From assembly GCA_027068765.1 (NCBI GenBank), contig JAMOMC010000033.1:1-47908 (forward strand): 47,908 bases of DNA. The letters run 5' to 3'. A program made the position numbers and the translations under genes. This DNA is from Campylobacterales bacterium (GTDB lineage Bacteria; Campylobacterota; Campylobacteria; Campylobacterales; QNZT01). The notes beneath the pieces are model-generated. The model did not search any database and was not told the origin of the DNA. It saw only the letters and a program-made list of their open reading frames with translations. Below, one piece after another: positions 1-47,908 of this stretch; position 1 is the stretch's first letter; every line of letters begins with the position of its first letter.

Positions 1-969
1 AACTATTTTGATGATGATATACAAATGTGTGAAAAGGTTTGCGACAACTGTTTGGGTGGAGAGAAGGAGTACAAAGATATAACCATTGAAGCTCAAAAGT
101 TTTTATCCACAATTTTGAGATGCGAAGAGAGATTTGGGCAGACTTATATCATCGATGTACTTAGAGGTTCAAATGCACAGAGGATTTTGGATTTTGGTCA
201 TGATAAGCTCTCTGTTCACGGTATTGGGGCTGATATGAGTAAAGAGCAGTGGGGTGCTGTATGTGATGCTCTTCTTGATGAAGATGCGGTGCAAATTGAT
301 GGTGAGTATAGAACATTAAAAATTACAAACATTGCAAAAGAGATACTCACAAAAAAAAGAACCATCAAGATAGATGCATCAAACTTAGTAACTCAAAAAT
401 CATACAAAGAGTACAAAACAGAGACTCCAAAAAGTGAAAGTTTTGAAACCTTTAGAGAGCTTAGAACAAAATTATCTAAAGAGGAGGGAGTTCCTCCTTA
501 TATAATATTTAGCGACAAAACCCTTTTGGAGATTTCAAACACCCTCCCCTCATCAAAAGAGGAGTTTTTAAATATATCAGGTGTTGGAGAGATGAAACTA
601 GAAAAATATGGTGAAGTTTTTTTAGAGCTTTGCAAATCTTTAAAAGATGCAGGAGAAAAAGAGATAAAGATGCTAGGTAAAACTTACATAGAGACACTTG
701 ATTTGATAAATATGGGAAAAAGCATAAAAGAGATTTACGAAACAAGAGAGCTAAAAGATCAAACTATAGCAAATCATGTAGCAGCACTATATGAGAACAA
801 GTACATAGACAAAGAGGTAAAAAATAAGCTTTTCGCTCCTTTGATTGATGAGTTTCCACAAGATATAAAGAGCTGGATTGAGGAGGGATTAAAAAATCAT
901 CAGTTAAGTGATTTGAGACAAAATCTTACTAAATTTTCATATCTATTTGATGAGTTGGATAAAAGTTAA
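1..969 (+). CDS. recQ: ATP-dependent DNA helicase RecQ, C-terminal part (5' end outside window)
   Basis: The reading frame is open from base 1, so this is the last 322 residues of a longer protein. Residues 10, 14 and 17 are cysteines spaced C-x3-C-x2-C, the end of the RecQ zinc-binding module. Next comes a winged-helix (RQC) region at about 25-120, then an HRDC domain at about 150-225 with the motif ISGVGEMKLEKYG, and a helix-turn-helix tail at about 240-285. RecQ unwinds DNA 3' to 5' in recombination and fork repair. The helicase motor itself lies upstream of the window. The stop codon overlaps the convergent MATE gene by four bases. The family call is firm because zinc, RQC and HRDC modules occur in the expected order. 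Confidence 0.9.
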   Translation, partial: NYFDDDIQMCEKVCDNCLGGEKEYKDITIEAQKFLSTILRCEERFGQTYIIDVLRGSNAQRILDFGHDKLSVHGIGADMSKEQWGAVCDALLDEDAVQIDGEYRTLKITNIAKEILTKKRTIKIDASNLVTQKSYKEYKTETPKSESFETFRELRTKLSKEEGVPPYIIFSDKTLLEISNTLPSSKEEFLNISGVGEMKLEKYGEVFLELCKSLKDAGEKEIKMLGKTYIETLDLINMGKSIKEIYETRELKDQTIANHVAALYENKYIDKEVKNKLFAPLIDEFPQDIKSWIEEGLKNHQLSDLRQNLTKFSYLFDELDKS

Positions 970-2300
970 ACTTTTATCTTTTTCCACTCTCCTTTATCAA
1001 ATGCTCTCCATAGGAAAAAAGCTTTAACAAAAGTATCACTAATCATCGCCAAATAGACAAAAAGAATTGAATTAAAGTAGTAAGAGAGAGCAAATGCAGG
1101 GATAATTCTCACAAGCCAAAGTGAAGTTAGGTTTATCTTTAGAGTTCTTTTACTATCTCCAGCTCCTCTTAAAGCTCCACTTAATACAAAATTAAAAGCT
1201 AAAGGAATTTGGGAAAAGCCGACTATTTGAAGATACAAGCTAGCCTCTTTGATAACCAAAGGGTCATCTGTAAAAAGCCAAACAATTGGTTCAGGTGTAA
1301 AAATCATAAAGAGCCCCAAAACAAACATAAAACTCATCGTATATTTTAAAACAAGCATTACATCACTTCTTGCCAAATCAGGATTTTTAGCTCCAAGCCC
1401 TTGCCCCATCAATGCCATCGCAGCTATCGTAAACCCAATCCCTGGCATAAATGCTAACCCTTCTATACGAAGCCCTATCTGATACCCTGCTAAAGCCTCT
1501 GTGCCATAATGAGCAATAATCATAGTAAAAAGCATAAAAGAGGAAAAAGTCAAACTTCTCTCAATAGATGCAGGAATACCAACCTTTAAAGCTCTTTTGA
1601 TTAAATTTTTTGAGTAAAAAAACATTGGAATATAGAGAGTCTTATGAGAAATATATAGATAAATATAAACAAAAAGCTCTAGTGCATTTACAATAACTGT
1701 TGCAATGGCCGCACCTTCAACTCCAAGAGCTGGCATACCTAAATTTCCATAAATCAAAATCCAATTTAAAAAGATATTTAATATAATCGAGACGGATTTT
1801 ATAACAAAAGGAGTTTTTGTATCTCCAGCTGAGCTTAAAGCTGTCACAAAAACTATTTTCAAAAAGATAAAAGGCAACATAAATGTCAAGATCTGAACAT
1901 AAGAGCCACCAAGCTCAACAACCTCTTTAGCAGTTCCAAACCAAACATAAATCATAGGAGAAACAAAATACCAAATAAATACAACAGGAATACTAAGATA
2001 AAAAGCAAATCTCAAAAGAGAACTAAATCCTAAAGATGCCTGCTTTATCTTGCCTCCACCAACAAATCTAGACAAAAGTGCACTTGTACCAATATGAAGA
2101 AGAGTTAAAACAGCATAAACAAACATCAAACTCTGAATCCCAAGCCCAACAGCAACAACAGCAAATGAGGAGATTCTCCCAACCATAATAAGATCAGTTA
2201 TGACTTGAAGCATATCTAAAAGCGAGTTTAAAGCAGCAGGAACAGCAAGAGAGAGAACTTTTTTATGTTTTTTTTTATCAATTTTACTAAATATATTCAT
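966..2300 (-). CDS. MATE family multidrug/Na+ efflux transporter
   Basis: This is a 444-residue integral membrane protein with about twelve hydrophobic spans in two similar halves, the usual size and layout of MATE exporters (NorM/DinF type). These move drugs or metabolites out of the cell using a Na+ or H+ gradient. Typical signs are the early segment LAVPAALNSLLDMLQVITD and the run MVGRI near residue 40; the substrate cannot be read. The start is the only sensible ATG and has no Shine-Dalgarno sequence. A -10-like TATACT ends six bases before it, so the message may be leaderless. The first eight codons and this promoter are duplicated about 940 bases upstream (see the repeats). Confidence 0.9.
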   Translation of the reverse strand: MNIFSKIDKKKHKKVLSLAVPAALNSLLDMLQVITDLIMVGRISSFAVVAVGLGIQSLMFVYAVLTLLHIGTSALLSRFVGGGKIKQASLGFSSLLRFAFYLSIPVVFIWYFVSPMIYVWFGTAKEVVELGGSYVQILTFMLPFIFLKIVFVTALSSAGDTKTPFVIKSVSIILNIFLNWILIYGNLGMPALGVEGAAIATVIVNALELFVYIYLYISHKTLYIPMFFYSKNLIKRALKVGIPASIERSLTFSSFMLFTMIIAHYGTEALAGYQIGLRIEGLAFMPGIGFTIAAMALMGQGLGAKNPDLARSDVMLVLKYTMSFMFVLGLFMIFTPEPIVWLFTDDPLVIKEASLYLQIVGFSQIPLAFNFVLSGALRGAGDSKRTLKINLTSLWLVRIIPAFALSYYFNSILFVYLAMISDTFVKAFFLWRAFDKGEWKKIKV

Positions 2301-2332
2301 TAAGAGAGTATACTACTAATAAATTAAAAGGC
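2277..2332. repeat. Direct repeat copy 1: MATE start codons plus promoter
   Basis: This 56-base segment recurs at 3221-3279. The first 38 positions agree at 35, and the rest agrees with small gaps. Copy 1 holds the first eight MATE codons (read leftward) and the self-complementary octamer AGTATACT (2307-2314), which can serve as a -10 element in either direction. The hydrolase gene lies between the copies. Confidence 0.85.
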
Positions 2333-2345
2333 GATGCATTATAGC

Positions 2346-3191
2346 TTATAAATATTTAGCAAAAAAGAATAAAACTTTTTTCTCATACTCTTTTTTTGCA
2401 AATGTATGGAAGTTTGTGTGATGAGCATTTTTAACTATCCATAAATCCTTAATAGTAGTAGAAGAGATAGAGTTATAAAGTCTCATAGTCTCTTCAATTG
2501 TAGCTCTTTCATCAACCTCTCCTCCTATGATAAAAATAGGAGAGGTAACGGTGTTTATTGAAGACTCTGGTCGTAACATTTCAGAGTTTATATTAAGTCT
2601 TAAAGGTAGTTGAGAGGTAAGCATCCATGATAAAGATTTTGCCCAATTTCCAAACTTCATCGAGAGTCGATTTCCTATAGCAGTAGAGATATCAGCATAA
2701 GTCTCTTCAATTATTATAGCATCAAACTTTACATCACTCAAAAGAATACTTGCACCACCGAGAGAAACCCCTATAGCCCCTATCTTTCTTTTTGGAAATT
2801 TAGTTTTTAAATATTTATGAACTTCTCGCACATTTTTACTCTCAAGGTGTCCAAATGTATTATACTCTCCAGATGATTGACCATGGGCATTAAAATCTAT
2901 TGTCATAACCCCATATCCAACACTTTTAAAGAGTTCAACTCTTGACTGCATACTTTTTTGAGAACCTCCAAGAGGATGAAACAATGAGATAATTGGTTTA
3001 TCTAATTCCCCAATATATAAAGTTCCAGATATATTTCCATCAGTTGTTTTTAAATTGACAGATATAGACTCTTTAGGAGGTAAAAATAAATCATAATTTA
3101 CTCTATTTATTAAAGTAGATCCAACAAGATAAAGTAAGGAGCTGGAAACAATGATAAATATAACAACTAATGAACTTAAAGTTTTTTTCAT
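2346..3191 (-). CDS. Membrane-anchored or secreted alpha/beta hydrolase
   Basis: This 281-residue protein starts with an uncleaved or cleavable hydrophobic segment (about 7-27), so the enzyme should sit outside the inner membrane. The rest looks like an alpha/beta hydrolase of the S33 type. The oxyanion-region motif is FHPLGG, the nucleophile elbow is GVSLGG at about 140, an acid candidate lies in GGEVDERA, and the catalytic histidine candidate is in NAHHTNF. Such enzymes cleave esters or amides; the substrate is unknown. No Shine-Dalgarno sequence precedes the ATG. Instead an 18-codon leader ORF ends on it with an ATGA overlap. The gene is the sole content of a segment flanked by direct repeats, which suggests insertion next to MATE. 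Confidence 0.8.
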   Translation of the reverse strand: MKKTLSSLVVIFIIVSSSLLYLVGSTLINRVNYDLFLPPKESISVNLKTTDGNISGTLYIGELDKPIISLFHPLGGSQKSMQSRVELFKSVGYGVMTIDFNAHGQSSGEYNTFGHLESKNVREVHKYLKTKFPKRKIGAIGVSLGGASILLSDVKFDAIIIEETYADISTAIGNRLSMKFGNWAKSLSWMLTSQLPLRLNINSEMLRPESSINTVTSPIFIIGGEVDERATIEETMRLYNSISSTTIKDLWIVKNAHHTNFHTFAKKEYEKKVLFFFAKYL

Positions 3192-3244
3192 AACAAGGCT
3201 TTTTTATTTATAAAATAATTATCAATTTTGCTAAATATATTCAT
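3188..3244 (-). CDS. 18-codon leader ORF, relic of the MATE start
   Basis: Read leftward, repeat copy 2 gives an ATG followed by MNIFSKID, the same first eight residues as MATE, then ten unrelated residues (NYFINKKALL) and a TGA. That TGA overlaps the hydrolase ATG as ATGA. A TATACT ends six bases before its ATG. I infer a truncated copy of the MATE start that may now feed ribosomes into the hydrolase gene. Translation is not proven. Confidence 0.45.
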   Translation of the reverse strand: MNIFSKIDNYFINKKALL

Positions 3245-3279
3245 GAAGATAGTATACTAAATAATAAATTTTAAAAGGC
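3221..3279. repeat. Direct repeat copy 2: promoter region of the PhnA-like gene and leader ORF
   Basis: This is the partner of 2277-2332. It keeps eight MATE codons (one synonymous change, AGT to AGC) and the octamer AGTATACT at 3251-3258. Rightward, the octamer lies about 30 bases before the PhnA-like start. Leftward, it ends six bases before the leader ORF. The original divergent MATE/PhnA promoter was probably duplicated when the hydrolase gene arrived. Confidence 0.85.
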
Positions 3280-3286
3280 AAGAGAT

Positions 3287-3844
3287 ATGAGTGTAAAAAA
3301 GGAACTATTAAAACGAAGTGGCTCAAAATGTGAGCTTTGTAACAGTGAAAATGATTTAAGTGTCAAAGAGGTCTCCCCATCAGATGCAAGTGCAGAACAG
3401 TCCATCTTAGTATGTAAAATATGCAAAAACCTTATACAGAACCCTGATGATAAAAAGCTAGAGCATTGGCACTGTTTAAATGATAGTATGTGGAGCACAC
3501 AGCCAGCTATACAAGTGATGGCTTATCGTATATTAAAGAGTATAAAAGCTCAAGATTTACTAGATATACTCTATTTGGAAGATGATATAAAAACTTGGGC
3601 AGATACAAAAGATACAAATAGCGATGAAGATAGTGAGCCTACACTAGATGTTAACAACACAAAACTTCAAGCAGGAGATAGTGTAACAATTATCAAAGAT
3701 TTGGAGGTAAAAGGTGCAGGTTTTACAGCCAAAAGAGGAAGTGTTGTAAAAAATATCTCACTTACAAATAATCCCATGCAGATTGAGGGAAGAGTAAATG
3801 GGGTTAAGATTGTGCTTGTTTCTAAGTTTTTGAAAAAGATGTAA
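3287..3844 (+). CDS. PhnA/YjdM family zinc-ribbon protein
   Basis: This 185-residue protein has the two-part YjdM layout. An N-terminal zinc ribbon carries CELC near residue 16 and CKIC near residue 45, and a C-terminal domain at about 115-185 begins LQAGDSVTIIKDLEVKGAG, typical of the PhnA domain. The family was named after the E. coli alkylphosphonate operon, but to my knowledge it is not needed for phosphonate breakdown and its role is unclear. No phn genes are nearby. The start has only a weak Shine-Dalgarno-like run in the duplicated promoter repeat. The gene diverges from the hydrolase and MATE genes. Confidence 0.85.
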   Translation: MSVKKELLKRSGSKCELCNSENDLSVKEVSPSDASAEQSILVCKICKNLIQNPDDKKLEHWHCLNDSMWSTQPAIQVMAYRILKSIKAQDLLDILYLEDDIKTWADTKDTNSDEDSEPTLDVNNTKLQAGDSVTIIKDLEVKGAGFTAKRGSVVKNISLTNNPMQIEGRVNGVKIVLVSKFLKKM

Positions 3845-3849
3845 TTATT

Positions 3850-4716
3850 TCAACTTTTACATCTACCAAGTGCCACACCTTCCCTAAGTCCATCATCAAT
3901 AATCAAAACTTCACAAAACCCAAATATCTTCAAAATCTCCCTAAATATAATAATACCAGCAACAATCAAATCATCCCTAGAAGCCCCAACCCATCTAACT
4001 CTCTCACTCTCACTCATCTTTAAAAGCTCTCTTAATGCTCTATTTATATCATCCATACTCAAAACCATTCCATTAACTTTTTTATAATCATAACTCTCAT
4101 AATCCATACCTTGTAAAAAAGAAGCTACTGTTGTTGGAGTACCAGAAGATGCTATAAAAGTTTTTGGCTTTTTTATCTTTTTTGCAAGTTTACTAACTTC
4201 TAAAAGCTCTTTTTTAATCCCATCTTCAATATCATCTAATAAATACTTATCTGAAATGCTAACAATCCCAATATCAAAACTCACCTCAAAATCCTTAAAA
4301 ATGAGCTCCGTAGAACCTCCTCCAAGATCCATTAAAACATAACTCTCTACATCCATATTTTCAAGATGCAATCTATTCTCAACCGCAACTTTAGTAAATC
4401 TAGCCTCACATTTAGCAGATATTATCTCAAACTCCAGCCCTGTTGCATCTTTGATTTTTTTCAACACCAAAGCACTATTTGTAGCTTTTCTTAAAGCTGC
4501 AGTTGTAACTGCCTTTGCGTCCGTTAAATCAAAAAACTCTTTTGCATCTTCAATAGCTTTAATTATCCTCTTAACTGCATCTTTAGAAATCTCTCCATTT
4601 TTAGATATCCCCTCAGCAGTTTTCACAACTCTTTCAAACCCTAAAACTCTCTGTTTTGTATCACAATCTATCTCTACAACTCGAAAACTATTTGAACCTA
4701 AATCACAAGCTATCAT
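3850..4716 (-). CDS. Ppx/GppA family phosphatase, short form
   Basis: The protein has the two phosphate-binding signatures of the actin-like ASKHA fold, DLGSNSFRVVEID at residues 5-17 and LMDLGGGSTELIF at about 127, plus the EARF segment between them that holds the expected catalytic glutamate. Members hydrolyse inorganic polyphosphate (Ppx) or pppGpp (GppA). At 288 residues it is only the N-terminal catalytic pair of subdomains; E. coli Ppx and GppA are near 500 and carry an extra HD-like part. Short forms exist in other bacteria, so this is not necessarily a truncation. Substrate preference cannot be read from the sequence. It is probably co-transcribed with the membrane gene 12 bases upstream. 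Confidence 0.85.
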   Translation of the reverse strand: MIACDLGSNSFRVVEIDCDTKQRVLGFERVVKTAEGISKNGEISKDAVKRIIKAIEDAKEFFDLTDAKAVTTAALRKATNSALVLKKIKDATGLEFEIISAKCEARFTKVAVENRLHLENMDVESYVLMDLGGGSTELIFKDFEVSFDIGIVSISDKYLLDDIEDGIKKELLEVSKLAKKIKKPKTFIASSGTPTTVASFLQGMDYESYDYKKVNGMVLSMDDINRALRELLKMSESERVRWVGASRDDLIVAGIIIFREILKIFGFCEVLIIDDGLREGVALGRCKS

Positions 4717-4728
4717 TAAAAAATCCTT

Positions 4729-5109
4729 TTAACGTATAATATATTCATTGTTCATCATAGCAAATCTATATGCAATTGGTGTAAAGATTATAAGATCAAT
4801 CACGATTGCAAAAAAGTATGCATTCATAAAAACTTCATAATATTGTGCATTAGACACCGGTCTTATATATGCTTCAAACACTATAAAAAGAGGTGCTATA
4901 GAAAAAATCAAATCCAGAAAAAAACCAGACTGTTTACCAGGCTTTCTAAATACAACTCCTACCCCTTGTGTAGCAAAGAACCCAAGAAAAAAATATATAC
5001 CATAGATATAAAGCTCTCTCTCTTTTAATTCAAAAAGCTCTCCATCTATTAAAACCAAAAAACCTACAACAAAAAACAGTAAACTACCTAAAACATTAAA
5101 ATATCTCAT
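4729..5109 (-). CDS. Small four-span membrane protein, unknown function
   Basis: This 126-residue protein has four hydrophobic stretches (about 4-22, 34-51, 66-84 and 96-116) joined by short charged loops. I do not recognise the family. Two in-frame ATGs are possible. The first (5115) abuts the AAGGA at 5118-5122 too closely, while the second (5109) has a seven-base spacing, so I chose the second. A good -10 (TATAAT, leftward, 5144-5149) lies about 35 bases upstream, beneath a large palindrome shared with the divergent WYL regulator. The downstream Ppx/GppA gene follows after 12 bases and is probably in the same transcript. Confidence 0.65.
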   Translation of the reverse strand: MRYFNVLGSLLFFVVGFLVLIDGELFELKERELYIYGIYFFLGFFATQGVGVVFRKPGKQSGFFLDLIFSIAPLFIVFEAYIRPVSNAQYYEVFMNAYFFAIVIDLIIFTPIAYRFAMMNNEYIIR

Positions 5110-5143
5110 ATACATGTCCTTTTTCTGGTTTTAATTTCCATAC

Positions 5144-5211
5144 ATTATACAAAATCAAAGCGAACACTACAGTTCGTTTTGATTGACAAATAGCTCAAAA
5201 TATGCTACTAT
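5144..5211. promoter_or_regulatory. Divergent promoters overlaid by a 13-bp-arm palindrome
   Basis: Arms at 5153-5165 and 5172-5184 pair at 12 of 13 positions around a six-base spacer; the core is CGAAC-N6-GTTCG. The right arm overlaps a rightward -35 TTGACA (5183-5188), which has a 17-base spacer to TACTAT (5206-5211) just before the WYL gene. The left arm lies behind a leftward TATAAT (read on the minus strand, 5144-5149) for the membrane-protein gene. A protein bound here would cover both promoters. The obvious candidate is the WYL regulator itself, by inference. Confidence 0.65.
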
Positions 5212-5216
5212 TTCAC

Positions 5217-6140
5217 ATGGCTAAAAAAGATTATGACAAAACACTTACTAGATTGATAGGAATCTTGACTAAACTTTCACTGTGTGAACTTTTAGATTCA
5301 AAAGAGTTTTCTGAAATATATAGTGTCACTCAAAGAACAATTCAAAAAGATATTTATACTAGATTAAACTCTTTCCCTATTGAAAAAAACACTCAAGGTA
5401 AATTCAAATTTATCGATGGCTTTTCACTTGATAAGTCCATGTTAAATATAGATGAGATGATTTTAATATCTCTATCACTCTCACAATTTGATAATATGAA
5501 ATATTTTCACGATACAAGCGATAAAATTTTTGGTAAACTTCTCTATCCAAAACTCTCTAATCCATACTTTATCAAACAAAATCAACTAGCTCCGATAAAT
5601 ACAAACCCTAAACTACACAGCCAATTAAAAAGAGCTATCAAAAATAAATATATTATAGAGATTGTTTTTGGAGAGAATATTTTTACAGTTGAGCCATATA
5701 AATTAACCAATTTTGACGGCTTTTGGTATCTATTTGCAAAAGATATAAAGACCAATAAGATGCAAAACTATATATTATCTGAAATCAAAAAAGTCTCAAT
5801 TACAACTAAACAGTATAAAATAACAGATGAAAAAATCAACAATATCCTAAAAAATGTTCACTCAGCTTGGTTTGAGGATGGTGAAGCATATACAGTAATC
5901 ATCAAAGTAAATAAAAACATAGCTCACTACTTTAAACAAAGAAACTTTTTACACTCTCAAAAGATTTTACAAGAGTTTGAAAATGGAGATTTACAAATCT
6001 CTTTTGATGTGACACATGATGAAGATATAGACAATATAATCAAGTCATGGCTACCTGATATTGAAGTTTTAGAACCTAAAAGATATAAAAAGAAAATTAT
6101 ATCTGAACTTAAAGAGTATCTCTCTCAAATTGACAAATAA
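5217..6140 (+). CDS. WYL-domain transcriptional regulator
   Basis: The N-terminal 70 residues form a winged helix-turn-helix (the stretch SVTQRTIQKDI is the recognition helix region). The C-terminal half is a WYL domain, with VEPYKLTNFDGFWYLFAKD as its core strand-turn-strand. WYL domains often sense ligands such as nucleotides or single-stranded DNA in stress, defence and repair regulators. I start at the ATG giving MAKKDYDK (307 residues), since the upstream alternative ATG lies inside the promoter. A -35/-10 pair ends five bases before this ATG, so the message may be leaderless. No Shine-Dalgarno sequence is visible. No CRISPR or defence genes lie beside it. Confidence 0.85.
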   Translation: MAKKDYDKTLTRLIGILTKLSLCELLDSKEFSEIYSVTQRTIQKDIYTRLNSFPIEKNTQGKFKFIDGFSLDKSMLNIDEMILISLSLSQFDNMKYFHDTSDKIFGKLLYPKLSNPYFIKQNQLAPINTNPKLHSQLKRAIKNKYIIEIVFGENIFTVEPYKLTNFDGFWYLFAKDIKTNKMQNYILSEIKKVSITTKQYKITDEKINNILKNVHSAWFEDGEAYTVIIKVNKNIAHYFKQRNFLHSQKILQEFENGDLQISFDVTHDEDIDNIIKSWLPDIEVLEPKRYKKKIISELKEYLSQIDK

Positions 6141-6146
6141 TAGTTA

Positions 6147-6155
6147 TGATATAAT
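6147..6155 (+). promoter_or_regulatory. Extended -10 promoter for pdxJ-pdxA
   Basis: TG-A-TATAAT is a perfect extended -10, with TATAAT at 6150-6155, followed by CTC. The TTGACA-like run at 6130-6135 is only 14 bases away, too near for a normal -35. The start codon of pdxJ lies 25 bases downstream of the hexamer. The same TGATATAATCTC string occurs before the LapB-like gene at 42785. Confidence 0.6.
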
Positions 6156-6179
6156 CTCTACTAAAAAAGGTTATATCAT

Positions 6180-6962
6180 ATGTTACTTGGAGTAAATATA
6201 GACCACATAGCAGTTTTAAGAGAAGCTAGAAAGATAAACGATCCAGACCCATTAGATGCGCTCTTTTTAGCTATCAAAGCAGGAGCAGATCAAATCACTA
6301 TCCACTTAAGAGAAGATAGACGACATATTAACGAATATGATGTAGAGAGAATTATAAAACACTCAAATATTCCTGTAAATGTTGAGTGTAGTGTTGACCC
6401 TGATATCATAGAGATTATTGCTGAGCTTAAACCACATCGTGTCACTTTTGTCCCTGAAAAAAGAGAAGAAGTTACTACAGAAGGTGGATTAAACTTTAAT
6501 GATATAAATTATGCAAATCTTGATAAAGCAGTACATTTTCTAAAAGCAAGAGAGATAGAGACTTCATTTTTTATAGACCCCACAAAAGAGGCTGTAAGAT
6601 CTGCAAAAGGGATAGGAGTTGAGTGGATTGAGCTCCATACAGGAACTTATACAAATATCTTTGCAATGCTTAATTCAAATCTTTCATATACTCCACATTC
6701 CATAAAAGAGTTAGAGGTTGAGAGAAGTAGGCTTAAAAAAATGCTTGCAAAAAGTTTAAACTCTTTAGAAGAAGCTGCCAATAGTGCTGAAGAGTATGGC
6801 TTAAAAATAGCAGCAGGTCATGGGCTAAATTATCAAAATGTTAGTGAAATTTGTAAAATAGAGCTTATTGAAGAGTTAAACATTGGTCAAAGCATCATAG
6901 CAAGATCTATTTTTAGTGGTTTTGAAGATGCTGTAAAAGAGATGGTTAAACTTGTAAAATGA
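6180..6962 (+). CDS. pdxJ: Pyridoxine 5'-phosphate synthase PdxJ
   Basis: PdxJ condenses 3-amino-2-oxopropyl phosphate with 1-deoxy-D-xylulose 5-phosphate to make pyridoxine 5'-phosphate, the last ring-forming step of the DXP-dependent vitamin B6 route. The 260-residue protein is a full-length TIM barrel. It opens with LGVNIDHIAVLREAR and carries the conserved HLREDRRHI at about 42, the catalytic-glutamate segment VECSVDP at about 70, and AAGHGLNY near 211. The start ATG follows AAAAAAGG with nine bases between. The stop overlaps the pdxA start as ATGA, so the two enzymes that act in sequence are translationally coupled. Confidence 0.97.
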   Translation: MLLGVNIDHIAVLREARKINDPDPLDALFLAIKAGADQITIHLREDRRHINEYDVERIIKHSNIPVNVECSVDPDIIEIIAELKPHRVTFVPEKREEVTTEGGLNFNDINYANLDKAVHFLKAREIETSFFIDPTKEAVRSAKGIGVEWIELHTGTYTNIFAMLNSNLSYTPHSIKELEVERSRLKKMLAKSLNSLEEAANSAEEYGLKIAAGHGLNYQNVSEICKIELIEELNIGQSIIARSIFSGFEDAVKEMVKLVK

Positions 6963-7891
6963 AAATTGCAATCAGCATCGGTGATTTAAACGGTGTGGGA
7001 GTTGAAATCGCATTAAAAGCTCACAAAAAAGTAAAAAGCATCTGTAATCCTGTATACATGATAAGTAAACAGATGCTCAAACAATCTTCAGATTTATTAC
7101 ACATTAAAATACCAAAAGATTTTAACTGCTTTGAAGTTGGAGAAAATTTTAAAATAATTCCATCACAAGCTACAAAAGAGAGTGGAAAATACTCTTTTTT
7201 ATCATTTCAAAAAGCGATAAATCTAGCACAAACAAAAGAAGTAGATGCCATTGTAACTCTACCTATAAACAAAGAAGCTTGGAGTAAAACAGGAGTAGAT
7301 TTTAAAGGACACACTGACTTTTTAGCTGAACACTTTAACAAAGAAGCTATCATGATGATAGGGTGTGAAAAACTTTTTTGTGCTTTTTATACTCATCACA
7401 TTCCACTAAAAGATGTAGCAAAAAAAATAAAAAAAGAGCCTTTAAAAAACTTTCTTATAAATTTTTACAATCAAGTCAAAGAGGAGAAGATAGGAGTTTT
7501 AGGATTAAACCCTCATGCTGGTGACAATGGAGTTATTGGAGATGAAGAAAAAGAGATAAAAAAAGCTATAAAAGAGGCAAATGAGAGTTTAATGGAGCAA
7601 GTTTTTGTAGGACCTTTAGTTCCTGACACTGCATTTACACCACATTTGAGAAAAAATTTGAACTATTTTGTCTGCATGTATCACGACCAAGGGCTCATAG
7701 CTGTAAAATCACTCTTTTTTGATGAGTCCATAAATGTAAGCCTAAACCTCCCAATTATAAGAGTCTCAGTTGATCACGGAAGTGCTTATGATATAGCTTA
7801 CAAAGATAAAAACCCATCAACAAAAAGTTATATAAATGCAGTAAAAGAAGCTCTACGACTTGTACAAAAACATAAAAAGTATCTTATCTAA
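6959..7891 (+). CDS. pdxA: 4-hydroxythreonine-4-phosphate dehydrogenase PdxA
   Basis: PdxA oxidises 4-phosphohydroxy-L-threonine; the product decarboxylates to the aminoketone used by PdxJ. The 310 residues match the usual length. Metal-binding histidines are visible in KGHTDFLAEHF (about 104), GLNPHAGDNG (about 182) and CMYHDQGLIAVK (about 240). The first strand has the dinucleotide-binding-like AISIGDLNGVG. The gene overlaps pdxJ by four bases and its end overlaps the convergent acyltransferase gene by four bases. Upstream B6 enzymes such as PdxB and SerC are not in this window. Confidence 0.97.
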   Translation: MKIAISIGDLNGVGVEIALKAHKKVKSICNPVYMISKQMLKQSSDLLHIKIPKDFNCFEVGENFKIIPSQATKESGKYSFLSFQKAINLAQTKEVDAIVTLPINKEAWSKTGVDFKGHTDFLAEHFNKEAIMMIGCEKLFCAFYTHHIPLKDVAKKIKKEPLKNFLINFYNQVKEEKIGVLGLNPHAGDNGVIGDEEKEIKKAIKEANESLMEQVFVGPLVPDTAFTPHLRKNLNYFVCMYHDQGLIAVKSLFFDESINVSLNLPIIRVSVDHGSAYDIAYKDKNPSTKSYINAVKEALRLVQKHKKYLI

Positions 7892-8334
7892 TGATAAGCA
7901 CTTATATCAATATCTGTTTTTATAACCTTAGCAGGAACTCCAACAGCTACTGAGTTTGCAGGAATATCTTTTATCACAACAGCATTTGCACCAATAACAC
8001 AATTTTCTCCAATTGTTACAGGTCCAACTATAACAGCACCTGATGATATATCGCAATTATCTCCAATTACTGGTACTTCATATTTTCCAGAAGTGCCACC
8101 AATTGTAACATTTTGACCAATAGAGACATTTTTGCCGATAACCGCTCTATCATGAATAACAATCCCAATACCACCATATCCTAAAGTTGAACCTTTACCA
8201 ATTTTGGCTCCCATACCGATGTATGGACCAAACACAATCCTGATAAAAAACTTTATCATAGTAGGCAAAAGAGGAATTTTCTTGTTTTTCAAAAAGAGAC
8301 CAAAGTTATAAATTAACAATACCAACTTACTCAA
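7888..8334 (-). CDS. Left-handed beta-helix acyltransferase, short serine-acetyltransferase-like
   Basis: This 148-residue protein is mostly hexapeptide repeats of the [LIV]-G-x4 type from about residue 38 (for example IGKNVSIGQNVTIGGTSG and VGPVTIGENCVIGANAVV), so it forms a left-handed beta helix that normally trimerises and moves acetyl groups from acetyl-CoA. The C-terminal string SVAVGVPAKVIK is typical of serine acetyltransferase and sugar acetyltransferase relatives. It lacks the long N-terminal helical domain of true CysE, which is encoded separately at 24567-25283. It may therefore act on a sugar or another acceptor. It follows the thiamine-binding-like gene after two bases, so the two are probably co-transcribed. 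Confidence 0.75.
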   Translation of the reverse strand: MSKLVLLIYNFGLFLKNKKIPLLPTMIKFFIRIVFGPYIGMGAKIGKGSTLGYGGIGIVIHDRAVIGKNVSIGQNVTIGGTSGKYEVPVIGDNCDISSGAVIVGPVTIGENCVIGANAVVIKDIPANSVAVGVPAKVIKTDIDISAYH

Positions 8335-8336
8335 AG

Positions 8337-8645
8337 TTACCCCTTATTTAGATGTTTTTCAACAGATGCAATCTTACTTTTCATTCTATCTATTTTATCT
8401 TTTCTCATATCTATTTTTATACTAGAGTAGACTCTATTTGAGTAAGGTTCTAACACATCATAGGATTTTTGAACGATATCTAGTGCCTCTTTTACACTAG
8501 AAACTTCAACGATAGTTCCCATGGGAGTAAGCTGGTACTTAACACCACTTTTTGAAACCATATCCAAAACTTTGCTCACATATTTACTCTTACTCTCACC
8601 TAAATCAGTTGGAAAAATTGAAAATTCTAATAAAACAGACATCAT
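8337..8645 (-). CDS. MTH1187 family thiamine-binding-like protein
   Basis: This 102-residue protein fits the small ferredoxin-like MTH1187/YqgV family. It starts with the strand VLLEFSIFPTDLGESKSKYV, has YQLTPMGTIVEVSS near residue 37, and ends with a strand containing YSSIKIDMRKD. Relatives bind thiamine or other small ligands as tetramers; no enzymatic activity is known to me. The first ATG overlaps the upstream stop as ATGA and has AAGGA about nine bases upstream, so that start is kept although a second ATG follows at once. The neighbours are a lysine-rich small protein upstream and the acyltransferase downstream. Confidence 0.8.
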   Translation of the reverse strand: MMSVLLEFSIFPTDLGESKSKYVSKVLDMVSKSGVKYQLTPMGTIVEVSSVKEALDIVQKSYDVLEPYSNRVYSSIKIDMRKDKIDRMKSKIASVEKHLNKG

Positions 8646-8878
8646 TTTTTATTCCTTTTTTTAGATGCTTTTGCCAATTTTGCTCTTTTTTTTACTTTAG
8701 CTTTTGCATTTGATAAGTTTGCTAATTTTCTTGAATTTATGACTTGTTTTTGAGTTGCATCTTCATTTATATCTTTTGCTTGAAATTCTCTTTTTATAGC
8801 AACTTTTTCTTGTGATGACAAATATGCCATCTTTTTACCATTTGCCATATCCACACTTGAAGTATTCTCTCTACTCAT
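8642..8878 (-). CDS. Small lysine-rich protein of unknown function
   Basis: This 78-residue protein is strongly basic in its second half: the last 25 residues are almost all K, A and R (for example KAKVKKRAKLAKASKKRNKK). The first half is polar and probably helical. No cysteine, membrane segment or signal peptide is present. The tail resembles the disordered nucleic-acid-binding tails of ribosomal or histone-like proteins, which is only suggestive. It lies just downstream of rpoC past the hairpin at 8906-8951 and is coupled by ATGA overlap to the next gene. I do not recognise the family. Confidence 0.6.
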   Translation of the reverse strand: MSRENTSSVDMANGKKMAYLSSQEKVAIKREFQAKDINEDATQKQVINSRKLANLSNAKAKVKKRAKLAKASKKRNKK

Positions 8879-8905
8879 AATCTACCTCATTTATTGAATT
8901 TTAAT

Positions 8906-8949
8906 AAAAAGTGCAAAAAGCAGAAAAATTCCACTTTTTGCAAAACTTT

Positions 8950-8951
<2 letters not shown>
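8906..8951 (-). terminator. Hairpin at the end of the rpoC transcript
   Basis: The inner stem GCAAAAAG (8913-8920) pairs with CTTTTTGC (8934-8941) around 13 bases. An outer stem AAAAAGT (8906-8912) pairs with ACTTTTT (8945-8951), separated on one side by three bases. The outer arm runs into the rpoC stop codon. A and T runs flank both sides, so it could stop transcription in either direction. Confidence 0.6.
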
Positions 8952-17605
<8,654 letters not shown>

Positions 17606-17681
17606 TCACCTCTTGAAGAATTTAAAATTTGCAAATTTGGATTGAAGTTTAACTATTTTATCCAATATACTTTAATCTTTC

Positions 17682-17710
17682 TATATAATCATAAAATATA
17701 TTGTATACAA
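17682..17710 (-). promoter_or_regulatory. Possible internal promoter for rpoB-rpoC
   Basis: Read leftward, TTGTAT (17705-17710) and TATATA (17682-17687) are separated by 17 bases and lie about 80 bases before the rpoB start. The -35 is part of a palindromic TTGTATACAA (17701-17710). The region is so AT-rich that chance matches are likely, so this is a weak call. Confidence 0.3.
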
Positions 17711-17717
17711 TACAACT

Positions 17718-17748
17718 ATTTAGAAAAGAGCAAAACTCTTTTCTAAAT
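17718..17748 (-). terminator. Hairpin between rplL and rpoB (attenuator or processing site)
   Basis: A perfect 13-bp stem (17718-17730 with 17736-17748) closes a five-base loop and begins seven bases after the rplL stop. No U-run follows on the leftward transcript, so full termination is doubtful. In E. coli this same gap holds an attenuator and an RNase III site that lower rpoBC relative to the ribosomal genes. A similar role is inferred here. Confidence 0.5.
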
Positions 17749-17754
17749 AAAAAC

Positions 17755-18126
17755 TCACTTAAGCTCTGCTGTAGCTCCAGCCTCTTCAAGTGCTTTTTTA
17801 GCTTCCTCGGCATCATCTTTAGAGATACCCTCTTTAAGTGTTGAAGGTGCACTTTCAACTGCTTCTTTAGCCTCTTTTAATCCAAGTCCTGTCAATGCTC
17901 TTACTGCTTTAATAACATTAATTTTCTTATCACCAATTGCTGTTAAAACTACATCAAACTCTGTCTGTTCTTCAGCTGACTCACCGCCTGCTACTGCACC
18001 ACCTGCTACAACTGTAGGTTGTGCTGATACTCCAAATTTCTCTTCAAACTCTTTAACTAACTCTGAAAGTTCTAATACTGACATACTAGAGATAAACTCT
18101 AAAACATCTTCTTTTGTTGTTGCCAT
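17755..18126 (-). CDS. rplL: 50S ribosomal protein L7/L12
   Basis: This 123-residue protein forms the flexible stalk of the large ribosomal subunit that recruits translation GTPases. The N-terminal dimerisation helix ([19 protein letters not shown]) is followed by the alanine/glycine hinge at about 38-50. The globular C-terminal domain contains [20 protein letters not shown]. The stop is seven bases before the hairpin that divides it from rpoB. It lies 27 bases after rplJ, as is usual for the L10-L12 pair. Confidence 0.98.
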
Positions 18127-18153
18127 TTTTATTTCCTTAAATATTTAATAATT

Positions 18154-18639
18154 TTATGCCGATTCTTCAAGTTTTACTTTAAGATTATCAAGCCCTGTGA
18201 CCATATTTCTAGCAGGTGCTGTCCACACTGAAAGAAGCATACCAATAAGTTCATCTCTTGATGGTAATTTAGCCATAGCTGCAATTGTGCTAAGTTGTTC
18301 AACTTTACCTTCAATCAAACCTGTTTTGATAATAAATTTATCTTCAAAATCACTTGCTGCCTTATCTGCAACTTTACATACAGATATTTGATCCTCACCC
18401 CAAACTAAAAGGTTTGTATTTATAAACTCTACTTCTTCTATATCAGCATTTTTAAATGCAATTTTTGAAAGTGAATTTTTTACAATACGAATTTTAGTAT
18501 CAGACTCTCTAGCAGTATTTCTAATAGCTTCAAGCTCTTCAACTTTCATACCTTTGTAATCACAAACGATAATAGCTTTTGCACTTTTAAACTCATCGCT
18601 TAAATTAGAAACTATTAACTCTTTATTTTCTTTAGTCAT
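18154..18639 (-). CDS. rplJ: 50S ribosomal protein L10
   Basis: L10 (161 residues) anchors L7/L12 dimers to 23S rRNA at the stalk base. The N-terminal RNA-binding part contains IIVCDYKGMKVEELEAIRNT and RIVKNSLSKIAF, and the C-terminal helix that carries L12 dimers ends the protein. The start follows the strong Shine-Dalgarno GAAAGGAGG. The 117-base gap upstream can fold and lies where the L10 autoregulatory leader is found in many bacteria. Confidence 0.97.
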   Translation of the reverse strand: MTKENKELIVSNLSDEFKSAKAIIVCDYKGMKVEELEAIRNTARESDTKIRIVKNSLSKIAFKNADIEEVEFINTNLLVWGEDQISVCKVADKAASDFEDKFIIKTGLIEGKVEQLSTIAAMAKLPSRDELIGMLLSVWTAPARNMVTGLDNLKVKLEESA

Positions 18640-18756
18640 TTTTCCTCCTTTCAGATTATATCAAAAGGGCAAATCCAAAAAAGGATCAAAAGTGCTTTGG
18701 AAAAAAACACTCATATTTAAGCATAAAGCCCCTATTTTCTTTAATCTAAGATAAAA
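18640..18756 (-). promoter_or_regulatory. Candidate L10 autoregulatory leader
   Basis: This is the longest gap inside the ribosomal-protein run. The leftward RNA has small hairpins such as ATCC-T6-GGAT and AGTG...CACT, and ends in the rplJ Shine-Dalgarno sequence. In many bacteria the L10-L12 complex binds this leader to limit its own synthesis. The position fits, but the full kink-turn motif was not confirmed by eye. Confidence 0.4.
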
Positions 18757-19461
18757 CTATTTTATTTCTAACAACTCTAAAACATCCATTTTTAAAGCCG
18801 GACTCATAGTCAATGAAAGAGATGCACTCTTTATATATCTACCTTTTGAAGATGCTGGTTTTTGTTTGTTTATTGATTTAATAAAAGTCATAAGATTATC
18901 ACTAATTTGCTCTTTTGAAAAACCAACCTTACCAATGCCTGCATGAATATTTCCGTGTTTATCAACTCTATAGTTAACTTGACCACCTTTTGCATTTTCA
19001 ACAGCTTTTGCAACATCCATAGTTACTGTTCCTGTTTTCGGATTTGGCATAAGACCTTTTGGACCTAAAGTTCTACCAACTTTACCAACCATGCCCATCA
19101 TATCAGGAGTAGCTATCAAAACATCAAAGTCCATTTTTCCAGCAGCAATATCATCAATAATCTCACTACCACCAGCTATATCAGCTCCAGCTTTTTTTGC
19201 TTCATCAACCTTTGCATCTTTTGCAATTACAGCAACTCTTACAGTTTTTCCTGTACCAGAGGGGAGTATAACCGAACCTCTTACCATCTGATCTGCATGT
19301 TTTGGATCAACATTTAACTTCATTGAAATCTCTACTGTTTCATCAAACTTCAAAGATGCAAGCTCTTTAACACTAGCTACCACTTCTTCAGCACTATATA
19401 TTTTTTCAACATCTAATTTTGATATTAAATCTTTGTATCTTTTTGATATTTTTCTTGACAT
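18757..19461 (-). CDS. rplA: 50S ribosomal protein L1
   Basis: L1 (234 residues) forms the mobile stalk at the ribosomal E site and often represses its own operon by binding a leader that mimics 23S rRNA. Characteristic stretches are [20 protein letters not shown], the switch region [20 protein letters not shown] near residue 125, and [15 protein letters not shown]. The start lies 54 bases after rplK. A small six-base-pair hairpin (19492-19497 with 19504-19509) fills this gap and could be part of L1 control. Confidence 0.98.
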
Positions 19462-19515
19462 TTATCTCTCCGCATTTTTGCTTCCACATTTAACCTTGTG
19501 GTTAAGGTTTTTTAT

Positions 19516-19941
19516 CTAATCTACTATCTCAATACCCATGCTTCTTGCACTTCCTGCTATAATTCTAGCAGCCATCTGGGGGTCTTTAGTATTTAAATCC
19601 TCAATTTTCTTATCAACTATTTCCATAAGTTGCACTTTTGTTAACTTCGCAATCTTATTTTTAAGTGGATTATCTGTACCTTTTTTAATTCCTGCAGCTT
19701 TTTTCAAGAGATCACTTGCAGGAGGCTGTTTTGTAATAAAAGTAAAACTTCTATCAGCATAAACTGTGATAACAACAGGGATATTATAACCCATCATCGG
19801 TTTTGATTTTTCATTAAATGCTTTACAAAACTCCATAATATTCACACCTTGTTGACCAAGAGCAGGCCCAACAGGGGGTGATGGATTTGCTTTACCAGCG
19901 GGGATTTGAAGTTTTATCTGCCCTGTAACTTTTTTTGCCAT
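19516..19941 (-). CDS. rplK: 50S ribosomal protein L11
   Basis: This 141-residue L11 binds the GTPase-associated region of 23S rRNA and is needed for RelA-type stringent signalling. The N-terminal domain has the proline-rich [20 protein letters not shown], and the C-terminal rRNA-binding domain ends in [17 protein letters not shown]. It lies between nusG and rplA in the usual order, with 24 bases to nusG. Confidence 0.98.
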
Positions 19942-19965
19942 ATTTTTTCCTCGTTTTATTTAAAT

Positions 19966-20496
19966 TTATATAATTTTTTCTACTTGAGTATAAAGTATCT
20001 CAACAGGTGTACTTCTACCAAATATCAAAACATTTAATTTTAGTGTACCGTTGACCATATCATACTCTTCAACTACACCTGTAAAGTTTGCAAAAGGTCC
20101 TTCTGTAACACGAACACTCTCATCTACTTCAAATGAAATTTTTGGTTTAGGTGGAGATTTTTTCTCTGCTTTTTCAATAATAAGATTAATGTCTTTTTCA
20201 CTAAGTGGAGTTGGCTTTTTTGACTCACCAATAAATCTACCCACTTTTGGCAAAGATTGTATCTTATGCCAAACACCCATATCTAAATCAATATTTGCAA
20301 AAACATAACCAGGATAAAGAGATCTTTCAGTGATTTTTTTCTCACCATTTTTAATCTCTATAACATCCTCAGTAGGCACAAGCACATCTCCTAATTTTTC
20401 AGAAACACCCATCTGATCAAAAATCATAACAATAGCTTTTTTAACACTCATCTCGCTTCCACCGTGAGTTTGTATCGCATACCATTTATGTTCCAT
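19966..20496 (-). CDS. nusG: Transcription termination/antitermination factor NusG
   Basis: NusG (176 residues) binds RNA polymerase and links it to Rho or to the leading ribosome. The NGN domain starts WYAIQTHGGSEMSVKKAI and includes SLYPGYVFANIDL. The C-terminal KOW motif is VRVTEGPFANFTGVVEEYD at about 125. The Shine-Dalgarno AGGAG overlaps the secE stop and lies about eight bases from the ATG, so the two are translationally linked. Confidence 0.97.
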   Translation of the reverse strand: MEHKWYAIQTHGGSEMSVKKAIVMIFDQMGVSEKLGDVLVPTEDVIEIKNGEKKITERSLYPGYVFANIDLDMGVWHKIQSLPKVGRFIGESKKPTPLSEKDINLIIEKAEKKSPPKPKISFEVDESVRVTEGPFANFTGVVEEYDMVNGTLKLNVLIFGRSTPVEILYTQVEKII

Positions 20497-20505
20497 TTAC
20501 ATCTC

Positions 20506-20685
20506 CTACAATATCGATGACAATGAAAATGACATAATCGCATCAATCAAAGCTATAAACAGTGAAATCACTGTAACAACTATAAAAACAGATACAAAAG
20601 CATTTCGTATCTGCTCTTTTGTTGGAAATATAACCTTTGTTAACTCCGCTCTTGAGTCACTAATATAACTTAATATTTTTTGCAT
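20506..20685 (-). CDS. secE: Preprotein translocase subunit SecE
   Basis: This 59-residue gene encodes MQKILSYISDSRAELTKVIF followed by PTKEQIRNA and one transmembrane helix (about 30-50). The string ELTKVIFPTKEQ is the conserved amphipathic surface helix and hinge of SecE, which clamps the SecY channel in the inner membrane. The single-span form is the common short bacterial type; E. coli has three spans. Placement just before nusG and after tRNA-Trp supports the call. The stop is nine bases before the nusG ATG. Confidence 0.95.
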   Translation of the reverse strand: MQKILSYISDSRAELTKVIFPTKEQIRNAFVSVFIVVTVISLFIALIDAIMSFSLSSIL

Positions 20686-20703
20686 CTATCTTCCTAATTT
20701 TTA

Positions 20704-20779
20704 TGGCAGGGCAAGAGGGATTCGAACCCCCAGCCATCGGATTTGGAATCCGGCGCTCTACCATTGGAGCTATTGCCCT
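20704..20779 (-). tRNA. trnW: tRNA-Trp (CCA anticodon)
   Basis: Read leftward, a complete cloverleaf begins AGGGCAA, with D-arm GCTC...GAGC, anticodon stem CCGGA/TCCG around loop TTCCAAA (anticodon CCA), and the T arm with GGTTCGAATCC. The acceptor ends TTGCCCT-G with CCA encoded (76 nt). It sits between rpmG and secE, a common place for tRNA-Trp. Confidence 0.97.
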
Positions 20780-20798
20780 AAAAATCATAGTTAAAAAA

Positions 20799-20957
20799 CT
20801 ACGACTTTAATTTAACTTCTTTATGAAGTGTTCTCTTCTTGAGTCTTGAACTATACTTCATCAACTCAACTTTTTCAGTTTGTGTTCTTGTATTTTTAGT
20901 AGTTGTATAATTTATATCACCACTCTCAACACACTTTAAACCGATTTTAATTCTCAT
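20799..20957 (-). CDS. rpmG: 50S ribosomal protein L33
   Basis: This 52-residue basic protein begins [20 protein letters not shown] and continues with the family's [21 protein letters not shown] in one run. It is a small structural protein near the ribosomal E site. Many L33 proteins carry two C-x-x-C zinc pairs; here only one cysteine (residue 9) remains, so it is the zinc-free form. The Shine-Dalgarno GAGGA precedes the ATG by seven bases. It lies 50 bases downstream of tuf and 20 bases before tRNA-Trp. Confidence 0.95.
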
Positions 20958-20978
20958 AATAAATCCTCAAAATTGTTC

Positions 20979-20994
20979 AAGGGATAAATCCCTT
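20979..20994 (-). terminator. Small hairpin after tuf
   Basis: AAGGGA (20979-20984) and TCCCTT (20989-20994) pair around TAAA, about 14 bases beyond the tuf stop. No U-run follows and rpmG starts only about 20 bases later, so it is more likely a weak terminator or an mRNA-end stabiliser than a full stop. Confidence 0.35.
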
Positions 20995-21007
20995 AAACCT
21001 TTATAAT

Positions 21008-22207
21008 TTATGCTTGGATTGATGCAACAACACCTGCACCAACTGTTCTACCACCCTCACGGATTGCAAATCTAGTACCATCTTCCATTGCGATTGGAGC
21101 GATAAGCTCAACTGTAATTTTTACATTATCACCAGGCATTACCATCTCAGTTCCCTCAGGAAGTGTGATAGAACCCGTAACATCTGTAGTTCTTACATAA
21201 AACTGTGGTCTATAGTTATTAAAAAATGGTGTATGTCGTCCACCCTCTTCTTTACTTAATACATAAATCTCAGCTGTAAACTTTGTATGAGGAGTAATTG
21301 AACCTTTTTTACAAAGCACCATACCTCTCTCAATATCTTCTTTTTTAGTACCACGAAGTAAAATTCCACAGTTATCCCCTGCTTCACCCATATCCATCTC
21401 TTTTCTAAACATCTCAACACCAGTTACAGTTGTTGTTTGAGTATCTTTAATACCTACGATTTCAATCTCTTCACCAACTTTAACTGTTCCTCTTTCGATT
21501 CTACCAGTTGCAACAGTTCCACGACCTGAAATTGAGAAAACATCTTCAACAGGCATTAAGAAATCTTTATCAGTCTCTCTAACTGGAGTTGGAATAAAAC
21601 TATCAACAGTATCCATAAGTGTCATAATTTTTTCACCCCACTCACCAATAGAACCACCTTTTGCCTCTTCTAATGCTTTAAGAGCCGAACCAGCAGTAAT
21701 AGGAGTATCATCGCCTGGAAATTCATAAGCATCTAAAAGCTCTCTTATCTCCATCTCAACTAACTCTAATAACTCTTCATCATCAACCATATCTTGCTTA
21801 TTCATAAAAACAACAATGTAAGGAACACCAACTTGTTTTGAAAGTAAGATATGCTCTCTAGTTTGAGGCATAGGACCATCAGCTGCTGAAACAACTAAGA
21901 TAGCACCATCCATTTGTGCAGCACCAGTAATCATGTTTTTAACATAATCAGCATGTCCTGGACAATCAACATGAGCATAATGTCTTTTCTCTGTCTCATA
22001 CTCAATATGAGAAGTAGCTATTGTAATACCTCTCTCTTTCTCTTCAGGAGCATTATCGATATTATCATAATCTTTTAGCTCTGCAAGACCTTTTGTTGCT
22101 AAAACTGCTGAAATTGCAGCTGTCAATGTTGTTTTACCATGATCGACATGACCGATAGTACCTATATTTACGTGTGGCTTATTTCTTTCGAATTTTTCCT
22201 TTGCCAT
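21008..22207 (-). CDS. tuf: Elongation factor Tu
   Basis: EF-Tu (399 residues) brings aminoacyl-tRNA to the ribosome as a GTP complex. All GTPase motifs are intact: [10 protein letters not shown] at 19-28, DCPGHADY at about 81 and NKQD at about 136, with the C-terminal domains complete (GRTVGAGVV near the end). The Shine-Dalgarno GGAGG precedes the ATG by five bases. It follows the tRNA-Thr/Tyr/Gly/Thr cluster, as tufB does in E. coli. The leader contains two mutually exclusive hairpins. Confidence 0.98.
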
Positions 22208-22238
22208 TGTATCCTCCGTCTTTAAATTTTAAATTTTT

Positions 22239-22271
22239 AACTTTTTGTTAAAAGTTTTGGCCAAAACTTTT
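22239..22271 (-). promoter_or_regulatory. Alternative hairpins between tRNA-Thr and tuf
   Basis: Bases 22250-22260 and 22261-22271 form a perfect 22-base palindrome (AAAAGTTTTGG/CCAAAACTTTT). The arm 22250-22256 can instead pair with 22239-22245 around loop 22246-22249. The two folds exclude each other, as in an attenuator or tRNA-processing switch. Function is inferred only from geometry and position. Confidence 0.4.
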
Positions 22272-22284
22272 TATATACTTTCTC

Positions 22285-22359
<75 letters not shown>

Positions 22360-22472
22360 AAAACTCATCTTACTCATCTCAACAATTACATATCACAATA
22401 GATTTAAACAAAAAAGCAGATTGCAAACAATATATACAATAATATAATTTACAAAACAGCTCCCAGTTTAAA

Positions 22473-22549
22473 TGGAGCGGGAAACCGGACTCGAACCGGC
22501 GACCCTCAGCTTGGAAGGCTGACGCTCTAGCCAACTGAGCTATTCCCGC
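22473..22549 (-). tRNA. trnG: tRNA-Gly (TCC anticodon)
   Basis: Read leftward, acceptor GCGGGAA pairs with TTCCCGC, the anticodon stem TCAGC/GCTGA closes loop CTTCCAA (anticodon UCC), the T arm holds GGTTCGAGTCC, and CCA is encoded (77 nt). It corresponds in position to glyT of the E. coli tufB operon. Confidence 0.97.
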
Positions 22550-22599
22550 ATCTTTTTTAGTCTATCTAAAAAAATATAAATTTTTTTAGAGGACTGAAG

Positions 22600-22685
22600 T
22601 GGTGGTGAGTGAAGGATTCGAACCTTCGAAGGTAAAAACCAGCAGATTTACAGTCTGCCCTCTTTGGCCGCTTGAGTAACTCACC
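22600..22685 (-). tRNA. trnY: tRNA-Tyr (GTA anticodon)
   Basis: This is an 86-nt class II tRNA read leftward, with acceptor GGTGAGT/ACTCACC, anticodon stem CAGA/TCTG around a loop with GTA, a long variable arm (GCTGGTTTTTACCTTC region), T arm GGTTCGAATCC, and encoded CCA. The long variable arm and the anticodon agree on tyrosine. Confidence 0.97.
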
Positions 22686-22730
22686 TTGGCTATCCACTTG
22701 AACATTTCTGGTCAAACACTGTACAAAAAA

Positions 22731-22807
<77 letters not shown>

Positions 22808-22826
22808 CAACTTTTTGTGAGCCGTG

Positions 22827-22855
22827 ATTATACATATTTTTTTATTAGAAGTCAA
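22827..22855 (-). promoter_or_regulatory. Strong sigma-70 promoter of the tRNA-tuf superoperon
   Basis: Read leftward, -35 TTGACT (22850-22855), a 17-base AT-rich spacer and -10 TATAAT (22827-22832) are nearly consensus. CACGGC follows the -10, a GC-rich discriminator like those of stringently controlled stable-RNA promoters. The first tRNA begins 20 bases after the -10. Confidence 0.9.
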
Positions 22856-22923
22856 TAGTTTTTTAGTTTTTTTTAACTCTTAAAATGTAAAATGTCTAAA
22901 ACTATACAAAATTAGGGGTTTCA

Positions 22924-23655
22924 ATGAAGATATTATTTTCACCAAGTGAAGCAAAAGTTGCAAATAATCCAACTTTAGATAAAAAAACAGAAGATATTTT
23001 GCTCAAACTAAATAACAAACAAAAGTTTGTATTAAAGTTATATCAGGATTTTATAGAAAAATCTTCAAATAAAGAGCTTTCAAAACTTTTTGGATTAAAA
23101 AAACAAAGTGATATAGATATACTTAAATCGATAAATATATTTTCTGATACAACAATGAAGGCGATTCAAAGATACAGCGGTGTGGCATATGAGTATTTAG
23201 ATTATGATAACTTAGAAGATAAAAATTTTATTGATGAAAACTTAATCATATTTTCAAACCTATTTGGTCCAATTTTAGCAAAATTTTATCTACCAAATTA
23301 CAAATTAAAACAGGGTGAAAAATTAAATTCATTTGCAATTGAAAAATATTATAAAGAGAACTCTAGTGAATATTTAGATAATTTACTCAAAGATGAATTT
23401 ATAATAGATCTCCGTGCTGGATTTTATCTCAAATTTTACACTATAAAAAAAGAGCATATAAAACTAAAGTTTCTAAAAAATGGAAAATCTGTTAGCCACT
23501 GGGCAAAAGCATATCGTGGTAAAATAGCTAGAGAATTGGCATATTTTAAACCAAACAATGAACAAGAGTTTCAAAAGATTTCATTTCCTAATCTTCAAAT
23601 AAGAGAGATTATCAAACAAAAACTTTCAACTGAGTATCTATTTGATATTGTTTAA
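22924..23655 (+). CDS. yaaA: YaaA family protein (peroxide stress, UPF0246)
   Basis: The 243-residue protein begins MKILFSPSEAKV, the hallmark start of the YaaA/DUF328 family. It keeps the family segments AIQRYSGVAYEYLDYDNL near residue 80 and FFK/NLRAGFY-like FIIDLRAGFYLKF near 160. In E. coli YaaA lowers free iron during peroxide stress and protects DNA, and structural work suggests a DNA-binding fold; transfer of that role here is inference. A GGGG run is the likely ribosome site. The gene diverges from the tRNA superoperon across a 117-base gap. Its stop overlaps the convergent secreted-protein gene by four bases. Confidence 0.85.
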   Translation: MKILFSPSEAKVANNPTLDKKTEDILLKLNNKQKFVLKLYQDFIEKSSNKELSKLFGLKKQSDIDILKSINIFSDTTMKAIQRYSGVAYEYLDYDNLEDKNFIDENLIIFSNLFGPILAKFYLPNYKLKQGEKLNSFAIEKYYKENSSEYLDNLLKDEFIIDLRAGFYLKFYTIKKEHIKLKFLKNGKSVSHWAKAYRGKIARELAYFKPNNEQEFQKISFPNLQIREIIKQKLSTEYLFDIV

Positions 23656-24407
23656 TTCTCTTTAATACCTTTTAATATCATCTCAGCTTTTTGCTTATCT
23701 GTAATCGAGAGTCCATACTTTTGCCAATATGCTTCATCAATATCTTGAAATTTCTCTAAATGTTTTTGCATATCTTCTCTATTTTTATCACTTTTTTGAT
23801 TAATTGAGGCTTGTGTTAAGTTAGTCTCAGGAAACAAAGCCTCAATAGAATTAGCCACTACCTTAACTTTATCAAATTGAAAAACTCTATCTCTACATTT
23901 CTTCCATGCGGTATTTTCTCTAATATAACCATTTAGCATCTCTATTTTTTTACTTTTATCTTCTACTAAAGGAGCTTTACCTCCACTCATCTCATCTACA
24001 GTTAAAGGCACTGCAAATCTAAGTAAAAACTCGTTTTTAAGATTTTGAAGTTTAGTTTGTGACTCTATAACTCTCTCAGTAAGTTGGTTCTCTTGTTTAT
24101 TTAATGAATTGTAATACTCTTGTCTTCTCTTTTTTGCTCTCATTTGTCCATACTCATTTCCAGTACCAAATGACTTATCTTGATGGGAGTATTTTTTTCT
24201 GTAAGCTTCTACCAATTCTTCTTTTTTAATTTCCCAATTTTGTAGTTTATTTAGTACATCTTCATATCTTTTGGTCAGATGCTTTCCCTCACGGAGCATC
24301 TGTTGCCTTAACATATCTTTCTCGTATTGAGTCGTTATACTATTGCTAATCTCACTAGCAAATAAAAAATTCATAAATACCAATACTACAACAAGATAAT
24401 ATTTCAT
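23652..24407 (-). CDS. Secreted coiled-coil protein, unknown function
   Basis: The 251-residue protein begins with a clear signal peptide (MKYYLVVVLVFMNFLFASE, cleavage probably after FA). The mature part is rich in K, E and Q and has long helical runs at about 35-125 and 200-250 that look like coiled coil. One cysteine lies near residue 166 (KKCRDRV). I do not recognise the family. It should be periplasmic. It is a lone leftward gene, separated from cysE by 159 bases of AT-rich DNA that hold a possible promoter and a hairpin. Confidence 0.6.
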   Translation of the reverse strand: MKYYLVVVLVFMNFLFASEISNSITTQYEKDMLRQQMLREGKHLTKRYEDVLNKLQNWEIKKEELVEAYRKKYSHQDKSFGTGNEYGQMRAKKRRQEYYNSLNKQENQLTERVIESQTKLQNLKNEFLLRFAVPLTVDEMSGGKAPLVEDKSKKIEMLNGYIRENTAWKKCRDRVFQFDKVKVVANSIEALFPETNLTQASINQKSDKNREDMQKHLEKFQDIDEAYWQKYGLSITDKQKAEMILKGIKEN

Positions 24408-24529
24408 AACTAAACATGCCCTTTGATATATTTATTTTTTTTAATTAAAAATTAAACATTTTTAATTAATATAATACCATTATATCAAAATAAGATAAAG
24501 ATTATAAACTCTATTATGACATAAGATGC

Positions 24530-24556
24530 TTATACAAGATTTTAATACTTGTATAA
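24530..24556 (-). terminator. Hairpin after cysE
   Basis: TTATACAAG (24530-24538) pairs with CTTGTATAA (24548-24556) around nine bases, starting ten bases past the cysE stop. The leftward RNA has no real U-run behind the stem. It probably marks the end of the flgA-to-cysE transcript. Confidence 0.45.
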
Positions 24557-24566
24557 AGCTCTTATT

Positions 24567-25283
24567 TTACTCCTCTATCGTAGATATAAAATCCTGATAA
24601 ATTTTCTCCAACTCTTCATCTCTTTTCTCAATAATCTCTGAATGGTGAGTTTTTAGTGCCTCTTCTAAAACAGAAAGTCGTTTTGAGAGGTATAAAAATA
24701 ATTGTTTATTTATATCTGGTAGTTTATTGTGGCTTAGTGGGCTTTTATCTTTTCCTCTTATTATAACTCTAGCTGGAATTCCTATGGCTGTAGAGTGAGG
24801 TGGGACATCTTTAACTACTACAGAGTTTGCTCCCACACGAGCATTTTCACCAATGGTAATATTTCCAAGTATTTTAGCTCCTCCACCAATAATTGCACCT
24901 TTTTTGATTGTTGGATGCCGTTTTATATCTTTTTCTAAACTAACCCCTCCAAGAGTTACACCTTGATAGATTAAAACATCATTTTCAATGATTGCTGATT
25001 CTCCTATAACCACACCAAAACCGTGATCTATAAAGACTCTTCTGCCAATTTTGCATCTTGGGTGAATATCTACATTTGTAATTATTTGAGTAACCCCCAT
25101 AATAATTCGACTTATCAATTTAAGCCTTTTTGTATATAACCAGTGAGATACCCTATATGCTACTAAAGCCCAAACACCTGGGTAATTAAAAAGTAGTTCA
25201 AATCTTGATTTTATCGCTGGATCATTTTTCCATGGTGTTGCAAAATCCTCTTTTATAAGTGTAAATAGAGAACTTTTTTTCAT
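24567..25283 (-). CDS. cysE: Serine O-acetyltransferase
   Basis: CysE moves acetyl from acetyl-CoA to serine, the first step of cysteine synthesis. The 238 residues include the N-terminal helical domain (SRFELLFNYPGVWALVAYRV) and a left-handed beta helix with the catalytic-histidine segment VFIDHGFGVVIGE at about 88 and the second histidine in KRHPTI at about 142. ARVGANSVVVKDVPP and IPARVI close the fold. Compared with the 148-residue relative at 7888-8334, this one is complete and is the real CysE. It starts nine bases after speA ends, at the end of the flgA-cysE run. Confidence 0.95.
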   Translation of the reverse strand: MKKSSLFTLIKEDFATPWKNDPAIKSRFELLFNYPGVWALVAYRVSHWLYTKRLKLISRIIMGVTQIITNVDIHPRCKIGRRVFIDHGFGVVIGESAIIENDVLIYQGVTLGGVSLEKDIKRHPTIKKGAIIGGGAKILGNITIGENARVGANSVVVKDVPPHSTAIGIPARVIIRGKDKSPLSHNKLPDINKQLFLYLSKRLSVLEEALKTHHSEIIEKRDEELEKIYQDFISTIEE

Positions 25284-25291
25284 ATTTTGCC

Positions 25292-27118
25292 TTATTTTAC
25301 GGTTTTTAAATAACCATTTTCTTTTAGAAACTGTGCCATTTTTTTTAGCATCTGCTCTTTTAAATGAGAAGAGAACAAAGAGGATGTTTTTATCTTATTT
25401 TGTATACTCTTTTCAATCATCTTTGTATCATAATTTAAATCACCTAAAATATCAATAATAGAAGAAGATTCTACCATCTTTTGAATGGTATATCCTTGTT
25501 TATCTATAATAATTGAAGCTTCAGTTGGATGAGAAAGCAGATTGTGATTCATTCCTAGCACCTCTTGATAAGCACCAACTAGAAAAAAACCCAAAAAATA
25601 CTCCTCATTTTTCAAATCAATACTATGCAAAAAGAGAGGATTTTTTATATCAAATGCAATCTCCCCATCACTATCACAAGTGATATCCCAAAGACTAGCA
25701 GAGCGAGTTGGCTTTTTATCTAGTTTTAAAATCGGCATAATAGGAAATTGTTGAGATAACCCCCAAAAATCAGGCATACTTTGAAAGATTGAAAAGTTTG
25801 CAAGGTATTTCTCTTCAATGGATTTTTGAATATTTAAAAGCTCACTATAGTTTTTATCATGAAGTAAATATATCGCTTTTTTAATAATTATATGAGTTAA
25901 AACTTCAGAATTTGACCTATCTTGCAAATCAATATACCCTAAATCAAAAAGTGTTAAAAGAGAATTTAAATGATCTAAAGCATCGTGGAGATACTCTAAT
26001 GCATTGTTTATATTTATAAATTTATATAGATCAAATAACTCCTCAATCAAAGGAGGATTTTTATCTTTTAATGATAAATCATCTTCTGTATAACCTTCAC
26101 TTACAAGCTCTAAAACAGGGGCGATTAATACAGCATGAGATGCTGCAATATAGCGACCTGATTCTATGATTATGTTTGGCTCTTTTACATTTTTGTTTTT
26201 TGCAATTGTGCCTAACATAAAAATTATATCATTTGCATATTCGTTAAGAGAGTATTTTGCTTGTCTATTCTCTTTGTGTTGTGCATACTCAACTGCTAAA
26301 CCTCCTCCAAGATTTATAGAATTTAGATTAAAAGCTCCTAATTTAACAAGGTCTCCATAGATATTTCCAGCCTCTTTAATGGCTTTTTTTAGATAACTTA
26401 TATCTGTTATTTGTGAGCCTATATGAAAATGTATCATTGTAAATTTATCTAGTAGCTTGGATGCTTTTAACAATTTCATCGCTTTTATAAGTTCAGTTGA
26501 AGTAAGTCCAAATTTTGAGTTAATTCCTCCACTTTTCTCCCAAATTCCAGCTCCAAGTGAGTGAAGTTTTATACGAAGTCCAATTTTAGGAACAAAATCT
26601 GGTTGATTTTTTGCACTCTCTATAATAGTCTCAAGCTCATTTATCCCCTCAATCGCCAAAGTAATGTCCTGTCCTATAGATGCAGAGATGAAGCCAAGCT
26701 CAATCATCTCTTTATCTTTAAATCCATTTACAGTAATTGGTGCTAAGTTAGTATGTGCCATAGCTAGTAGAAGTTCAGCTTTACTTCCAGCTTCAAGACC
26801 ATAATTGTGTTCATCTCCAGCTTTTAAAAGAGCTGTTAAAAAGTTTGGAAACTGATTGACTTTGAGTGGAAAAACAGCTTGGAACTTACCTTTATAGTTT
26901 AATTCAGCAGATGCTCTTTGAAAATTTTGATAGATACGGTCAATCTGTTTTTTTATAAGATGTGGAAATCTAAGAAGAATAGGCCCTCTTAAATTATCAT
27001 CTCTTATTTGTTTTACAATCTCGTAAATTGAAGGTTTACATCCGTGGTTTATCTTTACAAATGCACCATCAATGATAAAATTATCATCACCCCAAATATC
27101 TATACCGTAGTTATTCAA
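25292..27118 (-). CDS. speA: Biosynthetic arginine decarboxylase
   Basis: SpeA is a PLP enzyme that turns arginine into agmatine. In Campylobacterota this feeds spermidine made via carboxyspermidine. The 608 residues show the alanine-racemase-like barrel with the PLP-lysine segment FPLKVNQF at about 83, GLEAGSKAELLLAM, and the phosphate-binding glycines NLGGGLAVEY. The C-terminal region includes GAYQEVLGMNHNL. The likely start is TTG at 27118, overlapping the end of hisS by eight bases. No closer ATG fits the conserved N-terminus YGIDIWGDD. Confidence 0.95.
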   Translation of the reverse strand: MNNYGIDIWGDDNFIIDGAFVKINHGCKPSIYEIVKQIRDDNLRGPILLRFPHLIKKQIDRIYQNFQRASAELNYKGKFQAVFPLKVNQFPNFLTALLKAGDEHNYGLEAGSKAELLLAMAHTNLAPITVNGFKDKEMIELGFISASIGQDITLAIEGINELETIIESAKNQPDFVPKIGLRIKLHSLGAGIWEKSGGINSKFGLTSTELIKAMKLLKASKLLDKFTMIHFHIGSQITDISYLKKAIKEAGNIYGDLVKLGAFNLNSINLGGGLAVEYAQHKENRQAKYSLNEYANDIIFMLGTIAKNKNVKEPNIIIESGRYIAASHAVLIAPVLELVSEGYTEDDLSLKDKNPPLIEELFDLYKFININNALEYLHDALDHLNSLLTLFDLGYIDLQDRSNSEVLTHIIIKKAIYLLHDKNYSELLNIQKSIEEKYLANFSIFQSMPDFWGLSQQFPIMPILKLDKKPTRSASLWDITCDSDGEIAFDIKNPLFLHSIDLKNEEYFLGFFLVGAYQEVLGMNHNLLSHPTEASIIIDKQGYTIQKMVESSSIIDILGDLNYDTKMIEKSIQNKIKTSSLFSSHLKEQMLKKMAQFLKENGYLKTVK

Positions 27119-28313
27119 ATCTCTCTTTCACCTCTGTTTTTTCACTTAAATCTTTTATCCATATCTCTTTATTTAAAAGTTCATCTTCACCGATAATAGC
27201 ACAATATCTTGCATCTTGTTTATCAGCTGCTTTTAAGTGTGCTTTTAAACTTTTTACATCGTAGCTAAGTGTCACTTTATCTGTAGCTCTTTTTTTATCT
27301 GCCTCTTTAAAAACTACATCTATAGCTTCATCACAAAGTGCTCCAAAATAGTATCCAACTCTCCCTTTTTTGGGCACTTCAATCATCTGTAAAATTCTCT
27401 CAATCCCGATAGCAAACCCAATAGCAGAAGTTTTTCTACCACCTAAATACTCTACAAGTTTATCATATCTTCCTCCACCTGCCACAGCATTTTGGGCTCC
27501 CAAATCAGAGCTTACAAACTCAAAAGCAGTTTTAGAATAATAATCAAGTCCTCGAACAAGATTTGGATCAACTTGGTAAGATATACCTAATGCATCTAAA
27601 AGTTTTAAAATATTTGAAAAATCACTCTCACACTTTTGACAAAAGTTTTCATTTAATCTAGGTGAGGGTTTTAAAAGCTCTTGACAATTATTATTTTTAC
27701 AGTCAAATACTCTGATAGGATTTGTTCTTTTTCTTTTTTGGCAATCTTCACACAATGCATCTAGGGTATCTAAAAATGCTACAAGTCTCTTTTTAAAGGG
27801 AGGCATACATAAATCACAACCAAGAGAGTTAATTAAAAGTGTATACTTTATCGAAAATGTATCTAAAATGTCTTTTATCATTTTGATAATCAAAACATCT
27901 TCAAGATAACTATCAACTCCAAAACTCTCTACTCCAAATTGGTGAAATTGTCTAAATCTACCTTTTTGAGGTCTCTCGTATCTAAACATCGGTCCATGAT
28001 AATAAAACTTATGAACTCCCCCAACTCTATCTAGCTTGTTTTCAACAAAACTTCTAACAACTCCTGCAGTTCCCTCAGGTCTCAAACAGACATCATTGTC
28101 ACCTTTGTCTATAAATTGATACATCTCTTTGCTAACAATATCGCTACTCTCTCCAACACTTCTTTTAAAAAGTGCGGTATCTTCCAAGATAGGAGTCCCA
28201 ATAAACTCAAATCCATATCTATTGACAATTTGTGTGCATGTTTTTATAAAATATAGATACTTTTGATTTTCGTCCTCTAATATATCTTTCATGCCTCTTA
28301 ATGTTCTAATCAT
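27111..28313 (-). CDS. hisS: Histidyl-tRNA synthetase
   Basis: This is a class II aminoacyl-tRNA synthetase of 400 residues. Motif 2 is FRYERPQKGRFRQFHQFG, the histidine-binding signatures are LVRGLDYYSKTAFEF and GGGRYDKLVEYLGG, and motif 3 is AIGFAIGIERI. Cysteine pairs (CDLC, CEDC, CKNN/C, CQKC at about 175-235) suggest a zinc-binding insertion between the motifs, which is common in this phylum as far as I recall. The ATG overlaps the tmk stop as ATGA, and the 3' end overlaps speA by eight bases. Confidence 0.96.
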   Translation of the reverse strand: MIRTLRGMKDILEDENQKYLYFIKTCTQIVNRYGFEFIGTPILEDTALFKRSVGESSDIVSKEMYQFIDKGDNDVCLRPEGTAGVVRSFVENKLDRVGGVHKFYYHGPMFRYERPQKGRFRQFHQFGVESFGVDSYLEDVLIIKMIKDILDTFSIKYTLLINSLGCDLCMPPFKKRLVAFLDTLDALCEDCQKRKRTNPIRVFDCKNNNCQELLKPSPRLNENFCQKCESDFSNILKLLDALGISYQVDPNLVRGLDYYSKTAFEFVSSDLGAQNAVAGGGRYDKLVEYLGGRKTSAIGFAIGIERILQMIEVPKKGRVGYYFGALCDEAIDVVFKEADKKRATDKVTLSYDVKSLKAHLKAADKQDARYCAIIGEDELLNKEIWIKDLSEKTEVKERFE

Positions 28314-28879
28314 CTTATAAAACCTTTTATCTTTTGGTGGATTTCATCTATCTCTAATTTTGAGTCAATGATAATATGATTTATTTTGAGTTTTATTAAA
28401 ATCTCTTTCATGAGAGTTTGTACTTTTAAAAGATACTCTATACCTCTTTTTTCTATCAAATCTTCACTCTTTTCTTGAAGCCTACTTTTTATAAGCTGCT
28501 CATTTGTCTCTAACAAAACTACAAAATCTGGCATCTTTTCATCTAACGCAAAACTATTTAATTTAGCTAAAAACTTCAACTCATAATCATCATGGTTTGC
28601 CAAAGCATAAGCAATTCCTGAGATAAAACCTCTATCACTTATAACTATCTTATGCTGTTTTATAACACTTTCATAATGCTCAGCTCTATCTGCAAGAAAT
28701 AAAAAAAGCTCAGCTTTATGGCTTTTTACACCTTTATGCAGTATCAACTCTCTTAATTTAACTCCAAGTTTTGTCCCTCCAGGTTCTTTTGTAAAACAGG
28801 CTTTTGAATAACTCTTTTTTAAAAGCTCTACTTGGGTACTTTTACCAGAGGTGTCAACTCCCTCAATTATCAAATACAT
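28310..28879 (-). CDS. tmk: Thymidylate kinase
   Basis: Tmk phosphorylates dTMP to dTDP. The P-loop EGVDTSGKSTQ lies at residues 6-16, and the DR motif in VISDRGFISGIAYA near residue 90 is typical. I start at the ATG 28879 (189 residues), which has AAGGTG seven bases upstream and lies one base after coaD ends. A longer in-frame ATG at 28939 would place about 20 non-homologous residues inside coaD. The stop overlaps hisS as ATGA. Confidence 0.95.
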   Translation of the reverse strand: MYLIIEGVDTSGKSTQVELLKKSYSKACFTKEPGGTKLGVKLRELILHKGVKSHKAELFLFLADRAEHYESVIKQHKIVISDRGFISGIAYALANHDDYELKFLAKLNSFALDEKMPDFVVLLETNEQLIKSRLQEKSEDLIEKRGIEYLLKVQTLMKEILIKLKINHIIIDSKLEIDEIHQKIKGFIR

Positions 28880-28880
28880 T

Positions 28881-29354
28881 TTACACCTTAGATAAATATG
28901 GAAGAACCTCTTTTGAGACAAGGTGTGAGATGCTTCCATTGTGTTTTAAAATAGCTCTAACAATTGATGAGCTTATAAATGCATTTTGCAAACTTGGCAT
29001 TAGAAAAACTGTCTCTATTTCAGGAGAGAGTGCTGAGTTTGCATAACTCATCTGTAACTCATACTCAAAATCACTCACAGCTCTTAAGCCTCTTATGATT
29101 ATATTTGTATCATATTTTTTTGCTAAATCTACTAAAAGTGTATCAAATGTAACAACTTCAATATCTTTAAAACATCTTGTTGCTTTTTTTACCATGCAAG
29201 CTCTTTTTTCCAAATCAAACATAGGTTTTTTCTCTGCTGAATTGGCAATTGCAACAATTACTCCATCAAAGACTGCATTTGCTCTATTTATAATATCTAA
29301 ATGACCATTTGTAATTGGGTCAAATGTACCTGGATAAAGTGCTATTTTTTTCAT
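28881..29354 (-). CDS. coaD: Phosphopantetheine adenylyltransferase
   Basis: CoaD joins ATP and 4'-phosphopantetheine to make dephospho-CoA. The 157 residues carry the nucleotidyltransferase motif YPGTFDPITNGHLDI at 7-21, RGLRAVSDFEYELQM at about 88, and the ISSSIVR signature at about 126. It lies three bases after ubiX and one base before tmk. Its size equals the bacterial norm. Confidence 0.97.
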   Translation of the reverse strand: MKKIALYPGTFDPITNGHLDIINRANAVFDGVIVAIANSAEKKPMFDLEKRACMVKKATRCFKDIEVVTFDTLLVDLAKKYDTNIIIRGLRAVSDFEYELQMSYANSALSPEIETVFLMPSLQNAFISSSIVRAILKHNGSISHLVSKEVLPYLSKV

Positions 29355-29357
29355 ATA

Positions 29358-29879
29358 CTATTCCCATCGTTTAAATAAATTGTGTGAAATTCCAAGTAAA
29401 TCAAACCATTTTCCTATCAAAAAATCTTCCATATCTTCGATATTTAAAGGATTTGCATAATATCCAATAACGGGAGGAGCAATCACAATATTAAGTTTAG
29501 ATAATTTTAGCATATTTTCCAATGAAATTGATGAAAAAGGCATCTCACGAGGAGCTAAAATGAGTTTTTTTTGCTCTTTTATCATAACACTAGCAGCTCT
29601 TGTGATGAGATTGTCACTAATGCCACAAGAGATTTTTGCCAAAGTATTCATACTACATGGAACTATAATCATTGCATCTGTCTTAAAAGATCCAGATGCA
29701 ATAGATGCTGCAATATTTGAATTTTTAAATTGTGTGATGTTCTGCTCTTTTTCAAATACTATTTTTGCATTTTTTGACATAACTACAAACACTTCAATAT
29801 CTTTTGGTAACTTTTCAATAAATCTCTTACCGAGAGAAACTCCACTAGCCCCAGAAATTGCAACAATCAACCTCACCAA
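29358..29879 (-). CDS. ubiX: Flavin prenyltransferase UbiX
   Basis: UbiX attaches a dimethylallyl group to FMN, making the prenylated flavin cofactor used by UbiD-type decarboxylases. The 173 residues show the FMN-binding start VAISGASGVSLGKRF, VPCSMNTLAKI at about 84, and PREMPFS near 113. In these menaquinone-using bacteria the partner is likely a UbiD-like enzyme of quinone synthesis (inference). It overlaps flgA by seven bases. Confidence 0.95.
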   Translation of the reverse strand: MVRLIVAISGASGVSLGKRFIEKLPKDIEVFVVMSKNAKIVFEKEQNITQFKNSNIAASIASGSFKTDAMIIVPCSMNTLAKISCGISDNLITRAASVMIKEQKKLILAPREMPFSSISLENMLKLSKLNIVIAPPVIGYYANPLNIEDMEDFLIGKWFDLLGISHNLFKRWE

Positions 29880-30556
29880 ATTACCTCTGCTTGTGTACTT
29901 GATATAATTTTTGCTTGAAAAAAATTATTATAATCTCTTTTGATTTTTATGATATCTCCAATGTGTGCATCTTTTAAAGCTTGAGCTTTAAAAGATGCAA
30001 CTACACCACCATCTTTAATAGTTGCCGTTATATAATCTCCTCGCTTAATTGTAGTTAATTTAGAGATATGTCTAGTTGTCAAAATTTTTCCTTCAACTAA
30101 TGTTGTTCTTGCTCTATATCTATTTAAAAAATATGAAGTAATTGGAACTTGATAAAAATTTGTAAATTTAATAGTGACAAAATCAACAATATCATCTGTT
30201 AAAGTTCGTCCTTTTTTGATATATTGGTTTGTTCTTAGAACCTCTACCGTTGCATCTAATTTATAATGATAATATAATTTTCTCTTTTTTGCACCCGATA
30301 TAAAAATAGCCGAAACAGACCCCTTCTCTTTTTTTAAGTTTCCATTTGGAATATAAATTTCTGTAAGTTTATAATTTTTGAACTCTTTTGGAGGTTTTGA
30401 GTATCTTTTTATCTCAAGATTATTAATATGCATCTTTGGATATTTTTCAAGAAATTTAGCATTAACAAATTTTTTAATTTTTTCTATATGGATTTCACTA
30501 TCTGCAAAAAGTGAAATATGAAAAAAAATGAGCACAAATAATACTTTTTTGAACAA
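29873..30556 (-). CDS. flgA: Flagellar basal body P-ring formation protein FlgA
   Basis: FlgA is a periplasmic chaperone for assembly of the flagellar P ring. The 227 residues begin with a signal peptide (VLFVLIFFHISLFADS). The C-terminal SAF domain follows, with QYIKKGRTLTDDIVDF and RGDYITATIKDGGVVASFKA, and ends NNFFQAKIISSTQAEVIW, a usual FlgA ending. It is far from other flagellar genes in the window except fliL at 39121. It heads the run ubiX-coaD-tmk-hisS-speA-cysE. Confidence 0.92.
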   Translation of the reverse strand: MFKKVLFVLIFFHISLFADSEIHIEKIKKFVNAKFLEKYPKMHINNLEIKRYSKPPKEFKNYKLTEIYIPNGNLKKEKGSVSAIFISGAKKRKLYYHYKLDATVEVLRTNQYIKKGRTLTDDIVDFVTIKFTNFYQVPITSYFLNRYRARTTLVEGKILTTRHISKLTTIKRGDYITATIKDGGVVASFKAQALKDAHIGDIIKIKRDYNNFFQAKIISSTQAEVIW

Positions 30557-30600
30557 AGATAGCCTTTTTATAAATTATCTAAGCAGATAGTGTACCGTAA

Positions 30601-30804
30601 TTATTCAAAAGCACTAGGCTCCTTACTTCTTATATAAGTCTCTTTTTCACTCTCTGTTTTTTTAAATTGAACATTATCAATAAAACTATTAAACTGATTT
30701 TTAAGAAAATCTGGCTTTAAATTTGCAAGAAATACCGTAAATGCAAAACCTAAAACAAATAGTATCGGAAGACACACTCTCATCATACACTTTGCAAAGC
30801 CCAT
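30601..30804 (-). CDS. Small single-span membrane protein
   Basis: This 67-residue protein starts MGFAKCMMRVCLPILFVLGF, giving one membrane helix at about 9-27 followed by a charged tail of about 40 residues. I chose the ATG at 30804 because AAAAGGAG stands six bases upstream; an ATA/ATG further upstream adds nonhydrophobic residues and has no such site. The family is not recognised. The ribosome site and layout resemble two other small genes at 38026 and 38398, but no sequence kinship is plain. Confidence 0.6.
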   Translation of the reverse strand: MGFAKCMMRVCLPILFVLGFAFTVFLANLKPDFLKNQFNSFIDNVQFKKTESEKETYIRSKEPSAFE

Positions 30805-30872
30805 GTGAACTCCTTTTAAATTTTGAAAAATTATAATCAAAAATTACTTCAAAAGTGTTCACATTAAATTAT

Positions 30873-32000
30873 CTAGCCTCTTATTTTCTTTATAAATGCA
30901 CCTTTTTCAACTCTTTTTGCTTTTGACAAATCAACTCTAGCTCCCGCATCACTAAAATACGGTCCTACAAGTAGTAATTCAACTGATCTTCCTCTAACAA
31001 TCGCCTCTTTAGTCTCATAATTTAAACCACTCTCTTCAAGACTTTGTATATATCTAGTACTTTTAACTCCAAGATCATTATCATAAAGAGTTGCAATTTG
31101 AATATAATATGTACCATTATCAGCTTGTGAAGTTTGATTATAATTTGTTTCCACTATAGCTGGAACTGATTGTGTATACTGCTCGTCGTATGAGTTATCT
31201 TGATATGATATAGAGTCAACTAAATCATCATCATACTGAGCTTCAAACTCATCAACTTCTCTATCTCCTCCAAACACTAAGCCAAGTCCAAGACCAGCCA
31301 TAATATCAAGATCACTATTTGAAAATTTCTTTAATGCTTTTGTATCTAGTATGAGATTTAAAGTATCACTTATCTTATATTTTAATCCGCCACCAAGATT
31401 TGCAAATCCTCCAGACTCAGCAGCATATGCTTCATCTGATATAATCTCATAACCTAATCCTGCATACACAAAAGGAAATAATGCGTTTTCATTTGCAATC
31501 TCATAAAGACCATTTACATATACTCTATCTGCTGGAGTATCTTTAAGATTTAAAGATGATTTTGATGATGAAACTACCGACTTTTTCTCATATCTTGCAT
31601 CTTTACTTACCGCATATTCATCATTTCTATCTATATTATAATCAGCTGCAAATACATGCTCATACCCTAACTGAATAAAACTACTTTTTGTTATACACTT
31701 ATTAAATCTAACTCCCACAAGTGGTGAATCACCTAATGCTCCATCATCTTCTGTAAAATTTTGCCCACCTATAACATCTGCACTATTTAAACATCCACTT
31801 GTCTCAACTGGAGCTTTAGAAGTAATCGTAGCTGGCACAAATGCTCTCTCAGGAATAAATCTAGGCTCTGGTGTATACTGTTCGACTTCTTGTACTTTGG
31901 CATCATAAGTATCTTGTGCTTCATAGTCTATTAAAGCACCTACATCTGGTCCTGCGAATAATACAGATGTTGTTACTGCTAAAGCTATTATCTTTTTCAT
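30873..32000 (-). CDS. Outer-membrane beta-barrel protein with C-terminal SPOR domain
   Basis: The 375-residue protein has a signal peptide (MKKIIALAVTTSVLFAG). From about 85 to 245 it shows alternating strands with aromatic ends (VGVRFNKCITKSSFIQLGYE, FVYAGLGYEI, GLGLGLVFGG), as in small OmpA-like barrels. After an acidic linker, the last 75 residues (TYYIQIATLYDND to the end) look like a SPOR domain, which binds denuded peptidoglycan strands at division sites. Barrel plus SPOR would tie the outer membrane to the cell wall. Two cysteines (CLNS and NKCI) could form a disulfide. It is single-gene, with a 331-base gap upstream. Confidence 0.7.
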   Translation of the reverse strand: MKKIIALAVTTSVLFAGPDVGALIDYEAQDTYDAKVQEVEQYTPEPRFIPERAFVPATITSKAPVETSGCLNSADVIGGQNFTEDDGALGDSPLVGVRFNKCITKSSFIQLGYEHVFAADYNIDRNDEYAVSKDARYEKKSVVSSSKSSLNLKDTPADRVYVNGLYEIANENALFPFVYAGLGYEIISDEAYAAESGGFANLGGGLKYKISDTLNLILDTKALKKFSNSDLDIMAGLGLGLVFGGDREVDEFEAQYDDDLVDSISYQDNSYDEQYTQSVPAIVETNYNQTSQADNGTYYIQIATLYDNDLGVKSTRYIQSLEESGLNYETKEAIVRGRSVELLLVGPYFSDAGARVDLSKAKRVEKGAFIKKIRG

Positions 32001-32136
32001 TTACTCTCCTAATTTTTCAATTTTATTATTAACTCTAGCAAGTAACAGTTTAAAAAGTCAAGAATATTTACCAAAAAAAACAATAATTAACTTTATGTGT
32101 TACAAAAATTAGCAAAGATCAAAATTAAATTTTATC

Positions 32137-32145
32137 TGGTATAAT
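32137..32145 (+). promoter_or_regulatory. Extended -10 promoter of the RNA upstream of queC
   Basis: TGG-TATAAT is a perfect extended -10 (TATAAT at 32140-32145). It places the transcription start at about 32151, at the first base of the closing stem of the predicted RNA. A convincing -35 is not visible. Confidence 0.65.
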
Positions 32146-32149
32146 GGCG

Positions 32150-32293
32150 AAAGGAAGTGTGAAAAATGGTGAAGATGCTTAAAGGAGGCGAAAGCATCTC
32201 CACCGGACTGTGATGAATGACATTATCTAATGTGTCAGTTGCATTTTGGCAACAGTGTAATTATAATCAAATCGGACTAAATTTATCCTTTTT
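32150..32293 (+). ncRNA. Candidate structured RNA upstream of queC (unassigned)
   Basis: The 331-base gap 32001-32331 holds this element and little else. A helix of 13 pairs with one mismatch (32168-32180 with 32192-32204) displays an 11-base loop with GGAGG. A second hairpin (32220-32224/32229-32233) and a third (32238-32242/32249-32253) follow. The ends AAAGGA (32150-32155) and TCCTTT (32286-32291) can pair and run into a U-run. It matches no RNA I know; SRP, 6S, tmRNA, RNase P and cobalamin or preQ1 elements do not fit. Either a free small RNA or a queC leader is possible. Confidence 0.55.
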
Positions 32294-32331
32294 AATTATA
32301 ATTAATATATATTTTTAAAAAAAGGTTAATT

Positions 32332-32997
32332 TTGAAAAAAGCTGTGTCTATTATAAGCGGAGGTATGGACTCTGCTTTAAGCTCCTATATAGCTAAGTTT
32401 GAAGATGGTTATGAGATTATTGCTTTGCACTTTAACTATGGGCAAAAGACAGAAAAAAAAGAATTAGAAAGTTTTAAAAAGATAGCAAGAAGCTTAAACT
32501 CTTTGAAATTAGTTGAGTTAGACTTGCATTTTATTAAAGAAATAGGAGGCTCTGCTTTAACAGATAAAAGTATAGAAGTTCCAAAAAGTGGAATTTTACC
32601 AGGCGTGCCTGTGACTTATGTACCTTTTAGGAATGGTATCTTTTTATCTATAGCTACAGCTTTAGCCGAAAAAGAAGGAGCTGAAGCCATCTATATAGGT
32701 GTTGTTGAAGAGGATAGTAGCGGTTATCCAGATTGTAGTGATAGTTTTATAAAAAAACTAAATGAAGCGATAGATGAAGGTACAAAGAGTGAAACTAAGA
32801 TAGAGCTAAAAACTCCCTTAGTAAAACTAAAAAAAGAGCAGATTGTAAAAAAAGCAAAAGAGCTTAATGTGCCACTAGAGTATACTTGGAGCTGTTATGA
32901 GCGTGAAGATAAACCTTGTGGAGTTTGTGATAGTTGCAGACTTAGAGCGAAGGGGTTTGAAATAGCAGGCTTAGTTGACTCTATCTATCTGCAATAA
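32332..32997 (+). CDS. queC: 7-cyano-7-deazaguanine synthase QueC
   Basis: QueC converts 7-carboxy-7-deazaguanine to preQ0 with ATP and ammonia, on the way to the tRNA base queuosine. The 221 residues carry the PP-loop SGGMDSALS at 9-17, the family segment [24 protein letters not shown], and the zinc site [15 protein letters not shown] near the end. The start is TTG at 32332, six bases after AAAGG; no ATG is near. Other queuosine genes (queD, queE) are absent from the window. It lies directly downstream of the structured RNA and converges on a thioredoxin-like gene with a 17-base overlap. Confidence 0.95.
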
Positions 32998-33481
32998 AAT
33001 AACGGATTTTAAGCCCCAAAGTTGAAGTGTAACCAACCTCAATAGATGATATTTTTCCACTTTTGTCATAAATAAAGGTAGTTGGAAATGATGATACTTG
33101 AAATTTTGAAGCAAACTCTCCATGTAAGTCATTAAAAACTACAAAATCAAACTCTCTTTTTTTTAAAAATGTTTTTAACTCTTCATTTGTTCCTGAATTT
33201 ACAGCAACTGTTATGACATTTGCTTTTTTTGAGAGGCTTTGAATATTTGGAGCTTCAAGTTTACAAGCAGGACACCAAGTAGCCCAAAAGTGAATTATGA
33301 GTGGTTCTCCTTTGAAATCATCTGAGTTTATAGTTTTTTTATCTATAGAGATTAACTCAAATTGTGGAAGTATTGGACTTTTTATATCTGGTCTTTTTAG
33401 ATAGCTAATTAGATTTAAAACAACAGCAATTACAACTACTAAAAACAGTATCTCTTTTATCCAAGAGAAAACTTTTTTCAT
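32981..33481 (-). CDS. TlpA/ResA-like membrane-anchored thioredoxin
   Basis: This 166-residue protein has an N-terminal membrane helix (about 9-26) and a thioredoxin fold with the active site [15 protein letters not shown] (cysteines about 70 and 73) and the cis-proline segment SFPTTFIYD. Such proteins reduce disulfides in periplasmic proteins, often apocytochromes or copper-site proteins. The start overlaps the upstream TRAP-binding-protein stop as ATGA, so the two are co-translated. The gene overlaps the 3' end of queC on the other strand. Confidence 0.85.
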
Positions 33482-34578
33482 CTAGCTTCCAAATATGCTC
33501 TCATACCAATATCACTCCAAGCACGATTTTCTTCCATAAAAGCATAAGCACTCTCCCATGCTAATTTAAAATCAGCACTTTTTGCACTTTTCTCTTTTGC
33601 AACTTCCATCATCGCTAATCTTGCTTTTTCCATTATCTCTTTTGGAAAACTTCGTATTGTTACATCTAATTTTTTAATCTCTTTTAATGCTTTTGCATTT
33701 TCATACTGAAACTCTGTAGCCATTGTAGAATTTAACTCATTTGATGCCATCTCTATCATCATTTTTTGCTCATCTGATAATTTGTCAAACTTCTTTTTGT
33801 TAAAAACCAAACTAAGCATACTTCCTGGTTCATGCCAACCTGTATAATAATTTTTAGCAACTTTAGCAAATCCCATTTTTATATCCAATGAAGGTCCTAA
33901 CCATTCAGTTGCATCTAACATATTTCTCTCTAAACTTACAAAAATCTCTCCTGGAGGAAGGAGTATAGGTTTTACTCCAAGCTTTGCAAATACCTCACCC
34001 CCAAGCCCTGGAATTCGCATCTTCAAACCTTTTAAATCCTCCAAAGTGTTTATCTCTTTTTTAAACCAACCACCCATCTGAACATCAGTGTTTCCACCTT
34101 TAAATGGGACAAGATTATGTTTTGCATAGAGTTCTCTCCAAATCTCCATGCCACCTCCAAAATCTATCCAAGCATTCATTTCAGTTGCAGTTAATCCAAA
34201 GGGAAAGCCAGTAAAAAGATTAAAAGCTTCATTTTTTCCTTTGTAAAAATATGAAGCAGAGTGATAAGCATCTATAGCTCCAACACTAGTTGCATCAAAA
34301 ACACCAAATGCAGGAACAAGTTCATTTTTAGGATGCACTTTTATCTTGATACTACCACCACTTATAACTCCAACTCTTTTTGCAAATCTTGAAATTCCCT
34401 CTCCCATTATAGGAAAATTTGCAGGCCAAGAAGTTGCAAGAGAAATTCTTGTTTTTCTATTTTTATTTATATTTACCGATTTTGTTGGAGGACTACTATC
34501 AGAACAACCTGCTAAAAAAAGTGTACTTCCAGCTGTAACAAGGGCTGTTTTTTTGATAAATTCTCTTCTATTTTTCAT
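33478..34578 (-). CDS. TRAP transporter substrate-binding lipoprotein (DctP family)
   Basis: The protein starts MKNRREFIKKTALVTAGSTL; RREF is a twin-arginine signal and LAGC a lipobox, so it is probably exported folded and then lipid-anchored. The mature part is a DctP-like binding protein of about 340 residues, with the signatures LATSWPANFP, DLKGLKMRIPGLGGEVF and WHEPGSMLSL. These proteins carry organic acids or other anions to DctQM permeases. No dctQ or dctM gene is in the window. The second ATG (34578) is preferred since GGAG lies five bases upstream. The subfamily with WHEP resembles binders of alpha-keto acids (weak inference). Confidence 0.85.
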   Translation of the reverse strand: MKNRREFIKKTALVTAGSTLFLAGCSDSSPPTKSVNINKNRKTRISLATSWPANFPIMGEGISRFAKRVGVISGGSIKIKVHPKNELVPAFGVFDATSVGAIDAYHSASYFYKGKNEAFNLFTGFPFGLTATEMNAWIDFGGGMEIWRELYAKHNLVPFKGGNTDVQMGGWFKKEINTLEDLKGLKMRIPGLGGEVFAKLGVKPILLPPGEIFVSLERNMLDATEWLGPSLDIKMGFAKVAKNYYTGWHEPGSMLSLVFNKKKFDKLSDEQKMMIEMASNELNSTMATEFQYENAKALKEIKKLDVTIRSFPKEIMEKARLAMMEVAKEKSAKSADFKLAWESAYAFMEENRAWSDIGMRAYLEAR

Positions 34579-34590
34579 CATCTCTCCATT

Positions 34591-35535
34591 TTAAAAAAGT
34601 AGAGTCTGCTCTTTTTGCTCTATTTTTTCTAGCTCTTGTATAAGCTTGTCATAAGTTATTTTTATTATAGCAAAATTAAACTCTATCTCTTTTAGCTTTA
34701 AAATATCACTATCTTCAAAATATATAGTTTTAGCCCATGGTGCATTTTTTTTCAAATATAAAATCTCTTTTTCAATTAAACTTTTATCACTCTCACAAAT
34801 AATTAAAGATTGAGATTTTCCAAAACTTTTAATATCTAAATTTTTGTTTACAAAAACTGGATGGAAAAAAGAGCCGAAATTGCATCTTCTTATATCAAAA
34901 ACAAAACTGTTTTTTTCTAAAAAAGTTACAATAGATGCAAGATTATCTAAAAATAGTGGAGAAATTTTTATATCTTTATATATCTCATTTTTATAGATAA
35001 AGCTAGATAAAAATAGTCCACTTTTTACCATATCAAAAGGAGAAGTTTCTGCTTTTAAAATGCTCTCATACTCTGGAAAAATTCGTTTTAAAAATTCTTC
35101 ATCTTTAGAAAAAAATATAGCTGTTTTTTCAGTATTTATTATCTTTTTATAATTTTGTTTTTCATCACTATTTAAAAAATATAGCTGTTTTTTATCTGCA
35201 ATTTTCTGAATTAACTCTAGCTGAATACTATCTGCTAAAATAAAACGAAAATCTTTCTCTAAAAGTGTAAATCTTAAAAGTCTTATTAAAACATCATCGA
35301 TAGAAGTTGTTTTAAACCAAGCTATCTCTTTATCAATTATCTCTAAATCTTTTTCACTCACAATCGCATAAGCTTCAAGCTGTAATGCCAACTCTATATC
35401 TTCTTTGGAATTTGAGATAAATAAATCTCCTCTATTTACCTTTTTTGGATCAATTTGAACTCTGTTAAAAGATGAAATTGATGGAGTATTTAATGCAGTA
35501 GCGAGGGTAAGTCTGCTAAAGTTTTCAAATGTCAT
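34591..35535 (-). CDS. Protein with Mur-ligase-like N-terminal domain, unknown function
   Basis: The 314-residue protein opens with a stretch like the UDP-binding domain of MurE/MurF: a strand, then VNRGDLFISN where Mur ligases have VKPGDLFVAL, then YAIVSEKD in place of AVVVS. It lacks a GxxGKT ATP loop and has no clear central domain, so ligase activity seems unlikely. The C-terminal half is rich in F, I and K and not recognised. ATGA overlap with metG ties its translation to that gene. It could be a distant relic of a Mur enzyme or a regulator. No signal peptide. Confidence 0.5.
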   Translation of the reverse strand: MTFENFSRLTLATALNTPSISSFNRVQIDPKKVNRGDLFISNSKEDIELALQLEAYAIVSEKDLEIIDKEIAWFKTTSIDDVLIRLLRFTLLEKDFRFILADSIQLELIQKIADKKQLYFLNSDEKQNYKKIINTEKTAIFFSKDEEFLKRIFPEYESILKAETSPFDMVKSGLFLSSFIYKNEIYKDIKISPLFLDNLASIVTFLEKNSFVFDIRRCNFGSFFHPVFVNKNLDIKSFGKSQSLIICESDKSLIEKEILYLKKNAPWAKTIYFEDSDILKLKEIEFNFAIIKITYDKLIQELEKIEQKEQTLLF

Positions 35536-37445
35536 CCAACAGCTGTGCCACTACTTTTTTTAGACTCTGGTCTAATTAAACAGAGACCATCTTTATCTTT
35601 TGCAGCTAAAAGCATACCTTGTGATAAAAGTCCCATTATCTTTGCTGGCTTTAAATTCGCTACTAAACAAGCTTGTGTTCCCACTAAATCTTTGGCTTCA
35701 TAAAACTCTCTTATGCCAGCGATGACTTGTCTAGGTTCACTCTCTCCTGCATCTACTTTTAACTTTAATAGACGATCACTTTTTGGAACCTCTTTTGCCT
35801 CTAATATGGTGACTATCTTAATTTTTGTTTCAAAAAACTTATCTATTGTAATTATGCCTTCATTTTTTTTATCTTCGTTTTTAGGCTCACTAGTTTCTAA
35901 AACTTCCTCTTCGATTCTAGGAAAGAGAGGTGGTGTTTTTTTGATAGTGAATTTTTTTAGAAGAGATTTTTCTTTAATAATCTCGTTATAACTCTCTTTA
36001 TCTATTGAAAAACCAAGAGAGGAACTTATACTTTGACAAGTTTTTGGCATAATAGGATATAAAGAAGTTGCCACTTTTGCTAAAAGATTTGCAACCAATG
36101 CCACAAGTGCCAAAGCCTCATCTCTTTTCCCCTCTTTTATCTTTGTCCACGGCTCATAAGTTGCTATAGCTTGGTTTGCAATTGTTAGAATTTTCCAAAG
36201 CTCTTCAAGGTAGCGATTTAATTGTAATGCAAAAATATATTTTTCTAAAGTTTCTAAAATTTTATCTGCTTCACTTATCTCTTTTTGGTGGTATTTTAAA
36301 ACATCTATAGAGTCTATTTCAAAATCATTATATTTAGAGCTCATACCAATAACTCTATTTAGCAAATTTCCAAGATCATTTCCAAGGTCTGAGTTTATTC
36401 TGTCTATTAAAGCTTTTTGACTAAAATCTCCATCTTGACCAAATGGCACTTCACGAAGAAGAAAATAGCGAAAATTTTCAACACCATAAGCATCCGCTAC
36501 CTCTTTTGGATTAACAACATTCCCTTTTGATTTACTCATCTTTTCACCATTTCTAGTCCACCAGCCGTGAGCTCCAATGTGTTTTGGAAGAGGAAGTTCA
36601 AGTGACATTAAAAATGCAGGCCAATAAATAGCATGGAATCTTAATATATCTTTTCCAACCAAATGAACAGTTGTACCACTCCAATAAGCCATATCTTTCT
36701 CATCTTTTCCATAACCCAAAGCTGTGATATAGTTCATAAGTGCATCCATCCAAACATACAAAACATGTTTTGGGTCATTCATAGAAGTTGGAAGTTTGAC
36801 ACCCCAATCAAAGCTTGTTCTTGTTATGGAAAGGTCATGTAAGCCTTGTTTTACAAAATTTATAACTTCATTTTTCTTAGCCTTTGGAAGAACACAAGTA
36901 TCATCTTCTTCATACCATTTAAGAAGTCTTTTTTCATATTTTGAGAGTTTAAAAAAGTAACTCTCCTCTTTTACTACACTTGTTGGTTTTCCGCAATCAG
37001 GACAACTTTCATCATCATAAAGTTGAATTTTTGTAAAAAATGTTTCGCAAGATACACAGTAAAAACCCTCATATTGGTCTTTATAAATATCTTCTTTTTT
37101 ATACATAACTTCAAAAGCTTTTTGAACTCCTTCCATGTGGTCTTGGTCAGTTGTTCTTATAAATTTATCATAAGAGATATCAAGCTCATCCCAAAGTCCT
37201 TTAAACTTCCCACTTATCTCATCTGCATACTCTTTTGGACTTCTACCTCTGCTCTTGGCAGCTTCTTCTATCTTTTGCCCGTGCTCATCCGTTCCTGTTA
37301 AAAACATTGTATCAAGTCCGATAAGTCTTGAATATCTAGCTAAAGTATCAGCTATAATAGTTGTGTAAGCATGACCAATATGAGGTACATCATTAACATA
37401 ATAAATCGGAGTAGTTATATAGGCTTTCTTGCAAGTTTTTGACAT
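35532..37445 (-). CDS. metG: Methionyl-tRNA synthetase
   Basis: This class I synthetase (637 residues) charges tRNA-Met. HIGH-type VPHIGHAYTT lies at about 18, the zinc cluster CVSC...CPDC at about 125-145, the KMSKS motif GEKMSKSKGN at about 300, and the C-terminal tRNA-binding domain (EMAP/Trbp111-like, IDKFFETKIKIVTIL onward) fills the last 100 residues. I start at the ATG 37445 (MSKTCKKAY), with GTGGA as the ribosome site; an in-frame GTG at 37457 is the other option. The stop overlaps the next gene as ATGA. Confidence 0.96.
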   Translation of the reverse strand: MSKTCKKAYITTPIYYVNDVPHIGHAYTTIIADTLARYSRLIGLDTMFLTGTDEHGQKIEEAAKSRGRSPKEYADEISGKFKGLWDELDISYDKFIRTTDQDHMEGVQKAFEVMYKKEDIYKDQYEGFYCVSCETFFTKIQLYDDESCPDCGKPTSVVKEESYFFKLSKYEKRLLKWYEEDDTCVLPKAKKNEVINFVKQGLHDLSITRTSFDWGVKLPTSMNDPKHVLYVWMDALMNYITALGYGKDEKDMAYWSGTTVHLVGKDILRFHAIYWPAFLMSLELPLPKHIGAHGWWTRNGEKMSKSKGNVVNPKEVADAYGVENFRYFLLREVPFGQDGDFSQKALIDRINSDLGNDLGNLLNRVIGMSSKYNDFEIDSIDVLKYHQKEISEADKILETLEKYIFALQLNRYLEELWKILTIANQAIATYEPWTKIKEGKRDEALALVALVANLLAKVATSLYPIMPKTCQSISSSLGFSIDKESYNEIIKEKSLLKKFTIKKTPPLFPRIEEEVLETSEPKNEDKKNEGIITIDKFFETKIKIVTILEAKEVPKSDRLLKLKVDAGESEPRQVIAGIREFYEAKDLVGTQACLVANLKPAKIMGLLSQGMLLAAKDKDGLCLIRPESKKSSGTAVG

Positions 37446-37487
37446 TTTTTTATCCACTATTTTTAAAATATATTACTCAAAAATTGC

Positions 37488-37907
37488 TTAATCTACATTC
37501 CACATCAATTGTGATAAAAAGATAATAATTATAACAAGTGCAAATGGGAATCTATGACTCTTAAAAAGCCAAGGATTAATCTTGAAAAATAGTTGATTAA
37601 ATCCTCTAATGCCAAGCCATAACCCAAAAAATGTTTTTATAAGAAGAAGTATCTGAAATGAGCTTAATCCATCTTCACCAATTTCACCAAAAACTTGACT
37701 AATTAGATAAAGACCAGAAAAAACCGCAACTAAAAGTGCATAAGGCACTACTTTTCTAACCTCAACCATGATGGCTTCTCTAGCTTTTGCTGTCTCATCT
37801 TTTGTCAAAGTTTTTCTCATTTTTACAAGAAACAAGTTATCAACAATCAAAAAACCGCCATATATGAAAACAGCAAAAATATGAATTAAGTGTATAGTTA
37901 TGTAGAT
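37488..37907 (-). CDS. Small multi-span membrane protein, probably starting at AUC
   Basis: With a start at 37907 the protein has 139 residues and four membrane spans. The first, IYITIHLIHIFAVFIYGGFL, carries two histidines and ends in VDNLFL, like the first helix of heme- or copper-linked CopD-type proteins. No ATG, GTG or TTG lies between the upstream stop (37929) and the TTG at 37850, which would remove this helix. AAAAGGA stands seven bases before an ATC codon at 37907, so an AUC start is suspected. The function is unknown. No terminator is visible between it and metG, 42 bases downstream. Confidence 0.6.
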   Translation of the reverse strand: MYITIHLIHIFAVFIYGGFLIVDNLFLVKMRKTLTKDETAKAREAIMVEVRKVVPYALLVAVFSGLYLISQVFGEIGEDGLSSFQILLLIKTFFGLWLGIRGFNQLFFKINPWLFKSHRFPFALVIIIIFLSQLMWNVD

Positions 37908-37996
37908 TGTAAATCCTTTTAATTGAAATTATAACATACGAAGCTTTTTTTATTTTGCTAATTTGATATTTGATGAGATTTTAGTAGGTAGAAAAG

Positions 37997-38020
37997 TTAG
38001 CCTGCCTCTTAGCAGGCTAA
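37997..38020 (-). terminator. Intrinsic terminator-like hairpin
   Basis: TTAGCCTGC (37997-38005) and GCAGGCTAA (38012-38020) form a perfect nine-base stem with loop CTCTTA. It is the most GC-rich hairpin in the area and begins five bases past the stop of the 38026-38229 gene. CTTTTC follows on the leftward RNA. The stem is flanked by A-rich DNA on the other side, so it may stop both directions. Confidence 0.7.
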
Positions 38021-38025
38021 AAAAA

Positions 38026-38229
38026 TTATATTGCGGATAGACCTCTATAAGAGTTGTCAAACCAAAAAATTCTAAATCTTGCTTTTTGTTGTGAAGCGAA
38101 AGATGCAACACTTGTTTTGAAATTACGATAGTACACTTTGGCAAACCTTACAGCTACCCCGCCACCTAACATTAATGTGATTACTAAAAAATACATAAAC
38201 ATACGAATACTGAAAATTATCTTCATCAT
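38026..38229 (-). CDS. Small single-span membrane protein with basic tail
   Basis: This 67-residue protein has one membrane helix (about 9-28, FMYFLVITLMLGGGV), then a basic, aromatic tail ending FWFDNSYRGLSAI. AAGGAG precedes the ATG by five bases (an adjacent second ATG is also possible). The strong ribosome site and a clean terminator directly after its stop support a real gene. I do not recognise the family. A longer reading frame that overlaps it in another frame has no ribosome site and was dropped. Confidence 0.6.
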   Translation of the reverse strand: MMKIIFSIRMFMYFLVITLMLGGGVAVRFAKVYYRNFKTSVASFASQQKARFRIFWFDNSYRGLSAI

Positions 38230-38349
38230 TTTGACTCCTTATTGTTTTGTAACAAACTTAAGTATATTTAATTATTCTTAAATAAAAATAAATTAGTTTT
38301 ATTAATGCGATATATTTGTTTGTGATTTCTATTACTTTAGTAGGAGATT

Positions 38350-38389
38350 TAGCGTAACATAAAAACAGTTAGTTTCCTATGTTATGCTA
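38350..38389 (-). terminator. Hairpin after the 38398 gene
   Basis: TAGCGTAACATA (38350-38361) pairs with TATGTTATGCTA (38378-38389), eleven of twelve with one G-U, around a 16-base loop. It starts nine bases past the stop of the small membrane gene. There is no U-run behind the stem. The rest of 38230-38397 is AT-rich and otherwise empty. Confidence 0.45.
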
Positions 38390-38397
38390 AAAATATT

Positions 38398-38583
38398 TTA
38401 TGCAGTTGCTAGTTGTGAATTGGTCTCTACTGTTGTATCTAAAGCACTCTCTGTTTCATCTGATGATGAGAACATACTACCGATAGCTTCACCTATAAAA
38501 CCTACAATTAGCATCAATACTATAAGTGCAAATGTACCTGCGATTAAAAACATATTATCCCTCTTTCTCTCTTTAGTTTTCAT
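38398..38583 (-). CDS. Small single-span membrane protein
   Basis: This 61-residue protein begins MKTKERKRDNMFLIAGTFAL: a basic head, one membrane helix (about 11-32) and an acidic/serine-threonine tail. The ATG at 38583 has AAAAAGGAG six bases upstream, so I take it rather than the longer frame. The basic head favours the N-in orientation. No family is recognised. The upstream 163-base gap to acpS holds a 17-base palindrome (38678-38694) whose role is unclear. Confidence 0.6.
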   Translation of the reverse strand: MKTKERKRDNMFLIAGTFALIVLMLIVGFIGEAIGSMFSSSDETESALDTTVETNSQLATA

Positions 38584-38746
38584 GTGACTCCTTTTTAGTC
38601 TCATACTCTATATATCGTCATTTTATGGGGCATGTATAGATTTTTATAAGGTTTTAATAGCATATTTTTTTTAAAAAATACTAAAATTTAGTATATGAAA
38701 AGGATTAAATAAAAAGTTAAATTATTAAAAAATTAAAGTGTGTAAT

Positions 38747-39124
38747 TTAGTGACATATTTTAGTTGCTCTACTCTTTTTTGATTCAATTTGAGCAACTGC
38801 TATTGCAAATCCACCATCATGAGTTATAGAAAGAGCACTGTCTATTATGCTATATTCATCAACAATATCTTTTGAGAGAGTGAAATATGGAGCATTTTTT
38901 GAATCTTTATAAATTATAATATCTTTAAAAGAACACTCTTTAGAGATTCCACTACCAAGTGCTTTTGAGATAGCCTCTTTTGCTGCAAAAAATCCTGCAG
39001 CTGTTTGAGGGGTTTTTACAAGAGAGATTTCACAAGGAGTTAAAAATCTCTCTAAAGCTTTGTTTTGAAACTTATCCAAAAACTTTTCAAATCTTTTTAT
39101 ACTAACTATATCGATACCTATCAT
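38747..39124 (-). CDS. acpS: Holo-[acyl-carrier-protein] synthase
   Basis: AcpS moves 4'-phosphopantetheine from CoA to the acyl carrier protein. The 125 residues start MIGIDIVSIKRFEKFL, with the Mg-binding aspartate, and contain the catalytic segment FFAAKEAISKALGSG at about 45-60 and ITHDGGFAIAVA near the end, as in known AcpS. It overlaps fliL as ATGA, an order seen in related bacteria from memory. Confidence 0.95.
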   Translation of the reverse strand: MIGIDIVSIKRFEKFLDKFQNKALERFLTPCEISLVKTPQTAAGFFAAKEAISKALGSGISKECSFKDIIIYKDSKNAPYFTLSKDIVDEYSIIDSALSITHDGGFAIAVAQIESKKSRATKICH

Positions 39125-39666
39125 TGGATTACGAAATCGGTAAAAAAGAGGTTATTTATATTGCCATCACTTACAACTTCGTTGACACTTAACACAATCT
39201 CATCCTTTAGGTTCTCTTTGCCTTTAATCGTACTAATTTCCTCATAAGTCTTTGCTGATAGTGCTTTGATGATTATATCTCTAATAAGTGGAGATTTTGC
39301 ATCCAATTCTGCGGCTAACTCTTCATTTGCCAATTCAAAATTAATTACAGTTTTTAAATACCTGCTACCACTCTCACTATAAAGATTTACAACAAATTGT
39401 TCCATTGGGTACATCGCACCTATTTCAGCATAATTTGTACCTCTTTTTGAAGGCTCCAAAGCTCCTTTTTTTGCATCCATAGTCTGTTTAGCTCTGTTTG
39501 CATCATCAATTACTTCACTATCTGAATTTAAAAGCAAATAACCAGCTACTCCTCCACCTAAAAGGGTTAGAAATAGAACTGTTGCTACTATTATGAGTAG
39601 GGTATTTGATTTAGCCTTTTCTTGAACATTTACTTCAACTTCTTTGTTTGGTGTTGCTTCAGCCAT
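39121..39666 (-). CDS. fliL: Flagellar basal body-associated protein FliL
   Basis: FliL lies next to the stator ring and helps the flagellar motor generate torque. The 181 residues have a short cytoplasmic head, one membrane helix at about 24-45 (TLLIIVATVLFLTLLGGGVA) and a periplasmic domain with the FliL features EQFVVNL near 88, RYLKTVINFEL near 104 and IRDIIIKALSAKTYEEI near 130, ending FFTDFVIQ. The start is the first ATG. The MlaE-type gene runs divergently; their spacing is about 130 bases once the real MlaE start is used. Confidence 0.93.
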   Translation of the reverse strand: MAEATPNKEVEVNVQEKAKSNTLLIIVATVLFLTLLGGGVAGYLLLNSDSEVIDDANRAKQTMDAKKGALEPSKRGTNYAEIGAMYPMEQFVVNLYSESGSRYLKTVINFELANEELAAELDAKSPLIRDIIIKALSAKTYEEISTIKGKENLKDEIVLSVNEVVSDGNINNLFFTDFVIQ

Positions 39667-39796
39667 GATTATCCTTTTTTTTGTTATTATTGAACTTGCT
39701 TACTTACAAAGTATATCGTACGGTTTTCGAAAAAGTTTAGTTTTTTTTAGAGAAGTTATATATTTTTACCCAATAAAGAGGAATAAGATAGAAATT

Positions 39797-40597
39797 ATGG
39801 CATTTGTAGAGCGATTTTTTGCCTTTTTTGGTAAAAAATTTTTAAATATTATCGATATTTTTCAAGGATTTGGACATTTTTGGATTTTCCAATTTAAACT
39901 TTTACCTCTATATATAAAACCTCCATACAGAATAAAAGAGATTTTAAAACAAATGGAGATTATAGGCATAGGCTCAATTGGTGTGATTGTGCTAACAGGT
40001 ACTTTTACTGGGTTAGTTTCTGCTGTACAGCTTTTTCAAGCATTTGAGCAATTTGGAGCACAAAATCTTATGGGGTTTCCAATCTTTATCTCAATATCTA
40101 GGGAACTAGGTCCAGTATTTGCAGGACTTATGCTAACATCAAGAGCGGTAAGTGCAATGGCAGCGGAACTTGGCACAATGAGAGTAACCGAACAAATAGA
40201 TGCAATGGACACTCTAGCGGTTAATTCTAAAAAATATCTCTTAATCCCTCGAATAATAGCGACAACTCTATCTCTTCCTCTTTTAGTTATATTGTTTGAT
40301 TTTTTAGGAAATCTTAGTGCATATCTAATCTCAGTTTATGCTCTTGGCATCAATGAAACAGCTTATCTAAACACAATTCATATGTATCTAAAACTTTCTG
40401 ATATTTTAACAGGGGTATTTAAAGGCTTTTTATTTGGTTTTTTCATAGGAATGATAGGAACTTATGTAGGCTACCATGCAAGAGGAGGAGCTAGAGGAGT
40501 TGGTGTTGCTACTACTACAGCTGTCGTTTATGCATCTATTGTTGTTTTTGTGATGGATTATTTTTTATCATCTTTGTTCTTGATAATTGGATGGTAA
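39797..40597 (+). CDS. mlaE: MlaE-type ABC transporter permease (lipid asymmetry)
   Basis: The protein has 266 residues and five to six membrane helices, typical of MlaE/YrbE. MlaE is the permease of the Mla transporter that moves phospholipids between the membranes. It contains the family motif ELGPVFAGLMLTSRAVSAMA at about 110-130 and the EQIDAMDTLAVN stretch after it. I start at the ATG 39797 (MAFVERFF); a longer frame from 39644 would run into fliL with non-matching residues. The ATPase, MCE and other mla genes are not adjacent here. A weak purine-rich ribosome site lies upstream. Confidence 0.88.
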   Translation: MAFVERFFAFFGKKFLNIIDIFQGFGHFWIFQFKLLPLYIKPPYRIKEILKQMEIIGIGSIGVIVLTGTFTGLVSAVQLFQAFEQFGAQNLMGFPIFISISRELGPVFAGLMLTSRAVSAMAAELGTMRVTEQIDAMDTLAVNSKKYLLIPRIIATTLSLPLLVILFDFLGNLSAYLISVYALGINETAYLNTIHMYLKLSDILTGVFKGFLFGFFIGMIGTYVGYHARGGARGVGVATTTAVVYASIVVFVMDYFLSSLFLIIGW

Positions 40598-40631
40598 ATA
40601 ATTAGCCTATTTTTTTATAGATGAATTCAGA

Positions 40632-40931
40632 TTAAAATGTTCCTGTATTTCTAAACTGAGCAATCTCTGTTTCGACCATATCGTCTATCATTTTTTGATA
40701 AATTTCAGCTACAAGATTTGGAGATAAGCTTAAAGAGAGTGCTTGGTGTCTTACTTTGTCTAAAACATCATCTACTCTATCGTCAGCTTTTATCTCATCA
40801 ATTGAGTGTTTAAACTTTGCAGCTTGTTTGACATAATTTTTTCTAGATGCAATTAATTTAATTATCTGTTCATCTACTTTGTCTATCTCATCTCTCACTT
40901 CATCTAATGAATTACAATTTCTTATTCCCAT
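40632..40931 (-). CDS. Chorismate mutase, AroQ class
   Basis: This small all-helical enzyme (99 residues) converts chorismate to prephenate for phenylalanine and tyrosine synthesis. The stretch NSLDEVRDEIDKVDEQIIKL with LIASRKNYVKQAAKFK is the AroQ helix 1 signature (R11, R28 and K39 equivalents visible), and the C-terminal helix carries EIYQKMIDDMVETE. A close homologue, isochorismate-pyruvate lyase, has the same fold; chorismate mutase is more likely in this metabolic setting. It is a stand-alone gene, convergent with mlaE, and not fused to prephenate dehydratase. Confidence 0.88.
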   Translation of the reverse strand: MGIRNCNSLDEVRDEIDKVDEQIIKLIASRKNYVKQAAKFKHSIDEIKADDRVDDVLDKVRHQALSLSLSPNLVAEIYQKMIDDMVETEIAQFRNTGTF

Positions 40932-40993
40932 ATTTTTATCCTTTTTCTAATTTTATCAAAATTTTTTATAAAGCGAGTTGATTAATTTTTAAC

Positions 40994-41021
40994 CACTTTT
41001 ATAAAAAGTGTAACTTTTTTT
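40994..41021 (+). terminator. Hairpin with U-run just before the amtB promoter
   Basis: CACTTTT (40994-41000) and AAAAGTG (41004-41010) form a seven-base stem with loop ATA, followed by TAAC and seven T residues (41015-41021). It may stop rightward readthrough from mlaE before amtB. A TATACT (41027-41032) just after it can be the -10 of amtB. Confidence 0.4.
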
Positions 41022-41065
41022 AATGTTATACTTACATTTGACAATAAATTTTTTAGGAGATATAT

Positions 41066-42382
41066 ATGAAGAGTATATTTGGATTAGCTTTAGCTTTACT
41101 GTTGCCAATTGCAGCATTTGCAGAAGAGGCTGCCCCTGTTTTAGATAGTGGTGATACAGCTTGGATGATGATGTCTGTAGCACTTGTGTTACTCATGACA
41201 CCTGCTGGATTAGCACTGTTTTATACAGGAATGACAAGAACAAAAAGTGCATTAAACACCTATGCTATGGTTATGGGTGCTTTTATTTTGGCCTTTACCA
41301 TGTGGATAATTGTAGGTTACTCTATCGCATTTGGTACATCAGATAGTGCAGCACTTCAAAATGTAATGGGTGGTTTTGATCATATTTTGCTTAGTGGTAT
41401 TAGTTGGACAGATTTAAGTGGTACTTATCCTACTTTTGTATTTATCGCATTTCAAGGAACTTTTGCAGCTATTACAGTTGCTATTGCTGCTGGATCTGTG
41501 ATTGAGAGGATGAAATTTTCTACTTGGATGGCATTTGTTGCTATTTGGGGTGTACTTGTTTATGCTCCTATCGCTCATATGGTATGGGGTGGAGATGGTG
41601 CTTTACTTTTTGATGCAGGAGCTTTAGATTTTGCTGGTGGTACTGTTGTTCATATGAATGGTGGTCTTGCAGGGTTAGTTTTAGCCTATTTAGTTGGTAA
41701 GCGAACAGGTTATCCAAAAACTGCGATGAAGCCTTTTAGTATTATTTTAGTTGGTGTTGGTGCTGCTCTTTTATGGTTTGGTTGGTATGGATTTAACGGT
41801 GGTAGTGCATTTGGTGCAAATGCAATCGCTGGTTTAGCTGTTTTAACTACAACTATCGCAACAGCTTCTGCTGGCTTAACTTGGATGTTACTAGAGTGGA
41901 TAATGTATAAAAAACCTACTCTATTAGGAATTGCATCTGGTATAGTTGCAGGACTTGTCTCTATAACTCCAGCTGCTGGTTTTGTAAGTGTTGGTGGTGC
42001 TTTTATCATCGGTATATTAGGTACTGTTATCGCTTTCTTTGGTGTTGTATGGTTTAAGAAAAAAGCAGGTTATGATGATACATTAGACGCATTTGGTATC
42101 CACTTTTTGGCTGGTGCTTGGGGTGCTATGGCGACAGGATTCTTTGCTCTAAATGATAAAGATCTTCTTTGGGATGGACCACTAAAAGCTAATGATGACA
42201 GATTAGGTCAAATCTGGGTTCAATTAGAATCAATACTTGTAGTTGGGGCTTGGACACTTATTGGTACAATTATAGTGTATTATATAGCTGCAGCTTTAAC
42301 AGGTGGTGGCAGAGTTGATAAAGAGACTGAAGAGAGTGGTTTGGATGAGAGACTACATAGTGAAAAAGCAATTAATTTATAG
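41066..42382 (+). CDS. amtB: Ammonium transporter AmtB
   Basis: AmtB is a trimeric inner-membrane channel that takes up ammonium and is blocked by P-II proteins. The 438 residues begin with a signal peptide (MKSIFGLALALLLPIAAFA), then eleven spans. The pore histidines are visible in GGTVVHMNGGLAGLV and LDAFGIHFLAGAWGA; the conserved WGVLVYAPIAHMVWG holds the aspartate/histidine gate region. The C-terminal cytoplasmic tail (ETEESGLDERLHSEKAINL) is the part that docks P-II. AGGAG precedes the ATG. It forms an operon with the P-II gene 14 bases on. No sigma-54 promoter signature was seen. Confidence 0.96.
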   Translation: MKSIFGLALALLLPIAAFAEEAAPVLDSGDTAWMMMSVALVLLMTPAGLALFYTGMTRTKSALNTYAMVMGAFILAFTMWIIVGYSIAFGTSDSAALQNVMGGFDHILLSGISWTDLSGTYPTFVFIAFQGTFAAITVAIAAGSVIERMKFSTWMAFVAIWGVLVYAPIAHMVWGGDGALLFDAGALDFAGGTVVHMNGGLAGLVLAYLVGKRTGYPKTAMKPFSIILVGVGAALLWFGWYGFNGGSAFGANAIAGLAVLTTTIATASAGLTWMLLEWIMYKKPTLLGIASGIVAGLVSITPAAGFVSVGGAFIIGILGTVIAFFGVVWFKKKAGYDDTLDAFGIHFLAGAWGAMATGFFALNDKDLLWDGPLKANDDRLGQIWVQLESILVVGAWTLIGTIIVYYIAAALTGGGRVDKETEESGLDERLHSEKAINL

Positions 42383-42393
42383 TTAAAGGATAA

Positions 42394-42735
<342 letters not shown>

Positions 42736-42743
42736 AAATAAAA

Positions 42744-42767
42744 AGCATGGCAGTTGATTGCCATGCT
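42744..42767 (+). terminator. Hairpin after the P-II gene
   Basis: AGCATGGCA (42744-42752) and TGCCATGCT (42759-42767) form a perfect nine-base stem with loop GTTGAT, eight bases after the stop. No U-run follows, but position and strength mark it as the end of the amtB operon. Confidence 0.6.
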
Positions 42768-42784
42768 AAATTCTCACAAACTTT

Positions 42785-42793
42785 TGATATAAT
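42785..42793 (+). promoter_or_regulatory. Extended -10 promoter of the LapB-like gene
   Basis: TG-A-TATAAT (TATAAT at 42788-42793) followed by CTC repeats the pdxJ promoter string. It lies 24 bases before the TTG start of the LapB-like gene, and AGGA lies between. Confidence 0.6.
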
Positions 42794-42817
42794 CTCTTTA
42801 AAAATTAGGATCTTTAT

Positions 42818-43861
42818 TTGGATTTTTTCCCTTTTGATTATAGAGATCCTCTTTATGGATCGATTTTACTTGTTGCTATTATTTTTATACTCTCATTTAC
42901 TAGTTATTGGTGGGGGATTTTTAAAAGCAAAGAAGAGGAGTCAAATGTCAATAAATTTATGAAAAAATTCAACCAATACTCAGGCTTCAATGAATACAAA
43001 GAGATAATCCAAAGAAAAGATTTACCAACTGAATCAGCTGTATTAATGGCACTTACTTTTGAAAAAAGTGGAGAGTATGAAAAAACCATAGAGATTTACT
43101 CTGCGGTTTTAAAATCAGTAAATGAGCCACAAAAGAGAAAAGATATACTCACACTTTTGGGTAAAACTTACTATAAAGCTGGTTTTTTACAAAAATCAAG
43201 AGAAGTTCTTTTAGCATCTTTGAAAATATTTCCACGAAATGAAGAGGCTTTAACTTACTTGATAGTAATTTATGAAAATTTACGAGAATATAACAAAGCA
43301 ATTGATGTCTTAAATACTCTTGAAGAATTTGGAAATGAAATAAAAGAGAAAAAATTATATTTTGAAACTTTATGTATTATCCACAATAAAACTTTTAAAG
43401 ATGAAAAAAAAGTCAAAAAACTCATAAGTCTTGGAGTAGATAAAAAAATTGTACAAAGAAAACTTTTTGAATTTTTAAAATTAAATAAACTCCAATTAGA
43501 TAGCAATATACTAAAAGATTTTGATTTTAGAAATTTAATAGATCTAGTTTGGGATATGAGAATAGACAAATTTGAAGAAGAATTAATTGAGAAAAACAGC
43601 CTTTTAAAAGAGATTTTTTCTGCGAAAGGTGAATTATACGATACCACTTCTAGTGATATATTTGAGTTAAATATCCTTATAAAACTGCATCTCTTGAAAG
43701 ATACAAGTGCAAATATGGGATTTAGATATACTTGCAGGGAGTGCAAAAGTGTTTTTCCACTCTATTTTTATAGATGTCCAAAATGCCAAAATATTAGCAC
43801 TGCAGAGGTAGGAACAATACTTATAGGAAAAAATCATGAAGAAAATTCACTTATTTACTGA
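42818..43861 (+). CDS. LapB/YciM-like TPR protein with C-terminal zinc ribbon
   Basis: The 347-residue protein has the LapB layout: a membrane helix (about 12-31), several tetratricopeptide repeats (about 50-170, for example GEYEKTIEIYSAVLK), a helical spacer, and a rubredoxin-like CREC...CPKC pair at about 318-336. In E. coli LapB controls LpxC degradation by FtsH and so LPS amount. The middle TPR region is partly divergent, so equivalence is an inference. The start is TTG at 42818, with AGGA eight bases before. It overlaps rnhA by 26 bases. Confidence 0.75.
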   Translation: MDFFPFDYRDPLYGSILLVAIIFILSFTSYWWGIFKSKEEESNVNKFMKKFNQYSGFNEYKEIIQRKDLPTESAVLMALTFEKSGEYEKTIEIYSAVLKSVNEPQKRKDILTLLGKTYYKAGFLQKSREVLLASLKIFPRNEEALTYLIVIYENLREYNKAIDVLNTLEEFGNEIKEKKLYFETLCIIHNKTFKDEKKVKKLISLGVDKKIVQRKLFEFLKLNKLQLDSNILKDFDFRNLIDLVWDMRIDKFEEELIEKNSLLKEIFSAKGELYDTTSSDIFELNILIKLHLLKDTSANMGFRYTCRECKSVFPLYFYRCPKCQNISTAEVGTILIGKNHEENSLIY

Positions 43862-44273
43862 TGGCTCATCTTTGGGAAACCCTGGATTTGGAGGCTATTG
43901 TGCAATTTTAAAATTTGGCAAAAATGAGAAAATTGTAAGCGGAGGAGAGCTTTTAGCCACCAACAACCAAATGGAGTTAAAAGCTGTTATTGAAGGCATA
44001 AAAGCTTTGAAAGAGCCTTGTTTTGTAACTGTTACAAGTGATTCATCTTATGTTGTTAAAGGGATAAATGAGTGGCTTAAAGGGTGGGTAAAAAAAGAGT
44101 TTAAAAATGTAAAAAATCCAGATCTTTGGAGAGAATATCTTAAAGTGTCAAAACCTCATAAAGTTTTGGCTATTTGGGTTAAAGGTCACTCAGGTCATAA
44201 AGAAAATGAAAAATGTGATACTATTGCTAGAGGCGAGGCGGAAGTATTACAAGCAAGTGCAAAAGGACTTTGA
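43836..44273 (+). CDS. rnhA: Ribonuclease HI
   Basis: RNase HI cuts RNA in RNA-DNA hybrids. In its 145 residues the catalytic carboxylates are all present: D9 (FTDGSS), E47 (NNQMELKA), D69 (TSDSSY) and D128 (EKCDTIAR), plus the catalytic loop histidine in GHSGHKENE. The start ATG lies inside the end of the TPR gene, 11 bases after AGGA. The stop shares a base with the rnc start (TGATG). Confidence 0.96.
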
Positions 44274-44953
44274 TGAATATGATTAGTGAATTAGAAAAAA
44301 GAATAGGTTATAAATTTAAAGATATCAAATTACTCACTGAAGCGTTAACACACAAAAGCTCAAAGCAAAATAAAAATAATGAGAGATTAGAGTTTTTAGG
44401 AGATGCGGTTTTGGATTTGATAGTTGGAGAATATCTATATAAAAAATTTCCTGATGTATGTGAAGGAGACTTATCAAAACTAAGAGCATCTCTTGTAAAT
44501 GAAAAAGGTTTTGAAAAATTAGCTAAACAGATAGAACTTGGAAAATATATCTTTTTATCTACAGCTGAAGAAAATAACAAAGGAAGGGAAAAAGCTTCCA
44601 TCCTCTCAAATGCTTTTGAAGCACTTATAGGTGAAATTTATCTAGAGAGTGGGATTGAAAAAGCAAAAGAGGTCTCTTTAAACTTACTTCTTGAAGCTTA
44701 TCCAAAGATTGATTTGGAGTCTGTTTTTAAAGATTATAAAACTACACTTCAAGAGTTAACACAAGCAACGATAGGTGAAACACCAAAATATATAGTTATA
44801 GGTTCTAGTGGACCAGACCACCAAAAAGAGTTTATAATTGCTGTTGAAATTGGTGATAAAGAGATTGCAAAAGCTGCTGGAAAAAGCAAAAAAGAGGCTC
44901 AACAAATTGCTGCAAAACTAGCAATTGAAGCATTAAAAGAGGAGATGGCTTGA
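44273..44953 (+). CDS. rnc: Ribonuclease III
   Basis: RNase III cleaves double-stranded RNA in rRNA and mRNA processing. The 226 residues have the signature [15 protein letters not shown] (E40 and D44 metal ligands), [15 protein letters not shown] with the second metal pair, and a C-terminal double-stranded-RNA-binding domain ending [16 protein letters not shown] use the ATG at 44273, five bases after AAAGGA, rather than the TTG three bases upstream. The stop overlaps the aroC TTG start. Confidence 0.96.
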
Positions 44954-46035
44954 ATAGCTTTGGAAAAAGATTTGTTTTTACAACATTTGGAGAGTCTCAT
45001 GGAAAAGCCTTAGGGTGCATCGTTGATGGAGTTCCAGCTGGATTAAATATAGATGAAGCTTTTATACAAAATGAATTAGATAGAAGAAAACCTGGACAAA
45101 ACGAGTTTGCAACAGCTAGAAAAGAGGAAGATAAAGTAGAGATTTTAAGTGGAGTTTTTGAAGGAAAAAGCACAGGAACTCCAATAGCAATGATTATATT
45201 TAACACAAACCAAAAGAGTAAAGACTACACAAATATAAAAGATATTTTCAGACCAGGACATGCTGATTTTACCTATTTTCATAAATATGGCATTAGAGAT
45301 TATCGTGGAGGTGGAAGAAGTAGTGCTAGAGAGACAGCCGCTAGAGTTGCAGCTGGAGCTATTGCTAAAATAATGTTAAAAGAGCTAGAGATTGAAGTTC
45401 AAAGTGGAGTTTTGGCAATTGATGGGATCTGGAGTGAAAAAATTGATTTTAATTTTGCTAAAAAAAGTGAAATTTATACTCTTGATGCTGATGTTGAAGA
45501 TAGACAAAAAGATGCAATATTAAGTGCAAAAAACTCTCACGATTCAGTTGGTGGAGTTGTATTTGTTAAGATTAAAAATGCACCTATTGGCTTAGGTGAG
45601 CCAATATACTACAAACTAGATGCACTTCTTGCAGATGCAATGATGAGTATAAATGCAGCAAAAGGTGTAGAGATAGGTGATGGGATAAGTGCATCTAATG
45701 TACTTGGCTCACAAAATAATGACCCAATACGAAAAGATGGATTTTTATCAAACCATAGTGGAGGAGTTTTAGGCGGCATCTCAAATGGTGAAGATATAGA
45801 TGTTAAAGTCTATTTTAAGCCTACTCCATCTATCTTTCAAACACAACAGAGTGTTGATATACATAACAATGAAGTAGAGTGTTCTCTAAAAGGGAGACAT
45901 GACCCTTGTGTGGCTATTAGAGGTAGCATTGTTGCTGAGGCTATGGCATCTTTGGTTGTTGCGGATATGCTTCTTTTAAACATGGGTAGAAATATGAAAA
46001 ATCTTAGAAAAATGTATGTGCCCTCTATGTCTTAA
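44950..46035 (+). CDS. aroC: Chorismate synthase
   Basis: AroC makes chorismate from EPSP with reduced FMN, the end of the shikimate pathway. The 361 residues show [18 protein letters not shown] near the start, [15 protein letters not shown] at about 100, [19 protein letters not shown] at about 117-135, and [11 protein letters not shown] near the end. The start is TTG, overlapping the rnc stop, with AGGAG upstream. The substrate chain continues with the chorismate mutase at 40632. The 3' end overlaps the next gene by 20 bases. Confidence 0.96.
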
Positions 46036-46651
46036 AAAAAATAGTTTCAAATATTGGGAAGGAGAAGGTAGAGTTTACCTACTTTGTAAAACTTGTGATT
46101 TAGTCTATGTACCCTCCTCCTACTTCATATCATTAAAAGATGAAAAAGCAAAATATGATAATCATCAAAACTCTCCACAAAATCAAGGATATAAAGATTT
46201 TTTAAATCGCCTTATAGAGCCTTTATCAAAAGAGTTATCTTTAAATTCTTATGGTTTAGATTTTGGCAGTGGTCCAGGTCCTACTCTTTGGCTTATTATG
46301 CGAGAAAAAGGGTATAAAATGGAAATTTATGACTATTTTTATCACAATAATAAAACTGTTTTTGAAAAAGAGTATAATTTTATCACAAGTACAGAGGTGA
46401 TTGAGCATCTATATCAGCCATTAAAAGAGATGCAAAGATTGTGGAGCTGTTTAAAACCTGATGGTGTTTTAGGTATTATGACAGCTTTTAGACCAGATAT
46501 AGATGAGTTTTCCTCTTGGTACTACAAAAGAGATTTAACTCATATTAGGTTTTTTACAAAAAAAACATTCCAATGGTTAGCAAATACTCTTGATGCAAAA
46601 CTTCAAATACCAGAAGATGGGGTTATACTTCTAAAAAAAGGAGCTACATGA
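46016..46651 (+). CDS. SAM-dependent methyltransferase with N-terminal zinc finger
   Basis: The 211-residue protein begins MCPLCLKKN, then CKTC at about 23-26, forming a C2-C2 zinc finger. The class I methyltransferase part has the SAM-binding YGLDFGSGPGPTLWLI (about 79-94), the acidic segment IYDYFYH, and TSTEVIEHLYQP with LKPDGVLGIMT. The target is unknown; similar zinc-finger methyltransferases act on RNA, lipids or small compounds. It overlaps aroC by 20 bases, and the tetR start lies in its stop (ATGA), so it is part of one transcript. The ATG is the only reasonable start. Confidence 0.85.
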   Translation: MCPLCLKKNSFKYWEGEGRVYLLCKTCDLVYVPSSYFISLKDEKAKYDNHQNSPQNQGYKDFLNRLIEPLSKELSLNSYGLDFGSGPGPTLWLIMREKGYKMEIYDYFYHNNKTVFEKEYNFITSTEVIEHLYQPLKEMQRLWSCLKPDGVLGIMTAFRPDIDEFSSWYYKRDLTHIRFFTKKTFQWLANTLDAKLQIPEDGVILLKKGAT

Positions 46652-47220
46652 GCAAAATAACAACCAGAGATAAACTTTTAGATATCACATTTAAAGAGGT
46701 TTATATATATGGCTATGCAGGTAGTAGCATCTCAAATATACTTAAAATTGCTGGTATTCCTAAAGGCTCAATGTATCACCATTTTCCGTCTAAAAAAGCG
46801 ATGGTTATAGCAATGATAAAAGAAAGATTAACTCCAAAAGTTCGAGAAGCCTTTTATATACAGATAGATGATGATAGTAGAGCTGTTGATATTTTAAGTT
46901 TTTTATTTAAAAAAATTAGTAAAAATGAGATGCTTATAAAACATGGCTGTCCTCTTCATAAATTGATGTTTGAGATGGGTTCACTTGATGATGAGATAAC
47001 AAAGCTTTGTCATCAAGAGTTTATTTTTCTTATAGAAAATCTTGCAAAGTTGATTGATATTGGGAAGCAAAAAGGGGATATAAGAGAGGAAGATAGTAAA
47101 TCTTTAGCTAAGTTTATCATCATATCCTCTTGGGGAGCTCTCTCTCTTGCCCCAAATCACTCATCAAAAGAGCAATTTTTACAAGATACTAAACATATTT
47201 TAGAGTATATTAAGGCATAA
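46648..47220 (+). CDS. TetR/AcrR family transcriptional regulator
   Basis: The 190-residue protein has the TetR helix-turn-helix at about 22-53 (YGYAGSSISNILKIAGIPKG then SMYHHFPSKKAMVIAMI). The ligand-binding part shows no recognised family. TetR proteins usually repress neighbouring genes and let go when a ligand binds. The promoter region just after its stop carries a TetR-like operator, so it probably controls the two genes that follow. Its start shares ATGA with the methyltransferase gene. Confidence 0.9.
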   Translation: MSKITTRDKLLDITFKEVYIYGYAGSSISNILKIAGIPKGSMYHHFPSKKAMVIAMIKERLTPKVREAFYIQIDDDSRAVDILSFLFKKISKNEMLIKHGCPLHKLMFEMGSLDDEITKLCHQEFIFLIENLAKLIDIGKQKGDIREEDSKSLAKFIIISSWGALSLAPNHSSKEQFLQDTKHILEYIKA

Positions 47221-47231
47221 CTCTTTATAAT

Positions 47232-47247
47232 TAGACCGACCAGTCTA
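47232..47247. promoter_or_regulatory. TetR-type operator before the AhpD-like gene
   Basis: TAGACCGACCAGTCTA is an inverted repeat of TAGACY halves with a four-base spacer (one mismatch), matching the TAGACC-N4-GGTCTA pattern described for some TetR-type repressors (from memory, NemR-like). A TATAAT (47226-47231) directly precedes it and TATAAA (47249-47254) follows, so binding would block either -10. Confidence 0.6.
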
Positions 47248-47264
47248 CTATAAAAGGAGTTATT

Positions 47265-47774
47265 GTGTTTATATATCAGCCAACTATCACTAAGAAGATG
47301 CAAGTTGTGTTAGAAAATATCGAAAAAGAGTTAGGGGTAGTCCCTTTACATTTTAAATTTTTACTATCTATAAATCCCAAAAAATTTCAACTATTTATAG
47401 AGGAGATTAAATATCTTTTAAATCATCCTACAATAAATCATGACTTTTTTGCAATGTTAAGGCTTCATATCGCAAATAGAGAAAATTTTATATATTGTAA
47501 ATCATTTAACACAAAGTTGCTTTTGGCAAAAGGTTACAGCAGAGATATTTTAAAAGAGTTAAAAGAGGATATAGGAAAAATTCCATTAGATGCAAAACAT
47601 AAACTTTTAGCACAAAAAGCTATAAAAGCTATGTATGAGCCAAAAGAGTTTAAACTTTGTGATATAAAAGAGTTAAAAAAGTTATCTTGGAATGATAGTG
47701 ATATTTATGATGCAATCGACCATGCCTCTTTTTTGTTTAAAAATGCAAAAATTATCCAAAGTTACAGTATATGA
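47265..47774 (+). CDS. AhpD-like fold protein lacking the CxxC pair
   Basis: The 169-residue protein resembles carboxymuconolactone decarboxylase/AhpD helical proteins by the order of its helices and by a segment RENFIYCKSFNTKLLLA (about 70-86), where AhpD has E-x-x-C-x-x-C-x-x-x-H. Only one cysteine (C76) remains and the histidine position is N, so the usual peroxidase chemistry should not work. The start is GTG with AAAGGAG upstream; a TATAAA lies just before it. The stop overlaps the next start as ATGA. Family assignment is tentative. Confidence 0.5.
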   Translation: MFIYQPTITKKMQVVLENIEKELGVVPLHFKFLLSINPKKFQLFIEEIKYLLNHPTINHDFFAMLRLHIANRENFIYCKSFNTKLLLAKGYSRDILKELKEDIGKIPLDAKHKLLAQKAIKAMYEPKEFKLCDIKELKKLSWNDSDIYDAIDHASFLFKNAKIIQSYSI

Positions 47775-47908
47775 GTATTTTAAATCAATTTATAGGCATC
47801 AAAAAAAATGAAAACAACTTACTTGAGTTAGATTTAACCAAAAATATAAAAAATCATGTAGGCTCAATTCATGCAGGAGCACAATTTATCTTTGCGGAGA
47901 GTGCTAGT
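47771..47908 (+). CDS. Hotdog-fold thioesterase (DUF4442-like), 5' part only
   Basis: Only the first 46 codons are in the window. The peptide MSILNQFIGIKKNENNLLEL continues to GSIHAGAQFIFAESAS. The HAGAQF-x-FAESAS string is the hotdog helix motif seen in PaaI/YiiD/DUF4442 thioesterases that act on acyl-CoA or related thioesters. The ATG overlaps the AhpD-like stop (ATGA), so the two are co-translated. The remainder lies outside the window. Confidence 0.7.
   Translation, partial: MSILNQFIGIKKNENNLLELDLTKNIKNHVGSIHAGAQFIFAESAS

Follow-up and report, generated by a model that had tools for sequence, protein, structure and literature searches.

What is encoded in the gap upstream of queC in this Campylobacterales genome, and from which strand is it read? 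In the window analysed here, a stretch of 47,908 nt, the segment 32101-32331 contains strong inverted repeats, which the original prediction read as an undescribed structured RNA of about 145 nt on the plus strand. The hairpins exist, including one with a 13-pair stem, and no described family accounts for them: a scan of the segment against Rfam 15 gave nothing at the gathering score and only chance-level matches at a relaxed E-value. Here, we found that the signals flanking these hairpins point to a different transcript, shorter and with both ends elsewhere.

Strand, ends and distribution of the RNA gene

The small RNA (sRNA) gene almost certainly lies on the minus strand. It is intergenic, about 92 nt long (32253→32162), and reads away from queC (Table 1). 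Folding of the minus-strand transcript gave -28.2 kcal/mol with a z-score of -5.75, and none of 200 shuffles was as good, whereas the plus strand (32149-32297) reached -37.5 kcal/mol with a z-score of -2.8, only moderately beyond its shuffles.

Table 1. Positions of the predicted features in the window
Feature	Position	Strand	Evidence
sRNA gene, ~92 nt, predicted +1 ~32253	32162..32253	-	fold z -5.75; homologues in 15 genomes of the family
Operator palindrome AAGGATAAATTTAGTCCGATT, over the -35/-10 spacer, centre ~-28	32270..32290	-	conserved in homologues; motif also precedes iscS, rrf2 and desulfoferrodoxin
-10 box TATAAT	32260..32265	-	fixed distance to 5' hairpin across homologues
5' hairpin GUUGC/GCAAC, starts at +1	32238..32253	-	covarying pairs among homologues
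Second hairpin UGACA/UGUCA	32218..32237	-	fold; kept in genera g1 and g5, others not clear
Linker UUCAUCACAGUCC, single-stranded, possible second seed	32205..32217	-	almost unchanged across genera g1 and g5
Terminator stem-loop, 13 pairs	32168..32204	-	compensatory changes at most positions
Terminator-loop segment UUUCGCCUCCUUUA	32180..32193	-	holds anti-Shine-Dalgarno CCUCCUUU (32181-32188)
Terminator T-run AUUUUU	32162..32167	-	sequence; present in most homologues
queC, divergent neighbour outside the sRNA gene	32332..32997	+	PF06508, E 2.3e-74

In the minus reading, relatives share a conserved block in which a AAAGGATAAATTTAGTCCTATT-like operator is followed after a few bases by TATNNT and, 6 nt further on, by the 5' hairpin. 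The distance between this hairpin and the -10 box is constant in nearly all homologues, which matches the expectation for a start site. A T-run directly follows the last hairpin on its 3' side in most members and, since the upstream gene on the minus side is the divergent queC, a minus-strand terminator must end a transcript that began in the gap. The alignment of homologues provides a further criterion. At positions 0-11 of the terminator stem we counted 10 G-U cells and no A-C cell; our stem finder counts G-U as a pair and tolerates one mismatch, so that A-C could have shown up. Because G-U on the minus strand is A-C on the plus strand, this pattern argues that the minus strand is transcribed.

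The operator, the -10 box, the T-run and the G-U pattern thus all indicate the strand opposite to the one originally predicted. The proposed search for homologues with covarying helices did yield both, but for a minus-strand RNA. The loop described as GGAGG is the complement of the real one, which on the evidently transcribed strand of the 13-pair stem reads UCGCCUCCUUU, and the presumed U-run ATCCTTTTT is the edge of the minus-strand promoter's operator AAAAAGGATAAATTTAGTCC, conserved as DNA, into which the supposed pairing ends also partly fall. The case shows how an sRNA can escape notice when its hairpin is assigned to the wrong strand. By sequence, this one has what is expected of a trans-acting sRNA: its own promoter and intrinsic terminator, an intergenic position, conservation and an exposed seed.

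How widely is the gene distributed? The genome itself is assembled in 211 contigs, and our family sample comprised 22 genomes. Homologues that possess the operator, the promoter, the covarying stem and the invariant core of the loop were found in 15 of them (G000, G003, G007, G008, G009, G010 (twice), G011, G013, G014, G015 and G017-G021), and in a 16th, G002, the gene is interrupted by a contig end. No full match was found in G001, G004, G005 and G006 of the same family, where the gene is seemingly lacking; in G012 a contig breaks at queC, and G016 has a completeness of 65%. The two queC-sRNA loci of G010 (C30 and C48; L056 and L011) stem from a bin with 6% contamination and reflect a duplicated locus or else the mixing of genomes in the bin. 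Beyond the family, one homologue was recovered in G042 (family f22; L347, E 1e-5), with operator, -10, the loop UUUUACCUCCUUUG and a 12-pair stem. Among named relatives, exact matches to the core pattern fell in Campylobacterales MAGs, of which two carry the label Sulfurospirillum sp. Outside the family, model R2 matched mostly operators alone or by chance, the phylum-wide covariance-model match in G405 (L045) was rejected since it lies inside a coding frame, and the AT-rich BLAST matches, among those listed (L015-L018), reflect only short stretches that are AT-rich or resemble the operator. A scan of five loci, homologous or related, gave nothing in Rfam. Elsewhere in the window, positions 20707-22806 of the minus strand hold five ordinary tRNA genes, four of them clustered.

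The terminator loop and its possible targets

Which part of the RNA does the work? The stretch CCUCCUUU in the terminator loop is invariant in all 15 aligned homologues and identical to the anti-Shine-Dalgarno (anti-SD) core of the 16S rRNA. While the surrounding stem changes freely, the loop core stays fixed, the pattern expected of a pairing seed. A decoy ribosome site, as first suggested for GGAGG, is thereby turned into its opposite, a loop able to pair with ribosome-binding sites. We consider it probable, on the basis of this conservation and of precedent, that the loop pairs with Shine-Dalgarno (SD) regions.

Indeed, the same loop occurs in a different RNA. Where TAAAGGAGGCGAAA recurs exactly elsewhere than in the gene, the copies proved to be no mRNA targets but to belong to a second candidate sRNA, found in four g5 genomes (L149, L150, L132 and L173), which carries the loop TTTCGCCTCCTTT(A/G) in its 5' hairpin. 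In three of the four it lies between a ybgC-like thioesterase gene and dnaE, and three of the four contain further CCTCC (CCUCC) motifs; the RNA of L150 ends in CTCCCGGAGGCTTTTTT. The promoter of the second RNA is without an Rrf2-type operator, and upstream of its -10 a direct repeat TAACACTT-3-TAACACTT with PhoB/OmpR-like spacing is present in three of the four. We argue that a 14-nt loop common to two otherwise different RNAs is the working part.

The strongest competing view keeps the minus-strand transcript and its operator and assigns it another action, in which the loop would be structural and the RNA would use the linker as seed, sequester an RNA that bears GGAGG or bind a protein. The near invariance of the linker in g1 and g5 speaks for it, and so do the target statistics, which give anti-SD action no support: over about 1.18 Mb of the genome, scanned in stretches for targets as for operators, genes with iron-binding motifs were not better matched by predicted pairing (p 0.22), a comparison that rests on a crude proxy, covers about half of the genome and uses single-genome prediction, which is weak. 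petB, petC, ccoO and ccoP are among the best loop matches, a post hoc observation that we do not count as evidence; petB was rejected as a conserved target as its pairing extent varies between species. Against this view, the linker UUCAUCACAGUCC is absent from the homologues of genera g3, g4 and g6, which retain the loop, so that no other part is common to all homologues, and it is the loop that recurs in the second sRNA. We therefore regard another mode of action as unlikely, and pairing of the anti-SD loop with SD regions as the better account.

Operator, predicted regulon and neighbouring genes

What controls the sRNA? The palindrome over its promoter follows the motif TAGGACnAAWTTnAGTCCTA, which is commoner in the family than its reversed control and which we assign, with high though not full confidence, to the Rrf2 type. 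Close variants lie about 20-80 bp upstream of iscS in 17 of the 18 genomes in which the region before iscS could be read, the sole exception (L211) being a divergent copy with 59% identity. We built a palindromic position weight matrix on the sRNA and iscS sites (consensus TAGGACTAAATTAGTCCTA) and ran it over the same 1.18 Mb. The top sites preceded a DUF255 gene, a gene for a small Cys-rich protein, a DUF4149 gene, this sRNA, iscS and desulfoferrodoxin (PF01880), and a lower-scoring site was located 37 bp upstream of the Rrf2 gene. Above the cut-off we counted 17 sites, against 4-27 with column-permuted matrices, and sites before the sRNA and iscS are of the sort on which the matrix was trained; thus, only the top sites mean much. 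The palindrome is common to iscS and rrf2, with the motif upstream of rrf2 in G000, G007 and others.

The Rrf2 protein itself (PF02082, 1.5e-29) has as best solved relative a BadM/Rrf2 regulator, followed by IscR. Three conserved cysteines (FEC-x6-C-x7-C) lie in the region where cluster-binding Rrf2 proteins have theirs, with a spacing of x6 and x7 compared to x5 and x5 in E. coli IscR. We infer from these data that this core Rrf2 protein would bind the operator, that the Fe-S cluster would be the signal and that binding would repress, as suggested by the position of the operator over the -35/-10 spacer. As read from the shared operator, iscS, rrf2, desulfoferrodoxin and the sRNA form a predicted Fe-S-homeostasis regulon and, as in IscR/Rrf2 regulons, a [Fe-S] Rrf2 protein would control isc genes and itself.

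Could the operator belong to another regulator, for instance an NsrR-like, NO-sensing Rrf2 paralogue instead of an IscR-like protein? Some genomes contain two or three Rrf2 genes, and the motif is also found before genes for DUF1858/DUF2249 proteins and tpx. We nevertheless think this improbable, somewhat more so than another action of the RNA, as in several genomes the motif precedes the near-universal Rrf2 gene itself, and as iscS is the most constant motif-bearing member. An IscR-like Rrf2 protein is hence our preferred regulator.

Several further sites of the motif were observed. The operator precedes small genes without assigned function (L264 1101-1420, L092, L093 and L063), candidate regulon members that include the Cys-rich protein (ECGCFK...), which has no Pfam match. 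Operator-like sites adjoin a gene for a thiol-peroxidase-like protein (MATVxxKGNE...) in several Campylobacterales families (L352, L356 and L358), which suggests that the Rrf2-type regulon may reach oxidative stress and predate the family of the sRNA. At the DUF4149 locus (L031 1411-1515 in G000 C19, and L022 in G001), an operator-like palindrome with a divergent -10 accompanies a conserved G-rich hairpin segment, GCAGAGGGGACGGTGCGG, without an Rfam match, possibly another operator-controlled RNA. In L348 (G043 C40, ~150-300), operator and -10 stand just 5' of what by eye appears to be a small SRP RNA.

Does the sRNA belong to one of its neighbours instead? The gene is divergent from queC in genera g1, g3, g4 and g6 and adjoins other genes in g5, so that queC counts as a neighbour rather than as a partner, in agreement with the original preference for an RNA independent of queC over a riboswitch leader. 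A queC riboswitch or leader responding to preQ0/preQ1 or a corrinoid would read in the direction of queC and lie upstream of it in all members, an arrangement that the homologues do not have. This bears on the plus-strand RNA as a whole, whether taken as an independent sRNA or as a queC leader with a GGAGG loop. Its extended -10, TGGTATAATG (~32138-32147), is present and suitably placed, this strand also folds (z -2.8), and a looped G-G-A could be a CsrA-type site; yet the promoter is missing from relatives, and the G-U pattern, T-run and promoter of the other strand favour a minus-strand gene, which leaves a plus-strand RNA very little room. Equally remote is a leader or attenuator of the outer-membrane protein gene at 30873-32000, which lies on the same strand 162 bp downstream of the sRNA and has a similar counterpart in G007 (L083), since that gene is preceded by its own promoter-like TTGACT-18-TAGAGT and the next gene is a different, convergent one in G003, genus g5 and G042.

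Proposed mechanism and relation to known small RNAs

We propose, as the likely though not secure reading of the locus, a trans-acting minus-strand sRNA of about 92 nt that is repressed by an IscR-like [Fe-S] Rrf2 protein and blocks the SD sequences of target mRNAs. Cluster-loaded Rrf2 would sit on the palindrome over the -35/-10 spacer and keep the sRNA promoter silent. When Fe-S clusters are lacking or damaged, by iron shortage or oxidants, the repressor would be released, which would derepress iscS, rrf2, desulfoferrodoxin and the sRNA together and let the sRNA accumulate. The stem-displayed anti-SD loop UUUCGCCUCCUUUA, perhaps aided by the linker UUCAUCACAGUC, would then occupy SD regions and block translation of the targets. 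By this route a shortage of iron-sulfur clusters would probably lead the sRNA to damp down translation; iron sparing as its role is a tentative suggestion.

Is there precedent for such an RNA? In Staphylococcus, the Fur-repressed iron-status sRNA IsrR uses several single-stranded C-rich motifs to pair with SD regions (PMC9410917). The RNA described here would share with IsrR the link to iron (proposed), SD pairing (predicted) and an own promoter and terminator, while differing by the lack of homology, by a single anti-SD loop inside the terminator and by the Rrf2-type operator. RepG of Helicobacter pylori, a member of this phylum, pairs through a pyrimidine-rich loop of its terminator with G-repeats in the tlpB leader (PMC8295292); the comparison made here covers the architecture, the genomic location is another, and no Rrf2 operator for RepG was found in the text consulted. 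FsrA of B. subtilis, RyhB, PrrF and MrsI are low-iron sRNAs, described as being under Fur or other iron regulators and as sometimes chaperone-dependent, and FsrA pairs with SD regions via a C-rich motif (PMC9410917); their sequences are unrelated to the present one. The SD-pairing step is thus supported by the invariant loop together with the precedent of RepG, IsrR and FsrA. Judged by sequence features, the anatomy appears to work like that of FsrA, IsrR or RepG, no described family tested includes this sRNA, and the predicted class of its regulator sets it apart from the known iron sRNAs.

In a literature search that covered few subscription papers, we found no trans-acting sRNA under direct IscR-type repression and, for free-living Campylobacterota, no Rrf2 regulon or Fe-S-linked sRNA. 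We speculate, tentatively, that this Fe-S-stress sRNA would do the job of RyhB, derepressed via a [Fe-S] Rrf2 protein and not Fur and silencing through a copy of the 16S anti-SD, and that its loop is a module which also serves in a second, differently controlled sRNA. If true, this would provide a specific example of ribosomal anti-SD mimicry by a conserved sRNA loop, and the first sRNA found in our literature search under an IscR-type operator. Free-living Campylobacterota are major autotrophs of vents and sediments, and for these organisms it would establish a circuit of regulator, operator and sRNA.
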